Assembly: GCF_020622345.1 (NCBI RefSeq)
Contig: NZ_JACNMO010000001.1
Location: 248,001 to 312,000 of the forward strand
Direction of reading: 5' to 3'
Origin: Roseobacter weihaiensis
Lineage (GTDB): Bacteria > Pseudomonadota > Alphaproteobacteria > Rhodobacterales > Rhodobacteraceae
Length of the DNA: 64,000 nucleotides
Position numbers and translations under genes: made by a program. Of this stretch, positions 1 through 64,000 are shown piece after piece. Numbering within the stretch: the stretch's first letter is position 1; the number at the start of each line of letters is the position of its first letter. The notes beneath the pieces are model-generated. The model was not told the DNA's origin and did not search any database. It saw only the letters and a program-made list of their open reading frames with translations.

Positions 1-125
1 GTTGGCGCGTGGTCCGCCATGGCCGTCATATCGCCATCAGCACCCGGTATCTGCACAGCCGTCACCTGCGCAGAGGCCAGCAAGCGCTCCGGCGAGACGA
101 GGTCGAATTGCACTGTATCTGCCAT
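1..125 (-). CDS. atpC: ATP synthase epsilon subunit, N-terminal part (cut by window edge)
   Basis: Only the first 41 codons lie in the window; the gene continues leftwards. The start ATG is at 123-125, preceded on the minus strand by a purine-rich AAGGAGG-type ribosome site. The readable N-terminus begins [13 protein letters not shown] and contains [14 protein letters not shown], the epsilon-subunit beta-sandwich signature region. Epsilon sits on the central stalk of F1 and couples rotation to catalysis and inhibits wasteful hydrolysis. It follows atpD by 12 bases, so it is the last known gene of the atpHAGDC operon. The remainder of the protein cannot be judged. Confidence 0.9.
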
Positions 126-137
126 TCTCAGGCCTCC

Positions 138-2458
<2,321 letters not shown>

Positions 2459-2469
2459 GGGCCTACCTC

Positions 2470-4008
2470 TTAAGCGAAGTCAGAGGCGAATTCGCTGATC
2501 GCTGCTTTGAGCTTATCCGCAGCGTCACCCTTGATCTTGGGATCTTCGTTTGTGATCCACTCAAGAACGTCATTGTGTTTGGTGCGCATGTGGTTGAGCA
2601 AGGCGGCCTCGAAACGGCCCACGTCCTTGACGTCGACCTTGTCGAGGAATCCATTGGTACCCGCAAAGATGACGCAGACGATTTCTGCGTTGGTCAGCGG
2701 CGAATACTGCGGCTGTTTCATCAACTCGGTCAGCCGGGCGCCACGGGCCAGCAACTGCTGGGTGGAGGCATCGAGATCTGAGCCGAACTGCGCAAAGGCC
2801 GCCATTTCACGGTATTGCGCGAGCGACAGTTTTACCGGGCCCGCCACGGAGGACATAGCCGATGTCTGCGCAGAGGAGCCCACGCGGGACACCGACAGAC
2901 CGGTGTTCACAGCCGGACGGATGCCTTGATAGAAAAGCTCGGTTTCAAGGAAGATCTGGCCATCGGTGATGGAGATCACGTTGGTCGGGATGAAGGCAGA
3001 CACGTCGCCGCCTTGCGTTTCGATGATCGGCAGCGCCGTCAGCGAACCGTTGCCCGCGTCATCGCCCAGCTTGGCGGAGCGTTCCAGCAAACGGGAGTGC
3101 AGGTAGAAAACGTCGCCGGGGTAGGCTTCACGGCCCGGCGGGCGGCGTAGCAGCAGCGACATCTGACGATAGGAGACGGCCTGCTTGGAGAGATCGTCGT
3201 AGATGATCAGCGCGTGGCGGCCATTGTCGCGGAAGTGCTCCGCCATTGCGGTCGCGGCGTAAGGCGCGAGGAACTGCATCGGGGCCGGTTCGGAGGCGGT
3301 CGCGGCCACAACGATCGTGTATTTGATCGCGCCTGTTTCTTCGAGCTTTTTGACCAGCTGCGCCACGGTGGAGCGCTTCTGACCGATCGCGACGTAAACG
3401 CAGTAGAGTTTTTTGCTCTCATCATCGCCAGCCGCTTCGTTATAGGACTGCTGGTTGAGGATCGCGTCCAGCGCCACGGCCGTTTTACCGGTCTGGCGGT
3501 CGCCGATGATAAGCTCGCGCTGGCCCCGGCCGATGGGGATCATGGAGTCGACCGCTTTCAGCCCGGTTGCCATGGGTTCGTGCACCGATTTGCGCGGGAT
3601 AATCCCCGGTGCCTTCACATCCGCTTGCGAGGATGTTTTCGTATTGATCGGGCCTTTGCCGTCAATGGGGTTGCCCAGACCGTCCACAACGCGGCCCAAA
3701 AGTTCGTCGCCCGTGGGCACCGATACGATGGAGTTGGTCCGTTTGACCGTGTCGCCTTCCTTGATGTCCCGGTCGGAGCCGAAGATCACCACACCGACGT
3801 TGTCGGATTCGAGGTTCAGCGCCATGCCCTGAATGCCGCCGGGGAATTCGACCATCTCCCCGGCCTGGACGTTGTCCAGACCATAGACGCGCGCAATACC
3901 GTCCCCGACGGAGAGCACGCGGCCCACCTCGGCCACCTCGGCTTCTTGACCGAAATTCTTGATCTGGTCTTTCAGGATCGCAGAAATCTCTGCTGCTTGG
4001 ATACCCAT
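2470..4008 (-). CDS. atpA: F1 ATP synthase alpha subunit
   Basis: 512 residues. The nucleotide-binding loop GDRQTGKT is at residues 169-176, and the family signature [17 protein letters not shown] is present towards the C-terminus. Alpha forms the non-catalytic nucleotide sites alternating with beta in the F1 head. Its ATG directly abuts the atpH stop codon (TAA then ATG, no spacer), which suggests translational coupling. It is followed by atpG after 11 bases. Length and motifs are fully typical. Confidence 0.98.
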
Positions 4009-4569
4009 TTATCCGACCTCTTTCATTGCATTCTGGAGGGAATTCAGTTTCGCGCGGATCGACGTGTCGATCATGCGCGAACCTACTTTAACAACAAGAC
4101 CGCCGATGAGGCTTTCATCAACGGTTGCATTCAATGTAACGGTTTTGCCTGTCGAGGCTTTGAGTGTCTTGGCCAATTTATCGGCCTGCGTTTTTGTCAG
4201 CGCCTTGGCGGACACCACATCAGCCGTGACCTCGCCCTTTTCGCCCGCAATAATATCATGCAGGGTCGATATCAGTTGCGGCAGCACGAAAAGACGGCGC
4301 TTCTGCGCCATCAGGTTCAACGTATTTGCGACCGTGTCGCTGAGTTCCATCTTGCCGGCCAGCGCCGAGACGGCCGAGGCCTGTTCCGAGCGGGTGTAGA
4401 TGGGAGAGTTCACCAACCCGCGAAAATCTTCGCTGTCGGCCAGGGCGCTCTGCAGTGCAGCAATATCTGCTTCGAGAGCCGGGATTTCACCACCCTCTTT
4501 GGCGATGCTGTACACTGCGGTTGCGTACCGCGCAGCGATACTTGTGGAGATCGAAGCTGGTTCTGACAC
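4009..4569 (-). CDS. atpH: F1 ATP synthase delta subunit, first gene of the operon
   Basis: 186 residues from the GTG chosen here, giving an N-terminus [19 protein letters not shown] (initiator read as Met). Delta (OSCP-like) joins the F1 head to the peripheral stalk. An earlier in-frame GTG at 4575 would add two residues, but the ribosome site GGAAGG abuts that codon directly, whereas it lies six bases before the GTG at 4569; the downstream codon is therefore preferred. The C-terminal region with [21 protein letters not shown] (split over residues about 145-165) is the conserved delta signature. It is the promoter-proximal gene of atpHAGDC. Confidence 0.95.
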
Positions 4570-4903
4570 GTCCACCCTTCCGATGTTCAGGCCCCGTTAA
4601 TGCGAAAAGTCGCGTCCGCGGGAATGTTGGCGCGACTTGAATCGAGTCAAGACGTCGAAATCAGCGGTGATGTAGCAGAGAGGTTCGCCGCCCGCAACAC
4701 AGTATAGTGCGTCAATGTGATACGGGGAAAGCTGCAATTTTGGGCACTTTTAGGAAACGGTCGGAAACTCACATTTCAAGGCTCTGCAGGGGCCCGCGGA
4801 TCAGGCTGAGGAATGCTGTCTCGCGCCGGGCACCGTCAAGACGGAGAAGGGTGTATTATAGTGTGCGTGCGGCGAGAGCACGAAGCGCTCGACCGGGCGG
4901 ATA
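4570..4903 (-). promoter_or_regulatory. Intergenic leader/promoter region of the atp operon
   Basis: A 334-base stretch with no supportable gene. It must carry the atpHAGDC promoter on the minus strand. The best -35-like hexamer I see is TTGACT (minus strand, 4650 to 4645), followed after about 17 bases by a poor -10 (ACATTC), so the promoter call is weak; TATACT (minus strand, around 4695) is a second -10 candidate without a convincing -35. The upstream neighbour, a methyltransferase transcribed in the same direction, ends at 4904, and no strong terminator hairpin is visible after it, so read-through is possible. Confidence 0.4.
4607..4638 (-). repeat. Perfect 8-bp inverted repeat in the atp 5' leader
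   Basis: AAGTCGCG at 4607-4614 is matched by CGCGACTT at 4631-4638, separated by 16 bases. In the atp mRNA it would form a GC-rich stem about 35 nucleotides upstream of the atpH start codon. It is not followed by a U-run, so it is not a normal intrinsic terminator; it could protect the 5' end or mark a protein-binding site. The function is unknown. Confidence 0.45.
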
Positions 4904-5638
4904 TCACACCGGCTTTGCCGCGGGTTTCAGCACCCCTACCGGGTTTGTCAGCTTGCTTTCCTGAACCTTGCCCTTTGGCGGGTAAACGAGCTTTGTGGCT
5001 TCCACCATAAATGCGCCCCCCGCCAGAAACGTCGGCATGCGACGACCGATCTTTTCCAGCGCGGGGCCGGATTTCATCCACAGCTTTCTCGACGACGGCA
5101 CTTGATACAATGTCCCAAGATGGCGTTCGGGCAGAAACTGGTGTTTGCGCAACTGTGTCTCGAGCTGGCTTGAGGAATAGGGTCGACCGTAGCCAAAAGG
5201 CGTGCGATCCCGCCGCGCCCAGAGCCCCGCCCGGTTTGGAACAATGAAAAGAGCCCGCCCCCCCGGCCCGAGGACACGCCAGCATTCCTCCAGAAGGTCG
5301 GACGCCCGTTCAGATGTTTCCAACCCATGCAACAGCACCAGCTTGTCCACGTGGCCGGTCTCGATCGGCCAGCTTGTCTCTTCGGTCAGGACCGAGACAT
5401 TCGGCATGCCGGAAGGCCAGGGCATCACCCCCTGCGGGCCGGGCATCAGCGCCATGACGCGCCGGGCATCGCCAAGATAGGGACGCAGCAACGGTGTCGC
5501 AAAGCCAAACCCCACCACGGTCTGGCCCTTTGCTTCGGGCCAGAACTCTCGCATGCGCGACCGCAAGGAGGCCTGTGCAGCCCGCCCCAGCGCGCTGCGG
5601 TAGTAGAAATTTCGCAGATCCTGTACATCCAGGTGCAT
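4904..5638 (-). CDS. Class I SAM-dependent methyltransferase
   Basis: 244 residues from ATG 5638 ([13 protein letters not shown]); an ATG at 5653 would add five residues and neither start has a strong ribosome site. The order of elements fits a methyltransferase-11 type fold: a glycine-poor motif I region [11 protein letters not shown] (about residues 39-49), an acidic stretch [21 protein letters not shown], and [13 protein letters not shown] as motif post-II. The substrate cannot be told. The gene is divergent from gloB with 63 bases between start codons; the methyltransferase/glyoxalase II pairing may share a promoter region. The motif I glycines deviate from the usual GxGxG. Confidence 0.75.
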
Positions 5639-5701
5639 TGCAGCCGGCCCCATGTTCGGTCACTCTGGTGCGTAGTGTTACCAAGCCTGAGGAAAATGAC
5701 C

Positions 5702-6469
5702 ATGCCCGTTGAGATCGTCACCATCCCTTGTCTGTCTGATAACTATGCGTTTTTGCTCCACGACAGTGACGCAGGCAAAACGGCGCTGGTTGATATTCCC
5801 GAGGCCGGCCCAATTCTGCAGGCGCTGGCCGGGCGGGGATGGCGGCTGAACGAGGTCTGGATCACCCACCACCATGACGATCACGTGCAGGGGCTGGGGG
5901 CTGTTCTGCAAGAGCACAAAGCTCTTGTGCGAGGGGCCGCCGCCGATGCGCATCGCCTGCCGGATTTGGATGTTGCCCTCAAAGATGGCGATGCTTTCGA
6001 TTTTGCAGGACATCGCGTGGAGGTCATAGATGTCTCCGGGCACACGAAAGGCCATATTGCCTATTACTGTGCGGCGGCAGGCGCCGTCTTTACCGCCGAT
6101 AGCCTGATGGCGCTGGGATGCGGGCGTCTGTTTGAAGGCACAGCAGCGCAGATGTGGGCCTCGCTCGGCAAGCTCGCCGCACTGCCGCCAGAAACGAAAG
6201 TGTGTTCAGGTCATGAATACACCGCCGCCAACGCTAGATTTGCATTAACCATTGAACCGGATAATCCTGATCTTATATCACGTGGCGAGGCGATCACGGC
6301 CGCGCGTGCCGAGGAAAAGCCGACCGTTCCGTCAACTCTGGCCCTTGAACTTGCAACCAATCCGTTTCTGCGCGCCGCAAACCCCGGAATTCGTTCAAGA
6401 TTAGGGCTGACCACCGCGTCCGACAGCGACGTATTTGCTGAAATCCGCGCCCGAAAGGACGCTTTTTAA
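5702..6469 (+). CDS. gloB: Hydroxyacylglutathione hydrolase (glyoxalase II)
   Basis: 255 residues, the usual size. It is a metallo-beta-lactamase-fold enzyme that hydrolyses S-lactoylglutathione to lactate and glutathione, completing methylglyoxal detoxification in the cytoplasm. The metal motif THHHDDH is at residues 55-61, followed by GHTKGH and the GHEYT glutathione-side motif; the C-terminal helical HAGH domain ends in the usual basic residues. The start at 5702 is preferred over an ATG at 5696 because GAGG lies nine bases before 5702 but only three before 5696. clpA lies downstream on the same strand after 175 bases. Confidence 0.95.
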   Translation: MPVEIVTIPCLSDNYAFLLHDSDAGKTALVDIPEAGPILQALAGRGWRLNEVWITHHHDDHVQGLGAVLQEHKALVRGAAADAHRLPDLDVALKDGDAFDFAGHRVEVIDVSGHTKGHIAYYCAAAGAVFTADSLMALGCGRLFEGTAAQMWASLGKLAALPPETKVCSGHEYTAANARFALTIEPDNPDLISRGEAITAARAEEKPTVPSTLALELATNPFLRAANPGIRSRLGLTTASDSDVFAEIRARKDAF

Positions 6470-6498
6470 CGCCCATATCGTAGTCTTGGCTGTAACGT

Positions 6499-6513
6499 TC
6501 ACACAATTTGTGA
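6499..6513. promoter_or_regulatory. Possible operator: TCACA-N5-TGTGA inverted repeat
   Basis: TCACACAATTTGTGA lies in the gloB-clpA spacer, 131 bases before the clpA start. The half-sites are a perfect 5-bp inverted repeat. The arrangement is the reverse of the CRP consensus (TGTGA-N6-TCACA), so I do not assign it to CRP/FNR. It may be a site for an unidentified regulator of clpA, or chance. Confidence 0.25.
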
Positions 6514-6644
6514 CCTCAAAAATGCAGAAAAAACTTGAAGCCGCGCTACGATCAACCAAACTCTAACACTATGAGGCTATGGTTGGACGAGGAGCTGACA
6601 TCCTTCGGCATCCCCACCGACCCCGATCAGAAGGAGCACGCGAC

Positions 6645-8966
6645 GTGCCTTCATTTTCGACCACACTGGAACAGGCAATCCATTCCGCATTGGCTCTGGC
6701 CAATGCCCGACGACATGAATTTGCAACGCTGGAGCATTTGCTGCTGGCGCTGATCGACGAACCGGATGCGGCCCGCGTCATGAAGGCCTGCAGCGTCGAC
6801 ATCGAAGATTTGCGCACGACGCTGGTCGAATTCGTGGACGAAGACCTGAGCAATCTTGTCACGGATATCGACGGGTCCGAAGCCGTCCCCACCGCAGCCT
6901 TTCAGCGCGTGATCCAACGCGCGGCGATCCATGTGCAGTCTTCCGGCCGCACCGAGGTCACCGGGGCCAATGTGTTGGTGGCAATTTTTGCCGAAAGAGA
7001 GAGCAACGCGGCCTACTTCCTGCAAGAGCAGGACATGACGCGCTATGACGCGGTGAATTTTATCGCCCATGGGGTTGCAAAAGACCCCGCTTACGGTGAA
7101 CAGCGTCCGGTCTCCGGCGCACCAGAGACCGAAGAGGAACCGCAAGGTGTGACGGAAGGCGAGAAAAAAGAGAGCGCGCTGGAGAAATACTGCGTCGACC
7201 TGAACGCCAAGTCGCGTGAAGGGGACATTGATCCGCTGATCGGGCGCGATTCCGAGGTGGAGCGGTGCATTCAGGTGCTTTGCCGTCGCCGCAAGAACAA
7301 CCCTCTGCTGGTCGGGGATCCGGGCGTCGGCAAAACCGCCATCGCCGAGGGTCTCGCGCGCAAGATTGTTGCTGGCGAAACCCCGGAAGTTCTTGCCGAG
7401 ACGACGATATATTCCCTTGATATGGGCGCACTGCTGGCCGGCACGCGCTATCGCGGCGATTTTGAGGAAAGACTGAAGGCTGTGGTCTCCGAGTTGGAAG
7501 ATCACAAAGATGCCGTCCTCTTTATCGATGAGATTCATACCGTGATCGGGGCCGGTGCAACATCCGGGGGGGCCATGGACGCTTCAAACCTGCTCAAACC
7601 TGCCCTGGCGGGCGGTAAGCTGCGCACCATGGGATCAACCACCTACAAGGAGTTCCGCCAGCATTTCGAGAAGGATCGCGCCCTGAGCCGCCGGTTCCAG
7701 AAGATCGATGTGAATGAGCCGTCGGTGGAAGATGCCGTGAAAATCCTGCGGGGTCTGAAACCTTATTTTGAGGATCATCACGCGGTGAAATACACCGCTG
7801 ATGCGATCAAAACCTCCGTCGAACTGGCGTCGCGCTATATCAACGACCGCAAACTGCCTGACAGTGCGATAGATGTGATTGACGAGGCGGGGGCAGCCCA
7901 ACATCTGGTGGTCGCTGCGAAACGGCGCAAGACGATCGGCACAAAAGAAATCGAAAATGTCGTCGCGAAGATCGCCCGCATCCCGCCCAAGAATGTGTCC
8001 AAAGACGATGCAGAGGTGCTCAAGGATCTGGAAGGGTCTCTGAAACGCGTGGTCTTTGGCCAGGACGCCGCAATCGAAGCGCTGTCGTCGGCCATCAAAC
8101 TGGCCCGGGCAGGCCTGCGCGAACCCGAAAAGCCAATTGGGAATTATCTCTTTGCAGGCCCCACCGGGGTTGGCAAAACCGAGGTGGCAAAACAGCTTGC
8201 CGATACGCTTGGGGTGGAGTTGTTGCGGTTTGACATGTCTGAATACATGGAAAAGCATGCCGTTTCTCGCCTGATCGGCGCGCCTCCCGGCTACGTCGGA
8301 TTTGATCAGGGCGGCATGCTGACAGATGGTGTGGACCAACATCCGCATTGCGTACTGCTGCTGGACGAGATGGAGAAAGCGCACCCGGACGTCTACAACA
8401 TCCTGTTGCAGGTGATGGACCACGGCAAGCTGACGGACCACAACGGGCGCACAGTGGATTTCCGCAATGTGGTGCTGATCATGACCTCCAACGCAGGCGC
8501 TGCTGAACAGGCCAAGGAAGCCATCGGGTTTGGCCGTGACCGTCGCGAAGGCGAGGATACGGCGGCCATCGAGCGCACATTTACACCTGAATTCCGCAAC
8601 CGTCTGGACTCGGTCATCAGTTTTGCACCTCTGCCGAAGGAAGTCATTCTGCGCGTTGTCGAAAAGTTTGTTTTGCAGCTTGAAGCGCAACTCATGGATC
8701 GCAATGTCACAATTGAGCTGACCAAGCCCGCAGCCGAATGGCTGGCGGACAAGGGCTATGACAGCAAGATGGGCGCGCGTCCGCTGGGTCGTGTGATACA
8801 AGAGCATATCAAAAAGCCTCTCGCCGAAGACTTGCTCTTTGGCAAGCTGGCCAAGGGCGGTGTGGTGAAGGTTGGCGTCAAAGCCGGAAACATCGATCTC
8901 AAAATCGAAGGGCCTGATAATCCGCGTCTGTCCGGAGACAAGCCGCCACTCCTGACGGCAGAGTAA
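6645..8966 (+). CDS. clpA: ATP-dependent Clp protease ATP-binding subunit ClpA
   Basis: 773 residues from GTG 6645, which follows AAGGAG after eight bases; longer upstream reading lacks a ribosome site. Layout: N-terminal double Clp repeat (1-150, [20 protein letters not shown]), AAA1 with Walker A GDPGVGKT at 224-231 and Walker [13 protein letters not shown]2 with Walker A GPTGVGKT at 505-512 and VLLLDEMEK, then the C-terminal D2 small domain. AAIGFG-like context AKEAIGFG supplies the IGF tripeptide that docks on ClpP. ClpA unfolds N-degron and other substrates for ClpP. No clpS gene is next to it, although ClpS-clpA pairing is common. Confidence 0.97.
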
Positions 8967-9005
8967 CAAATGCTGACCACATCAATCGTATAGTTTAATG
9001 CTTAC

Positions 9006-9029
9006 CCCCTGCCGGGCATCTGGCAGGGG
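9006..9029 (+). terminator. Probable intrinsic terminator of clpA
   Basis: CCCCTGCC (9006-9013) and GGCAGGGG (9022-9029) form a perfect 8-bp GC-rich stem with an 8-base loop, 40 bases after the clpA stop. The tract after it (TCTTGCATT) is only modestly T-rich, so termination strength is uncertain. It could also act for the converging gene at 9243. Confidence 0.6.
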
Positions 9030-9242
9030 TCTTGCATTAGAGGTACCCGATCTTCGGGCGCGATGATTTTACCTCATGTGCTCTGCCGCTCCCCGGAAGC
9101 AAGCGACCCCGTCAGAGGCTTCAAAGGCGAAAAGCGCCGGCAAGATAGACGCCTGCCAAGCAGAAACAGGCGCCGCAACGACGGTGCTTCCACAGCGTTC
9201 CGATAAAACAACAAAACCACCGGCAAAGAGGAAAGGCCTATC

Positions 9243-11219
9243 TCAGCGCTCGGTGAATTTCAGCTCAATTCGACGATTTTGCGCACGCGCTTCAGGGGTA
9301 TTGCCCAAAGCGACCGGCTGATACTGCCCGAAACCATTTGCGGACAGGCGCTGCGGCGGAATACCCAAGGCATCCACCATGTATTTCACCACCGACAGCG
9401 CCCGGCCCTGGCTCAGCGCCCAGTTATCGGCAAATTGACCTGCACCAGAGAGGGGCAGATCATCGGTATGCCCATCCACGCGAATGATCCAATCGATTTC
9501 CGGTGGAATTTCATCCACCACGCTCGAAATGATCTCGGCCACCTTGCCGATCTCCTCGCGCCCCTCCGCCGATAGATCCGCCCGCGCCGGCTCAAACAGC
9601 ACTTCGGACGAGAAGACGAACCGATCTCCCTCGATGCGCACCCCTTCCTGCCGCCCCAGAACATCGCGCAGGCGGCCGAAAAACTCTGATCTATATTGCT
9701 CAAGATCTTTTGTTTCCTGGGTCAGCCGTTCCGCCTCTGCCGCCAGACGCGCGGCTTCTTCTTCCAGCCTGATGCGCTCCGCCTCTTCAAGCTGGGCGCG
9801 ACGGCGTTCCTCAGCCGCAACCCGCGCAAGCGCCGTGTTCAACTCCGATCCAAGCGATTGCAGCTGCACCTGCTGGGCAGCATCGCGGTCGCGGGCATCA
9901 TCCAGCAAAGCCTGTAAATCCCCCAATTGCGCCCGCAGCGCAGCAACTTGCTGATTGAGCAACTCGGTCTGACGCTGTGCTGCGGCACTGTTTTCTTCCT
10001 CTTCGGCCAAGGCGTTCCGCGCTTGCGCCAAAAGAGCCGCCCGCCGCTGCGCTTCTGTCGATGTGTCTTCGGCAAGAATCTCTGCGGCGCGTTGGGCGGC
10101 AAGGGCATTGGCCAGTTGCGTGCGCAATGTTGCATCATTCTGCGCCTCCTCAGCCAACGTCTGGACCTGAGCTTCGGCCGCCGCCCGCGCGGCGGCCTCC
10201 AAGGCCGCGCGGGCCTGTGCTTCATCAAGGTCCGCCAGCACTGCGCTCAGACGCGCGGCCATTTCCTCCTGACGCGCCTCCAGGGCTGCGAGCGCGGTTT
10301 GCGCAGTCTCGCCCTCAGCAACCTGGCCTTCAAGGCGACCTATTTCCAACAGGGCCGCTGCCAAAGCCGTGTCGAGCTCAGCCTCTGCAGCACGCGCCGC
10401 GGCCAACAACGTCAGTGTATCCTCCGCCTCCTGGCGTTGCCGCTCAAGCGCCAAGGTCATCGCCGTCAGCTCCGCGTCAGCGTCCTGAAGGCGCGCGCGC
10501 AAAAGCTCTGCCGCGGCGGCCTCTGTCAAGCGGGCGGCTTCTTCGGCGCTGAGGGCTTGCTGTGTTTCGTCCAACTGACCGCTCAAGGTCTCGATCCGGC
10601 CCTGCGCATCCGCGTTGCGGGCGCGCAAGTCGGCCACCAATGCGTCCAGCGCTTCGCGACGGGCCGCTGCAAGACGGGCCGCCTCGGCCTGTGCGTCAAC
10701 CTCCTGACGCGCGGCGGCAAGCGCAAGGTTCAACGCCTCACGCTCTTCCATCAACTCGGCCTGGGCGGTCTCCAGCGCCTGCTGGGTTTCTTCAAGCGAG
10801 GTGATGGTACCCAAGGCCCTGTCGCGTTCCGAGATCAAGGCGGCGACCTGTGCTTCAAAGCCCGTGATCCGGGTTTCCGCTTCGGACAGAGCCTCGGCCT
10901 GAGCATTCCGTGCGGCAGTCAGTGCCGCGATACGCGCCTCGGCATCCGTCAAGGTGGCGTCCAGCTCCCCGACACGGGTGCGCAACCGGTCGCTGGTCTG
11001 CTCTTCCAGACCCAGGGCTTCGGCCAGGGCGGCCACCTCGCCCGCAAGCTGATCCAACTGTGTCTCCTGCCCCGTGATCCGCTCAGTCAGCACGAATTGC
11101 ACGATCATAAAGATCGTCAGCACAAACATCAGCACCAGCAACAGGCCGGTCATCGCATCGACGAAACCGGGCCAGATAGAGGCCTGAAACCGCGTACCTG
11201 TGCGTCGCGACAGCGCCAT
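9243..11219 (-). CDS. MotB/OmpA-family stator-like protein with giant periplasmic coiled coil
   Basis: 658 residues in three parts. Residues about 17-45 are a single membrane helix beginning WPGFVDAMTGLLLVL; Asp21 sits where MotB carries its essential proton-binding aspartate (the ADFMT motif). Residues about 46-510 are almost unbroken Ala/Glu/Gln/Arg-rich heptads, predicting a coiled coil of several hundred residues in the periplasm. Residues about 520-658 are an OmpA/MotB peptidoglycan-binding domain (VDGHTDDLPL ... NRRIELKF). Flagellar MotB is about 300 residues, so the linker is greatly enlarged. The start codon overlaps the stop of the MotA-like partner by one base (TGATG), so the two are translationally coupled. 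Its role is unknown; a proton-driven envelope machine is the best inference. Confidence 0.85.
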   Translation of the reverse strand: MALSRRTGTRFQASIWPGFVDAMTGLLLVLMFVLTIFMIVQFVLTERITGQETQLDQLAGEVAALAEALGLEEQTSDRLRTRVGELDATLTDAEARIAALTAARNAQAEALSEAETRITGFEAQVAALISERDRALGTITSLEETQQALETAQAELMEEREALNLALAAARQEVDAQAEAARLAAARREALDALVADLRARNADAQGRIETLSGQLDETQQALSAEEAARLTEAAAAELLRARLQDADAELTAMTLALERQRQEAEDTLTLLAAARAAEAELDTALAAALLEIGRLEGQVAEGETAQTALAALEARQEEMAARLSAVLADLDEAQARAALEAAARAAAEAQVQTLAEEAQNDATLRTQLANALAAQRAAEILAEDTSTEAQRRAALLAQARNALAEEEENSAAAQRQTELLNQQVAALRAQLGDLQALLDDARDRDAAQQVQLQSLGSELNTALARVAAEERRRAQLEEAERIRLEEEAARLAAEAERLTQETKDLEQYRSEFFGRLRDVLGRQEGVRIEGDRFVFSSEVLFEPARADLSAEGREEIGKVAEIISSVVDEIPPEIDWIIRVDGHTDDLPLSGAGQFADNWALSQGRALSVVKYMVDALGIPPQRLSANGFGQYQPVALGNTPEARAQNRRIELKFTER

Positions 11220-12403
11220 CAGCCGTCTCCTGGGGCCGCTTTACCCAGAGGTCGCGGACGACGGGGTTTCAACGCTTCAGCGAGTTTGTTGATATCCGTG
11301 CGCAGTTCGGCGACACTTTCCTGCCGTCCGGCAGAGATCTCTTCCAGAATACGCAGCATCTGCACATCGATTGACCGCAGGCGCATCCGGCTTTCGGCAT
11401 CGATGCCTTCCCCCTGACCCTGCGCCTCGAAGAGTGAAATCAGGCGCTCCTGCCCCGCCGCAACCCGTTCCAGCGCCGCACTGGAGGGGTCAGAGCCTTC
11501 CATGCGCTGGGTCATCCGTTCGATGGAGCTTGCCAGCCCCCCCAGTGTTTCGTTGACCTCCGCGCGGCTGGTATCGGACTGCAGAAACATCTCCTGCAGG
11601 GTGATCATTTGCTCGGCCATGTGATCCACGACACCTGCCAGCACATTCTGGTCACCTGAGGCATCCTCGCCCGAGGTAAACCCGACCCGCGTGATAGAGC
11701 TGAGCCATTCTTCAAGCTCCCGGTAGAACCGGTTTTGACCATGGCCTGCAAAAAGCTCAAGCAACCCGACAATCAGCGAGCCTGCAAGGCCCAGCAGCGA
11801 GGAGGCAAAAGCCACCCCCATGCCGCCTAACTGCGCTTCAAGCCCGCTCATCAGGCGGTTGAAGACATCGACACCGCCTTCCCCATCCTGCGGGGCCAGA
11901 CTGCGGATGGTGTCGACCACCGCGGGCACGGTCGTGGCCAAGCCATAAAACGTCCCCAAAAGGCCGAGGAAGATCAGCATGTTGACAATGTAGCGTGTGA
12001 TCTCTCGCGCCTCGTCGATCCGCGTGGCCACGGAATCGAGAATGGAGCGGGTGGAGGAGGCACTGACCTGCATCCGCGCCCCGCGCTGGCGCAACAAAGA
12101 GGCCAAGGGCGCCAGCAAAAGCGGTGGCTGCATGCTGCCATCGAGCCTGTCGGTGGCAAAGCGCTCAATCCACCGGACAGAGCTGATCAGTTGGAAAACC
12201 TGATAAAAACAGGCCAACACCCCGATGAAAAACACGAAGATGATAAAGCCATTCAGATAGGGGTTCGCCTGAAACACCGGCAAGACGCGTGGCAAGGCCA
12301 GAAATCCGCCAAACCCGGACAGGGCGAGGACGATCAGCATCAGGGAGATTTGCCGCACCGGTTGTGAAAAGACTGGTCTGGTCTCTTGGTCTGGTAAGGC
12401 CAT
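11219..12403 (-). CDS. MotA/TolQ/ExbB-like proton-channel protein
   Basis: 394 residues. Four hydrophobic segments are visible: about 18-45, 47-75, 135-165 and 190-225, the last two being the conserved MotA/TolQ pair (LIFLGLLGTFYGLATTVPAV and GLEAQLGGMGVAFASSLLG). A cytoplasmic tail of about 170 residues follows, with helical, coiled-coil-like character. Together with the downstream MotB-like protein this would form a proton-conducting inner membrane complex. The pairing resembles the ZorA/ZorB motor of Zorya defence in outline, but no ZorC, ZorD or ZorE gene is nearby and flanking genes are housekeeping, so a defence role is not supported here. Flagellar motA is unlikely because no flagellar genes are adjacent. 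Confidence 0.82.
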   Translation of the reverse strand: MALPDQETRPVFSQPVRQISLMLIVLALSGFGGFLALPRVLPVFQANPYLNGFIIFVFFIGVLACFYQVFQLISSVRWIERFATDRLDGSMQPPLLLAPLASLLRQRGARMQVSASSTRSILDSVATRIDEAREITRYIVNMLIFLGLLGTFYGLATTVPAVVDTIRSLAPQDGEGGVDVFNRLMSGLEAQLGGMGVAFASSLLGLAGSLIVGLLELFAGHGQNRFYRELEEWLSSITRVGFTSGEDASGDQNVLAGVVDHMAEQMITLQEMFLQSDTSRAEVNETLGGLASSIERMTQRMEGSDPSSAALERVAAGQERLISLFEAQGQGEGIDAESRMRLRSIDVQMLRILEEISAGRQESVAELRTDINKLAEALKPRRPRPLGKAAPGDG

Positions 12404-12478
12404 CCGCCCGCGCTCCTGACCGTTATTGTTCTGCTCTGGGCGTAGTTTACACAGAAAACGCCGCCAAGCGCCAAGAAT

Positions 12479-13009
12479 TTATGAGCTGAGTGCGCGAACT
12501 CGCTGACTGAGCCATTCAAGGTCAGGGTCATGCAGGCCGATCTCGCTCAAATGCTGGGCCGTGTTGTAGAGGTATTCGGTGTTCGGCCCCATCCCCCCGA
12601 TGGCGGTTGCGATGATCCGGGCCTGCTCTTCCAGCGGCAGGCCCCCGCAATACTGCACATGGTCAGGGCTGATGACATAGGCAAGTGCCAAAACCCGCCG
12701 CCCATCGGTCAGATCAATCTCCAATTCCCGCTCCAGATACGCGGACGAAATCAACTCACGCTCCCGCAGGTAGGTCAGTGTTTGCGCCTCGTGCCCCGCC
12801 TTTACCGCCAGCGCCACCCCTTCGCAGACATGCGCAGGCTCTTCGTCAAGTGCCAGCACTAGGCCCGGATGCGTTTCCGTGCCACGGTGGTGAATGGAGC
12901 GCATGCAAAAAGACCGCGCGTAGCCGGGCAGCGTGGCGATCACCTTTTCTGCAACCTCAAAGCCCGGATTCCACAGCAGGCTGCCATATCCGAATACCCA
13001 CATTGTCAT
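12479..13009 (-). CDS. ChaC-like gamma-glutamylcyclotransferase
   Basis: 176 residues from ATG 13009, which follows AAGGAG after ten bases; an ATG two codons later is less well placed. The N-terminus MTMWVFGYGSLLWNPGF is the diagnostic YGSL motif of the gamma-glutamylcyclotransferase fold, and the later ELERELEI-like stretch (AYLERELEI) supplies the conserved acidic residue. ChaC enzymes cleave glutathione to 5-oxoproline and Cys-Gly in the cytoplasm. It is transcribed in the same direction as the MotA-like gene but separated from it by 75 bases. It is divergent from the DUF2125 gene, with 65 bases between starts. Confidence 0.88.
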   Translation of the reverse strand: MTMWVFGYGSLLWNPGFEVAEKVIATLPGYARSFCMRSIHHRGTETHPGLVLALDEEPAHVCEGVALAVKAGHEAQTLTYLRERELISSAYLERELEIDLTDGRRVLALAYVISPDHVQYCGGLPLEEQARIIATAIGGMGPNTEYLYNTAQHLSEIGLHDPDLEWLSQRVRALSS

Positions 13010-13074
13010 CGCTCTGGTTCTCCTTGCCTGCATTGCGTAAACCTCAAATCAGCGCGAAACGGAAGAGGTCACTT

Positions 13075-14079
13075 ATGCGGCGATTGGTCTGGTTGGCAGT
13101 GGTCTTTGCCCTGTTGTGGAGCGGATGGTGGTTTTTCGCCGCCTCGACCCTGCAGGCCGGGATTGAGGCTTGGCTCGCAGAACGGCGCGGCGAGGGCTGG
13201 CAGGCCGAGGTCACCGAGATCAGCATGAGCGGCTACCCCAATGCACTGGACGCCGTTCTGCAGCGCCCGGTGCTGGCCGATCCACAAACCGGTGTGGTGT
13301 TCGAGGCCTCTTCCCTGCGCATCAACGCCTCGGCCTTCTGGCCGGGTTTTGTCAGCCTGGTGTTTCCAGCCGATGAGATGATTTTTGCCAGTCCGGAACA
13401 ACGCAGGACAGCAATCGCCCAGGACGCTGTCGCTGATCTGCGCCTGCATCCGGGCACCGATTTGGAACTGGAGGAAATGGCGCTGACGGCAGGGCTCTGG
13501 ACCCTTGCGGCCCCCGAGGGCACGGTTCTGGGGGCCCGGGCGCTTACCTTACGCATGCGTCAAGACGCCGAGGACCCGACCCTCTATGATCTCATGCTGG
13601 ACGCCCCGGCCTTTCAACCCGGCAGCGTGCCACGGCGTGCCTTGCGTGTCCCGGCCGACTGGCCCGTGACCTTCGACAGCCTGGCGCTCGATATGTCGGT
13701 CGCCTTTGATCGCGCGGTGGATCGCACGGCGATCGAGGTCTCTCGCCCGCAGCCCCGCCGGATTGACCTGCGGCTGGCGGAAGCGGTCTGGGGAACGCTG
13801 TTGATCCGCAGTGCGGCGACGCTTGATGTGGCAGAAACGGGCCTGCTGAGCGGCGAGGTCTCGCTTCAGGCCCGCAACTGGCAGGATATGCTGACACTGG
13901 CGGAAAGCGCCGGCACGCTGCCCTCAGCGATGCGTCCGCAAATCGAGAATGTGCTCAGCGCACTTGCCCGGTCGGGGGGCAATCCCGATACAATTGACGT
14001 GACCATCGCGATCCGCGAGGGGACCATGTTCATGGGGTTTGTCCCGCTGGGCGCCGCACCACGGCTGATCCTGCGCTAG
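13075..14079 (+). CDS. DUF2125-type exported protein
   Basis: 334 residues from ATG 13075 behind GGAAGAGG. Residues about 5-22 (VWLAVVFALLWSGWWFF) form an uncleaved-looking N-terminal membrane anchor, followed by a periplasmic domain rich in beta-prone segments. The opening after the anchor (LQAGIEAWLAERRGEGW) and the repeated beta pattern match the DUF2125 family of alphaproteobacteria, whose function is unknown. The 3' end overlaps the converging extensin-like gene by four bases. Family assignment is from memory of the pattern, so it is moderate. Confidence 0.72.
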   Translation: MRRLVWLAVVFALLWSGWWFFAASTLQAGIEAWLAERRGEGWQAEVTEISMSGYPNALDAVLQRPVLADPQTGVVFEASSLRINASAFWPGFVSLVFPADEMIFASPEQRRTAIAQDAVADLRLHPGTDLELEEMALTAGLWTLAAPEGTVLGARALTLRMRQDAEDPTLYDLMLDAPAFQPGSVPRRALRVPADWPVTFDSLALDMSVAFDRAVDRTAIEVSRPQPRRIDLRLAEAVWGTLLIRSAATLDVAETGLLSGEVSLQARNWQDMLTLAESAGTLPSAMRPQIENVLSALARSGGNPDTIDVTIAIREGTMFMGFVPLGAAPRLILR

Positions 14080-14867
14080 CGGCAATAGGGACCGCTTCGG
14101 TACCGCGCGGTATCGAAATGGAAGTGATCGAGGTGAAACCGGTCTGAGTTCGGACCAAGCACGGTCCCAAAAGGACCGCAGGCCCCACTGTGCAGGCGGC
14201 GCATCACCTGCGCCGTGTTCGCCCCATTCCAGCCGTTGCGCACGGTGATCAGCGTGCCGTCCCGCAACCGCACCCCGGAGATATCGATCGCACGGCCCTT
14301 GCCATGCTCGGAAATACGTCCGCCGGGCCGGTTGTTGCGCGTGCGACAGACATAATGCGCCGCCACCCGGAGGCTTTTGAGCCCGCCGCCGCTGCGCCGC
14401 AGGGTGGGCTTGGCGGTTTCATCCACCCATGTCTTGAGCGCTTGCGCCGTTGTGCAGTCCATGACGGCGCGCTGGCTCAGGGTGACCCCGGAGACGGTCC
14501 GGACCCGGACGGCGTTTTCTATGCCACAGCCGTTTTGACGCCCCGCAACGCGCCCCACGACCTCTCCCTGAATGTCGAGATCACCGCAGACCGCGCCCCG
14601 CTGGCGCAGCCTTTCCTGTTCGCGCGCGATGCGGCGAAACCTGCGCGGGCGCAATTCAGGTCTGAGCGACGCGACCATCCCCTGCCCGCGCCCCGCAGCA
14701 GCCACCGCCGCCGCATCCCGCCGGCGCGGCGCAATCGCTCCGGACGGCTCCAGCGTCACGCCCGAGCCCGCATTGACCCCGGCCCTTGCCACGGGCCGCA
14801 AAGAGGCTTCGGGGGCGGCACTCGCAACACCGCCCAAAAGCATCAGGGCGACCATCAACCGCTTCAC
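14076..14867 (-). CDS. Extensin-like domain protein, probable periplasmic peptidoglycan enzyme
   Basis: 263 residues. Residues 1-18 are a signal peptide (MKRLMVALMLLGGVASA). The C-terminal half carries SEHGKGRAIDISG and SDRFHLDHFHFD, the metal-ligand pattern of the extensin-like C-terminal family, which is related in fold to VanY/M15 peptidases; cysteines near CGDLDI, NGCGIENA, DCTTA and GACGP suggest disulfides. A low-complexity Arg/Ala linker fills residues about 45-95. The start overlaps the TyrA stop by four bases, so it is the third gene of hisC-tyrA-extensin. The link to aromatic and histidine synthesis is positional only. Confidence 0.8.
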   Translation of the reverse strand: MKRLMVALMLLGGVASAAPEASLRPVARAGVNAGSGVTLEPSGAIAPRRRDAAAVAAAGRGQGMVASLRPELRPRRFRRIAREQERLRQRGAVCGDLDIQGEVVGRVAGRQNGCGIENAVRVRTVSGVTLSQRAVMDCTTAQALKTWVDETAKPTLRRSGGGLKSLRVAAHYVCRTRNNRPGGRISEHGKGRAIDISGVRLRDGTLITVRNGWNGANTAQVMRRLHSGACGPFGTVLGPNSDRFHLDHFHFDTARYRSGPYCR

Positions 14868-15784
14868 GAAGACGCCTTTGTGCGTCCAAAATCCGGCGCA
14901 TCAGTGTCCTGACCCGCTTCGATAATGCTGCGACGGATCGCGCGGGTGCGGGTAAAATAGTCGTGCAGGTGATCGCCGTCCCCGGTGCGGATCGCGCGCT
15001 GCAGGGCAAAAAGCTCCTCGGTAAAGCGGCCCAGCACTTCGAGCGTGGCGTCCTTGTTGGTCAGAAACACATCGCGCCACATGGTGGGATCGCTGGCCGC
15101 AATCCGCGTGAAATCGCGGAACCCGGCGGCAGAGTATTTGATGACCTCGCTGTCGGTCACCCGGCGCAGATCGTCCGCAACCCCCACCATCGTGTAGGCA
15201 ATCAGGTGTGGCGCGTGGCTGGTCACGGCCAGTACCAGATCATGGTGATCGGCCTCCATTTCCTCCACGTTGCTGCCAATACCTTCCCAGAGCGCGCGCA
15301 GCCGGGCCACGGCCTTCGCATCGCTGCCCTCGACCGGCACCAACAGACACCACCTGTTGTCAAAGAGTTCGGCAAAGCCGGATTCAGGTCCTGAATGCTC
15401 TGTCCCTGCAAGCGGATGGCCCGGAATAAAGTGAATGCCGTTCGGCAGATGCGGCCCAACATGATCGATCACATCGCGTTTGACGGACCCCACATCGGTG
15501 ATGGTGGCGCCCGGTTTCAGGTGAGGTGCAATCTCCGCCGCCACCGCGCCCATCACCCCCACCGGCACGCAGAGCACGATCAGATCCGCCCCCTCGACAG
15601 CCTCAGCGGCGCTGTCATGGACATGATCGCACAGACCGATCCGGCGCGCCGTGTCACGGGTCTGTGACGAGCGGGCGTAGCCTGTCACCTCTCCGGCCAG
15701 ACCTTTGCGCTTCATGGCCCAGAACATGGAGGAGGCAATCAACCCCAGACCAATCAGCGCCACGCGGTTGTAGATGACACTCAT
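14864..15784 (-). CDS. tyrA: Prephenate/arogenate dehydrogenase
   Basis: 306 residues. The N-terminal Rossmann motif GLGLIASSMFWAMKRKG (about residues 12-28) binds NAD(P), and FIPGHPLAGTEHSGPESG is the substrate-binding signature of the TyrA family. It oxidatively decarboxylates prephenate or arogenate towards tyrosine. No ACT or chorismate mutase domain is attached. It overlaps hisC upstream and the extensin-like gene downstream by four bases each. In alphaproteobacteria HisC-type enzymes can act on aromatic keto acids, so the hisC-tyrA pairing makes biochemical sense. Prephenate versus arogenate preference cannot be read. Confidence 0.92.
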   Translation of the reverse strand: MSVIYNRVALIGLGLIASSMFWAMKRKGLAGEVTGYARSSQTRDTARRIGLCDHVHDSAAEAVEGADLIVLCVPVGVMGAVAAEIAPHLKPGATITDVGSVKRDVIDHVGPHLPNGIHFIPGHPLAGTEHSGPESGFAELFDNRWCLLVPVEGSDAKAVARLRALWEGIGSNVEEMEADHHDLVLAVTSHAPHLIAYTMVGVADDLRRVTDSEVIKYSAAGFRDFTRIAASDPTMWRDVFLTNKDATLEVLGRFTEELFALQRAIRTGDGDHLHDYFTRTRAIRRSIIEAGQDTDAPDFGRTKASS

Positions 15785-16866
15785 GTCGACCCCTTGAAAC
15801 TTGCAAAGGCGTCCAGCACCCGCGTTACATCCTCCCCCTCGCCAACGGTGATCCGCAAGGCCTCGGGAAAACCGTAGCCTTTCACCAGACGCACCAGAAT
15901 ACCCGCCGCCTTGAGGTGTTTATCCGCCGCCAAGGCCTCGTTTTCATCCGTGAACCGCGCAAGCACAAAGTTCGCATGGCTGTCGTCACAGGCAATGCCC
16001 AACTGACGCAACCCGCCCGTCAGGCGCGCCCGCTGCTCGGCATTCAATGTCAGGCAGGTCTCCACGAAGGCACGGTCCCGCACGGCGGCTTCCGCCCCGG
16101 CCAGGGCCAGTTCGGACAGGTTGAAGGGCCCCCGAATACGGTTGAGCACATCGATGACGTCCTGCGCCGCATAAGCCCAGCCAACCCGCAGCCCCCCAAG
16201 CCCATAGAGCTTTGAAAAGGTGCGCGTCATAACGACATTTGGTCGCGATGCAACCAGCGAGGCCCCGCCATCATAGCCGTCGAAGAATTCGGCATAGGCG
16301 CCATCCAGAACCAGCAGGCATGTCTCCGGCACAGCGTCGGCCAGCCGGGCCACCTCTGCAAGATCAAGAGCCGTGCCGGTGGGGTTGGCGGGGTTTGCCA
16401 TGTAGATGAGCCGCGTTGCGGGGGATATCCTGTCGATCAGCGCGTCCACCGACACCTTGCGCGTGGCCTCCGGGGCCACAACGGGGGTCGCGCCGGCCGA
16501 CAGCGCAAAGATCCGGTACATGGAAAACCCATGCTCGGGGTAAAGAACCTCATCCCCCGGCCCCGCAAAGGCCATCGCCAGCAGGGTCAGTATCTCGTCC
16601 GATCCAACGCCGCAGACGATCTGATCCTTGGGCAGAGCGTGCACCGCGGCAATCGCCTGCCTGAGCGTGTCATGATCGGTCGACGGGTAACGGTGCATTT
16701 TGAGCGCTGCTGCCGTGACCGCTTCGACAGCCTTCGGGCTGCAGCCCAGTGGGTTCTCGTTTGAGCTCAGCTTGAGCGGATCGGCCTGGCCCTCAATATG
16801 GGAAGCCCCGCCCTGATAAAGCGCGATCTCCAGTATGCCGGGCTGCGGGCGGATCGTTGTCGTCAT
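15781..16866 (-). CDS. hisC: Histidinol-phosphate aminotransferase family (HisC)
   Basis: 361 residues, class II aminotransferase fold. The PLP lysine is in TRTFSKLYGLGGLRVGW, and the phosphate/PLP residues are in SSNENPLGCSP and NPANPTGT. It transfers the amino group from glutamate to imidazole-acetol phosphate in histidine synthesis; members of this family next to tyrA often also transaminate phenylpyruvate or prephenate. It is the first gene of a three-gene string with 4-nt overlaps. No other his gene is nearby, which favours a dual or aromatic role (inference). Confidence 0.9.
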   Translation of the reverse strand: MTTTIRPQPGILEIALYQGGASHIEGQADPLKLSSNENPLGCSPKAVEAVTAAALKMHRYPSTDHDTLRQAIAAVHALPKDQIVCGVGSDEILTLLAMAFAGPGDEVLYPEHGFSMYRIFALSAGATPVVAPEATRKVSVDALIDRISPATRLIYMANPANPTGTALDLAEVARLADAVPETCLLVLDGAYAEFFDGYDGGASLVASRPNVVMTRTFSKLYGLGGLRVGWAYAAQDVIDVLNRIRGPFNLSELALAGAEAAVRDRAFVETCLTLNAEQRARLTGGLRQLGIACDDSHANFVLARFTDENEALAADKHLKAAGILVRLVKGYGFPEALRITVGEGEDVTRVLDAFASFKGST

Positions 16867-16991
16867 CTGGCCGTCTCCTTGAAGCGGAACTTAGCGGGGG
16901 GCGCTGATCTGTGCCAGCCCCAACTGGCGCATGCAATCGAAAAAGACCTGCAGGGCAAGACGTTGCACAAAGCCCGCCGTGCCACGCAAAA

Positions 16992-17021
16992 GGGCCGCGC
17001 TGGTCTGATCCGGCGCGGCCC
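16992..17021 (-). terminator. Intrinsic terminator of rpsD
   Basis: GGGCCGCGC (16992-17000) and GCGCGGCCC (17013-17021) form a perfect 9-bp stem with a 12-base loop. On the minus strand the stem is followed by TTTTGCG, a short U-run. It lies 24 bases after the rpsD stop. Confidence 0.8.
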
Positions 17022-17045
17022 CAAAGTCTCGGTCTCGATCAGACC

Positions 17046-17666
17046 TTAGTTTTTGGCGTAGAATTCGACCACGAGGTTCGGTTCCATCATGACCGGATAG
17101 GGTACATCCCCCAAGGCCGGTGTGCGCACGAATGTCGCAGACAGCTTGGAATGGTCCGCGTCGATGTAATCAGGCACGTCCCGCTCGGGCAGTTGTGTTG
17201 CCTCGAGGATCGCCGCCATCTGCTTGGAGCGGTCCCGAACCTCAATAACGTCACCCTCTTTCACGCGGTAGGAGGGGATGTTCACGATCTTGCCGTTCAC
17301 CCGCACATGCTTGTGGTTCACGAACTGGCGGGCCGCAAACACGGTCGGCACGAACTTTGCACGGTAAACCACCGCATCGAGACGGCGTTCCAGCAGGCCG
17401 ATCAGGTTTTCACCGGTATCGCCTTTGACCCGCTCCGCCTCGGCATAGATGCGGCGGAACTGCTTCTCGGTCAGGTCGCCATAGTAGCCCTTGAGCTTCT
17501 GCTTGGCGCGCAACTGGATGCCGAAGTCCGACAGTTTGCCCTTGCGGCGCTGGCCGTGCTGGCCGGGGCCGTATTCCCGGCGGTTCACCGGGGATTTCGG
17601 ACGGCCCCAGATGTTTTCGCCCATACGGCGGTCAATCTTGTACTTGGCAGCGGTGCGTTTTGTCAC
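17046..17666 (-). CDS. rpsD: Small-subunit ribosomal protein S4
   Basis: 206 residues from GTG 17666 (N-terminus read as [20 protein letters not shown]), seven bases after AAGGAG. The S4 domain fold is complete: [16 protein letters not shown] near residue 45, and the RNA-binding S4 loop [20 protein letters not shown] in the middle. S4 nucleates 30S assembly on 16S rRNA and, in several bacteria, represses its own operon. Here the gene is monocistronic with its own promoter, a leader of about 100 bases and a strong terminator, rather than inside the alpha operon next to rpoA. Confidence 0.97.
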
Positions 17667-17683
17667 GGCTGATCTCCTTCTGT

Positions 17684-17754
17684 GTGGCCCGGTCGGGCGT
17701 GAAGGGCGTTGTCCTTTGGTTTGCACCTGACAGGCTGTCCCTTGCGGGGGCCAC
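17684..17754 (-). promoter_or_regulatory. rpsD 5' leader with long-range pairing next to the ribosome site
   Basis: In the leader RNA, GTGGCCC (minus strand, 17754 to 17748) can pair with GGGCCAC (17690 to 17684), a perfect 7-bp helix that closes a loop of about 57 bases. The 3' arm ends four bases before AAGGAG (17679 to 17674). Such a helix could gate translation, for example for S4 autoregulation, but there is no direct evidence here. Confidence 0.35.
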
Positions 17755-17773
17755 CAACACCAATGAAGCCGCG

Positions 17774-17801
17774 CTTATACTGGGGATTGATACAGAGTCA
17801 A
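17774..17801 (-). promoter_or_regulatory. sigma70-type promoter of rpsD
   Basis: On the minus strand TTGACT (17801 to 17796) and TATAAG (17779 to 17774) are separated by 16 bases, a near-consensus housekeeping promoter. The predicted start, about 17767, gives a leader of about 100 bases. The -35 element overlaps the 3' end of the upstream tag gene (stop at 17798). Confidence 0.65.
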
Positions 17802-18370
17802 CGCCCCATGGCCGCCACCGCATCATACCTGTGACACCCAACCAGATGATCGTTGACCATGCCCGTGGCTTGCATAAAGGCGTAGACGATCGTGGGGCCG
17901 CAAAACTTGAACCCCCGCGCCTTGAGATCCTTGGAGATCTGCCCGGACAATTCGGTCTGCGGCGGCACCTCTGCCTGGGTCTGCCAGGCATTTTGCAAAG
18001 GCTTGCCATCGACGTAGTTCCACAAGAAATGGTCAAAGCCCTGCTGCGCCTCGATCTGCTGCCACACGCGGGCATTGGAGATCGCAGCCTCGATCTTGCC
18101 CCGGTGACGGATAATTCCGGGATCGGCCAACAGCCTTTCGACATCTGCGTGGGTCCACTCTGCAATCACATGCGGGTCAAATCCGGCAAAGGCCGCCCTG
18201 AAGTTGTCGCGTTTTTTAAGGATCGTGATCCAGCTCAACCCGGCCTGGAAACCATCGAGAATCAGTTTCTCCCAAAGCGCGCGGCTGTCATATTCCGGGA
18301 CCCCCCAATCGGTGTCATGGTAGTCCAGATAGATTTGTTCCGGACCCGCCCACTCACATCGCATCTTCAT
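17798..18370 (-). CDS. tag: DNA-3-methyladenine glycosylase I
   Basis: 190 residues, the family length. It excises 3-methyladenine from alkylated DNA. The zinc-binding residues are present: Cys near the N-terminus (MKMRCEW), a His soon after (YHDTDWG), and the C-terminal HLVGCHRY His/Cys pair. The central signature SWITILKKRDNFRAAFAGFD is intact. The ATG at 18370 follows AAAGGAAAAATA; an internal ATG two codons on is possible. It is divergent from the EAL gene. Confidence 0.95.
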   Translation of the reverse strand: MKMRCEWAGPEQIYLDYHDTDWGVPEYDSRALWEKLILDGFQAGLSWITILKKRDNFRAAFAGFDPHVIAEWTHADVERLLADPGIIRHRGKIEAAISNARVWQQIEAQQGFDHFLWNYVDGKPLQNAWQTQAEVPPQTELSGQISKDLKARGFKFCGPTIVYAFMQATGMVNDHLVGCHRYDAVAAMGR

Positions 18371-18471
18371 TATTTTTCCTTTTGTTTCAGAAGGTTTAGG
18401 ATAGTTAGATCACATCTAAAATTAGAACAAAATAGGAATATTAACCCGGCTTTAGCATCCAAGGAGTCAAT

Positions 18472-19344
18472 GTGGCACAACCAGACACTGCGAGGACGAC
18501 AATGCCGGGACCGAATAAGAGAATGATGGCCGATATCGCACCGGGAAGCGATAACCCCCTGAATTTTGCCGTCACACGACGCGATCAGCAGACCATCGAT
18601 ATGGTTGCCGCCGCCATCCGTCACAAGCAGGTTCTGCTGGCCTATCAACCCGTGATGCAGGCACGCGATCAGAGCAAGATCGCCTTTTACGAAGGGTTGA
18701 TCCGGGTACTGGATGAAACCGGCCGCGTCATTCCCGCGTCCGCCTTCATGGATGCCATTGAGTCCTCGGAGCTGGGACGACAACTTGACACGCTGGCGCT
18801 TGCCAAGGGGCTGCGCGCCCTGAACGACAATCCCGAATTACGCCTCTCGATCAATATGTCGGCCCGGTCGATTGGCTACCAGCCCTGGAACCAGATGCTT
18901 GACCGCTGGCTCAAGCGGAATGAGCTCATCGGCGAACGGCTGGTTCTGGAAATCACCGAAAGCTCGGCCATGTTGGTGCCGGAGCTGGTAGTGGATTTCA
19001 TGGACCGTCTGCAAATGCAGGGCATCTGCTTTGCAATGGACGATTTCGGTGCAGGCTATACCGCCCTGCGCCACTTCAAGGAGTTCTGTTTTGATGTGAT
19101 CAAGATCGACGGGCAGTTCATTCAGGGCATTGCCAACGACCCCGATAATCGGGCCATGACGGCAGCGCTTGTCGGTATCGCAAAGCACTTTGACATGCTG
19201 ACCGTCGCCGAATTTGTCGAAAGCCAGGAAGATGCGGATGTTCTGGTGAGCCTCGGCGTTGACTGCCTGCAAGGTTACCACTTTGCGGCCGCAACCACCC
19301 GTCCGGCATGGCTGAGAGACAATCGCATACGTCAGGCCGTTTAA
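18472..19344 (+). CDS. Stand-alone EAL-domain protein, putative cyclic-di-GMP phosphodiesterase
   Basis: 290 residues from GTG 18472, five bases after AAGGAG. An approximately 40-residue N-terminus of no visible domain precedes one EAL domain (about 45-280). Active-site positions are kept: E74 in EGL (variant of EAL), N128 in INMS, E160 in LEITES, D190-D191 in MDDFGAG, K211 in KIDG, E247/E250 in AEFVES and Q267 in QGYHF. There is no GGDEF, PAS or receiver domain and no membrane helix, so it would be a cytoplasmic hydrolase of c-di-GMP or, less likely, a c-di-GMP receptor. It is not obviously in an operon. Confidence 0.88.
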   Translation: MAQPDTARTTMPGPNKRMMADIAPGSDNPLNFAVTRRDQQTIDMVAAAIRHKQVLLAYQPVMQARDQSKIAFYEGLIRVLDETGRVIPASAFMDAIESSELGRQLDTLALAKGLRALNDNPELRLSINMSARSIGYQPWNQMLDRWLKRNELIGERLVLEITESSAMLVPELVVDFMDRLQMQGICFAMDDFGAGYTALRHFKEFCFDVIKIDGQFIQGIANDPDNRAMTAALVGIAKHFDMLTVAEFVESQEDADVLVSLGVDCLQGYHFAAATTRPAWLRDNRIRQAV

Positions 19345-19507
19345 CGATTTAGCGGTTTTTCCCTTTGCGGTAGTCTGTCACATACACAAGCTGTTGATGC
19401 ATAATTAAGGATGCGGTAACTGTTGCCCGTAATGAAGAGGGGGCTGCGTCGCGCGCAACTGCGTGTGAATTGGGTCTTTTCAGGAACTGGCAAAGGACCA
19501 CATCACC

Positions 19508-20683
19508 ATGACGAATGTCGTAATCGCCTCCGCCGCAAGAACTGCCGTCGGCAGCTTCGGTGGGTCTTTCGCAAACACCCCCGCACATGATCTCGGCGCG
19601 GCAATGCTTAAGGAAATCGTTGCGCGGGCAGGCGTGGATGCATCTGAAGTGTCCGAGACGATTCTGGGTCAGGTGCTGACGGCAGCCCAAGGCCAGAACC
19701 CGGCCCGTCAGGCTCATATCAACGCTGGTTTACCACAAGAATCCTCGGCCTGGACCATCAACCAGGTCTGCGGCTCGGGGCTGCGCACCGTGGCCCTTGC
19801 CGCACAGCACATCCAGCTGGGAGATGCCACAATCGTCGCCGCAGGCGGTCAGGAAAACATGACGCTTTCACCCCACGCCGCCCCGCTGCGGGCCGGGCAT
19901 AAGATGGGTGACATGAAATATATCGACACCATGATCCGCGATGGTCTGTGGGATGCTTTCAACGGCTATCACATGGGTCAAACCGCTGAAAACGTTGCTG
20001 AAAAATGGCAAATCAGTCGTGAGCAGCAGGATGAATTCGCCGTCGCGTCGCAAAACAAGGCCGAAGCCGCCCAAAAGGCCGGCAAGTTCGAGGACGAGGT
20101 GTTCGCCTATACCGTCAAGACCCGGAAGGGCGATATCGTTGTCGATAAGGACGAATACATCCGCCACGGCGCGACCATGGAGGCCATGCAAAAACTCCGC
20201 CCCGCATTCACCAAGGATGGATCGGTCACCGCAGCTAACGCCTCCGGTCTGAACGATGGCGCAGCAGGTGCCTTGCTGATGTCTGCGGATGAGGCGGAAA
20301 AGCGCGGCATTGAACCTCTGGTCCGGATTGCGAGCTATGCCACGGTGGGTCTCGACCCGTCGATCATGGGTGCAGGCCCCATCTACGCCAGCCGGAAAGC
20401 CTTGGAAAAAGCAGGCTGGAAAGCCGAAGATCTCGACCTCGTGGAGGCCAACGAGGCCTTTGCCGCGCAAGCCTGCGCGGTGAACAAGGACATGGGGTGG
20501 AACCCGGAGATCGTGAATGTCAACGGCGGTGCGATCGCAATCGGCCATCCCATCGGCGCCTCCGGTGCGCGCATCCTGAACACGCTGATCCACGAGATGA
20601 AGCGGCGCGATGCGAAAAAAGGCCTCGCCACACTTTGTATCGGTGGTGGTATGGGCGTTGCGATGTGCCTGGAGCGTCCCTGA
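19508..20683 (+). CDS. phaA: Acetyl-CoA C-acetyltransferase (beta-ketothiolase)
   Basis: 391 residues, thiolase family. The acylated cysteine is in [10 protein letters not shown] (about residue 88), the His in [16 protein letters not shown] and the second catalytic Cys in [12 protein letters not shown] near the C-terminus. It condenses two acetyl-CoA to acetoacetyl-CoA, the first step of polyhydroxybutyrate synthesis, and can work in reverse. The ATG follows AAAGGA by about ten bases. phaB lies 117 bases downstream on the same strand, giving the usual phaAB pair; no phaC synthase is in the window. Confidence 0.95.
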
Positions 20684-20692
20684 TCTAGATCA

Positions 20693-20716
20693 AGGCGGCC
20701 TCCTCGGGCGCCGCCT
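20693..20716 (+). other. Hairpin between phaA and phaB
   Basis: AGGCGGC (20693-20699) and GCCGCCT (20710-20716) can form a 7-bp GC-rich stem with a ten-base loop. No T-run follows, so it is more likely a processing or mRNA-stability element, or partial attenuator, than a full terminator. Confidence 0.4.
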
Positions 20717-20800
20717 AAGACCCGCCGCATGATCGCATATTCTTGTGAGCATGTGTAAGAGACCGACCCAAAATCGAAGACCACTGGAGGAGACCAAAGT

Positions 20801-21523
20801 ATGTCCCGTGTTGCACTTGTCACCGGAGGCAGCCGGGGAATCGGCGCCGCAATTTCCAATGCCCTGAAAGATGCGGGGTATTCTGTCGCCGCCACCTACG
20901 CAGGCAACGATGAAGCCGCCTCGAAATTCACCGCTGAGACAGGTATCAAGACCTACAAGTGGAATGTCGCCGATTACGACGAGAGCAAGAACGGTATCGC
21001 CCAGGTCGAATCCGACCTTGGCCCGATTGACGTGGTCGTCGCCAACGCAGGCATCACACGCGATGCCCCTTTCCACAAAATGACGCCAGAGCAATGGCAA
21101 CAGGTGATCGACACAAACCTGACCGGTGTTTTCAACACGGTCCATCCGGTTTGGCCCGGCATGCGAGAGCGCAAATTCGGACGCGTCATCGTGATCAGCT
21201 CGATCAACGGTCAGAAGGGGCAGTTCGCGCAAGTGAACTATGCCGCGACCAAAGCAGGCGATCTGGGCATCGTGAAATCGCTGGCTCAGGAAGGGGCGCG
21301 CGCCGGTATCACCGCAAACGCGATCTGCCCGGGTTACATCGCGACAGAAATGGTGATGGCCGTCCCGGAAAAAGTCCGCGAAAGCATTATCGGCCAGATC
21401 CCGGCGGGCCGCCTGGGCGAGCCCGAAGAGATTGCGCGCTGTGTGGCTTTCCTTGCCTCTGACGACGCAGGCTTCATCAATGGCTCGACCATCTCTGCCA
21501 ATGGCGCTCAGTTCTTCGTCTAG
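20801..21523 (+). CDS. phaB: Acetoacetyl-CoA reductase
   Basis: 240 residues, short-chain dehydrogenase/reductase. The NADPH motif TGGSRGIGAAI is at residues about 7-17, NAGIT at about 84, and the catalytic Tyr-Lys in YAATKAG with the preceding Ser in ISSINGQKGQFAQ, a motif typical of PhaB. It reduces acetoacetyl-CoA to (R)-3-hydroxybutyryl-CoA for polyhydroxybutyrate. A strong AGGAGA ribosome site precedes the ATG. It is followed by a good bidirectional terminator. Confidence 0.95.
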   Translation: MSRVALVTGGSRGIGAAISNALKDAGYSVAATYAGNDEAASKFTAETGIKTYKWNVADYDESKNGIAQVESDLGPIDVVVANAGITRDAPFHKMTPEQWQQVIDTNLTGVFNTVHPVWPGMRERKFGRVIVISSINGQKGQFAQVNYAATKAGDLGIVKSLAQEGARAGITANAICPGYIATEMVMAVPEKVRESIIGQIPAGRLGEPEEIARCVAFLASDDAGFINGSTISANGAQFFV

Positions 21524-21542
21524 AATACCAATCCAAGACGAA

Positions 21543-21576
21543 AAAAGGGACCGGTTCTCACAAACCGGCCCCTTTT
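21543..21576 (+). terminator. Intrinsic terminator after phaB
   Basis: AAAAGGGACCGGTT (21543-21556) pairs with AACCGGCCCCTTTT (21563-21576) with one A-C mismatch and a six-base loop, 19 bases after the phaB stop. The A-rich 5' arm and T-rich 3' arm let it work in both directions, so it may also end the small minus-strand gene at 21603. Confidence 0.85.
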
Positions 21577-21602
21577 CTATCCCGTAAGATCGCTGCAGAC
21601 AA

Positions 21603-21722
21603 TCAGCGGGAAACGGATGACGGGAAAAGCCAGTCCCAGGCGTCGCGCAGAATCTGGCCGCGTTCCTGGTGGGCCCGCTGGAGTGCTGCTCGGGTTCTCT
21701 CCGTGGTGGCGGCTTCGAACAT
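21603..21722 (-). CDS. 39-residue conserved-looking small protein
   Basis: ATG at 21722 lies eight bases after a perfect AAGGAG, and the frame runs 39 codons to TGA at 21603. The peptide starts MFEAATTERTRAALQRAHQE and ends with RDAWDWLF then PSSVSR, so it is a charged amphipathic helix followed by a short tryptophan-rich hydrophobic patch. It has its own candidate promoter (21769-21797) and a shared terminator downstream. The architecture of promoter, ribosome site, short frame and terminator argues for a real gene. I do not recognise a function. It diverges from the LysR gene at 21841. Confidence 0.65.
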   Translation of the reverse strand: MFEAATTERTRAALQRAHQERGQILRDAWDWLFPSSVSR

Positions 21723-21768
21723 ATCTTGATCTCCTTAAGATTTTCATCAGTGCTTCTAAACTAATCCC

Positions 21769-21797
21769 TATATGACATTGGTTTAAAAGAGTGACAA
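21769..21797 (-). promoter_or_regulatory. Candidate promoter of the 39-residue gene
   Basis: On the minus strand TTGTCA (21797 to 21792) and CATATA (21774 to 21769) are spaced by 17 bases, predicting a start near 21762 and a 5' leader of about 40 bases. The spacer is AT-rich, and LysR-type regulators often bind such divergent regions. Confidence 0.4.
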
Positions 21798-21840
21798 ACG
21801 AGACTTTTCATTCCTTCAGTTAAGTTATACTTATCTGATT

Positions 21841-22773
21841 ATGCCTGATCGCCTACCCCCTCTGACCGCCTTGCGTGCTTTTGATGCCGCAGCCCGTCAT
21901 ATGTCTTTTGCCAAGGCCGCAGAGGAGCTGTCAGTGACCCCCGCCGCACTGAGCTTTCAGATCAAATCACTGGAAGAGCATCTTGGAGCGCCCCTTTTTC
22001 GCCGGCTGAACCGCGCAGTCGAACTGACCGATGCTGGCAAAACCCTGGCCCATGGCGCTGCGGATGGGTTTCAAACCCTCGCCGCTGCATGGCGCGCAAC
22101 GCAGCGGCTTCAGGACGGCCAGACGCTCACGGTGACAGCGGGACCCGCCTTCACCGCCAAATGGTTGGCACCCCGATTATATGAGTTCGCCCAAGGCCAC
22201 CCGGATATCGAGTTGCGATTTTCTGCCTCCCTGCGGATCGTGGATTTCGCGCGCGATGCGGTGGATGTGGCAATCCGCTACGGTGCCACGGTTGATCCGG
22301 ATCTTTGGGCGCTCCCCCTTGCGGAGGACTGGGTGGCCCCGGTGATGACACCGGGATTGGCGGAAAAATACCCAACTCCGCAAAGCCTGACCAAGGCACC
22401 GCTGATCTTTGATGATTCCATCAACTTCGTTGAGCCGCGCTGCGATTGGCGCGCGTGGTTTTCTGCTATGGGTATCGCCTATGGCCCCGATCATGGGCCC
22501 CGCTTCAGTCAGGCAGATCACGCGATCGATGCTGCTTTGGCGGGTGTCGGGGTGGTGCTTGGACGGCGGGCACTGGTTGTCAAGGACATTGCCGAAGGGC
22601 GTCTGGTGCTGCCCTTCCCGCAAGCCATCATGACGGGGGGGCGGTTTCATTTCCTGTGTCCGCAAGGCACTCAAGACCGACCTCAGGTCCGCGCTTTTCG
22701 CGACTGGATCGTCCGCGAGATCGAAAAAACAGCTTACGTGACAGAGGGTTTGGAAATTCTGCGCGTGAGTTAG
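21841..22773 (+). CDS. LysR-family transcriptional regulator, GcvA-like
   Basis: 310 residues. The N-terminal helix-turn-helix (residues about 7-65; AAEELSVTPAALSFQIKSLE) and the effector domain with VTAGPAFTAKWLAPRL match the GcvA-like branch. It would regulate targets that often include the divergent gene. No ribosome site is visible: TATACT at 21826-21831 lies only nine bases before the ATG, so the mRNA may be leaderless or nearly so (inference). A hairpin without a T-run lies at 22781-22810. Confidence 0.88.
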   Translation: MPDRLPPLTALRAFDAAARHMSFAKAAEELSVTPAALSFQIKSLEEHLGAPLFRRLNRAVELTDAGKTLAHGAADGFQTLAAAWRATQRLQDGQTLTVTAGPAFTAKWLAPRLYEFAQGHPDIELRFSASLRIVDFARDAVDVAIRYGATVDPDLWALPLAEDWVAPVMTPGLAEKYPTPQSLTKAPLIFDDSINFVEPRCDWRAWFSAMGIAYGPDHGPRFSQADHAIDAALAGVGVVLGRRALVVKDIAEGRLVLPFPQAIMTGGRFHFLCPQGTQDRPQVRAFRDWIVREIEKTAYVTEGLEILRVS

Positions 22774-22780
22774 CGGACAG

Positions 22781-22810
22781 AGGGAGGCGCCGCCTTCGCG
22801 CGCCTGCCCT
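22781..22810. terminator. Possible bidirectional hairpin between LysR and YdcH genes
   Basis: AGGGAGGCG (22781-22789) faces CGCCTGCCCT (22801-22810), forming a broken stem of about eight pairs with an 11-base loop between two converging genes. It lacks a clear T-run on either strand, so termination is only suggested. Confidence 0.35.
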
Positions 22811-22827
22811 ACAGGTCGACCGGAGCT

Positions 22828-22992
22828 TTAACTCGACAGTCGTGTGATTTCTTCTTTGACGCGGAGTTTTTGTTTTTTGAGGTCGGCGACATCCAGGGTG
22901 TCTACGCCCGGTGCACGTTGGGCGGCCTCGACAGCCGCACTGAGGGATTCATGCTTCTTTTTCAGTTGTTCAACATGTGCATTCAAGCTCAT
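22828..22992 (-). CDS. YdcH/DUF465 family small protein
   Basis: 54 residues, too short for many gene callers. ATG 22992 follows AGGAGGACTGA, an excellent ribosome site. The peptide opens MSLNAHVEQLKKKHESLSAA and has a second charged helix (VADLKKQKLRVKEEITRL), the helical-hairpin pattern of DUF465/YdcH. These abundant small cytoplasmic proteins have no settled function. It stands alone, converging on the LysR gene; the spacer upstream to 23106 holds the trmN6 3' end and no other gene. Confidence 0.85.
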   Translation of the reverse strand: MSLNAHVEQLKKKHESLSAAVEAAQRAPGVDTLDVADLKKQKLRVKEEITRLSS

Positions 22993-23105
22993 TCAGTCCT
23001 CCTGTTACTTCGGTTACAGCGTCAAGTTGAACACATCATGTGATTCAAGTCACGCTGCATCCGCATTATGCACCTGCAAAGCGTTAACGAGGCCTTAATA
23101 TCAGA

Positions 23106-23846
23106 CTAGAAAACGAGCGACCCACCATGACGCAGGGCCGCGCGCACTTCCGCGACGTAGCTGTCGCCATCCCTTTCATGGCGCGGCCCCTCATGCAGCA
23201 CCAACGGCGCATGGAGCTTGAACGCCCCCCGCCCGTTCTTGCGACCGCGCACGATCACAAGTTCAGTGGCGCGATCTTGCCGCGGACAAATCGGCAGCAC
23301 TTCGATGCTGCCCAACCTTGCGGTCATTGTGGTCAGGATTTCGGGCAGCCTTTCGACGCGGTGGATGAAATGTGCGTATCCCTTTGGAGCCAACCGCTTG
23401 GCCGCAACCTTCACCCAGTCAGAAAGCGGTGTCGCTTCTCCCAGCGCGGCTTCGCGTCCGGTATCTGTTGCCGCACGCCCTGCTCTGCGGTCGAAATAGG
23501 GGGGATTTGCCAAGACATGGTCAAACTGCCGTTGGCGCAACGCCAGCGGCAGATCCATCAGATCAGCGGTGACCACCTCGAAATTGCCTCCCCCGTTCCG
23601 GCGCGCAAGAGCGGCGTAGTCTTCCTGCAGCTCGACACCGGCCAAGGTCAGGCCGGGCACGCGCGCTCCAAGACAAAGCGCTGCCGCGCCGACACCGCAC
23701 CCCAAATCGAGAACGCGCTCTCCGGCCTGCGCGGGCACTGTCGCGGCCAAGAGCACCGGATCGACGCCCGCCCGGTAACCTGTTGTCGGCTGATACAGCA
23801 TGACCTTGCCGCCCAGAAACGCGTCTTTTGTCAGCCGGGTGGTCAT
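23106..23846 (-). CDS. tRNA1(Val) (adenine37-N6)-methyltransferase-like enzyme
   Basis: 246 residues. SAM motif I DLGCGVGAAALCLGA (about residues 47-61) and the N6-adenine methyltransferase motif ANPPYFDRRAG (about 114-124) are clear; NPPY marks amino-methylation of adenine or of glutamine. The opening GGKVMLYQPTTGYRAGVDPVLL resembles TrmN6 (YfiC), which modifies A37 of valine tRNA, so that is the preferred call. It overlaps the DUF2007 gene upstream by four bases (ATGA), so the two are co-translated. Confidence 0.82.
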   Translation of the reverse strand: MTTRLTKDAFLGGKVMLYQPTTGYRAGVDPVLLAATVPAQAGERVLDLGCGVGAAALCLGARVPGLTLAGVELQEDYAALARRNGGGNFEVVTADLMDLPLALRQRQFDHVLANPPYFDRRAGRAATDTGREAALGEATPLSDWVKVAAKRLAPKGYAHFIHRVERLPEILTTMTARLGSIEVLPICPRQDRATELVIVRGRKNGRGAFKLHAPLVLHEGPRHERDGDSYVAEVRAALRHGGSLVF

Positions 23847-24058
23847 AACCCGAGGGGGATGTCATTATCCGTCATCACCCGCGTTGCCGCTGCGTGATCG
23901 TCTGTCCTGACCATCAGCCTGCGCGGGAAGATTCCGATGCCGCCTTCGAGTACGCTCATGTTTACGTCCATTTCAAAGCAGGCTATATCCTCCCCTTGGA
24001 GAAGGGCGGTGGCAAAAGCAATGATCGTAGGGTCGGTGCTGCGCAAAAGTTCCTTCAT
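23843..24058 (-). CDS. DUF2007 (putative signal-transducing) protein
   Basis: 71 residues from ATG 24058 (MKELLRSTDPTIIAFATALL). It has the short alpha/beta pattern of DUF2007 proteins, with GIFPRRLMVRTDDHAAA towards the end. Upstream in-frame codons would add 15 residues, but neither start has a good ribosome site. The function is unknown. Its stop overlaps the start of the methyltransferase by four bases, and its start is only 56 bases from the divergent polyprenyl synthase start. Confidence 0.78.
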   Translation of the reverse strand: MKELLRSTDPTIIAFATALLQGEDIACFEMDVNMSVLEGGIGIFPRRLMVRTDDHAAATRVMTDNDIPLGL

Positions 24059-24114
24059 ATCAGGGATGTAAGGGCAAGCCGGTGAAGATGTCGAGCCTTG
24101 CAAACGGGAAGTTG

Positions 24115-25116
24115 ATGTCGAAAACCGAGAATTTCCAGAAACCGCATGACCGTATGGCCAGTTTTCTGGAAAAAGACCTGGCGGCTGTCAATGAATTGAT
24201 CCGTGCGCGGATGGCCTCAAAGCATGCGCCCCGCATCCCCGAAGTGACCGCCCACCTGGTCGAAGCGGGCGGGAAACGTCTGCGTCCGATGCTGACGCTC
24301 GCCGCTGCGCATCTGTGCGGATATGACGGCCCATTTCACATCCATCTGGCCGCCACAGTAGAGTTCATTCACACTGCCACGCTGCTGCATGACGATGTTG
24401 TCGATGAGAGCGGCCAGCGCCGGGGGCGTCCGACGGCAAACCTGCTGTGGGACAACAAATCGTCGGTGCTGGTTGGCGATTATCTGTTCTCCCGCAGTTT
24501 CCAGCTGATGGTTGAGACCGGATCGCTGCGGGTGCTCAGCATCCTGTCCAACGCCTCCGCCACAATTGCCGAGGGCGAGGTTTTGCAATTGACCGCCAGC
24601 CAGGACCTCAACACAACCGAAGAGATTTACCTGCAGGTGGTGCGGGGCAAAACGGCCGCGCTCTTTTCCGCCGCGACTGAGGTGGGCGGGGTCATCGCAG
24701 GCGCGCCTGATGCGCAGGTGCGCGCCCTTTATGACTATGGCGACGCACTTGGCGTGGCCTTCCAGATTGTCGATGATCTGCTGGATTTTCAGGGCGATGC
24801 CAGTGTGATCGGTAAAAACCTGGGCGACGATTTTCGCGAGCGCAAGCTGACAATGCCGCTGATCAAGGCCATTGCCAAGGCCGATGCGGAAGAGCGCGCC
24901 TTTTGGGTGCGGACCATCGAAAAGGGCAGGCAGGAAGACGGCGATCTCGACCATGCGATTTCGCTTTTGCACAAACACGGCGCGCTGGCGGACACCAGTG
25001 CCGTGGCGCGCGCTGAGAGCGCGCGGGCAAAGGCAGCGCTGACCCCTTTGCCGGATCATCCTGTAAAGAAGATGCTGACAGATCTCGCGGATTACGTGGT
25101 TGAGCGGATCAACTGA
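24115..25116 (+). CDS. Long-chain all-trans-polyprenyl diphosphate synthase
   Basis: 333 residues from ATG 24115; ATG 24088 or GTG 24082 would add nine or eleven. The two aspartate-rich Mg2+ motifs are LLHDDVVDE (about residue 80-88) and VDDLLDF (about 220). It elongates farnesyl diphosphate for the ubiquinone side chain. Residues before the first motif are of the long-chain (solanesyl/decaprenyl) type rather than FPP synthase; ubiquinone-10 is usual in Rhodobacteraceae, so decaprenyl is likely but not proven. Its 3' end overlaps the converging ispE by 25 bases, placing two steps of isoprenoid supply tail to tail. Confidence 0.92.
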   Translation: MSKTENFQKPHDRMASFLEKDLAAVNELIRARMASKHAPRIPEVTAHLVEAGGKRLRPMLTLAAAHLCGYDGPFHIHLAATVEFIHTATLLHDDVVDESGQRRGRPTANLLWDNKSSVLVGDYLFSRSFQLMVETGSLRVLSILSNASATIAEGEVLQLTASQDLNTTEEIYLQVVRGKTAALFSAATEVGGVIAGAPDAQVRALYDYGDALGVAFQIVDDLLDFQGDASVIGKNLGDDFRERKLTMPLIKAIAKADAEERAFWVRTIEKGRQEDGDLDHAISLLHKHGALADTSAVARAESARAKAALTPLPDHPVKKMLTDLADYVVERIN

Positions 25117-26021
25117 CGTGGCAAGGCACGGTCAAGCTGATCGCCCAGACGTACAGCCCTGACCCACCAGTCTTTATGCTTTTTGCGCAGCGCATCTGCA
25201 CCGGCCCTGGCCATAGCGGCCGTGTCATATAGACCAAAAACCGTGGCCCCCGATCCGGACATCCGGGCCAGGCGACAGTTCTGGTCTGCCGCAAGTGCCG
25301 ACTTCACCTCACCGATGACGGGTTCCAGCCCCATCGCCGCCTCTTCCAGATCGTTCCGCTGACGCGCCAGCCAAAGGAACAGGTCATTTGGCCCTGCAAA
25401 CCGGGGAAGCGTGGCGGGCATCGGCGGCTTGTCACGGTGTTTCAGGGCGGAGAACACAGATGGCGTCGCAACGCGACATCTCGGGTTAATCAAAACAGCG
25501 TGCAGTTCGGGAAGCTGCGGAAGCGGGGTCATCTCTTCACCGATCCCGCGGATGCGGGCCGCGCGGGACAACAGGCACATCGGGATGTCTGCGCCCAAGG
25601 CCAGCAGTTTCTGGGCCATGGGCGTGTTGGCCGGATCGTAGAGCGCGGGGGATACCTGTCCGCCCCGCCGAAATGTCATAAGACCGCGAAAGGCCGCCGC
25701 CGCATCTGCCGACCCGCCCCCGATACCGGAGGACACCGGCAGGTTCTTGGTCAGCAGAAAGGAGGCGCCCGGCATGTCCTCGAACAAGGCCGCGACCTTC
25801 AGGACAAGGTTGTCCATATCGACAGGAACGGCTGCGGCCTCAGGGCCTTCGGTGATGACCGAGACCGTCTTGCCGGTTTGCACAACAAGCTCATCCCCCA
25901 CATCGGCAAAGGCCACCAAGCTGTCGAGCAAATGATAGCCATCCGCGCGCTGCCCCGTCACGTGAAGGGTCAGGTTAATTTTTGCTGGCGCAAAAACGCT
26001 TACGAATGTGGACGTTTGCAT
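25092..26021 (-). CDS. ispE: 4-diphosphocytidyl-2-C-methyl-D-erythritol kinase
   Basis: 309 residues from ATG 26021 (MQTSTFVSVFAPAKINLTLHV). The GHMP kinase ATP motif PVSSGIGGGSADAAA lies at about residues 91-105, and the substrate Lys/Asp are in APAKINL. IspE phosphorylates CDP-ME in the non-mevalonate pathway. The start has no clear ribosome site and is 12 bases after the TPR gene stop, so translation may be coupled. A long upstream in-frame extension is discarded because it lies inside the TPR gene. Confidence 0.92.
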   Translation of the reverse strand: MQTSTFVSVFAPAKINLTLHVTGQRADGYHLLDSLVAFADVGDELVVQTGKTVSVITEGPEAAAVPVDMDNLVLKVAALFEDMPGASFLLTKNLPVSSGIGGGSADAAAAFRGLMTFRRGGQVSPALYDPANTPMAQKLLALGADIPMCLLSRAARIRGIGEEMTPLPQLPELHAVLINPRCRVATPSVFSALKHRDKPPMPATLPRFAGPNDLFLWLARQRNDLEEAAMGLEPVIGEVKSALAADQNCRLARMSGSGATVFGLYDTAAMARAGADALRKKHKDWWVRAVRLGDQLDRALPRQLIRSTT

Positions 26022-26032
26022 GCGGTGGAGGG

Positions 26033-27742
26033 TTACTCTCTCGCCACCCTCAAAGGTTCCGCGCCCTCTTCTTCGAGCACGACATCCAGCCCCACTGCGA
26101 GCTTGCGACGTATGCGATCGGGATCGATATCTTCCACGGTTTCGCCGCGGTCGATAAAGGACAATGCACGCGACCACTGGAATTCCGCTTCGCGGTAGCG
26201 GCCGACGGCCCAGTAGACATCGCCAAGGTGATCGTTGACAACCGGATCAACAGCCATCAGTTCCACCGCCCGTTCCATATGCGGCACCGCTTCTTCGTAG
26301 CGCCCCAGCCGGTAGAGCGCCCATCCCAGAGAGTCGATGATATAGCCGCTGTCGGGACTTGCCGAAACGGCCTGTTCGATCATTTCCAGCGCTTCATCCA
26401 GATTGATCTGCTTTTCCACCAAGGAATAGCCGAGGTAGTTCAGCACCTGTGGCTGCCCGGGGTTCAGCTCAAGGGCGGCGCGAAAATCAGCTTCGGCCTG
26501 CTCCCAGTTGCCTTGCCGTTCATGCGATATCGCTCGGGCATAGAGCAGGAACCAACTGGGCTGGCCCGTTTCCTGAGTAAGGGCCACAGCCCGGTCGTAG
26601 GCAATGACGGCTTCTTCAAACCGGTCCTGCTGGCGCATGGCATCGCCCAAGGCGGATTGTACGGTTACAAGGTGACCGTGGCTGCGCGCGAGCTGTTCGA
26701 GAACCTCAACCCCCGCACCCGCCCGGCCAGAGCTGCGCAGGGCCGCTGCCCGGCCAAGCTCCGCCGCATGATAGGCCGGATCGTTCGCCGGCACCTCCTT
26801 GAACACCGCAATCGCCGCATCATGCTGCTCAAGGGTCTCAAAAAGCTCTGCGGTCAACAACAGCGCATCGACGTGATCGGGTCGTAATATGCGCGCGATT
26901 TGAGCGTAAAGAAGCGTATACTCAGGTTCGGCTTCACTGCGCAGGGCCGCTGACACGGTAAAAAATACCTCGGCAAAGCCTTCCCTGACCGAATTCACGT
27001 GGGTGAACGGCAGCGGCTCCTCTTCGTTCAGAGCCGCGATGACGGCATCAATTTCGGGGTCGGTCGCCCCTGAAAACATGGTTTGCAGCAACTGCAACGC
27101 TTCGTCTTCGCGTTCAAGCTGAGACAATATCTCGACCCGCGCCAGAACCCCCCGCCGCGTTTGCAGGACCGACCGGGTCTCATCCGCAGCAAAAATCTGA
27201 TCGGCGCTTTCAAAGTCACCGACAGACGCGAGCGCCATCGCTTTATGGAACATCGCGAAAGCTTCGAGACCGGACTCTTCTGCAATACTGTCAAAGCGTT
27301 CCAACGCGTCACTGACACTGCCGTTGCCCATCAATGCCCAGGACTCGACCAGCCCGTCCACCAAGGCACCGATCCGGTTTTCGTAAGGGGCAAGATCCAA
27401 AAGCTCGTCATAGGCCTCACGCGTTATCATATCAGCGGTCAGCACGAGCTGCGCCACTTGGCTGGTCTGGCCCGCGCTCTGAATAGCGGTGGCAATCGGT
27501 AGGGCCCGCTCAAGCCGTCCCAGAGCCAACTGCGCCACAAGGGCACTCTCCATCAGTTCCAGATTACCCGGATCACGCGCCAGTGCCTGCGTGTAATAAG
27601 AAGCTGCCTGCTCGAAATCATTTTGTATCGCAGCAGACCGGGCGGCCAGATAGGGTCCGGCAATCGACTGCGCAGCCAAGGGGGCCGCGAGGGCCAGAGA
27701 CAGCCCCACGGCGGCAATCGGTGTCAACAATCTGCGCATCAT
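26033..27742 (-). CDS. Exported TPR-repeat protein
   Basis: 569 residues from ATG 27742 behind AAGAGG. Residues about 1-24 are a signal peptide ending APLAAQ (MMRRLLTPIAAVGLSLALA). The rest is a run of tetratricopeptide repeats, clearest at residues about 40-80, 140-220 and 390-540 (for example EQAASYYTQALARDPGNLEL and NYLGYSLVEKQINLDEALEM). It should be a periplasmic or outer-membrane-associated scaffold. It heads a likely two-gene unit with ispE, but no functional link to isoprenoid synthesis is apparent. Confidence 0.85.
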   Translation of the reverse strand: MMRRLLTPIAAVGLSLALAAPLAAQSIAGPYLAARSAAIQNDFEQAASYYTQALARDPGNLELMESALVAQLALGRLERALPIATAIQSAGQTSQVAQLVLTADMITREAYDELLDLAPYENRIGALVDGLVESWALMGNGSVSDALERFDSIAEESGLEAFAMFHKAMALASVGDFESADQIFAADETRSVLQTRRGVLARVEILSQLEREDEALQLLQTMFSGATDPEIDAVIAALNEEEPLPFTHVNSVREGFAEVFFTVSAALRSEAEPEYTLLYAQIARILRPDHVDALLLTAELFETLEQHDAAIAVFKEVPANDPAYHAAELGRAAALRSSGRAGAGVEVLEQLARSHGHLVTVQSALGDAMRQQDRFEEAVIAYDRAVALTQETGQPSWFLLYARAISHERQGNWEQAEADFRAALELNPGQPQVLNYLGYSLVEKQINLDEALEMIEQAVSASPDSGYIIDSLGWALYRLGRYEEAVPHMERAVELMAVDPVVNDHLGDVYWAVGRYREAEFQWSRALSFIDRGETVEDIDPDRIRRKLAVGLDVVLEEEGAEPLRVARE

Positions 27743-27889
27743 GATAGGTGACCTCTTATGGCTTTTGACTGCTGGCACAGGCTATCAGGTTCCGCCGCAA
27801 GCGCAATGCTCGCGGCCTCAATGGTCCATAATCCGCGGCTGCCTTCACGTGATTTTCATCGGGACGGCGCCCAATAGGGCAGGCAGAAC

Positions 27890-29539
27890 CTACATGTTGG
27901 GGTAGTTTGGCCCATCCCCACCCTGCGGCGTTGTCCAGACGATATTCTGTGCGGGGTCCTTGATGTCACAGGTCTTGCAATGCACGCAGTTCTGGAAATT
28001 GATGACAAACCGCGTGTCCTTACCCTCCTCCTCCACAAACTCATACACGCCCGCCGGGCAATAACGCGCCGAAGGGCCTGCATAGATTGGCAGGTTCTGG
28101 GCCACCGGAACTGCAGCATCCTTGAGCGTCAGATGCGCAGGCTGGCTTTCCTCGTGGTTGGTGAAGGAAAACGCCACATTGGTCAACCGGTCAAACGACA
28201 GCTTGCCATCCGGTTTCGGATAATCGATGGGCTTGTGATCTGCCGCTTTCTCGGTCGCCTCGGCGTCCGATTTGCCGTGCTTCATCGTGCCCAGAAGCGA
28301 GAAGCCAACCGAATTGGTCCACATGTCGATACCACCCATGAAAAGGCTGGCCATAAGTCCATGCTTTGACCACAAAGGTTTGACATTGCGGACCTTTTTC
28401 AGATCAGAGCCGATGGCACCGGTGCGCACTTCGGTCTCGTAGGCTGTCAGCTCATCGCCTGCCCGGTTGTCCGAGATCGCGGCGAACGCGGCTTCGGCAG
28501 CGGCCTTGCCCGAGAGCATCGCGTTGTGGTTGCCCTTGATGCGCGGCACGTTCACCATGCCCACCGAACAGCCCAGCAGGGCCACACCGGGGGCCACCAT
28601 TTTTGGCATCGACTGATAGCCACCTTCGCTGATCGCCCGCGCGCCGTAAGCCACGCGCTTGCCGCCCTCCAGCAGGTCCGCCACCATCGGATGATGCTTG
28701 AAGCGCTGGAATTCCATATAGGGGAAAAGATGCGGGTTCTTGTAGTTCAGATGCACCACAAACCCCACATAGACCTGATTGTTTTCAAGATGATAGATAA
28801 AAGAGCCGCCCCCCGCATTGCCGCCCAGGGGCCAGCCCATGGTATGCGTGACCGTGCCTTCGCGGTGCTTGTTGGGGTCGATCTCCCAGATTTCCTTCAT
28901 GCCGAGTCCGTATTTCTGTGGCTCATGCCCGTCCGACAGGCTGAACTTTTCGATGACCTGCTTTGACAGCGACCCGCGCACACCCTCCGAGAGGAAAACA
29001 TATTTGCCGTGCAACTCCATGCCGGGCTCATAGGCATCGCCATGGGTCCCGTCGGGGTTCTTGCCGAATTCACCGGCCACGACCCCTTTCACCTCACCCT
29101 TGTCACCGTAGACCAGCTCCGAGCAGGACATGCCGGGAAAGATTTCGACGCCCAGCTCTTCGGCCTGCTCGGCCATCCAACGGCACACATTGCCCATGGA
29201 CACGATGTAATTGCCGTGATTGTTCATCAGCGGCGGCATGGGAAAATTCGGAATCCGCAGCTTGCCCGCCTCGCCCAGCATAAAGAAGTTATCTTCTCGC
29301 ACCGGCACGTTGAGCGGCGCGCCCTTTTGCTTCCAATCAGGGATCAAGGCATCCAGACCAACGGGATCAAGAACGGCACCAGACAGGATGTGTGCGCCCA
29401 CTTCGGAGCCTTTTTCCAGCACCACGACGTTGCACTCTGCATCCAGTTGCTTGAGCCGGATCGCCGCGGAAAGACCCGCAGGCCCCGCCCCCACGATGAC
29501 CACATCATATTCCATTGCCTCACGTTGCGTGTCAGTCAT
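27890..29539 (-). CDS. Electron-transfer flavoprotein-ubiquinone oxidoreductase
   Basis: 549 residues from ATG 29539 behind AGGGGAG. FAD-binding motif VIVGAGPAGLSAAIRLK is at about residues 12-28, the ETF-QO ubiquinone segment is in the middle, and the [4Fe-4S] ligands are in QNCVHCKTCDIKDPAQNI near the C-terminus together with CPAGVYEF. The enzyme passes electrons from acyl-CoA and dimethylglycine-type dehydrogenases to the quinone pool at the inner membrane. Both kinds of dehydrogenase occur in this window (39862-41580 and 57938-60430). The gene is monocistronic. Confidence 0.96.
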   Translation of the reverse strand: MTDTQREAMEYDVVIVGAGPAGLSAAIRLKQLDAECNVVVLEKGSEVGAHILSGAVLDPVGLDALIPDWKQKGAPLNVPVREDNFFMLGEAGKLRIPNFPMPPLMNNHGNYIVSMGNVCRWMAEQAEELGVEIFPGMSCSELVYGDKGEVKGVVAGEFGKNPDGTHGDAYEPGMELHGKYVFLSEGVRGSLSKQVIEKFSLSDGHEPQKYGLGMKEIWEIDPNKHREGTVTHTMGWPLGGNAGGGSFIYHLENNQVYVGFVVHLNYKNPHLFPYMEFQRFKHHPMVADLLEGGKRVAYGARAISEGGYQSMPKMVAPGVALLGCSVGMVNVPRIKGNHNAMLSGKAAAEAAFAAISDNRAGDELTAYETEVRTGAIGSDLKKVRNVKPLWSKHGLMASLFMGGIDMWTNSVGFSLLGTMKHGKSDAEATEKAADHKPIDYPKPDGKLSFDRLTNVAFSFTNHEESQPAHLTLKDAAVPVAQNLPIYAGPSARYCPAGVYEFVEEEGKDTRFVINFQNCVHCKTCDIKDPAQNIVWTTPQGGDGPNYPNM

Positions 29540-29702
29540 GGAAACTCCCCTTGTCAAATCCCGGTGCAATTCACTGCATATATTTAAGCTTCAAAGCTGG
29601 CTAAACCACGTGATGCGTCAATGCAATCACTACACCGCGTCAAAATGTAACTTTGATCTCACGTGAAAAGCTCCGGTGATCCTGATGCTCAAAAACCCAC
29701 CA

Positions 29703-30152
29703 TCACGGTCGATCCCCCATCAGATAACGCGGGCCAGCCCCCTTGCGCGCGGCGGTGTCGACCGGATTGTAAAGCGCGCAACTGGGCAGGCTGAGGCAGC
29801 CGCATCCGATACATCCATCCAGATTGTCCCGCAGGCGTGTCAGGGTTTCTATCTTGTCATCGAGGGCGGCGCGAAATCCGATGCTGATCTTGGCCCAGTC
29901 TGCCTTGGTCGGTGTCCGCCCACCCGGCAGCCGGTCAAGCTCTGCCTTGATTTGCGGCAGGCTGAACCCGAACTGCTGGGCAATCATCACAAAGCTCAAT
30001 CGCCGCAGGTCAGAGCGCGCAAACCTTCGCTGCCCGCCCGGATTGCGCCAGGGCCGGATCAGCCCCTGCGCTTCGTAATACCGGATCGCCGAGACGGCGA
30101 GCCCGGTGCGGGCGGCCAATGCCCCGATGGATAGCCCTTCAGACACCTTCAT
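29703..30152 (-). CDS. soxR: SoxR-type redox-sensing MerR-family regulator
   Basis: 149 residues from ATG 30152. The N-terminal MerR winged helix is IGALAARTGLAVSAIRYYEA (about residues 9-28), and the [2Fe-2S] cluster motif CIGCGCLSLPSC follows at about residues 114-125, with the dimer helix between. SoxR senses redox-cycling agents through cluster oxidation and twists the target promoter. The start codon faces the VOC gene across a 75-base intergenic region carrying a textbook MerR-family promoter. The start is fixed by homology and because upstream codons would overlap the operator. Confidence 0.93.
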   Translation of the reverse strand: MKVSEGLSIGALAARTGLAVSAIRYYEAQGLIRPWRNPGGQRRFARSDLRRLSFVMIAQQFGFSLPQIKAELDRLPGGRTPTKADWAKISIGFRAALDDKIETLTRLRDNLDGCIGCGCLSLPSCALYNPVDTAARKGAGPRYLMGDRP

Positions 30153-30163
30153 TAAAAAAACCC

Positions 30164-30194
30164 TTGACCTAAAGTTAGGTTTAGAAATTACGAT
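30164..30194 (+). promoter_or_regulatory. SoxR-type operator-promoter of the VOC gene
   Basis: TTGACC (30164-30169) and TACGAT (30189-30194) are spaced by 19 bases, the over-long spacing that MerR-family activators correct. Between and across the -35, ACCTAAAGTTAGGT (30167-30180) is a perfect 6-bp inverted repeat with a 2-base centre (ACCTAA/TTAGGT), close in design to SoxR boxes. The adjacent regulator gene at 29703-30152 is its likely partner. Confidence 0.8.
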
Positions 30195-30227
30195 AGCTGT
30201 GATCTTGCAAATGTGAAAGGAAAAACC

Positions 30228-30608
30228 ATGACCGCACTGCTGGAACACGCCAACGTCACAGTGAGCAATGCAAACCGGACAGCGCAATGGATGTCCGAGC
30301 TTTTTGGCTGGCACATTCGCTGGCAGGGGCCCGCAATTGACGGCGGTCGCTCTTTGCACATCGGCACGGACAGCCAGTACCTCGCGCTCTACCAGCCCGC
30401 ACGGACGGTTGCGGCCAAATCATCCACCTATCACACTGCCGGGGGGCTCAATCACATCGCCATCGTGGTTGACGATATTGACGCGTTGGAAAAGCAGGTC
30501 ACCGCCGCAGGGTTCACCGCTGTCAACCATGCGGATTATGAACCGGGACGCCGATTTTACTTCCACGATCATGACGACATCGAATATGAAGTGGTGCAAT
30601 ACGACTGA
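30228..30608 (+). CDS. VOC-superfamily (glyoxalase/bleomycin-resistance fold) protein
   Basis: 126 residues from ATG 30228, six bases after AAAGGA. A single vicinal-oxygen-chelate module has paired beta-alpha-beta halves: HANVTVSNANRTAQWMSELFGW and GGLNHIAIVVDDIDALEKQV (shown in part), with metal-site candidates His8, His75 and the acidic Glu near the C-terminus (EYEVVQYD). The substrate is unknown; such proteins include glyoxalases, dioxygenases and antibiotic-binding proteins. It is expressed from the SoxR-type promoter and ends in an intrinsic terminator, so it is probably a single-gene SoxR target. Confidence 0.85.
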   Translation: MTALLEHANVTVSNANRTAQWMSELFGWHIRWQGPAIDGGRSLHIGTDSQYLALYQPARTVAAKSSTYHTAGGLNHIAIVVDDIDALEKQVTAAGFTAVNHADYEPGRRFYFHDHDDIEYEVVQYD

Positions 30609-30617
30609 CCGTTTTTC

Positions 30618-30637
30618 CGGCTGAAAACAGCCGTTTT
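30618..30637 (+). terminator. Intrinsic terminator of the VOC gene
   Basis: CGGCTG (30618-30623), loop AAAA, CAGCCG (30628-30633), followed by TTTT. It is a short but perfect stem with a tight loop, directly after the stop codon. Confidence 0.8.
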
Positions 30638-30759
30638 GGGTATAAAGGACGCCGCAGAGCCTCTTGCAATCCCCCCCGCGTTTAGGTCAGGTAGTGGCTA
30701 TTCGACACCTGCGGCCCCCGGTTCTGCCGGCGGGCCGCGTCAATTCGTGGATGACGCCA

Positions 30760-31230
30760 ATGGACAAGATACCCATGACCCGCAAGGGCCACTCCGATCT
30801 GGAAGCAGAATTGAAACAGCTGAAATCCGTGGAACGTCCGGCGATCATCAAGGCTATTGCAGAGGCGCGCGAACATGGCGACCTGTCGGAGAATGCCGAA
30901 TATCACTCCGCCCGTGAAAAACAGTCCTTTATCGAAGGACGGATCAAGGAACTCGAAGGCGTTTTGGGGCTGGCCGAGGTCATAGACCCGTCAAAGATGT
31001 CCGGGACGATCAAATTCGGGGCCACTGTAACGCTGATTGACGAAGACACCGAGGACGAGAAAACCTGGCAAATCGTGGGCGAACACGAGGCGAATATCGA
31101 AAACGGGCTGCTCAACATCAAATCCCCCATCGCCCGCGCGCTGATCGGGAAAGATGAGGGCGACAGCGTCGAGGTGCGCACGCCCGGAGGCGAGAAATCC
31201 TACGAGGTTCTCAAGATCGTCTACAACTGA
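30760..31230 (+). CDS. greA: Transcription elongation factor GreA
   Basis: 156 residues from ATG 30760 ([20 protein letters not shown]), the family length. The N-terminal antiparallel coiled coil carries the catalytic loop [10 protein letters not shown] with its Asp and Glu (about residues 39-48), and the C-terminal FKBP-like domain ends in VLKIVYN. GreA makes RNA polymerase cleave backtracked transcripts. The ribosome site is weak. It is followed by a hypothetical membrane gene after 14 bases, which may be co-transcribed. Confidence 0.95.
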
Positions 31231-31244
31231 CGGAAATTGCGGAC

Positions 31245-32288
31245 ATGGCCGAGACCACAGAAGAGACCGACGCAGGACCCGCAAGCTCGCGGCCCACGCC
31301 GCTTGGCATCTACGATCAGCCGAAGACCGAGGCGATCACCAGCATCGAGGTCATTGCCATCGCGGTGTCAGCCGTCTGGCTGATCGGGGCTGCAGTGTTT
31401 TTCCTGATGCTCCCCTCCGAAGCCTCCGAAGGGGGTCAGGGCGCGGACGCATTGCGGTTTTTGATGACTTTGATGGCGATCTTCATGCCGATCGGGATGA
31501 TCTGGGTCGCCGCGACCGCTGCGCGGGCCTCCAAGATCATGCGCGAAGAAAGCCAGCGGCTGCAGACGTCGATTGACGCGATCCGGCACGCCTACATTGC
31601 TCAGAACCAAAGCGGCACGATTGGGGCCGAACCCAACTCCGTGTCCCGAAAGCTGGATGAGATCGCGGCAGCCACCCGCAAGACCGAAACGGCGCTGGCC
31701 ACCTTTTCATCCCGGCGCGAGCACGAACAGGCAAGCGCACCAGCGCCCGCCACCGCAGCAACGGCGGACGACCAGCCCGCCCTTGCCCTTGGCACGCAGG
31801 CACAAGACCTGGCCCCACCGGTGGCCACCGAAGACTTCATCCGCGCGCTGAATTTTCCCGAGACCGCCGAGGACGAACAGGGGTTCGCCGCCCTGCGCCG
31901 CGCGCTCAAGGACCGGTCGTCCGCCCAGTTGGTTCAGGCCGCGCAAGACGTGCTGACCCTGCTCAGTCAGGACGGTATCTATATGGACGATTTGCTGCCG
32001 GACCGCGCGCGGCCCGAGATCTGGCGTCATTTCGGGCAAGGCCTGCGCGGCAGGCCGATTGCCGCCTTGGGCGGCATCCGCGACCGGTCATCTCTGGCGC
32101 TCACCTCCGGGCGGATGAAACAGGACCCGATCTTTAGGGACGCCGCACACCATTTTCTGCGGCTCTTTGACAAGACCTTTGCCGCCTTCGAAACCCGCGC
32201 AACCGACGGTGAAATCGCCGCTCTGGCTGAAACGCGCACGGCACGGGCTTTCATGCTGTTGGGGCGCGTGGCCGGGACCTTTGACTGA
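31245..32288 (+). CDS. Predicted two-TM protein of unknown function
   Basis: 347 residues. Two membrane helices, at about residues 35-56 (VIAIAVSAVWLIGAAVFFL) and 73-93 (LMTLMAIFMPIGMIWVAATA), are followed by a helical stretch with coiled-coil potential (100-170), an Ala/Pro-rich linker (about 160-195), and a helical C-terminal domain (DGIYMDDLLPDRARPEIWRH region). I do not recognise a named family beyond conservation-like composition. It lies 14 bases after greA and converges on the MoeA-fusion gene with only six bases between stop codons. Confidence 0.7.
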   Translation: MAETTEETDAGPASSRPTPLGIYDQPKTEAITSIEVIAIAVSAVWLIGAAVFFLMLPSEASEGGQGADALRFLMTLMAIFMPIGMIWVAATAARASKIMREESQRLQTSIDAIRHAYIAQNQSGTIGAEPNSVSRKLDEIAAATRKTETALATFSSRREHEQASAPAPATAATADDQPALALGTQAQDLAPPVATEDFIRALNFPETAEDEQGFAALRRALKDRSSAQLVQAAQDVLTLLSQDGIYMDDLLPDRARPEIWRHFGQGLRGRPIAALGGIRDRSSLALTSGRMKQDPIFRDAAHHFLRLFDKTFAAFETRATDGEIAALAETRTARAFMLLGRVAGTFD

Positions 32289-32294
32289 CGCCCG

Positions 32295-34370
32295 CTAGAG
32301 CCCGAAGCTGCCAAAAGGCAAATAGCGGACCGGGTCGCCCGGTACGATTTGTGCCGCCTCATGCGGCAGCTCCACCAACCCATCGGCCCAGGAAAGCCCG
32401 GAGATACGGCCCGACCCCTCTGAGGCAAAGACCTCTGCCGCACCGTTACGGAGACGCGCGCGCAGGAACTCGGATCGGCCCGGTTTCTTGTTTTTCGAAA
32501 ACGCCGCCGGGACCATAAAGGCCTGCGGCTCCGGCCAGGTTTCGCCCGCCAGCTGCGCCAGAGCGGGGCGGGCAAAGATCAGCGCGCAAACCATGGCAGC
32601 CACCGGATTGCCCGGCAACCCGAAGACCGGTGCGCCCTTCCAAATCCCCAGTGCCAGCGGTCTGCCGGGTTTGACCGCGATGCGCCACAGTGTCATGCGG
32701 CCTGCGTCTTTCAACAGCGCAGAGACGTGATCTTCATCCCCTGCCGACGCACCGCCGCTGGTCAGAATGACCTGGGCTTTGCCGGCCGCGTCGGACAGGG
32801 TCTGCGCCAGCGCGGTCCGGTCGTCGGGCGCAATCCCCATGTCCACCGGCACATGGCCAAAGCGGCGGATCATTTCCAGTAACATCGGCCGGTTCGCATC
32901 AAATATCTGGCCGTCCCGCGCCGCCTGCCCTGCCGGCACCAGTTCCGCGCCGGTCGAGACAACCGCAACGCGCAAAGGCCGGTGGACCGGCACATCGGTC
33001 ACGCCGGTGGCAGACAACAACGCGATTTCCGGCGCGCCGATACGCACGCCCTTGTCCAGCACCACTGTGCCAGCGACAGCGTCTTCGCCAGCGGCGCGCG
33101 CGTTCGCCCCTTGCTTTACGGGGCCGCGAAAGGCGATCTGCCCCGCGTTGAGGGTGACGTCTTCCTGCAAGACCACCGTATCGACCCCGTCGGGCAGCGC
33201 CGCACCCGTCAACACGCGCATCGCATGGCCGTCCGGCAAAACCTGCGGCGCATCCCCCGCCGCGGCCCGCATCTGCGCCACTGGCAGGACATGCACCCCT
33301 TCGCCGCGCCCCCCGGCAAAGCCATACCCGTCCACGGCGGTGTTGGGCAGGGGCGGGTTACTGCGCTGCGCCACCACGTCCCGAGCGGCCACATGGCCGA
33401 CGGCCGCGGCAACCGGCAGATCAGTCACCTCTGCGACCGGGGACAACCCTGCCTTGAGGTGCGCCAGCGCCTCGGCCACCGGGGTCCAGTCGACCCCCGG
33501 CGGCAAGGCAAAACAATTGTTGGACAGAAGTGGAGGCTGCGCTGCGGCATGGCGCAACGCGTCCTCATGCCCCAACCCGAAAATCCAGCCTTCTTCAGGC
33601 GCCTCGACGGTGAGCATGACCTGCAGTTTCTCTGGCGAGAGGGAAGAGACCGTGCGCGCGACCTCCTCAACCTGCCAGGCGTCCTTGATCCGGCCCTCAG
33701 GGCCCGCACCCAGGGTCAGCGAGGGCCAGATTTCCACGAACGCCACATCGCCCGAGAGTGGCTCGAAGGGCCAGACCCTTACCCCGAAACGGCGGCGCAA
33801 CCGGGCCAAGACCGGCAGCCCCATAAAGACCTGAGAGCCGACCGCACCAGCCCCCGCCATCTGCCAGCAGGTAAAGGCCCCCTTGGCCAGTTTTTCGGCC
33901 GCGCGCCGCTCCGGAAAGGGGTTGGCATAGTCGGTTTTTGTGCGCCCCAGCCCCTCGATATCCCGGTTTTGCAGCCCATTAGCCCAGAAAGGCCCCTTGC
34001 CGCCAAACATCAGGTTGATCTCGGCGGCCAGATCAAAGCGATTGTTGGTGTCTGGCGCGTCCTTGATCCGCGCCTCGAACCAGTCCCAGAGGGCAAAGGG
34101 GTTGGCCTTGCCGGTCAACGCCCCGGCAAAGCCCTGCGGATAACCGAAGGGGAAGTCGAAACCCGCCAGAACCCGGCGGCCCGCTGCACGCTCTGCCGCG
34201 ATGAGCTTGGCCAACCAGTCCTCGGCCACCTGCCGGTTGCGCAGATACTGCGGCTCTTCGGCCCGGCCCGCGCGGGCAACGCAGGCCCAGATGGCATCCT
34301 TCTTGGGCCGCAGACCACGGTCGTTGCCGCCAGACCAATCGACCATGACAACCGTGTCGAACCGTGTCAC
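32295..34370 (-). CDS. moeA: Two-domain protein: RNase H-like/DUF429-like domain fused to MoeA
   Basis: 691 residues. Residues about 295-691 are a complete MoeA (molybdopterin molybdotransferase): PPLPNTAVDGYGF, AVVSTGAELVPAG, VILTSGGASAGDEDHV and VKPGRPLALG with GLPGNPVAAMV. Ordinary MoeA is about 400 residues. The extra N-terminal 290 residues open with TVVMVDWSGG and contain AGFDFPFGYP, acidic motifs that suggest an actin/RNase H-like fold similar to DUF429; its role is unknown. It is the last gene of the Moco string and overlaps mobB by four bases. MoeA inserts molybdate into molybdopterin-AMP in the cytoplasm. The gene symbol refers to the MoeA part only. Confidence 0.85.
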   Translation of the reverse strand: MTRFDTVVMVDWSGGNDRGLRPKKDAIWACVARAGRAEEPQYLRNRQVAEDWLAKLIAAERAAGRRVLAGFDFPFGYPQGFAGALTGKANPFALWDWFEARIKDAPDTNNRFDLAAEINLMFGGKGPFWANGLQNRDIEGLGRTKTDYANPFPERRAAEKLAKGAFTCWQMAGAGAVGSQVFMGLPVLARLRRRFGVRVWPFEPLSGDVAFVEIWPSLTLGAGPEGRIKDAWQVEEVARTVSSLSPEKLQVMLTVEAPEEGWIFGLGHEDALRHAAAQPPLLSNNCFALPPGVDWTPVAEALAHLKAGLSPVAEVTDLPVAAAVGHVAARDVVAQRSNPPLPNTAVDGYGFAGGRGEGVHVLPVAQMRAAAGDAPQVLPDGHAMRVLTGAALPDGVDTVVLQEDVTLNAGQIAFRGPVKQGANARAAGEDAVAGTVVLDKGVRIGAPEIALLSATGVTDVPVHRPLRVAVVSTGAELVPAGQAARDGQIFDANRPMLLEMIRRFGHVPVDMGIAPDDRTALAQTLSDAAGKAQVILTSGGASAGDEDHVSALLKDAGRMTLWRIAVKPGRPLALGIWKGAPVFGLPGNPVAAMVCALIFARPALAQLAGETWPEPQAFMVPAAFSKNKKPGRSEFLRARLRNGAAEVFASEGSGRISGLSWADGLVELPHEAAQIVPGDPVRYLPFGSFGL

Positions 34371-34858
34371 AACCCGACCTCTGCCAGAATAAAATCGGCA
34401 ATGGCCGACGTATCATCAAGATCGAAGACGGGGCGGTCGAGCGAGAGTGCCGCGTTACTTGCGACGGCCTTGATTGTCGGGTCGCCCGGCGCAATCAGGG
34501 CGTTGCCGGTTTCTGCGCGGAACGCTTCGACCTTGGGGTGGGCGTCGCGTTTGTAACCTTCGATCAGCACCAGATCGACGGGGCTGAGCTTTGCCAGCAA
34601 ACTCTCCAGCGACGGCTCCTCCGCCTCGCGCAATTCGTGCATCAGGGCAAACCGTTTGCGCGACGCCAGCAGAACCTCCGTCGCGCCCGCGGTGCGGTGC
34701 CGGTGGCTGTCCTTGCCGGGCTGGTCCACGTCAAAGACGTGATGGGCATGCTTCACCGTGGAGACGGTCAGCCCCCGGCGGCAGATCTCTGACACCAACC
34801 GTTCCATCAGACCGGTCTTGCCCGCGTTTTTCCATCCGACAACACCAAAGAGCCTCAT
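34367..34858 (-). CDS. mobB: Molybdopterin-guanine dinucleotide biosynthesis adaptor MobB
   Basis: 163 residues from ATG 34858. P-loop VGWKNAGKTGLMERLV is at about residues 7-22, followed by the MobB signature VKHAHHVFDVDQPGKDSHRH. MobB is a GTP-binding helper of MobA in forming the bis-MGD cofactor of formate, nitrate and related oxidoreductases. It overlaps the mobA part by four bases upstream and the MoeA-fusion gene by four bases downstream, so the three are co-translated. Confidence 0.94.
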   Translation of the reverse strand: MRLFGVVGWKNAGKTGLMERLVSEICRRGLTVSTVKHAHHVFDVDQPGKDSHRHRTAGATEVLLASRKRFALMHELREAEEPSLESLLAKLSPVDLVLIEGYKRDAHPKVEAFRAETGNALIAPGDPTIKAVASNAALSLDRPVFDLDDTSAIADFILAEVGL

Positions 34859-36336
34859 AGCAGGGTCTCCGCCCGCGCCAGATCCTCCGGCGTGTTGACG
34901 TTGAAAAAGGGATCGAAGGTGGTGACGGGAAAGACCGCTTCGCGCCCGCCATGCCGATCCGTCCAAAGCACGACCTTGCGCAGCCCCTCCGCCAAAGCGG
35001 CGCGCAGGTCCTCGCGCAGAGCCACGGGCCAGAGGCCAAAGGTCGGATGGCGCAGGTGCCCGCGTTTGTCGCCCGGTGTGGCGGCCAACACAAGTGGCTC
35101 TGACATCTCCTCCCCCGCGAGCAACAGCCGGGGCACAAGATCCGCCGGGAAAAACGGGGTGTCCGCGGCGGCCGTGACAATCGTATCCGCCCCTTGCCCC
35201 GCAGCCCAATCGAGGCCTGCCAGAACCCCCGCAAGAGGCCCCACGAACCCTTCGACGCTGTCGCGGAGCACGGGCAGCCCCAGATGCCCAAACCGTTCCG
35301 GATCCCCATTGGCATTCAATGCAAGGCCTGCGACCTGCGGGGCCAGCCGGTCGATCACATGCGACAACAGCGTGCCGGGTCCAAGCGGCAACAGTCCCTT
35401 GTCGCCGCCACCCATACGGGTTGCCTGGCCACCGGCCAGGATCACCCCCAGGGGCTGTTTCATGCAGCCCCCTTGCGGCCCGCGCGGCGGGGCTCTGTCG
35501 GGGTCGGCGTCGCGGATCAACCGCGCTTCACCGCTCAGGCAGACAAAACGCTGCCCCTTCATCCGCCCGATCAGGGTCAGGCCGACCTCGCGGGCAATCT
35601 CGACACCCCAGGCCGTAAAGCCGGAGCGCGACACCAGCACCGGAATGCCCATCATCGCAGTTTTAATCACCATCTCCGAGGTCAGCCGACCCGTGGTGTA
35701 GAGCAGCTTGTCCGCCGCCGCCACCTTTTCGGACAGCATCCAGCCTGCGATCTTGTCAACAGCATTGTGGCGGCCGACGTCTTCCATGTAGACAAGCGGG
35801 CGCGCCTCCTGACACAGCACGGTCCCGTGAATGGCACCCGCCTCCAGATAGAGCGACGGCGTGCGGTTGATCCGCGCGCTCAGCGTATAGAGCCAGGACG
35901 TGCGGACCGGCGTCTGCGGCAGAGACACCTCTTGCAGGCCGTCCATCATATCGCCGAAAACGGTCCCGACCGCGCAGCCACTGGTGCGGGTTTTCTTGCG
36001 CATCTTCTCTTCGTAGTCGGTCTTGCGGGCGGTGCGTACGATGACGGTTTCCAGCTCTTCATCATAGTCGATACCGGTGATTTCATCCTCAGCGCTCAGC
36101 ATACCCTGATTGCGCAGAAACCCCAGCGCCAGATAGTCCGGGTAGTCGCCGATGGTCATGGCGGTGACGACTTCCTGTGCGTTCAGGAAAATGGTCAGCG
36201 GGCGCTCTTCGACAACACGCGCCGTGACCTCGGCCCCGGCCTGATCAGTCCCCACGATGGGCCGCGTCAGCCGCGCCGCCGTCGGATCAGGCGCGATCAG
36301 ATAATCGCTCACATCATCAAGCCTGGCCAATTGCAT
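34855..36336 (-). CDS. fdhD-mobA: FdhD-MobA in one continuous reading frame
   Basis: 493 codons from ATG 36336 without a stop. Residues 1-291 are FdhD, the sulfurtransferase-like factor for formate dehydrogenase; the key cysteine is C121 in TSGCAVGTVFGD, but the usual second Cys of the CxxC pair is absent. Residues 292-493 are MobA (LAGGQATRMGGGDKGL), the GMP transferase making molybdopterin guanine dinucleotide. An internal ATG at 35463, preceded by AAGGGGG with good spacing, could give free MobA of 202 residues. A fusion, or an operon whose stop codon was lost, are both possible. The ribosome site GGAGG sits almost on the first ATG, so TTG 36330 may be the true start. Confidence 0.9.
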   Translation of the reverse strand: MQLARLDDVSDYLIAPDPTAARLTRPIVGTDQAGAEVTARVVEERPLTIFLNAQEVVTAMTIGDYPDYLALGFLRNQGMLSAEDEITGIDYDEELETVIVRTARKTDYEEKMRKKTRTSGCAVGTVFGDMMDGLQEVSLPQTPVRTSWLYTLSARINRTPSLYLEAGAIHGTVLCQEARPLVYMEDVGRHNAVDKIAGWMLSEKVAAADKLLYTTGRLTSEMVIKTAMMGIPVLVSRSGFTAWGVEIAREVGLTLIGRMKGQRFVCLSGEARLIRDADPDRAPPRGPQGGCMKQPLGVILAGGQATRMGGGDKGLLPLGPGTLLSHVIDRLAPQVAGLALNANGDPERFGHLGLPVLRDSVEGFVGPLAGVLAGLDWAAGQGADTIVTAAADTPFFPADLVPRLLLAGEEMSEPLVLAATPGDKRGHLRHPTFGLWPVALREDLRAALAEGLRKVVLWTDRHGGREAVFPVTTFDPFFNVNTPEDLARAETLL

Positions 36337-36385
36337 CCCTCCGATGGCTGCGCTACGTGTTTTGCATCTCGTTATAAAGCATCCG

Positions 36386-37117
36386 ATGCCCGCCACCACA
36401 CCCAAAACACAAACCCCCCGTTCTGCCTTCTGGAAGGGGGTCAAAGACGGTGGCCCCTTCGTCCTCGTGGTCGGTCCGTTTGCGCTGCTCTTTGGCGTGC
36501 TGGCCACTGAGGCTGGGCTGAACGTCTTTGAAACACTTGCTTTTTCGATTGCCGTGATCGCCGGAGCCGCCCAGTTCACAGCCTTGCAGTTGCTGGTTGA
36601 AGACACGCCGACCGTGATTGTTCTGGCCTCGGCGCTGGCGGTGAACCTGCGCATGGCGATGTATTCAGCCTCGCTGACGCCCTATCTGGGCGCGGCTCCC
36701 CTGTGGCAGCGCGCGATGGCGGCCTATTTTACCCTCGATCAGTCCTATGCCTGCTCGATCATGCAGTTCGAGGCAAAACCACAAATGACCGTTCCCGCGC
36801 GTATGGCCTACTTTTTTGGCACCGTCGCGCCTGTGGCCCCCGCCTGGTACGTCTTTACCTTTGTGGGGGCGGCGATCGGAACACGGGTGCCCGAAAGCTG
36901 GGCGCTTGATTTTGCGCTCCCGATCACCTTTCTGGCGTTGCTGGCGCCGATGTTGCGTACCCCTGCGCATCTGATCGCGGCCTTTGTGTCGATTGTGGTC
37001 AGCCTGCTGGCAGCGGGTGTTCCCTATTCGCTCGGCCTGCTGATCGCGGGTGTGATCGCGATGATGGCAGGTGCGCAGGCCGAAGTGATCATTGAGCGCC
37101 GAAAGGCCGGATCATGA
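36386..37117 (+). CDS. azlC: AzlC-family branched-chain amino acid exporter subunit
   Basis: 243 residues from ATG 36386 (MPATTPKTQTPRSAFWKGV). Several hydrophobic helices run through the chain, with the family signature AGAAQFTALQLL and NLRMAMYSASLTPYLG. AzlC and AzlD form an inner-membrane exporter of branched-chain amino acids or analogues. No ribosome site is visible; TATAAA ends only seven bases before the start, which would fit a leaderless mRNA. It diverges from fdhD with 49 bases between starts and overlaps azlD by four bases. Confidence 0.9.
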   Translation: MPATTPKTQTPRSAFWKGVKDGGPFVLVVGPFALLFGVLATEAGLNVFETLAFSIAVIAGAAQFTALQLLVEDTPTVIVLASALAVNLRMAMYSASLTPYLGAAPLWQRAMAAYFTLDQSYACSIMQFEAKPQMTVPARMAYFFGTVAPVAPAWYVFTFVGAAIGTRVPESWALDFALPITFLALLAPMLRTPAHLIAAFVSIVVSLLAAGVPYSLGLLIAGVIAMMAGAQAEVIIERRKAGS

Positions 37118-37440
37118 TCGAGACATACAAGCTCTGGATCGTCATCATCGGGTTGGGGGTGGGCAGCTACCTGTTGCGCTTTGCCTTTATCGGCTTCGTG
37201 GGCAACCGCCCGATCCCCGATTGGATGCGCCGCCATCTGCGCTACACGGCAGTCGCAATTCTGCCCGCACTCGTGGCCCCCCAGGTGGCCTGGCCCGCCG
37301 CAACCGGTGGAGACCTGGACCTGCCGCGCCTTGCCGCAGCCACGGCGACACTCGCCGTCGGTTTGGTGACACGGAATGTCTTTGCCGCCATTTTTGCCGG
37401 TGCCGGAACGCTTTACCTGCTGTTGTTCATGCTCGCCTGA
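37114..37440 (+). CDS. azlD: AzlD-family branched-chain amino acid exporter subunit
   Basis: 108 residues with about four membrane helices; the motif GVGSYLLRFAFIGFVGNRP and the terminal hydrophobic segment are typical of AzlD. It forms the small partner of AzlC, and its ATG overlaps the azlC stop (ATGA). The gene converges on a lipoprotein gene with an eight-base gap and no visible terminator. Confidence 0.9.
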   Translation: MIETYKLWIVIIGLGVGSYLLRFAFIGFVGNRPIPDWMRRHLRYTAVAILPALVAPQVAWPAATGGDLDLPRLAAATATLAVGLVTRNVFAAIFAGAGTLYLLLFMLA

Positions 37441-37448
37441 GCAGGGGT

Positions 37449-38045
37449 CTAAATCTCGGCCGCGACCACCCCATCCAACACGTCACCTTCGTCGTTTTCA
37501 TAGTATTTTTCGGTCACGACACCGGACCGTGTCGCGACCTGCTCCATCAGGTTGACCGGAAAGAAGGTCACCCGGATGTCTTCGAATCCGGGTATCTGCC
37601 GCATCAGCGATGAGGTGGCGTTCGTGCAGAACGCGCTGCCGACAGGGCCGTTTGACTGCACCAGTTGCAACGCAATTTCCGCCTGCTGCGCCGAAACTTC
37701 GATCTCTTGCGTGACAACGTGAAAAGTGCTGCGCGCATGGGCACTCTTATAGGCTTTGACCCACCCCGGCGATATACCGTAGAGCACATCGCCCCGTTCT
37801 TTCACACGCGCATGTTTGAAAGACCCTGCGGGGTCAAAAATGACCTGTTGGCTGCCGGAGACGATAAGCGCGGTATGCGCCCCCGCACCCGAAGTGTTGT
37901 TCACAACCGTCACGAGGGTCAGTTTGGGCACCCCCTCTGGCACGTAGGCCGCAGCACGCGCCTGCGCCACACTCACATCATCGGCGGAGCGTACGGCACA
38001 TCCGGCAAGGGCCGCTAACATGGCCAGAATAAGGAAAAAACGCAT
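37449..38045 (-). CDS. Predicted lipoprotein of unknown function
   Basis: 198 residues from ATG 38045. The signal peptide MRFFLILAMLAALAGC ends in lipobox LAGC (Cys16), so the mature protein is lipid-anchored in the envelope. The remainder is a compact globular domain of about 170 residues with VVNNTSGAGAHTALIVSGS and QQVIFDPAGSFKHARV, which reads like a papain-like or NlpC-type fold start, but no Cys-His-Asp set can be identified with confidence. A TTG three bases upstream is an alternative start. The downstream neighbour in transcription direction is azlD, on the opposite strand. Confidence 0.72.
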   Translation of the reverse strand: MRFFLILAMLAALAGCAVRSADDVSVAQARAAAYVPEGVPKLTLVTVVNNTSGAGAHTALIVSGSQQVIFDPAGSFKHARVKERGDVLYGISPGWVKAYKSAHARSTFHVVTQEIEVSAQQAEIALQLVQSNGPVGSAFCTNATSSLMRQIPGFEDIRVTFFPVNLMEQVATRSGVVTEKYYENDEGDVLDGVVAAEI

Positions 38046-38070
38046 CAAAGGGAGCTGAGCAACTTCACCC

Positions 38071-38205
38071 TCAGGTGATAAAGATCGCCATCAGGATGAT
38101 CAGTACGATAATCGCGATAACCGTACGCATGGTCCACCGCATGAAACCGTCAAAGGTCTTTTCTTGCGCTTTGACGTCCATATCACCGTGTTTGTGTTCT
38201 GCCAT
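38071..38205 (-). CDS. aa3-type cytochrome c oxidase subunit IV
   Basis: 44 residues, below the usual gene-calling limit. ATG 38205 lies ten bases after AAGGA. The peptide begins MAEHKHGDMDVKAQEKTFDG, has FMRWTMRTV, and ends in a single membrane helix (VIAIIVLIILMAIF); this is the short helix subunit found in alphaproteobacterial aa3 oxidases. It contacts the catalytic core in the inner membrane and is not essential for activity in known cases. It lies alone, not next to the ctaCDE genes, which is usual. Confidence 0.9.
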   Translation of the reverse strand: MAEHKHGDMDVKAQEKTFDGFMRWTMRTVIAIIVLIILMAIFIT

Positions 38206-38350
38206 TGCCGCAGGTCCTTTTCTTGCACGTGGTCTTAGCCCTAATGGATTCGGCTGCCCATGTCACGTCATCGCATTGCACCTGCTACCAAATAACTCAA
38301 TGCGTATCATGTTACAGATGACAGGAGGCTTGCCGCCGCCCCCTTTCAGA

Positions 38351-38812
38351 TCAGCTCTCCGTGTCCAGATCCTGCGCAAGACGAAACCCGATCCGCGTCG
38401 GTTCCGGCTTTTCGGCAGGCTTTGCAGTGGCGCGCAGCAGCACGTTCAGCTGACTGACATGCTGTATCATCTGCGTGCGGCTGCCGGTCCCGTCGATCCC
38501 GTAAAACGTCACGATGTCCGGATCGAAATACCCCATGCCCTCGATGCGCAGCACGCCCGCATCGCCACCGGTAAACCCCATGGCGACCTCTTGCGTACTG
38601 TCGAGCTGTTCCTCGAAGTTTTTCAGGTACAGGATAATCCGCTCATAGGCCCACTGTGCGGGCGATTTCTCCTTGGCCGGATCAGGCCGCATGGATTTGG
38701 GCAGCGGTTGCGCCCCGGCGTTTTTCGTCTTGGGGTCCGCATGCACCTCATGAAGCCCGGCCAGCGCGGCCGCCTCGACGGCTTCGGCAGCTGTCTCTAT
38801 GCTCTCGCCCAT
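38351..38812 (-). CDS. Conserved hypothetical protein (possible DUF6173)
   Basis: 153 residues. A flexible charged N-terminus (about 1-50) is followed by a compact domain with SPAQWAYERIILYLKNFEEQ and DIVTFYGIDGTGSRTQMIQH. I recall a family of this pattern (DUF6173) but cannot verify it; the function is unknown. It ends the operon of acyl-CoA dehydrogenase and MBL hydrolase: its start is three bases after the hydrolase stop. The region 38206-38350 downstream shows no gene. Confidence 0.65.
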   Translation of the reverse strand: MGESIETAAEAVEAAALAGLHEVHADPKTKNAGAQPLPKSMRPDPAKEKSPAQWAYERIILYLKNFEEQLDSTQEVAMGFTGGDAGVLRIEGMGYFDPDIVTFYGIDGTGSRTQMIQHVSQLNVLLRATAKPAEKPEPTRIGFRLAQDLDTES

Positions 38813-38815
38813 CGC

Positions 38816-39862
38816 TTACTCCTTGCGTTGGTAGACCCAAGCACCATCGCGTCCCCTGTCCCGTGTCGCAAGCCCCGCCTGGTAAAGGTGGCTGAGATGT
38901 GCCACCGCCTCGACCAGGGCCAGACCATATTCCGCCTCGCCGATGGACCGCTTGAAGAGCGGGGCAAAACACTCCCCCGCAGATTTTGGCGTGTCGATGA
39001 AGGCCAACAGCCTTTTCAGCGCACCATGATGGTTCTCGATCAGCTGGCGCAGGCGCATGGGCAGGCCGGTAAACGGCAGCTTGTGTCCCCCGAGTACCAG
39101 ATGATCGGCGCGCGCGAGACCGGCAAAGCGCTCGCAGCTTTCCAGCCAGTCGCCAATCGGATCGGCCATCGGCTCGGTCGCATAAACGCCGATGTTCGGA
39201 CTGATCGACGGCAGGATCTGATCGCCCGCCAGCACCAGATTGTCATCGCGGCTCCAAAAGGTGGCATGTTCGGGCGCATGCCCGTTCCCGGTGTGTATGT
39301 CCCAGGTGCGGCCGCCCATCGCGATGCTGTCCCCCTGACGCAGGCGGGTATATCCCAGCGGCATCGGCGCCACCATATCGGCGAAATTGAACGGGCGCTC
39401 GTCCCGGCGGCGGGCCAGGACATCCGCCGCCATGCCCGCGCTTTGATAGAAGGCGATCGTTTCGGGCGCGGGACGTTCCTGGTCGTCGAGGGTCAGCATC
39501 CGTGCAAAAAGCCAGGCCGTGCGGGTTGTGAGCAGTTCCGCCCCGAACTCGGCCTGCAGCCAGCCGGCCAGCCCGACGTGATCGGGGTGATGGTGAGTGA
39601 CAATGACCCGCTCGACCGGACGGCGCTGCAAAGGCCCCTGCATCAACGTTTTCCAGATCGCCCTCGTCCGTTTTGAGGCAAAGCCGGTATCGATCACCGT
39701 CCAGCCGGTGCCCTCGTCAAGCGCGTAGATATTGACGTGATCCAGCTTCATCGGGAGCGGCAGGCGCATCCACAGCACACCGGGTGCCACCTCGATAGCC
39801 TCCCCTTCGGCCGGGGCCGTGTCCCAGGGATATCTCAGGCCTTCGGGAGGTTGGTCTTTCAT
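38816..39862 (-). CDS. Metallo-beta-lactamase-fold hydrolase
   Basis: 348 residues. The zinc motif THHHPDHVG is at about residues 88-96, with the later His in NGHAPEH and Asp in LAGDQIL. A C-terminal helical segment follows, as in the larger MBL hydrolases acting on thioesters or similar. The substrate is unknown. Its start codon shares one base with the acyl-CoA dehydrogenase stop (TAATG), so the two are translationally coupled and the hydrolase may act in acyl-CoA metabolism, for example as a thioesterase (inference). Confidence 0.85.
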   Translation of the reverse strand: MKDQPPEGLRYPWDTAPAEGEAIEVAPGVLWMRLPLPMKLDHVNIYALDEGTGWTVIDTGFASKRTRAIWKTLMQGPLQRRPVERVIVTHHHPDHVGLAGWLQAEFGAELLTTRTAWLFARMLTLDDQERPAPETIAFYQSAGMAADVLARRRDERPFNFADMVAPMPLGYTRLRQGDSIAMGGRTWDIHTGNGHAPEHATFWSRDDNLVLAGDQILPSISPNIGVYATEPMADPIGDWLESCERFAGLARADHLVLGGHKLPFTGLPMRLRQLIENHHGALKRLLAFIDTPKSAGECFAPLFKRSIGEAEYGLALVEAVAHLSHLYQAGLATRDRGRDGAWVYQRKE

Positions 39863-41580
39863 TACGCCGCCAGCTCATCTGGGCTCAGGCTGTACAAATC
39901 CTCCGCGCCGGCCTGGGCATGAACCAGCAATGCCGCATGTTCCGGCAGAAGACGCAGGATATAGGACCGTGCAAGGGCTTCGCGCGCTGTCCCCGGTGCC
40001 ACAATCGCGGCTTTCAGATGCAGATAACCACCCAGAATGCGGGCAAAAGCGCGCAGATAGGGGGCGGCTCCGGCAAACCGCACCGTCATGTCCTCCTGTG
40101 CGGCAACCCACTCAGTCCCTTCGCGCAGACTCTCCGTGGCTTGCCAGAGCGGCTCTGCGAGATCCGGGAACATGTCTTTGGCCGTTTCCGCGAAAGCTTC
40201 GATTTCGTCCAGCAGGCGGTGGGCGGCCTCGCCCCCGTCCATCATTTTCCGCCCGACCAGATCCATCGCCTGAATACCATTGGTACCTTCGTAGATTGCG
40301 GTCACGCGCACGTCCCGACTGAATTGCGCGGCCCCCGTCTCTTCGATAAAACCCATGCCGCCATGCACCTGTACCCCCAACTCGGACACTGCGATGCCCG
40401 TCTCGCTGCCAAAAGCCTTTGCAATGGGCGTCAGCAGGGCCGCCCGCGCCTGCCAGTCCAAACTGCCGGTTGCGCGCGCCATATCAATCGCCACCGCACA
40501 GCTCAGCCCGATACTGCGGGCGGCAAATATATCCGCCTTCATCGTCGTGAGCATGCGCCGTACATCGGCGTGATCAATGATCGCCCCCGTGACCGTACCT
40601 TCCGGAGCCGTACGGCCCTGCTTGCGGTCCATCGCATAGGCCAGCGCGTGCTGATAGGCAGCCTCGGCCACGCCCGTGCCTTGCGCACCGACCCCCAGAC
40701 GAGCGTTATTCATCATCGTGAACATCGCGGCCATGCCACCCTGCTTTTCACCCACCAGCCAACCCGTAGCTCCGTCATACTGCATCACCGCGGTGGGGGA
40801 GCCGTGCAGACCCAGCTTGTGTTCCAGGCTGACCACCTTGACGGTATTGGCCGGACCGAGGGTGCCATCGGGGTTGGGCAGACGCTTGGGCACCAGAAAC
40901 AGGCTGATGCCTTTGGTCCCCAGCGGTGCACCGGGCAGGCGGGCGAGGACAAGGTGGCAGATGTTGTCCGTCACGTCGTGATCGCCCCAGCTGATATAGA
41001 TTTTCTGGCCCGTGATCGCATAGGTCCCGTCGCCCTTGTCTTCCGCCTTGGTGCTCAACGCTCCAACATCGGACCCGGCCTGTGGTTCGGTCAGGTTCAT
41101 CGTGGCGCTCCACTCCCCTGAAATCAGCCTGGGCAGATAAAGATCCTTGATCTCATCGCTGGCGTGGTGTTCCAACGCCTCGATCTGGCCCTGGCTCATC
41201 AGCGGGGCGATCTGAAGCGAGAGGCAAGCCCCGCTCATCATTTCATTCACGGCACTGGCAACGGTGATCGGCAATCCCAGGCCGCCATAAGCGGGGTCGG
41301 CAGACATGCCGACCCAACCGCCCTCAGCGATCGCCTTCCACCCGGCATCAAAGCCGGGCGAGGTGCGGACCACCCCGTTTTCGAGGGTCGCAGGATGCAG
41401 ATCACCGATCCGGTGCAAAGGGGCCAACACCTCGTCACAGAGCTTGCCCGCCTCGGTCAGGATCGCCCGTGTCAGGTCACGGCTGGCGTCGGCAAACCGG
41501 TCAGTCTGGCGCAGTTGTTCCACCCCGACCACATGTTCGATCAGAAAGGAAAAGTCATCGACCGGCGCATGGTAAGGCAT
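39862..41580 (-). CDS. Acyl-CoA dehydrogenase (large, C-terminal-domain type)
   Basis: 572 residues, longer than the classical 380-400 because of a C-terminal extension (about 470-572) found in the subfamily that includes DmdC. FAD-binding segments are MNLTEPQAGSDVGALSTKA and WGDHDVTDNICHLVLAR; the catalytic Glu is in AIYEGTNGIQAMDL. It oxidises an acyl-CoA to the enoyl-CoA and passes electrons to ETF and ETF-QO (27890-29539). In marine roseobacters one member acts on methylmercaptopropionyl-CoA, but several paralogues exist per genome, so the substrate is not assigned. It heads a three-gene operon. Confidence 0.9.
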   Translation of the reverse strand: MPYHAPVDDFSFLIEHVVGVEQLRQTDRFADASRDLTRAILTEAGKLCDEVLAPLHRIGDLHPATLENGVVRTSPGFDAGWKAIAEGGWVGMSADPAYGGLGLPITVASAVNEMMSGACLSLQIAPLMSQGQIEALEHHASDEIKDLYLPRLISGEWSATMNLTEPQAGSDVGALSTKAEDKGDGTYAITGQKIYISWGDHDVTDNICHLVLARLPGAPLGTKGISLFLVPKRLPNPDGTLGPANTVKVVSLEHKLGLHGSPTAVMQYDGATGWLVGEKQGGMAAMFTMMNNARLGVGAQGTGVAEAAYQHALAYAMDRKQGRTAPEGTVTGAIIDHADVRRMLTTMKADIFAARSIGLSCAVAIDMARATGSLDWQARAALLTPIAKAFGSETGIAVSELGVQVHGGMGFIEETGAAQFSRDVRVTAIYEGTNGIQAMDLVGRKMMDGGEAAHRLLDEIEAFAETAKDMFPDLAEPLWQATESLREGTEWVAAQEDMTVRFAGAAPYLRAFARILGGYLHLKAAIVAPGTAREALARSYILRLLPEHAALLVHAQAGAEDLYSLSPDELAA

Positions 41581-41705
41581 TTCAAACTCCCCCTGAATAC
41601 GGGCATCGCCTTGGCAAGGGCGGCCACAGCTTGTAGATGCTGACGCACAGCATGGGGTGCAATACCCCGCTCAGCAACAAAAACGCGGCGTCACAGGTTC
41701 CCACG

Positions 41706-42644
41706 ATGGCTCAAGACCCTCTGATTTTGTCGGCACAGCCTGCCGGCATCCAAAAGGCAGCGGCCCTTTTGGCGCAGGGGGCGCTGGTCGCATTCCCAAC
41801 CGAAACAGTCTACGGTCTTGGGGCGGATGCGCGCAACGGGCGGGCGGTGGCCGCGATCTTTGAAGCCAAGGGACGGCCCAGTTTCAACCCGCTGATCGTG
41901 CATGTACCAAACGTCGAAGCCGCCAAAGCTCTTTGCATCTGGTCGGACGCCGCGGAAGGCCTGGCCATGCATTTCTGGCCCGGCCCGCTCAGCATGGTGC
42001 TGCCGCTGCGCGCAGATCATGGCCTGTCGTCGCTGGTGACCGCAGGCTTGCCGACCGTGGCATTACGCGTGCCCGCCCACCCGGCGGCACAGGCCCTCTT
42101 GCAGCGTTTTGCCGGGCCGGTGGCTGCGCCTTCCGCCAACCCCTCGGGGCGCATCAGCCCGACGACGGCAGCGCATGTGCAAGAAGACCTTGGGTCAAAG
42201 GTGGCGGCCATCATCGATGACGGCCCCTGCCCCGTCGGGCTGGAGAGTACGATCGTGGGGCTCGATGGTGTCCCGCGTCTGCTGAGACCCGGCGGTGTCC
42301 CTGCAGAGGACATTCAGGCGGCCCTGGGCGCTGACCTTCTGGCATCAGAAGATGGCATTGTCTCTGCACCAGGGCAATTGTTGTCACACTATGCACCCCG
42401 CGCCGCGGTCCGGCTGAATGCAGCGCAAAAGACCCCTGATGAGGTGTTTCTGGGATTTGGCGATATTGCCTGCGATCTCAACCTGTCACCCTCGGCTGAC
42501 CTGAAAGAGGCCGCCGCGAACCTGTTTGAGTATCTGCACCGGTTGGACCGGACCGGCCGGCCAATTGCCGTTGCGCCGGTGCCCGCGCGGGGTCTTGGCA
42601 CTGCAATCAATGATCGTCTCAGGCGTGCCGCCGCCCCGCGGTGA
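41706..42644 (+). CDS. Threonylcarbamoyl-AMP synthase (Sua5/YrdC type)
   Basis: 312 residues from ATG 41706. An N-terminal YrdC domain (about 1-205) carries FPTETVYGLGADA and KGRPSFNPLIVHV, and a C-terminal Sua5 domain completes the chain. It makes L-threonylcarbamoyladenylate for the t6A modification of ANN-decoding tRNAs. A longer upstream frame was rejected because it starts without a ribosome site. It diverges from the acyl-CoA dehydrogenase and converges on yqgE, with 20 bases between stops. Confidence 0.93.
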   Translation: MAQDPLILSAQPAGIQKAAALLAQGALVAFPTETVYGLGADARNGRAVAAIFEAKGRPSFNPLIVHVPNVEAAKALCIWSDAAEGLAMHFWPGPLSMVLPLRADHGLSSLVTAGLPTVALRVPAHPAAQALLQRFAGPVAAPSANPSGRISPTTAAHVQEDLGSKVAAIIDDGPCPVGLESTIVGLDGVPRLLRPGGVPAEDIQAALGADLLASEDGIVSAPGQLLSHYAPRAAVRLNAAQKTPDEVFLGFGDIACDLNLSPSADLKEAAANLFEYLHRLDRTGRPIAVAPVPARGLGTAINDRLRRAAAPR

Positions 42645-42664
42645 CGCCATACCAGCGGTGGGGG

Positions 42665-43225
42665 TCAGGCGTTCCCTGCCGTCGGGGACAGGCCCAACGG
42701 GTCCACGCCCAGGCTTTCCAGAGCCGCCGACCATTTCTGTGCCGCGGGCACCTGAAAGATCAGGTTGGCGGCGGCATCAGCGGTCAACCAGCCGTTCTGT
42801 GCGATCTCGCTCTCAAGCTGGCCGGGCCCCCAGCCTGCGTATCCCAACATCATGAGCGCATGCTCAGGGCCCTTTCCGGCGGCGATCTCCTCCAGGATAT
42901 CCAGGGTTGCGGTCATGCCGAACGCATTGCCCACCTTCAGCGTGTGCAGGCTGGAGAGATAATCAATCGAGTGCAGAACGAATCCCCGACCGGTTTCAAC
43001 CGGTCCGCCGAAATGCACCGGCATCTCGCTCGTTTCGCCGGACGCGGAGATATCAAGCTGGTCCAGTACATCGCTCATGCGGATCTCTTTATTGGGCTTG
43101 TTCACAATCAGACCCATGGCGCCCTTTTCGGAATGCGCACAGAGCAGCACCACGGAATGCTCGAACCGCGGATCCCCCATGGAGGGCATTGCCACCAGCA
43201 GTTTACCTTCCAGATCCAATACCAT
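42665..43225 (-). CDS. YqgE/AlgH family protein
   Basis: 186 residues from ATG 43225 ([20 protein letters not shown]). The family motifs [36 protein letters not shown] and [14 protein letters not shown] are complete. The biochemical role of YqgE proteins is not established. GGGGA lies very near the ATG; TTG 43219, two codons on, has better spacing. Much longer upstream frames run into the diverging DsbD-like gene and were rejected. Confidence 0.92.
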
Positions 43226-43366
43226 TTCCCCGGAACACTGATTGTTAGGCCTTCGAGCATGGCGCGCCCGCAGGTCGGGCGCAAGGCTAAAGCCACAGCA
43301 TCGGTCGAAACATGCCTGACCGGATCGTGACTTGGCTTTTGCGGGAACCTGTCGCATAGAAATACC

Positions 43367-44173
43367 ATGAGAAAACTGCTTTGCTCCGCTGCCCTCTGCA
43401 CCTCTTTCAGCCTGCCTGTTGTCGCACAGGACCATTTTGAAATGCCGGTGACGGCAGATGTCCTGCCCGGCTGGGTCCAGGCTGACGGCAGCCGGATGGC
43501 CGCCTTGCGACTGACACTGGCACCGGGTTGGAAGACCTATTGGCGCGCGCCCGGAGACGCTGGCATTCCGCCGCAATTTGACTGGTCCCGGTCGAAAAAC
43601 CTTGAGGCGACGTCCATCAGCTGGCCGGCCCCCAAGGTCTTTGACCAGAATGGCATGCGCTCGGTCGGATATGAGGACACGCTGGTGATCCCGGTACGCA
43701 TCGATCCTGCGCGCGACGGAGAACCGATACACCTGCGCGCAAAAATGGCCCTCGGGATCTGTTCGGATATCTGCATCCCGCATGAGCTTGAATTTGATGC
43801 AGAGATCGACGGCGACACGCTGACGCCGACACCGGCGATTGCCGCCGCCCTTGCGCAGCGGCCCTACAGCGCCTCTGAGGCTGGCGTCCGGGCCGCCGAG
43901 TGCAACATCAGCCCGACCGCAGATGGTCTGCAGATTGAGGCGCGCGTGACGATGCCCTCGGCAGGGGGCAAGGAATATGTCGTGATCGAACCGGGCCTCG
44001 GTGATATCTGGGTCAGTGAAGCCAAGACCAAACGAGAAGGCGGCGCGGTGATTGCGACCTCCGAGATGATCAACGTTCAGGGCGGGCCTATTGCGCTCGA
44101 TCGCTCGGCGATCCGGATCACGGTGCTGGGCAGCAAACATGCGGTCGATATTCGGGGCTGTTCGTCGCGCTAG
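43367..44173 (+). CDS. Secreted DsbD-alpha-like thiol protein
   Basis: 268 residues. Residues 1-20 are a signal peptide ([20 protein letters not shown]). The domain that follows (about 21-150) resembles the N-terminal periplasmic domain of DsbD, with the characteristic [17 protein letters not shown] and a pair of cysteines in [11 protein letters not shown]. No membrane thioredoxin-transport domain follows, so this is a free periplasmic domain, possibly for copper or cytochrome maturation. A partner carrying the transmembrane part must be elsewhere. The 3' end overlaps the converging RND gene by four bases. Confidence 0.85.
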
Positions 44174-47100
44174 GTTTCCGATGCCCGCTGCCAGATGAGT
44201 GTCACAGCGGCGAAGCCGATATAGGCCACAAAGGTCAAGACCGCACACCCGGCGATAAAGAGCCCCAGCGATGCAGGCAGGGCCGATCCTTGGGCAAAGA
44301 CCGGGAACACCGCTGCCAGGGGCCCGAAAAGGCTGCCGTGCCAGATGGCCCACCCCAGTGTCGCCGCCCCCCAGCCCAGGATAACAACCCAAAGCAGCAC
44401 AAACCCTGACCGCAGGGCCGGTACCGGAGATTTTACCGCCCGGCGCATGGCGGCCATCTGCCGGGCAATGTCATGCTGCACGGCAACCAGCGCAGGCACC
44501 ACCAGCAAGACCAGCACCATTCCGAAACCCAAACCATAGACCAGCGTTATGACCGTCGGCTTGAGGAACTGCGCCTGCCGGCTTCCCTCGTAAAGCAAGG
44601 GCGCCATCCCGATGACAGTGGTCATTGTCGTCAGCATGACCGGCCGCAAGCGGTCGGTGGCGCCATCTATGATCGAGGGGATCAGCCCACGGTCCTTGGC
44701 GTATTCGTCAATGGTGGTGATCAATACGATAGAATCGTTGATGATGATCCCCGTCATTCCCAACAGCCCCACCACGGTGAACATGCTCAGCGGAATGTCC
44801 CAGACCGCGTGGCCATAAATGGTCCCCACCAGTCCGAACGGGATGATGGCCATCACAACCGCCGGTCGGGTCCAACTCGCAAAGACCCATGCCAGAACCA
44901 GATAAATACCTGCCAGACAGAGAATAAACCCTGTCAGCGCATTGGTGAGAAAATCGCTTTCCTGCTCTGCCAGACCGGCCAGTTCCCACTCGACCTGATG
45001 GGTACTGGCGATATCCGGCAGAATCTCCTCGCGCAGGCTCGTCTCGATCTCGGTTGCGCGCACGGGATCATCTTCAGATATATCGCCCGTGACGGAAATC
45101 ACCCGCACCCCGTTCTCCCGCCGGACGGTACTGAACCCGATGCGACGCTCGACACTGACGATGTCCGCCAGCGGCACATAGGCCCCCGTGGGGCTGCGCA
45201 TCTGCGTGCGCTCCAGAAAGTCCGCCGTCAGCTCCCCGTCGGGCAACTCCACCCGGATTTCGGCGCTGCGCGGGCCATCGGGATAGGTCGCAGCCTCGAT
45301 CCCGCCCAGCCGGTTGCGCAGACTGCGGCCCAGGTCATCGATCTTGAAGCCCAGCGCCTGTCCCTGCGGGGTGAGGTCGAGGATCAGTTCCTCCTTGTCG
45401 TACGCAAGGTTGTCTTCAACGGCGCTCACTTCGGGATACCGCAGCAACGCGTCCTGCAGGTCCAGACTGGCGGCTTTCAACTCTTCGGTCTCTGCCCCGA
45501 AAAACCGAACGCTGAGCGCGTCACCACCGGGCCCCGAGCGCCAACCCCGAAAGCTCAAAGCCTCAACAAGCGGATGATTTTGCACCGTTTCCTGAAGGTC
45601 TCCGACAAAGGCAAAGCTGGAATAGGGGCGCTCTTCGGCATCGATCAACTCGATCAGGATACCGCCCAAAAGATCGATGTCCTTGTTTTCCGAGCCGCTG
45701 AGCCCACGGCCCACATCGCCCCCGGTAACGGTCATCACATAATCAAGCGGATTACGACCATAGCGCACCTCGTATTCGGCAGCCAGTGCTTCGGTTGCGC
45801 GCCGCATTTCGCGCATCATCTCCAGCGTGTCTTCGCGTGTGGCACTTTCGACCATCGCGAAATTCCCGGTGATCGAACCGCGTTCCGGGGCATTGAAAAA
45901 CCGCCACTGCACATCGCCGCGCACAAAAAGGGCAATCTGGCTGGCCAGCACTACAACAACCCCGGACAGCACAACATAGCGCCCCGCAATCACCCCGGCC
46001 ATGAAGGGACGAAAGAGCGTTTCCCGCACCCACCGGAAACCCTTGTTGACCTGCCGGCTCGGCCAGTCATACCAAGGCTCCCTCGCTTTTGCGGCCAAGG
46101 CGTGGGCCATATGGTGCGGCAGGATCAGAAAGCATTCGATCAACGAGGCGATCAGCACCGCGATGACGGTGATGGGAATGCTTTGGATGAGGGTGCCAAA
46201 CCGTCCTTCGATCACCGCCAGCCCGAAAAACGCAATGACCGTAGTCAGGGTCGCTGCCAGAACAGGCATGGCCATGCGTCGCGCTGCGTTCTCTGCGGCC
46301 TGCATGGGGTGTTCGTTGAAATGGCGCGCGCGGTGATCTGCGTGTTCCGCGACAACGATCGCGTCATCCACGACAATCCCCAAGGTAATGATCAACCCAA
46401 AGAGCGAGATCATGTTCAGCGTCTGACCACCGGCATACATGATCGCGATGGCGGCCAGCATCGCCACCGGAATACCGGCTGCGACCCAAAAGGCGGTGCG
46501 CGCGTTCAAAAACAGGAACAAAAGGCAGATCACAAGGCCAAGGCCCATCAGGCCGTTGCTGACCAGAATGCTGAGCCTGCTTGAAATCGCTTCTGCCCGC
46601 ATCCGGATCAGATCGACCGTCACACCGGCTGGCAGGGTTGCCTGAAGGTCTTGCGCCACCTCTTCCACGCTGCGCTGGATTTCGATGGCGTCGCCCCGGG
46701 CCGAGCGGTCGACCCGCATCGAGATTGCGGGGTTGTCGCCCATGAAATAACTGCGCTCACGGTCTGCGCCTGCTCGGCTGACGGTGGCGAGGTCGCCAAT
46801 GGTCAGCTTGGAGCCATCCGGGTTGGACCGTAAAACAATCGCCGCAATCTGGTCCGGGTCGCGTTTCTCGGACCCGGTACGGACCCGCGCATTGGCCCCC
46901 GAGACATCGCCCGCGGGATCGGTATCAACCTCTGCGGCCACGGCGGCGGCAATCTCTGCCATCGTGATATCATTGGCGATCAGTTGAGCCGAGGGCACCT
47001 CGACCAGCGTCTGAGGGGCTGCAACGCCGCTGAGGGTGGTCCGGGTCACGCCCGCGGCAAACAGCCGGATCACCAGCTCATCCGCATAGAGCCCAAGCTG

Positions 47101-47571
47101 CTCAGGGCTCACAGACCCGCTGATGACGACATCCGTCACCCTGTTGCCCCACGAAGAGCGCCGCACGCGAGGGTCTTCCGCATCTTCGGGCAGATCTGTG
47201 ACCGCATCCACCGCATTCTGCACATCGTCTGCGGCGCGCGACATGTCCCAGTTGGCCTCAAAACTCACGGTGATCGTGCCGCTGCCTTCACCGGCATTGG
47301 CCGAGGTCGTCTCAACCCCGTCGATCGCCAGCAAGCCCGGTTCAAGCAGCTGTATGATGGCGCGGTCAATATCATCAGCCCCCGCCCCCTCCCACTCCGT
47401 GGTGACGCTGATGCTGTCCAGCACGATATCGGGAAAGAACTGTGTGCGCATATTAGGCACAGCAGCCAGGCCCAGCAGGATCAATACAACAAACAGCAGA
47501 TTGGCCAGGGTGCGGTGTCGGGCAAAATATGAAAGCAGGCCACCTGCTGGCGCGGGGATGTCGCGTACCAT
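44170..47571 (-). CDS. RND-family efflux permease with a C-terminal extension
   Basis: 1133 residues; usual RND permeases have about 1030-1050. The proton-relay Asp pair is in [18 protein letters not shown] (TM4, about residue 400) and the second half has [11 protein letters not shown] (TM10). Two large periplasmic loops and twelve helices fit an HAE-type drug/solute-proton antiporter. After TM12 about 100 further residues contain two more hydrophobic segments (about 1055-1079 and 1098-1126). It lies three bases after its adaptor gene. No outer-membrane channel gene is adjacent, so a shared TolC-like protein would be needed. Confidence 0.93.
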
Positions 47572-47574
47572 CCG

Positions 47575-49032
47575 CTAGCCCCCCATGCGGCTTTCAATGC
47601 TGGCCACCATTTGCGCAGGCACCGAAGGCTCAGCCAATTGTGCCAGCATGCGGGCGCGGTCATCTTCGGGCATGCCCGTATCGCCCTGAACAAAGGCCAT
47701 CAGCCGCGCGCGCCGCTCGTCGGAAAGCTCAAGCAGCGAGGGCATCGCGACCGCTTCGGCCACGCTTTCGCGCACCGCGCGGACCTTGATGCCTGCCCCC
47801 AGGAGGGGGGACAGTTCGCGCACAACCTCTCGGCCTTCAAGACTTTCGCCACGCACCAAGACGTCATCCCCCTGGCGCCGCACCAATTGCACCGCCAGGG
47901 TCTCAAGCCGGTCGTCCCCGGTCAGGGCCAGAACGTGCCCGGACGCCGCGAGTGCCGAGGCAGGCAGGCGGACGACATTCTCCACTCTGGGTTCTTCCAC
48001 CCGCACGGTCACGAAATCACCGGGCCGGAACCCCGGTGCGCGTTCAAGCCGGGCAAAGACCAACCGCCCTGTCTGGCCCTCGCCTGCTGCGGCATTGACC
48101 CTGCTGATGGTGCCCTGCGCCATCAGATCGGCCCCGGTGACGTCGAGGGTCGCTTCCACCGGCGCCAGCAGGATCGAGCCCGTGTCGTCCAGCAAACGCG
48201 CATATTGTGCAGTGGAAACGCGGAAAGCGACCTCCAGGTCAGTGGGGTCCACCAGATCCGCCAGCCGTTCATTGGCCGCGATCAGGCCACCTTCGACGAC
48301 CGCCGTATCGCTCAGGGTGCCATCAAAGGGGGCTTCTACGGTTGCATCCTCAAGGTCGCGAGCAGCATCAGCCAGGGCGATGCGCGCGCGGGCAAGGCGC
48401 GTCACGGCCTGATCGATACGGGCTTCGGCCTGGGTCACGGCCTGCATGCGGGCAAGCACCACCGACTGGGCTGCAGCCGCCTCAAGCTCGGCAATTTCAA
48501 CCGAAGCCGTCGCGCCAACGCCGCGATCTGCCAGATCAACCTGGCGGGCAAGGGCCTGTTCGCGCAAGACAGCCTGTTGCCGGGCGGCGCGCTCTTCCTG
48601 ATGTGCAAGCTCCAGGCCCCGGTCTGCGTCCCGCACCTCGGCCTCCGCATCCTCCAGATCCGCCGTCAGGCGATCAAACTCCGATTGCAGATCAGCCGGA
48701 TCAATGGATACCAGCACTTCCCCCGCCACCACTGCGCCGCCATCTTCAAAAAACGGCGCCAGTTCGATGATCCGCCCCGCCACAGCCGCGCGCAGCTCAA
48801 GCGTGCGGCGCGATGTCACTTCACCAAAGGTTTCCAGGACGGGCGTTTCCACACCGGGCTGCGCCGTGATGACGTTGACGACAAAAACACGTTCGCGGGT
48901 GGGCGGCGTCGGGCGTTCGCTCGTCATCCGGTCCTGTACGGCGCTGCTCACCAGATGCACCGCGTAGACAAGCAGTCCCAGCGCAACAGACGCTAGAAAC
49001 AGGCCGATCATGCTTTGCCGCAAAAACCGCAT
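47575..49032 (-). CDS. RND efflux adaptor (membrane fusion protein)
   Basis: 485 residues from ATG 49032. A single N-terminal membrane anchor (MIGLFLASVALGLLVYAVHL, about 7-26) precedes a lipoyl half (GEVLVSIDPADLQSEFDRL), a long alpha-hairpin coiled coil (about 125-235), beta-barrel and membrane-proximal domains. It links the RND permease to an outer-membrane channel. It forms a two-gene operon with the permease, with its own candidate promoter in the 95-base gap after moaB. The C-terminal helical 40 residues (ERRARLMAFVQGDTGMPEDD) are an extra beyond the usual HlyD layout. Confidence 0.92.
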   Translation of the reverse strand: MRFLRQSMIGLFLASVALGLLVYAVHLVSSAVQDRMTSERPTPPTRERVFVVNVITAQPGVETPVLETFGEVTSRRTLELRAAVAGRIIELAPFFEDGGAVVAGEVLVSIDPADLQSEFDRLTADLEDAEAEVRDADRGLELAHQEERAARQQAVLREQALARQVDLADRGVGATASVEIAELEAAAAQSVVLARMQAVTQAEARIDQAVTRLARARIALADAARDLEDATVEAPFDGTLSDTAVVEGGLIAANERLADLVDPTDLEVAFRVSTAQYARLLDDTGSILLAPVEATLDVTGADLMAQGTISRVNAAAGEGQTGRLVFARLERAPGFRPGDFVTVRVEEPRVENVVRLPASALAASGHVLALTGDDRLETLAVQLVRRQGDDVLVRGESLEGREVVRELSPLLGAGIKVRAVRESVAEAVAMPSLLELSDERRARLMAFVQGDTGMPEDDRARMLAQLAEPSVPAQMVASIESRMGG

Positions 49033-49064
49033 TATACCTACATCCTCAAAACACACCTAAACAT

Positions 49065-49092
49065 ATTCTATAAACTTAAGCGTCGATCACAA
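49065..49092 (-). promoter_or_regulatory. Candidate promoter of the RND efflux operon
   Basis: On the minus strand TTGTGA (49092 to 49087) and TAGAAT (49070 to 49065) are spaced by 16 bases in an AT-rich gap. It would place the start about 25 bases upstream of the adaptor ATG. Confidence 0.45.
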
Positions 49093-49127
49093 AATACCAA
49101 CCATAAGGCTTTATACGGGAAAGCTTC

Positions 49128-49670
49128 TTATTTCCGTCGTTGATTTTCGTCCAATCGCGGTAAAATCTCGATAAAGTTACAGGGCCGGTGACGATAATCG
49201 AGCTGTTTGGCCAAAATTTCATCCCAGGCATCCTTGCAGGCCCCTGGGCTGCCGGGCAGCGCAAAAAGATAGGTGCCGTTGGCAACACCGCCCGTGGCAC
49301 GGCTCTGCACCGCACTGGTGCCGATTTTCTGCATGGAAACCATGGTGAAGACGGTGCCAAAGGCATCGATCTCTTTCTCGTAGACATCGCGGTGCGCCTC
49401 GACGGTGACATCGCGGCCCGTCAGGCCGGTTCCGCCGGTTGAGAGCACAACATCAATGCTGCTGTCATGACACCATGTGCGCAGTTGCTCCGCGATCTGG
49501 TCGCGTTCGTCGGGCAGAATGCGGCGGTCTGCAAGCTCATGACCCGCCGCCAGAAGCCTGTCCACCAGCACATCGCCCGACCGGTCCTGCGACAGGTCCC
49601 GACTGTCCGACACCGTCAGCACCGCAATGCGGATCGCAATAAACTCTTTGTTTTCGTCAATCCGGCTCAT
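49128..49670 (-). CDS. moaB: Molybdenum cofactor biosynthesis protein MoaB
   Basis: 180 residues from ATG 49670. The MPT-binding fold is clear: VLTVSDSRDLSQDRSG, VVLSTGGTGLTGRDVT and ALPGSPGACKDAWDEIL. MoaB/MogA-type proteins adenylylate molybdopterin before molybdenum insertion by MoeA. It is placed two bases after the LysE gene and about 13 kb from the fdhD-mobA-mobB-moeA operon, so Moco genes are split over two loci here. The ribosome site GGAGAG is 9-10 bases upstream. Confidence 0.93.
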   Translation of the reverse strand: MSRIDENKEFIAIRIAVLTVSDSRDLSQDRSGDVLVDRLLAAGHELADRRILPDERDQIAEQLRTWCHDSSIDVVLSTGGTGLTGRDVTVEAHRDVYEKEIDAFGTVFTMVSMQKIGTSAVQSRATGGVANGTYLFALPGSPGACKDAWDEILAKQLDYRHRPCNFIEILPRLDENQRRK

Positions 49671-49671
49671 G

Positions 49672-50283
49672 TCAGGTTCTCTCCAGGAGCGCGAGGCGCA
49701 GGGCCAGCGCGGCAAAGATGCTTGCGGTCAGAATATCCAGCAGTCGGCTGCCCTGCGCAAGCCTCTGGCCCAGGGAGCCCGCGCCCATGCCCAGCAAGCC
49801 GTTGACCGCCAAACCGCCCAAAGACAGCACGACGCCGAACACGATGAATTGAAACAGGACAGGGCCCGCCTCGGGCTGCACAAACTGTGGAATGAAGGCC
49901 AGCACGAAAAGGATCACCTTGGGGTTGGTAAGATTGACGATCAGACCGGCACGAAAAGCGCTCACCGCGCGGGGCGGCAGCGCTTGAAGCGACGGGATGG
50001 GTCTGCGCAGCGCCTGAAAGGCAAGCCACGACAGATAGGCAACGCCAAGCCACCGGATGACGTCAAAAGCAACGGGCCAGCTGGTCAAAAGCGCGCTCAG
50101 CCCCGCTCCGGCCAAAAGCACATGCACCATCCCGCCCAGAGCGATCCCGGCACTGGCCGCCCATGCCGCCCTTGCACCCGACCGCAGGCCCTGACCCAGA
50201 CAAAACATCATATCCGCCCCCGGTGTCAGGTTCAGCGCGAGCGCAGCAGGCACAAAAGCCACAAGTGTCAGCGGATCAACCAT
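49672..50283 (-). CDS. LysE/RhtB-family amino acid exporter
   Basis: 203 residues with about six hydrophobic helices. The N-terminal PAALALNLTPGADMMFCLGQG is the family signature, with the second NLTNPKVILFVLAFIPQFV. It exports amino acids or related metabolites across the inner membrane; the substrate is unknown. It overlaps the UDG gene by eight bases and is one base from moaB, so UDG-lysE-moaB is one transcription unit with no obvious shared pathway. Confidence 0.9.
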   Translation of the reverse strand: MVDPLTLVAFVPAALALNLTPGADMMFCLGQGLRSGARAAWAASAGIALGGMVHVLLAGAGLSALLTSWPVAFDVIRWLGVAYLSWLAFQALRRPIPSLQALPPRAVSAFRAGLIVNLTNPKVILFVLAFIPQFVQPEAGPVLFQFIVFGVVLSLGGLAVNGLLGMGAGSLGQRLAQGSRLLDILTASIFAALALRLALLERT

Positions 50284-51055
50284 CGGTCAGCCGCGCCTTC
50301 AGGCTCAGCAAATCCGCCCAGGCCTCGCGCTTTGCAGCAGGCATCCGCAACAGGTAGGCCGGGTGAAACATGGGCAGCACCGGCAAACCGTCCACCTCGG
50401 TCCAATGGCCGCGCAATCTTGTGATACCCCGCTTTCCCAAAAGGGCCTGAGCCGAGATATTGCCCATCACAACCAGCACCTTGGGCTGCGCCAGCGCGAT
50501 ATGACGGTCCAGAAAGGGGCGCATCATGGCAATCTCTTCCGCGCTCGGGTCCCGGTTCTGCGGCGGACGCCAGGGCAGCACATTGGTGATGTAGACAGGG
50601 GCGTCCGTTTCTGCCCGCCCCATGTCGATGGCCGCAAGCATCCGGTCCAGCAATTGACCCGCCCGTCCGACAAAAGGCCGCCCCTCGCGATCTTCATCGC
50701 GTCCGGGAGCCTCGCCGACGATCATCACGGGTGCCCCGGCAATACCATCGCTGAAGACCAGGTTGCGTGCGCCCTGCTTGAGTGCGCAATGCTCGAAACC
50801 CGCCAACGCCGCCTGCAGCCCTGCGAGATCCTGCGCAGATGCCGCCATCCGTCTGGCCTCTTGCACGGCGTCGGTTTTTGCGGGGGGTGCCGGGGGGGCT
50901 GCAGCGGTCACAGACGCTTTCGCGCGCGCGGGTGCCTCCTGCTTGTCCGGCAGAGCATAGCGATCCACCGGGGCATCGCAGATCGCCTCTGTCGCGCCCA
51001 GTTCGGCCTGCCAGTCCAGCAGGGCCAGCGCATGGTGAAAATCCGATGATTCCAT
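50276..51055 (-). CDS. Family-4-like uracil-DNA glycosylase lacking most cluster cysteines
   Basis: 259 residues. The catalytic family-4 motifs are present: motif A GEAPGRDEDREGRPFVG (about 114-130) and motif B FHPAYLLR (about 234). Family-4 enzymes normally hold a [4Fe-4S] cluster through four Cys; here only C90 of that set survives, with F87, W162 and M178 in the other positions, so no cluster is expected. An N-terminal extension of about 85 Ala/Pro-rich residues precedes the domain. It removes uracil from DNA. It is first in UDG-lysE-moaB and diverges from pyrB. Confidence 0.85.
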   Translation of the reverse strand: MESSDFHHALALLDWQAELGATEAICDAPVDRYALPDKQEAPARAKASVTAAAPPAPPAKTDAVQEARRMAASAQDLAGLQAALAGFEHCALKQGARNLVFSDGIAGAPVMIVGEAPGRDEDREGRPFVGRAGQLLDRMLAAIDMGRAETDAPVYITNVLPWRPPQNRDPSAEEIAMMRPFLDRHIALAQPKVLVVMGNISAQALLGKRGITRLRGHWTEVDGLPVLPMFHPAYLLRMPAAKREAWADLLSLKARLTDG

Positions 51056-51172
51056 GCCGCCAGTCTACGCCCGACCAGCGGCAAACTGAACCGCAATCGC
51101 ATCTTGCGGCCCGCGCCTTGCCGAGGCATCCCCCCCTGCCTATAAGGTCAGAAATCGCCAAAGGTTGCGCCC

Positions 51173-52117
51173 ATGACGTTCCCCCACCGACATCTGCTTG
51201 GTATCGAGGCCCTGCGCCCGGAAGAGATCAACACCCTGCTCGATCTGGCCGACACCTATGCCGCCCTGAGCCGGCAACCGGACAAACACGCCGATGCGCT
51301 GACCGGCCTCACCCAGATCAACATGTTCTTTGAGAACTCCACCCGCACACAGGCCAGTTTCGAGATCGCGGGCAAGCGGCTGGGCGCGGATGTGATGAAC
51401 ATGGCCATGCAGGCAAGTTCGGTCAAAAAAGGCGAGACGCTGATTGATACCGCCCTGACGCTCAACGCGATGCATCCCGATCTGCTGGTGGTGCGGCACC
51501 CCCATTCGGGCGCGGTTGATCTGCTGGCGCAAAAGGTCAATTGCGCGGTGCTGAACGCAGGCGACGGGCGGCACGAACACCCGACGCAGGCGCTGCTCGA
51601 TGCGCTGACGATCCGGCGGGCCAAGGGACGGCTGCACCGACTCTCCATCGCCATTTGCGGCGATATCGCGCATTCCCGCGTCGCGCGCTCCAACATCATG
51701 CTGCTGGGCAAGATGGAGAACCGCCTGCGCCTGATCGGGCCACCGACCTTGCTCCCCTCTGGCATCTCGGAGTTCGGGGTGGAGGTGTTTGAAGACATGA
51801 CCGAAGGGTTGCGCGATGTTGATGTCGTCATGATGCTGCGGTTGCAAAAGGAACGGATGGATGGCGGTTTCATCCCGTCCGAGCGGGAGTACTACCACCG
51901 CTACGGGCTGGATGCCGAAAAGCTTGCCGTTGCCAAACCCGACGCCATCGTCATGCACCCCGGCCCGATGAACCGCGGGGTGGAAATCGATGGCACTCTG
52001 GCCGATGACATCAACCGCAGCGTCATTCAGGATCAGGTGGAAATGGGGGTCGCCGTGCGGATGGCCGCGATGGATCTCCTGGCCCGCAACCTGCGCCTGA
52101 CACGAGAAGCCCAATGA
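51173..52117 (+). CDS. pyrB: Aspartate carbamoyltransferase catalytic subunit
   Basis: 314 residues. Carbamoyl-phosphate motif [13 protein letters not shown] is at about residues 54-66, and the later [12 protein letters not shown] and [11 protein letters not shown] aspartate-loop regions are intact. It makes carbamoyl-aspartate in pyrimidine synthesis. An AAAGG ribosome site lies eight bases before the ATG. It is followed, with a 4-nt overlap, by a membrane protein and then by a dihydroorotase-like gene. No pyrI-like regulatory subunit is present; instead an inactive dihydroorotase probably fills a structural role. Confidence 0.95.
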
Positions 52118-52674
52118 CCGCAACACTCTCCATCCCCGCAGCCGAAAGTGGCCTGATCCGGGTCTTTGCCCTCTCTCTGCCGGAGGCGGAGGCAAAGGCT
52201 CTCAAAACCGATAGGGCGCCAAACGGCGGGCACCCCGTGGAACGGGCGCTTGGCGCAGAAAAACTGGTGACAAAACACGTGGAGGTTTTTCCGATTTCGG
52301 ATCTGGGTGACATGAGCCTGCCCGATTACCTGACGGAAGGCGCGGGCGCGGCGGTGCCGCCCATCGACAGCGACCGCGCCAAGCTGATGGCCTTGGAGGG
52401 GTGGGTGATGATCGTTTATTCCAGCGCCTTCGGCGGCAACGCACAGGACATCACGCCCCAAAGCGCCCTGACGCTGATCGGCACCTATGCGCAGGAAGGC
52501 ACGGATTGGACCAACGCCATCGACATTGAGACCGCCTCCGCCGTGCCGCAGGCCGCCCCGGTGCCGGAGCCGAAACGGCGCCCCTCCGATGCCGCCATGT
52601 CGGGGCGCATTGCGATGCTGGCCCTGCTGGTGGCCTTTGCGGTTGTGGGCCTGATGCTTTGGGTGGGAAGCTGA
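52114..52674 (+). CDS. Unknown protein with C-terminal membrane anchor, between pyrB and pyrC
   Basis: 186 residues. The first 130 residues are soluble-looking (for example [17 protein letters not shown]), a Pro-rich linker follows ([16 protein letters not shown]), and a single membrane helix at about residues 165-185 ([19 protein letters not shown]) is placed at the very C-terminus, making it a tail-anchored protein facing the cytoplasm. Its start overlaps the pyrB stop (ATGA), and the next gene starts two bases after its stop. The function is unknown; its location suggests a role with the aspartate carbamoyltransferase complex, but that is only positional. Confidence 0.75.
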
Positions 52675-52676
52675 GA

Positions 52677-53954
52677 ATGACCGAGCTTAACCTGATAAAC
52701 GCCCGCCTCGTGGACCCGGAAACCGGGACAGTGTCAAAAGGCGGGGTGCGCGTAAAAGACGGCAGGATCGTCGAGCATCTGCCCTATGGGGCCCGCCCGT
52801 CCGGGCCTTGCGTGGACTGCGATCTGAAATACCTGGCCCCCGGCATCGTCGACATCGGCGTGAAGGTCTGCGAACCCGGCGAGCGGCACAAGGAAAGCTA
52901 TGGCTCCGCAGGCTTGGCCGCCGCGGCAGGCGGGGTGACCACCATGGTCACGCGCCCCGATACCACCCCGGCCATCGACAGTCCCGAGACGCTGGAATTC
53001 GTCACACGCCGCGCCAATGAGGCGGCTCCTGTGAATGTCCTCGTGATGGCTGCGCTGACCAAAGGGCGTGCCGGGCGCGAGATGACCGAGATCGGGTTTC
53101 TGATGGATGCCGGTGCCGTGGCCTTCACCGATTGCGACCGGGTTGTGACAGACACCAAGGTTTTTTCACGGGCGCTGAGCTATGCGCAGGGCCTGGGCGC
53201 TTTGGTCATCGCGCATCCGCAGGACCCCGGTCTGAGCCGGGGGGCGGCAGCCACGTCCGGTAAGTTCGCCTCGTTGCGCGGCCTGCCCGCCGTGTCGCCG
53301 ATGGCCGAGCGGATGGGGCTTGATCGCGACATCGCGCTCGTCGAGATGACCGGCGCGCGGTATCATGCCGATCAGATCACCTGCGCCCGCGCTTTGCCGC
53401 CGTTGGCGCGCGCCAAGGCCAATGGGCTCGACATCACCGCGGGCACCTCCATCCATCACCTCACGCTGAACGCGCTTGATGTGGCGGACTACCGCACCTT
53501 CTTCAAGCTCAAGCCGCCGCTGCGGGACGAGCAGGATCGTCTGGCCATCGCGGACGCGGTGAAGTCCGGGTTGATCGATATCATTTCATCGATGCACACG
53601 CCCCAGGACGAGGAAAGTAAACGCCTGCCCTTCGAAGAAGCGGCCTCCGGCGCGGTGGCGCTTGAGACCCTGCTGCCGGCAGCGATGCAACTCTACCACG
53701 CCGACCTCATTGATCTGCCGACGCTCTGGCGCGCGATGGCACTGAACCCGGCCAAGCGCCTGGGTCTGGAGAGCGGCAGGCTGAGCATCGGCGCCCCCGC
53801 CGATCTGGTGCTCTTTGACCCCGATGCGCCCTTCCTGATGGACCGCGCCGCGCTGCGATCCAAGTCGCAGAACACCCCGTTTGACGGCGCTCGCATGCAG
53901 GGCCGCGTGCTGGCAACCTATGTCGCCGGACGCTGCGTCTATGAAAGATCGTGA
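52677..53954 (+). CDS. Degenerate (pseudo-)dihydroorotase, PyrC-like
   Basis: 425 residues from ATG 52677, amidohydrolase fold. In active enzymes the metal-binding motif reads DxHxHxR; here it is D59-I-G-V-K-V-C-E-P-G, so both histidines and the arginine are lost (G61, K63, C65). The Asp-His of the TDHAPH motif is replaced within SSMHTPQDE, while GTSIHHLTLN is kept. It should therefore be catalytically inactive, like PyrC' proteins that serve as scaffolds for PyrB dodecamers. A functional dihydroorotase must be encoded elsewhere. It lies in a pyrB-X-pyrC'-plsY string. Confidence 0.9.
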   Translation: MTELNLINARLVDPETGTVSKGGVRVKDGRIVEHLPYGARPSGPCVDCDLKYLAPGIVDIGVKVCEPGERHKESYGSAGLAAAAGGVTTMVTRPDTTPAIDSPETLEFVTRRANEAAPVNVLVMAALTKGRAGREMTEIGFLMDAGAVAFTDCDRVVTDTKVFSRALSYAQGLGALVIAHPQDPGLSRGAAATSGKFASLRGLPAVSPMAERMGLDRDIALVEMTGARYHADQITCARALPPLARAKANGLDITAGTSIHHLTLNALDVADYRTFFKLKPPLRDEQDRLAIADAVKSGLIDIISSMHTPQDEESKRLPFEEAASGAVALETLLPAAMQLYHADLIDLPTLWRAMALNPAKRLGLESGRLSIGAPADLVLFDPDAPFLMDRAALRSKSQNTPFDGARMQGRVLATYVAGRCVYERS

Positions 53955-54562
53955 TGCCGCCTGTTGAACACACAGCAGCGGTGATCGCGCTTTGGGCGCT
54001 CATCGGGTATCTGCTGGGCTCCATCCCCTTTGGCATGGTATTGGCGCGGCTGATGGGGCTGGGCAATCTGCGGGACATTGGATCGGGGAACATCGGCGCA
54101 ACCAATGTACTGCGCACCGGCAACAAGCTGGCGGCGGCGCTGACATTGGTGCTGGACGGGGGCAAAGGCGCTGTGGCCGTGCTGGCCGCCCGCGCGGCGG
54201 GCAGCGAAGACCTCGCGCAGGTGGCGGGGCTGATGGCAATGATCGGCCATTGCTATCCTGTCTGGCTCCGGTTTGCGGGCGGCAAGGGGGTGGCGACATT
54301 TCTGGGCATTGTGCTGGCGCTGGCCTGGCCCGTCGGCATCGGCTGCTGTCTGGCCTGGCTGGCCGGGGCGCTGAGCACGCGGATCTCTTCCATGGGCGCG
54401 CTGGTCGCCTCTGCTGCGTCCTTGCCACTGGCGGTGGTGTTGGGGTTTGGCCACGGGGTGATCCTGTTTGCCCTGCTGGCCGTCCTGATCTTTTGGCGGC
54501 ACCGATCCAACATCGCCCGCATCCAAGCGGGCACGGAGCCAAAAATTGGCCAAAAGACCTGA
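53954..54562 (+). CDS. plsY: Acyl-phosphate:glycerol-3-phosphate acyltransferase PlsY
   Basis: 202 residues with about five membrane helices. Family motifs SIPFGMVLARL, GSGNIGATNVLR and FAGGKGVATFLG are intact. It acylates the sn-1 position of glycerol-3-phosphate in phospholipid synthesis. The ATG shares a base with the pyrC' TGA (TGATG). The 3' end overlaps a 97-residue gene by 17 bases. The pyr/plsY pairing is positional; both supply early precursors. Confidence 0.95.
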   Translation: MPPVEHTAAVIALWALIGYLLGSIPFGMVLARLMGLGNLRDIGSGNIGATNVLRTGNKLAAALTLVLDGGKGAVAVLAARAAGSEDLAQVAGLMAMIGHCYPVWLRFAGGKGVATFLGIVLALAWPVGIGCCLAWLAGALSTRISSMGALVASAASLPLAVVLGFGHGVILFALLAVLIFWRHRSNIARIQAGTEPKIGQKT

Positions 54563-54839
54563 CCCGCTCATCCCGGAAGCTTTCTGGAGGGCGTTGCATG
54601 CGCTCCCCACAGGCACCACGTATGGGCACAGTGGAACGCGCCGCTACAGCGCGACAAAGCAGGTCTTTAACAACGGCAAATCCCTCAAGCTGGTCGCAGA
54701 AGAACTGGGCGGCACGGGCTACATCAGCCTCAATGCGTATGAGCTTGGCAACGGCCCACGCCTCTTTCCCTGCGAGATGAGTGCTGCAAAAGTCATCACC
54801 TTCGTCTGCACGTTCACCCCCGATCAGCCGCGCGCATAG
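54546..54839 (+). CDS. 97-residue protein of unknown function with TTG start
   Basis: TTG 54546 lies seven bases after CGGAG, within the plsY 3' end, so the gene overlaps plsY by 17 bases and is translationally coupled. The chain contains EAFWRALHALPTGTTYGHS and RRYSATKQVFNNGKSLKLVA, then SLNAYELGNGP and CEMSAAKVITFVCTF; it reads as a small globular protein with beta character and two cysteines. No family is recognised. Its 3' end overlaps the converging ectC-like gene by 16 bases. Confidence 0.68.
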   Translation: MAKRPDPLIPEAFWRALHALPTGTTYGHSGTRRYSATKQVFNNGKSLKLVAEELGGTGYISLNAYELGNGPRLFPCEMSAAKVITFVCTFTPDQPRA

Positions 54840-55210
54840 CTGCCATCCGGCCCATGAACCTCATCGCCCTGCAAGGCCGGTGAAAAGACGCAGATCAGGT
54901 GCAAGGGCACATCGCCCTCCACCCGGACCTGGTGGGCGTCATGCGCATCCGGGGCATATAAGACACCCGGTGTGATCGCATGCAGCGTGCCGGTGCTTTT
55001 CTCCAGCACCGTCCCCGCCCCGCTCAGGCAGAAACATGCCTCGATATGGTGCTTGTATTCCAGATCCAGCACCGCACCGGGCAGCACATGGGTCTCTGTC
55101 ATGGAAAATCCCATGCCGTCTGATTTCACCAAGAGCCGGAGGCTGCGCCATCCCGGCCCCGCCGCATCCCGCGCGGTGCCCTTCAATGTCTCCTTGTCGA
55201 TCACAATCAT
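54824..55210 (-). CDS. ectC: Solitary ectoine synthase (EctC)
   Basis: 128 residues from ATG 55210, the EctC length. It is a cupin: the family opening MIVIDKETLKGTARD, LLVKSDGMGFSMTETH and VFSPALQGDEVHGPDGSY are characteristic. Metal and substrate residues E57, Y85 and H93 are kept (HHIEACF, VLYAPDAHDAHQ). EctC closes N-gamma-acetyl-diaminobutyrate to ectoine. There is no ectA, ectB or ectD within the window, and neighbours are unrelated, so it is orphaned in this region; the rest could lie elsewhere. It diverges from the aldo/keto reductase. Confidence 0.9.
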   Translation of the reverse strand: MIVIDKETLKGTARDAAGPGWRSLRLLVKSDGMGFSMTETHVLPGAVLDLEYKHHIEACFCLSGAGTVLEKSTGTLHAITPGVLYAPDAHDAHQVRVEGDVPLHLICVFSPALQGDEVHGPDGSYARG

Positions 55211-55285
55211 CCGCCCTGCCCTTCTTGCCAGATTACCTGCCATTCAACATTGCATGACCTGCCCGCCCATGCCACATCTTGTCTC

Positions 55286-56224
55286 ATGACAAAAATCCTG
55301 ACCAGCCCCGATGGCACCCCCGCCAGTCGCCTTGCCTTTGGTGCCATGCAGTTTGGCGGAGCCGCCGATGCGCAGGCCTCGCGCGCCATGTTTGACGCCT
55401 GCATCGCTGCCGGGATCACGCATTTCGACACCGCCCATGTCTATACCGGCGGGGCCTCCGAGACGCTGCTGGGGGGGATGCTCGGTGACCGGCGTGACGG
55501 TCTGCCGATTGCCACAAAGGTCGCCTATGATGGCGGAGGCTCGAAGCAGAATATCCACAGATCCTTTGAGATATCGCGACAGCGGCTGAACATGGATATG
55601 GTCGATATCCTCTACCTGCACCGCTTTGATCCCGATACCGATCTGCATGAGAGCATGGAGGCCCTTGCCGAGTTGAAACAGCAGGGCCTGATCCGCTATG
55701 TCGGCGTGTCGAACTTTGCCGCCTGGCAGGTGGTCAAGGCCATCGGGATCGCGGCCAAATTCGACATCACGGTCGATATCCTCCAGCCGATGTACAATCT
55801 GGTCAAGCGGCAGGCTGAGGTGGAGATCCTGCCGATGTGCGCCGATCAGAACGTGGCCTGCGCGCCTTATTCGCCACTGGGAGGCGGCTTGCTGACCGGC
55901 AAATATGCCAGCGGTGGGGCGGGCCGGCTGATCGAAGATGACCGCTATACCAAACGGTACGGGCTGGAATGGATGCATCAGGCGGCGCGCGATCTTGCAG
56001 AGGTCGCCGTGGATGTGGGAACCGACCCGGCGACTCTGGCCGTGGCCTGGGCGGCCGCCCACCCCATGGGCCCGACACCGATCATCTCCGCCCGGTCAAC
56101 AGCGCAGCTCGCCCCATCGCTGGCGGCCATGACCTACGAGATGCCCCCCGCGCTTTACGCGCGGCTTGCAGCGCTGAGCCCCACGCCGCCACCGGCCACG
56201 GACCGGATCGAAGAGCAGGCATGA
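55286..56224 (+). CDS. Aldo/keto reductase
   Basis: 312 residues from ATG 55286. The TIM-barrel signature residues are Asp and Tyr in THFDTAHVYTGGASE, Lys in PIATKVAYD and His in ILYLHRFDPD; the NAD(P)H site is near the C-terminus (PIISARSTAQLAPSL). It reduces carbonyls with NADPH; the substrate is unknown. It overlaps the downstream flavin oxidase by four bases, so AKR, oxidase and DUF938 form an operon. Confidence 0.9.
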   Translation: MTKILTSPDGTPASRLAFGAMQFGGAADAQASRAMFDACIAAGITHFDTAHVYTGGASETLLGGMLGDRRDGLPIATKVAYDGGGSKQNIHRSFEISRQRLNMDMVDILYLHRFDPDTDLHESMEALAELKQQGLIRYVGVSNFAAWQVVKAIGIAAKFDITVDILQPMYNLVKRQAEVEILPMCADQNVACAPYSPLGGGLLTGKYASGGAGRLIEDDRYTKRYGLEWMHQAARDLAEVAVDVGTDPATLAVAWAAAHPMGPTPIISARSTAQLAPSLAAMTYEMPPALYARLAALSPTPPPATDRIEEQA

Positions 56225-57297
56225 CGCAGGCGCTGGTGATCGGCGGCGGGATTGCGGGGCTGTCCGCCGCAGCTCATCTGTCGCGGGATGCCGAGGTCAC
56301 CGTGCTAGAGGGCGAGGAGGCGCTTGGCTATCACGCCTCGGGCCGGTCCGCCGCCCTGATCGAACAGAACTATGGCGCCCCCAGCGTGCAAGCCCTGAAC
56401 CGTGCCAGCGTAGAGTATCTGCAGACCCATGACGGCGGGTATCTCACCCCGCGCGGGCTGATGATCCTTGGCACGGCAGAGGAAGAAGAGGCCTTTCGCA
56501 CCGACCTTGCCGACATGGGGCTGGAGGAGATTTCGGTCGACTGTGCCTGCGGTATGGTGCCGGTGCTGAACCCCGACCGGTTGCGCTTTGCGGGATATCA
56601 CGCGGATGCGCAGGACATCGACACCGACCGCCTGATGCAGGGGTTCGCGCGCACACTCCGGCAGAACGGCGGCGACATTCTGACCCGCCAAAAGGTACGG
56701 AGCCTCCGCTATCACAATGAAAAATGGGAGCTTCAGACAGACGCGCAGGCCCACCGGGCCGACATCGTGATCAACGCAGCCGGTGCCTGGGCCGACCAGA
56801 TTGCCGGGCTTGCCGGTGTTGCACCGATGCGGATTACCCCCCACCGCCGGTCGATGGCACGTATTCCCGCCCCCGACGGCCAGGACGTCAGCAATTGGCC
56901 GATGTTCTTTGGTGTTGGCGAAAGCTGGTACGCAAAGCCCGATGCAGGCTGCCTGCTGGTCTCTCCGGCGGATGAAGACCCAGTGGAGCCACATGACGCC
57001 TGGGCCGAGGAAATGACGCTGGCGACCGGAATTGCGCTGTTTGAAAAAATGGTGACAACACAGGTGACCCGGCTGTTGTCAAGCTGGGCTGGGCTGCGCA
57101 GCTTTGCCCCCGACAGGACACTGGTGCTGGGCCCTGACCCTGCCGCGCCGGGTTTCATCTGGTGCGCCGGACAGGGCGGATACGGTTTTCAGACCGCGCC
57201 TGCCGCCGGGCAACTCGTGGCCGATCTGGTCTTTGGACGCGACAGCGCCTTGCCCGCGCAGGTCGTGGCAGCCCTGAAACCGGAGCGGTTGCGATGA
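56221..57297 (+). CDS. FAD-dependent D-amino-acid-oxidase-family oxidoreductase
   Basis: 358 residues. FAD-binding motif VIGGGIAGLSAAAHLS is at about residues 6-21, with the DAO fold continuing through GYHASGRSAALIEQNYG and the C-terminal WCAGQGGYGFQTAPAAGQL. It oxidises an amine or amino acid; possible substrates include sarcosine- or glycine-like compounds. The ATG overlaps the AKR stop and the stop overlaps the DUF938 start, both by four bases. Confidence 0.88.
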   Translation: MTQALVIGGGIAGLSAAAHLSRDAEVTVLEGEEALGYHASGRSAALIEQNYGAPSVQALNRASVEYLQTHDGGYLTPRGLMILGTAEEEEAFRTDLADMGLEEISVDCACGMVPVLNPDRLRFAGYHADAQDIDTDRLMQGFARTLRQNGGDILTRQKVRSLRYHNEKWELQTDAQAHRADIVINAAGAWADQIAGLAGVAPMRITPHRRSMARIPAPDGQDVSNWPMFFGVGESWYAKPDAGCLLVSPADEDPVEPHDAWAEEMTLATGIALFEKMVTTQVTRLLSSWAGLRSFAPDRTLVLGPDPAAPGFIWCAGQGGYGFQTAPAAGQLVADLVFGRDSALPAQVVAALKPERLR

Positions 57298-57941
57298 CCG
57301 GCAAGCTGCCCACCAGCGCCAGCGTGCTGGCACCCGGCGAGGGCGCTAAACTGCACGCCCCCGCCGCTGAACGCAACGGAGAGGTTCTATGCGACCTGTT
57401 GTGCCGCCATGCGCCGCGCCGGGGTCAAGCCCTTGAAATCGCAAGCGGTACCGGCCAGCACGTTGTGCAGTTTGCCCGTGCCTTGCCCGGCCTGACCTGG
57501 CAGCCGACAGAGATCGACGCCGAGCGGCGCGCCAGCATCGATGCCTACGGGGCTGAGGCGGCCTTGCCCAATCTCCTGCCCGCCGTGCCGCTGGATGCCA
57601 GTCAAGCCGGGTGGCACAAGAGGCACGGCGCACAGAGCCTGATCGTGCTGGTGAACCTGCTGCACCTGATCTCCACCCCGCAAGCGCGGGTCCTCATCGA
57701 AGAGGCCGTCCACGCCCTCGCACCGGAGGGGCGCTTTGTTCTTTACGGGCCTTTCATGCGGGCCGGGCAATTGACCAGCGCAGGCGACCTGCGGTTTCAC
57801 GCGCAGCTGGCAGAGGCCGATCCGGCCATCGGCTACAAGAACGATGCAGACATCAGGGAATGGCTGCTCGGCGCCGGGGTGCGGGAAGTGGTTGGTATTG
57901 AGATGCCCGCAAACAACCTCGCCTTTGTCGCCAGCCGCTAG
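57294..57941 (+). CDS. DUF938-type methyltransferase-like protein
   Basis: 215 residues. The SAM-like motif LEIASGTGQHVVQFARALP (about residues 48-66) and LVNLLHLISTPQARVLI match DUF938, a class I methyltransferase-like family without a known substrate. It closes the AKR-oxidase-DUF938 operon and overlaps the converging dehydrogenase gene by four bases. Confidence 0.85.
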   Translation: MTGKLPTSASVLAPGEGAKLHAPAAERNGEVLCDLLCRHAPRRGQALEIASGTGQHVVQFARALPGLTWQPTEIDAERRASIDAYGAEAALPNLLPAVPLDASQAGWHKRHGAQSLIVLVNLLHLISTPQARVLIEEAVHALAPEGRFVLYGPFMRAGQLTSAGDLRFHAQLAEADPAIGYKNDADIREWLLGAGVREVVGIEMPANNLAFVASR

Positions 57942-60430
57942 CCATCCACCCGGATGCGCGCGTTTTTGGGATCATAGGGGCTGTCCTCGACGATCTCCGC
58001 GTTCCAGAGCCGATCAAACATCTTTACCTTGAGCGGTGTGCCCGGCACCGCCAGATCAGGCGTAACATAGCCCATACCAATGGATTTCTCGAAAGCCACC
58101 GAATACCCGCCAGACGTCAAACGCCCCACGCGGGTCTCGCCATGATAGAGCGCCTCGCGGCCCCAGGGGTCGGCATCTTCCGGCCCATCAATCAGCAAGG
58201 TCACACATTTGGCGCGCAGGCCGGTCGCTTCCATCCGCGCCTTGCCATAGAAGTCCTTGGTAAGGTCCACGAAACGCGGCAGATCCGCCTCCAGTGGCGT
58301 GGCATCGCGGCCCAGTTCGGTGCCGAAGGCACGATATGATTTCTCCTGCCGCAGCCAGTTCTGTGCACGCGCGCCCACCAGCTTCATCCCGTGTTTTTCT
58401 CCCGCCGCTTCAAGCTGATCGAACAGGTAGTTCTGCATTTCGATGGGATGATGCAGCTCCCATCCCAGCTCACCGGTATAGGCCACACGGATCGCGCGCA
58501 CCGGGCACATGCCCAGCTCAATGTTGCGCATGGTGAGCCACGGAAAGCGCTTGTTGCTGAGAGCCGTGGCGGGGTCCGCGTCCTTGACGATCTCGTTCAG
58601 CACATCGCGCGATTTCGGCCCGGCAATGGCAAAGACACCCCATTGCGTGGTCACATCCTGTTCGTTGATCCGGCCGAATTCGGCTTCTTTCTCCATGATC
58701 GCCTTGTAGAGGTAGTCCTGATCGTAGGCATGCCACGCCCCGGCGGAGACGAGATAATAGTCGTCTTCTGCAAGCCTTACGATCGTGTACTCCGTCCGCG
58801 TCGTGCCGTGGTCCGTCAGCGCATAGGTCAGGTTGATCCGGCCCACCTTGGGCAGCTTGTTGGTGGTGAACCAGTCAAGGAACGCGCTCGCCCCCGGCCC
58901 GCTGATCCAATGCTTGGTGAAGGCGGTCGCATCTATCAGGCCCACCCCTTCACGGATCGCTTTCGCCTCTTGGACAGCGTGTTGCCACCAGCCGCCGCGC
59001 CGGAAGGACCGGCTGTCATGGTCGCTAAACCCTTGTGGTGCATAATAATTCGGGCGTTCCCAGCCATTGACCTGCCCAAACTGCGCGCCGCGTGCAGCCT
59101 GACGGTCATAGGCGGGCGAAGTGCGCAAGGGGCGACAGGCCGGGCGCTCTTCATCCGGATGGTGCAGGATATAGACGTGATCGTAGGCTTCTTCGTTCTT
59201 GCGCGCGGCAAACTCGGTGGTCATCCAATCGCCGTAGCGTTTGGGGTCGAGCGAGGCCATGTCGATCTCTGCCTCTCCTTCGACCATCATCTGCGCGAGG
59301 TAATACCCGGTGCCGCCGGCCGCCGTGATCCCGAAAGAGAAGCCTTCGGCCAGCCACATATTGCGCAGGCCCGGTGCCGGGCCCACCAGCGGGTTGCCAT
59401 CCGGCGTATAGCAGATAGGCCCGTTGAAATCATCCTTGAGACCGCAGTCCTCGGCAGAGGGAATACGGTGATTCATCGCCATGTACTGCTCCTCGATCCG
59501 GTCGAGATCGAGTTGAAAAAGATCGGCGCGGAAGCTGTCAGGCACACCGTATTCAAAGCGCGCAGGCGCGTTTTTCTCATAGACCCCTAGAATCCAGCCG
59601 CCGCGTTCCTCACGCACGTAGGACTGCGCGTCCGCATCCCGGATCACCGGATGCTCGACATGGCCCTCGGCGCGGAATTTCACCAGCTCCGGGTCCTGAT
59701 CCATGACGATGAATTGATGCTCGACGGGGATCGCGGGCATCTTGATGCCCAGCATTTTCGCTGTGCGCTGCGCGTGGTTGCCTGACGCCGTCACAACATG
59801 TTCGGCGGTGATCACAACCTGCTCCTCGGTAGGCACCAGATTGCCGCCCTTCTCAGCCATCTTGGTGGCCGTGACCTCCCAATGGGTTCCGGTCCAGTGA
59901 AAGGCATCCGCCTGCCATTTACGCTCAATCATCACGCCGCGTTGGCGCGCGCCCTTGGCCATCGCCATGGTCACATCTGCGGGGTTAATGTAGCCGTCGG
60001 TCTGGTGGTAGAGCGCGCCTTTCAGATCTTCGGTGCGGATCAGGGGCCACTTCGCCTTGATCTCGTCGGGGGTCATCCACTGGTAGGGCACTCCGCAGGT
60101 CTCCGCCGTCGTCGCGTAGAGCATGTATTCATCCATGCGTTCCTGCGTTTGCGCCATCCGCAGGTTGCCCACCACCGCAAAGCCCGCGTTCAGCCCCGTC
60201 TCCTCCTCCAGCGTCTTGTAGAAGCGAATGGAATAGTCATGGATATGCGTTGTCGCAAAGGACATGTTGAAATAGGGCAAGAGGCCCGCCGCATGCCAGG
60301 TGGAGCCTGACGTCAGCTCGTCCCGCTCCAGCAGCATGACGTCCTGCCAGCCCGCGCGCGCCAGATGATAGGCAATCGAGGTGCCGACGGCACCGCCGCC
60401 AACGACCAGCGCTTTGACTTCTGTTTTCAT
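57938..60430 (-). CDS. Dimethylglycine/sarcosine-dehydrogenase-like FAD protein with GcvT domain
   Basis: 830 residues from ATG 60430. The N-terminal FAD half has VVGGGAVGTSIAYHLARAG (about 8-26), the His-linked FAD context SGSTWHAAGLLPYF, and TAAGGTGYYLAQ; the C-terminal half is a GcvT-type folate-binding domain (VAYTGELGWELHHPIEM). It oxidatively demethylates an N-methylated glycine, using tetrahydrofolate for the one-carbon unit, and gives electrons to ETF. Catabolism of glycine betaine or choline in roseobacters uses this class. The exact substrate is not proven. It stands alone on its strand. Confidence 0.9.
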   Translation of the reverse strand: MKTEVKALVVGGGAVGTSIAYHLARAGWQDVMLLERDELTSGSTWHAAGLLPYFNMSFATTHIHDYSIRFYKTLEEETGLNAGFAVVGNLRMAQTQERMDEYMLYATTAETCGVPYQWMTPDEIKAKWPLIRTEDLKGALYHQTDGYINPADVTMAMAKGARQRGVMIERKWQADAFHWTGTHWEVTATKMAEKGGNLVPTEEQVVITAEHVVTASGNHAQRTAKMLGIKMPAIPVEHQFIVMDQDPELVKFRAEGHVEHPVIRDADAQSYVREERGGWILGVYEKNAPARFEYGVPDSFRADLFQLDLDRIEEQYMAMNHRIPSAEDCGLKDDFNGPICYTPDGNPLVGPAPGLRNMWLAEGFSFGITAAGGTGYYLAQMMVEGEAEIDMASLDPKRYGDWMTTEFAARKNEEAYDHVYILHHPDEERPACRPLRTSPAYDRQAARGAQFGQVNGWERPNYYAPQGFSDHDSRSFRRGGWWQHAVQEAKAIREGVGLIDATAFTKHWISGPGASAFLDWFTTNKLPKVGRINLTYALTDHGTTRTEYTIVRLAEDDYYLVSAGAWHAYDQDYLYKAIMEKEAEFGRINEQDVTTQWGVFAIAGPKSRDVLNEIVKDADPATALSNKRFPWLTMRNIELGMCPVRAIRVAYTGELGWELHHPIEMQNYLFDQLEAAGEKHGMKLVGARAQNWLRQEKSYRAFGTELGRDATPLEADLPRFVDLTKDFYGKARMEATGLRAKCVTLLIDGPEDADPWGREALYHGETRVGRLTSGGYSVAFEKSIGMGYVTPDLAVPGTPLKVKMFDRLWNAEIVEDSPYDPKNARIRVDG

Positions 60431-60631
60431 GACCTGCGACTCCCTCATGCGGACCTGCGCACTGGTTTAACGCCCTGCAAAATATCGCGCAAAACGCGCC
60501 CGACCGGAAATCGAGGGAAAGCGACATGCAACGGCCCGCCCCCCGGAAAATTCTCGACAGGGCAAAGCGAAGGGTGCTTAAATACGCATCTTAATAGAAA
60601 AATTCATTTTTTTAAACAATTGGAGACCGCC

Positions 60632-61276
60632 ATGAGCAAGATCAGCCTGCTTGATGCAGCCCAGATAATGGAAGACACCAATAACGAGACAAACGCCGAT
60701 GACCTACATACCGCCATCGATGTCGCCGGCGTTCAGGCCTACTATCTGAAGTCGAGCATTCTGGTCATCCCCGGGACCAACGAGCTGTCGGACTGGTTTG
60801 ATTTCAGCCTCGATTTTGCCGGGATCGATCATGACGGCCATGGCTTTGACGTGGTCGCCGGGGACAGCGGTACGCTCTGGCATGGCGGCTTTTTGGAGCA
60901 TGCGCAGCGGGTCTATATGTTTGCCAAGGGGTTGCGGCCCAAGCTCATCATCGGGCATTCTCTGGGGGCCGCCTCCGCGCAGATCGTGGGCATGTCTCTG
61001 CGGGTGCCGACCATTGCCTTTGCCTCACCACAAACCAGTCGCCGCAGCAACCGTGAGCGCCTGCCACATGAGGGCTGGGTCATCAACCTGTGCCGCGTTG
61101 ATGATACGGTCTGTTACCTGCCGCCCAAGATTTTGGGCTTTCGCACAATCGGCAGCCGTTACTGGCTGATCCCCGACAAGGTCGACGACGAGGACGACCA
61201 CCGGATCGCGGCCTATACGGCGCTTTTAAAACTCAAACGCGTCAAGGACCGCGTGCCCACCCATTGGCCGACCTGA
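60632..61276 (+). CDS. Lipase-class-3-like alpha/beta hydrolase
   Basis: 214 residues from ATG 60632, behind TGGAGA. The nucleophile elbow GHSLGAASAQ (about residues 108-117) is that of lipase class 3, with Asp in RVDDTVCYLPP and His in DDHRIAAYTALL completing a plausible triad. No signal peptide is seen, so it is cytoplasmic or escapes by another route. The upstream 201-base spacer is AT-rich near the start and shows no other gene. The substrate is unknown. Confidence 0.8.
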   Translation: MSKISLLDAAQIMEDTNNETNADDLHTAIDVAGVQAYYLKSSILVIPGTNELSDWFDFSLDFAGIDHDGHGFDVVAGDSGTLWHGGFLEHAQRVYMFAKGLRPKLIIGHSLGAASAQIVGMSLRVPTIAFASPQTSRRSNRERLPHEGWVINLCRVDDTVCYLPPKILGFRTIGSRYWLIPDKVDDEDDHRIAAYTALLKLKRVKDRVPTHWPT

Positions 61277-61308
61277 CCTGCCGCAGGCGGGCGCTCGCCC
61301 CGCTTGGC

Positions 61309-62709
61309 TCAGCTAGTGATCTTGCCCGGATTCAGGATGCCTTTGGGGTCGAGTGCCGCCTTGATATCGGCCATGAAATCCGTGGCCTCTCCCATCTCTT
61401 GCACGAGGTAGGGCATTTTTCCCTGCCCGATGCCATGCTCGCCCGTGCAGGTCCCGTCCATGGAAAGCGCCAGATCATTCAGCCAGGCCACAAAGCCCGC
61501 CGCCCGCGCCACCTCATCCGCATCCGCCATATCCACCAGCGGGGTGACGTGGAAATTGCCATCGCCCGCATGGCCGACGATAGGGGCAATCAACCCAAGT
61601 TCCTGCGCGCGGGCCTGGGCCTGGGTCACGCAGTCTGCCAGCCGCGAGATTGGCACGCAGGCATCCGTGGCGATGCCCGTGGCCCCCGGACGATATTGCA
61701 GCATCGCCCAATAGGCATCATGCCGGGCCTTCCAGAGCTTGTTGCGCTCTTCCGTTGTTGTGGTGGCGGCGTATCCTGTGCCGCCGAAGTCATCGGACAG
61801 CGCACCGAATATCTCGGCCTGCTCCACCACGCTGGCCTCGGTGCCGTGAAATTCCAGCAACAACAGGGGCGTCTCTGGCAAGCCGAGGTTGGAATAAGCG
61901 TTGCTGGCCCGCACCATCACCTCGTCGAGAAGTTCAATCCGTGCCACGGGCAGGCCGTACTGGATCACGGACATGACGGTTTGGCAGGCCGACTCGACCG
62001 TCGGGAACGAACAGCGCGCAGAGCTGATGGCTTCGGGGATACCCTGCAGGCGCAGCGTAATCTCGGTGATGATGCACAGCGTGCCTTCGGAGCCCACCAG
62101 CAGCCGTGTCATGTCATAGCCTGCGGAGGTTTTTCGCGCACGCCCCCCGGTGCGGATGATGCGACCATCCGCCATCACCGCCTCCAGCGACAGGACGTTG
62201 TCTTTCATGGTGCCATAGCGCACCGCGTTCGTGCCCGAGGCATTGGTGGCGGCCATACCGCCAAGCGATGCGTTCGCGCCAGGATCAATGGGAAAAAAGA
62301 GCCCCTTGTCGCGCAGATGGGTGTTGAGGTCTTCGCGGGTGACACCGGGTTGGACGCGGCAGTCAAGATCGCCCGCATTCACCGCAAGCACCTTGTCCAT
62401 CTGGCTGAGATCGACGCAGACCCCACCGGCAGGCGCGTTCACATGCCCTTCGAGCGAGGTGCCGGTACCATAGGCAATCACCGGCACGCGATGCTCTGCG
62501 CAGACCTTGACGATATCCGACACCTCTTGCGAGGTCTGGGCAAAAACCACCGCATCAGGCGGCTGGTTTTCAAGCCACGTTGTTGTGTGCCCATGTTGCT
62601 CGCAGACGGCATGGCCGGTCTGACACTGCGTGCCGAACCGTTGCTTGAGAATCCCAAGCGCCGTGTGGATACCGGCGTCATTACGGGGCATTTTTGCATG
62701 TTTGACCAT
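61309..62709 (-). CDS. FAD-binding D-lactate/glycolate dehydrogenase
   Basis: 466 residues of the FAD-linked oxidase C/GlcD family. The FAD-binding PCMH half has IAYGTGTSLEGHVNAPAGGV and FFPIDPGANASLGGMAATNA, and the C-terminal half has GHAGDGNFHVTPL and GTCTGEHGIGQGKM. It oxidises D-lactate or glycolate (or D-2-hydroxyglutarate) to the keto acid, passing electrons to cytochrome or quinone. No glcE/glcF partners are adjacent, which favours a single-subunit D-lactate dehydrogenase. It lies 26 bases after a gamma-glutamyltransferase gene. Confidence 0.9.
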   Translation of the reverse strand: MVKHAKMPRNDAGIHTALGILKQRFGTQCQTGHAVCEQHGHTTTWLENQPPDAVVFAQTSQEVSDIVKVCAEHRVPVIAYGTGTSLEGHVNAPAGGVCVDLSQMDKVLAVNAGDLDCRVQPGVTREDLNTHLRDKGLFFPIDPGANASLGGMAATNASGTNAVRYGTMKDNVLSLEAVMADGRIIRTGGRARKTSAGYDMTRLLVGSEGTLCIITEITLRLQGIPEAISSARCSFPTVESACQTVMSVIQYGLPVARIELLDEVMVRASNAYSNLGLPETPLLLLEFHGTEASVVEQAEIFGALSDDFGGTGYAATTTTEERNKLWKARHDAYWAMLQYRPGATGIATDACVPISRLADCVTQAQARAQELGLIAPIVGHAGDGNFHVTPLVDMADADEVARAAGFVAWLNDLALSMDGTCTGEHGIGQGKMPYLVQEMGEATDFMADIKAALDPKGILNPGKITS

Positions 62710-62735
62710 CTTAATGCTCCTTTAAAGGCGGGTGA

Positions 62736-64000
62736 CTACTGGCCAAGGGCAATCCCCTCGCGACGCGGGTCCGCCCCACCCTGCAGGATCGGTCCAATCG
62801 AAATCGCATGCAGGCCAGAGGTGAGCGCGCGTGTGTCAACCTCGAACCCCAGCGCGGTCAGCGGGTCTGCCAGGGCTTCTGCCGCCGTGCCTTCTTCCAG
62901 ATCATAGGTGCCAAAGCGGTTGACCGCATGCGGCACAGAAACGGCCTGCTGAACATCCATGCCCCAATCCAGATGGGCGATGATGCTTTCGGCCACATAG
63001 CCGATAATCCGGCTCCCGCCGGGGCTGCCGATGGCCAGCACGGGCATGCCGTCCTTCATCACGATTGTGGGTGCCATGGAAGATCGGGGCCGCTTGCCCG
63101 GCTCAACCCGGTTGGCAATAGGCACGCCGTCCTCGTGGCTGCGAAAGGAAAAATCCGTCAGCTCGTTGTTCAACAGGAACCCCCGCACCATCAGCCGGCT
63201 GCCAAAACCGTTTTCAATCGTGGTGGTCATCGATGCCACATTGCCCGCAGCATCCACGATCACGAAATGGGACGTCGAGGGGAACTCGAGCGATACGTCA
63301 TCCGCCCAATTGAGCGTGTGGTCAAAGACAGGTGCGCCGGGCGCTACCTCATCCAGCGCAGCATCCCCAGCCAGCAAACCTGCCCGGTCGGCCAGATAGG
63401 CCGGGTCGATCAGACCCTCGACCGGCACCGGCACATAATCACTGTCGGCCATATAGCGCCCGCGATCCGCAAAAGCGAGCCGCGAGGCATCCCCGATCAG
63501 GCGGCGGACCTGGGGGTCCGCAGGCCCGGCGCTCAGATCAAACCCGTCGAGCATCCCCAGGATCTGCCCCACGGTCAAAGCCCCGGAGGACGGCGGGCCC
63601 ATGCCGCAGACCTCATGTGCCCTGTAGCTGGCACAGACCGGGGCGCGCTCCTTCACCGCATAAACGCTCAGGTCCAGCGTGGAGAGCACGCCCGGATTGC
63701 CCGGCGCGGTCTGAACGGCCGCCACGATGTCCTGCGCAATCTCACCGGTATAGAAGGCCGTGGCCCCTTCTGCCGCGAGCTGGCGCAGGGTGTCTGCATA
63801 ATCGGCATTCACAAGGGTCTCCCCCACCGTCAGCGGCTCGCCTTCGGGGAGAAAATAGCTTGCCGTCTCTTCAAAGCGCGCCAGACGCTCCTTGTCGTTT
63901 TCAATAAGCCCCGCCAGACGCGGCGAGACCGGGAAACCGCCCTCTGCCAGCTCAATGGCCGGGGTGAGCAGGTCTGCCCAAGGCAGGCTCCCCCAGCGGA
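62736..64000 (-). CDS. ggt: Gamma-glutamyltransferase, N-terminus cut by window edge
   Basis: The frame is open to the right edge, giving 421 codons; the missing N-terminal part contains the signal peptide and start. Visible motifs include the autoprocessing threonine in PSTSHFVIVDAAG, SMTTTIENGFGS, and the downstream GSPGGSRI oxyanion/substrate segment. GGT cleaves glutathione in the periplasm and self-processes into two chains. The visible sequence starts RWGSLPWADLLTPAIELAEG. A start codon inside this window (GTG 63827) is rejected because the family sequence continues upstream. Confidence 0.93.
   Translation of the reverse strand, partial: RWGSLPWADLLTPAIELAEGGFPVSPRLAGLIENDKERLARFEETASYFLPEGEPLTVGETLVNADYADTLRQLAAEGATAFYTGEIAQDIVAAVQTAPGNPGVLSTLDLSVYAVKERAPVCASYRAHEVCGMGPPSSGALTVGQILGMLDGFDLSAGPADPQVRRLIGDASRLAFADRGRYMADSDYVPVPVEGLIDPAYLADRAGLLAGDAALDEVAPGAPVFDHTLNWADDVSLEFPSTSHFVIVDAAGNVASMTTTIENGFGSRLMVRGFLLNNELTDFSFRSHEDGVPIANRVEPGKRPRSSMAPTIVMKDGMPVLAIGSPGGSRIIGYVAESIIAHLDWGMDVQQAVSVPHAVNRFGTYDLEEGTAAEALADPLTALGFEVDTRALTSGLHAISIGPILQGGADPRREGIALGQ

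Follow-up and report, generated by a model that had tools for sequence, protein, structure and literature searches.

The gene pair and its two proteins

We analysed a window of 64,000 nucleotides of Roseobacter weihaiensis DNA. Two adjacent genes on its minus strand, here termed A and B, encode a putative ring subunit and a putative axle subunit, respectively (Table 1). Both open reading frames were intact and shared one base at a TGATG junction, as a preliminary description made from the sequence had reported. The closest named relatives were Roseobacter insulae and Roseobacter sp. WL0113 (81–82% in A), and an Rfam scan of the A–B locus gave no match. Coupling between A and B is strict: in 40/40 diverse loci, B followed immediately downstream of A, and 20/20 genomes without A also had no B (B was found in 4/4 controls).

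Table 1. Positions of the A–B genes, their predicted parts and the adjoining gene in the window
Feature	Position	Strand	Length	Remarks
Gene A	12403..11219	-	394 aa	MotA/TolQ/ExbB/ZorA-like ring subunit
A residues 139-218, two pore-lining helices	11750..11989	-		FLGLLGTFYGL and GMGVAFASSLLGLAGSL
A residues 252-378, cytoplasmic helical tail	11270..11650	-		AlphaFold2
Gene B	11219..9243	-	658 aa	MotB-like axle subunit, NCBIfam PRK09039 member
B residues 16-44, WPGFVD motif and membrane helix	11088..11174	-		Predicted ion-binding Asp21 at 11157-11159
B residues 46-508, proline-free coiled coil	9696..11084	-		AF2 helices 19-225, 231-383, 391-522
B residues 280-390, length-variable coil middle	10050..10382	-		Most large indels here
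B residues 541-649, OmpA-like peptidoglycan-binding domain (predicted)	9273..9599	-		GHTD and NxxLSxxRAxxV motifs
chaC-like gene	12479..13033	-		Directly upstream of A, 75 bp gap

Four hydrophobic segments were present in A, at about residues 19–37, 52–70, 139–157 and 197–215. The AlphaFold2 (AF2) model of A showed helices matching these segments and a helical cytoplasmic tail (pLDDT 81), in agreement with the four membrane helices and long tail described earlier; the AF2 models of both A and B were of single chains. The pore motifs FLGLLGTFxGL and GMGxAFxSSLxGLAGSL were near-invariant in the homologue alignment. Across 50 homologues, residues L146–F152, G154, L155, S202, G205, L206 and G208–L210 were invariant, as were GLLGT and the predicted Thr/Ser ring residues T151, S202 and S209. 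The length of A ranged from 258 to 453 aa family-wide and the tail varied, indicating that it is not a constant part of A; its C-terminal segment was partly conserved, and the tail was short or missing in several A proteins (258–301 aa).

The ZorA1 profile was matched by 50/50 A homologues (best 1.5e-16) and by Roseobacter A itself at 7.3e-10. In Foldseek, the nearest structures to the A model were TolQ, ExbB and ZorA (probability 1.00, E 1e-3 to 1e-2, none below 1e-3). Pfam MotA_ExbB (PF01618) scored 18.1 bits on A, under the gathering cut-off of 22.9, and at E<1e-3 it matched 14/50 homologues, with Roseobacter A outside those 14. No significant match was obtained when the A profile was aligned with single TolQ or MotA sequences using hhalign, a PDB sequence search with A gave no match, and the reverse search of true ZorA with the A profile yielded 12 bits. 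The comparison with Zor, Mot and Tol profiles recommended in the preliminary description returned distant matches to ZorA1 and ZorB3, and neither A nor any of its 50 homologues obtained a TolQ, TolR or MotA family score. Because the Pfam, Foldseek and hhalign scores were weak, the assignment of A as a motor subunit rests on its motifs, its topology, the ZorA profiles and its partner B. Elsewhere, the genome encodes TolQ–TolR, another ExbB-like protein and a flagellar MotA1; A is therefore its fourth A-type gene. A 248-aa ExbB/TolQ-like protein of the same genome (G000:C57:66475-66771; L002:1408-2154) had no family score above any cut-off and is thus one more motor-type protein without an assignment.

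In B, Asp21 lay within 'SIWPGFVDAMTG', and a single hydrophobic helix was located at residues 26–44. The membrane Asp claimed in the preliminary description was confirmed. Its loss in homologues, which would have argued against the proposal, was not seen: the Asp of WP[GA]xVD was present in 40/40 diverse B proteins and invariant in their 40-row alignment. The C-terminal OmpA domain described earlier was recovered by Pfam (61 bits, E 1.3e-16); its peptidoglycan motifs were kept in B homologues (GHTD in 114/116 and NxxLSxxRAxxV in 111/116), and Foldseek matched the C-terminus to the MotB/OmpA structures 3khn (E 3e-11) and 3td5. The ZorB3 profile matched B at 8.7e-24, mostly over this domain. B scored 890.2 bits against NCBIfam PRK09039 'peptidoglycan -binding protein' (equivalog cut-off 388), with a full-length alignment of B residues 1–658 on model positions 1–627 (NF006542-NF006546), and 40/40 B homologues matched the same family. 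The preliminary description had regarded membership in a characterised family as evidence against it. B does belong to PRK09039 by name; a search of the accessible literature turned up no functional work on PRK09039 and no genetic, biochemical or structural data for it. PRK09039 is a family that is named but uncharacterised.

The coiled coil of B

B was proline-free from residue 46 to 525, and the coil proper covered about 463 residues, close to the roughly 460 estimated previously. In 79 Rhodobacteraceae homologues, LIVMF made up about 50–77% of two heptad phases and 1–21% elsewhere (residues 46–200), and the range observed was 0.57–0.77 versus at most 0.19 with random registers. Prolines were counted twice in 39,837 coil residues of these homologues and never in 7,783 residues of 37 non-Rhodobacteraceae loci. 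The heptad register, counted from Asp21, was conserved across all homologues. The coil of B is far beyond chance.

We defined the coil as the stretch between the Asp and the OmpA domain and converted its length at 0.1485 nm per residue, if straight. Across the whole family, it ranged from about 111 to 795 residues (17–118 nm if straight), i.e., about seven-fold. The 37 non-Rhodobacteraceae loci had coils of 111–405 residues, with a cluster at 143–149 residues (21–22 nm) in 12 diverse loci; the 79 Rhodobacteraceae had coils of 331–795 residues (49–118 nm; median rod 71 nm), and the Roseobacter rod would measure about 70 nm if straight. The near-constant length in the 12 loci would suit a passive ruler or spacer that fixes the distance between membrane and wall, with ion flow secondary. 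However, 49–118 nm in Rhodobacteraceae and a seven-fold overall variation cannot be one ruler; a fixed ruler is ruled out by this variation, and we consider the broader spacer explanation quite improbable.

Among 37 independent sequence pairs, 71/135 coil indels were multiples of seven versus 19 expected (p 1.5e-25), with no enrichment at any other modulus tested. Multiples of seven accounted for 32/36 indels in residues 45–280 and 21/27 in the last part, i.e., 53/63 (84%) at both ends; in the middle, where indels were much larger, they accounted for 18/72. The heptad-multiple indels at both ends suggest that the coiled-coil seam is under selection and coil length is not, with length and middle drifting. 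Recent tandem duplication was ruled out as the origin of these indels, since 0/43 inserted 7- or 14-residue units were at least 80% identical to their neighbour at the DNA level; mutation in periodic DNA, by older or biased slippage, could have contributed part of them.

The periplasm is about 20–25 nm deep; therefore, the median rod of 71 nm, if straight, cannot stand upright. The earlier reading of the coil as a measure of reach across the periplasm was not supported: its length varies while the seam is kept, and the Rhodobacteraceae rods exceed the periplasm. In the AF2 monomer of B, the coil was broken at residues 226–230 and 384–390 (pTM 0.35), and a zig-zag of three helices of 20–31 nm is possible in this model. 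Seam-preserving indels fit a parallel dimer and an antiparallel hairpin alike, and thus do not decide between the two.

A variable rod length is more in keeping with a tether than with a shaft, and A–B might be a gated sensor and not a motor. Contact of the OmpA domain with the wall would open an ion channel, and the signal would pass via the cytoplasmic tail of A, whose helical form and partly conserved C-terminal segment fit such a role. In addition, Zorya has been modelled as activated by ZorB binding peptidoglycan (PMC11890865). However, the several A proteins with a short tail or none, together with a neighbourhood that contained no conserved signalling gene, make this explanation unlikely.

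Distribution, neighbourhood and a third gene

The A profile matched 198/289 sampled alphaproteobacterial genomes, almost always in single copy and including reduced genomes of 0.7–0.9 Mb. A was also found in a few other Pseudomonadota; for example, L172 (G371) and L173 (G437) are A–B pairs outside Alphaproteobacteria within the same phylum. One clear Rhodobacteraceae locus (72% in A) came from a record titled Nocardioides marinus (JAHVJD010000004.1), a mislabelled or contaminated assembly. MotA1 was present in 158/289 genomes: 117 had both MotA1 and the pair, 81 the pair alone, 41 MotA alone and 50 neither. The 81 genomes with the pair and without MotA1 indicate that A–B is independent of flagella. 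A spare flagellar stator could be suggested by the MotB-like C-terminal domain of B and by a weak association of the pair with MotA1 across genomes (odds ratio 1.8, p 0.03, from genome counts ignoring kinship). However, the 81 and 41 genomes holding one without the other, the separate MotA1 locus in the genome itself and the absence of flagellar neighbours leave this explanation extremely improbable.

No phage record matched A–B. Matches in the plasmid collection were confined to five records, all of them non-mobilizable rhizobial replicons of 3.5–4.6 Mb. A 3.7-Mb record, CP090106.1, is labelled pSymB of Sinorhizobium meliloti; it carries purE, rpmE and suhB-A-B and therefore looks like the chromosome under a wrong plasmid label. 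The idea that A–B is an antiphage system of the Zorya type that has gone unrecognised would agree with the matches of 50/50 A proteins to ZorA profiles and of B to ZorB profiles. However, A–B is core, single-copy and syntenic and had no match in phage records or on mobile plasmids, the genome has no ZorA1 match at 1e-20, and no ZorC-, ZorD- or ZorE-like gene was among the identified neighbours of A–B, which upholds the earlier statement that no such partner is nearby; we regard a defence role as very improbable. A search with EH_Signature (ZorC) matched nothing anywhere, controls included, and is uninformative about ZorC.

The neighbours in the window were gloB, clpA (identified from sequence), chaC, and DUF2125, extensin-like, tyrC-like and hisC genes. 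None is a flagellar or defence gene, as had been claimed; the pair is not generally solitary, since a conserved third gene lies upstream of it in most other Alphaproteobacteria. In Rhodobacteraceae, chaC was upstream of A–B in 83/83 loci, at a median distance of 74 bp, and clpA was nearby. The link of chaC to A–B is probably co-transcription only. The pair is essentially always alone in this family, a point that the preliminary description had suggested checking. Near A–B, the window also carries an extensin-like C-terminal protein (14076-14867) and a divergently oriented DUF2125 protein (12685-14079); DUF2125 was conserved beside A–B in 81/83 Rhodobacteraceae loci.

The gene order in other Alphaproteobacteria was (gap-pgk-fba-thiE)-efp-suhB-...-A-B. 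Among the 37 non-Rhodobacteraceae loci, suhB was found in 29, efp in 26 and an MsbA-like gene, mostly downstream, in 22. A further gene, here termed X, often lay between suhB and A, giving the cluster efp-suhB-X-A-B. X codes for a protein with a signal for export, the motif VxV[DN]xxxLdxL and a linker rich in Pro (9–31%), and its C-terminal domain is OmpA-like (PF00691); the GHTD Asp, present in 114/116 B proteins, was absent from this domain in 17/17 X proteins. No NCBIfam model accepted X. Examples among loci L144–L183, in A-oriented coordinates, are L146:5323-5940 and L162:4928-5956.

An X profile matched 167/289 alphaproteobacterial genomes. In 116/116 genomes in which both genes could be placed, X immediately preceded A on the same strand, within 200 bp in 110. 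X was detected in 131/198 A-genomes (odds ratio 3.0, p 3.5e-5, kinship ignored) and not in the other 67, and 36 genomes had X without A, indicating that X is not obligatory. In Rhodobacteraceae, X was missing, with only weak matches near 1e-11 in 5/101 genomes, and the OmpA proteins of the Roseobacter genome were of other types. Coil length had no simple relation to the presence of X (X-bearing coils, 111–352 residues). From these comparisons, A–B usually has the third gene X upstream, an arrangement that appears to be ancestral and lost in Rhodobacteraceae, whose solitary pair is the derived state. This loss is why the preliminary description missed X and the efp-suhB context.

The constant X-A-B order, in which an exported protein rich in Pro immediately precedes A in all 116 genomes, and the Pro content of the linker would be expected if X were a Pro-rich rod acting as a TonB/TolA-like force transducer driven by A–B. 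However, the N-terminus of X resembles a signal peptide with no evident SHLS-type anchor helix, Rhodobacteraceae keep A–B without X, and the genome has its own TolQR. We therefore doubt that A–B is a Tol/Ton-type energiser of this kind.

Proposed mechanism and comparison with known systems

A–B is a real, widespread and unstudied family of putative motors. We lean towards the interpretation that it is an ion-driven 5:2 motor of the envelope with a housekeeping, Tol-Pal-like task and a rod anchored to peptidoglycan. A and B would form an ion-driven motor in the inner membrane, in which five A subunits probably surround two B helices and ions may pass Asp21 of B against the Thr/Ser ring of A. 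Two B chains would extend as a coiled-coil rod ending in the OmpA domain on peptidoglycan; because the rod ends there, the motor would work mechanically between the inner membrane and the cell wall. The ancestral unit would comprise the three genes X-A-B, with X, exported, Pro-rich and with a non-canonical OmpA domain, probably connecting the motor or the wall to another part of the envelope. In Rhodobacteraceae, X would have been lost and the rod lengthened to 49–118 nm; since such a rod cannot stand upright, it would have to run alongside the wall or be folded back on itself. By analogy, we think that the task resembles that of Tol-Pal, i.e., energised upkeep of wall–membrane attachment in growth or division. 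The preliminary description had proposed a proton-driven machine with a far reach; an ion-driven A/B motor related to MotAB/TolQR/ZorAB, peptidoglycan-binding and with its Asp retained, remains our reading, and the reach was dropped.

A bolder proposal, which we advance tentatively and with less than even confidence, is that X-A-B is an unrecognised ion-driven machine spanning the envelope, which belongs to the core of Alphaproteobacteria and differs from Mot, Tol, Ton, Gld and Zor, and whose peptidoglycan-anchored rod in Rhodobacteraceae is freed in length and runs laterally along the wall for up to about 120 nm. Cells use ion-driven 5:2 motors to swim, to glide, to take up nutrients, to maintain the outer membrane and to resist phages. 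Among Alphaproteobacteria, the class of rhizobia and marine roseobacters, A–B is a core system in single copy, and its Rhodobacteraceae form is a derived extreme that poses a physical puzzle, namely a putative rod with three to five times the length of its space, its seam strongly selected and its length not.

Flagellar MotAB, PomAB and MotPS share the four-helix topology of A, and the best solved match of B is a MotB-like peptidoglycan-binding domain; unlike them, A–B has no MotA family score, occurs in genomes without MotA1 and has a coil of 111–795 residues. TolQR(A)-Pal and ExbBD-TonB contain the nearest folds of A and are non-flagellar envelope energisers, and Tol-Pal also acts on peptidoglycan attachment. 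However, TolQ and ExbB have three membrane helices whereas A has four, TolR and ExbD have neither an OmpA domain nor a long coil, and TolQR of the same genome is encoded at a separate locus. In Zorya, modelled as a peptidoglycan-bound 5:2 motor, the likeness to ZorA–ZorB extends to the core and tail of A, which match ZorA profiles distantly, and to the Asp near residue 21 and OmpA-type peptidoglycan domain of B; in contrast, A–B consists of core chromosomal genes without ZorC/D/E, and its long rod lies in periplasmic B and not in the tail of A. GldLM/PorLM likewise have an axle subunit with a long periplasmic shaft (18 nm in GldM, PMC9389320), although GldM has folded periplasmic domains and no OmpA domain and is restricted to Bacteroidota. 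PRK09039 differs in that its definition leaves out partner A and gene X. Judged from sequence, A–B appears to work like TolQR or ZorAB and to be a member of neither, having no TolQ/TolR scores and no Zorya effectors. Relatives with the ion-path residues of A–B are 5:2 ion-driven motors whose complex is anchored by a peptidoglycan-bound axle (PMC9389320, PMC11890865). A recent survey sorts 5:2 motors by their wall anchor: flagellar ones have one of the OmpA type, and the B subunits of non-flagellar ones lack it (PMC12505986). A–B, non-flagellar and with a TolQ/ZorA-like A, yet carrying a predicted OmpA anchor, would break this division as an exception besides Zorya.
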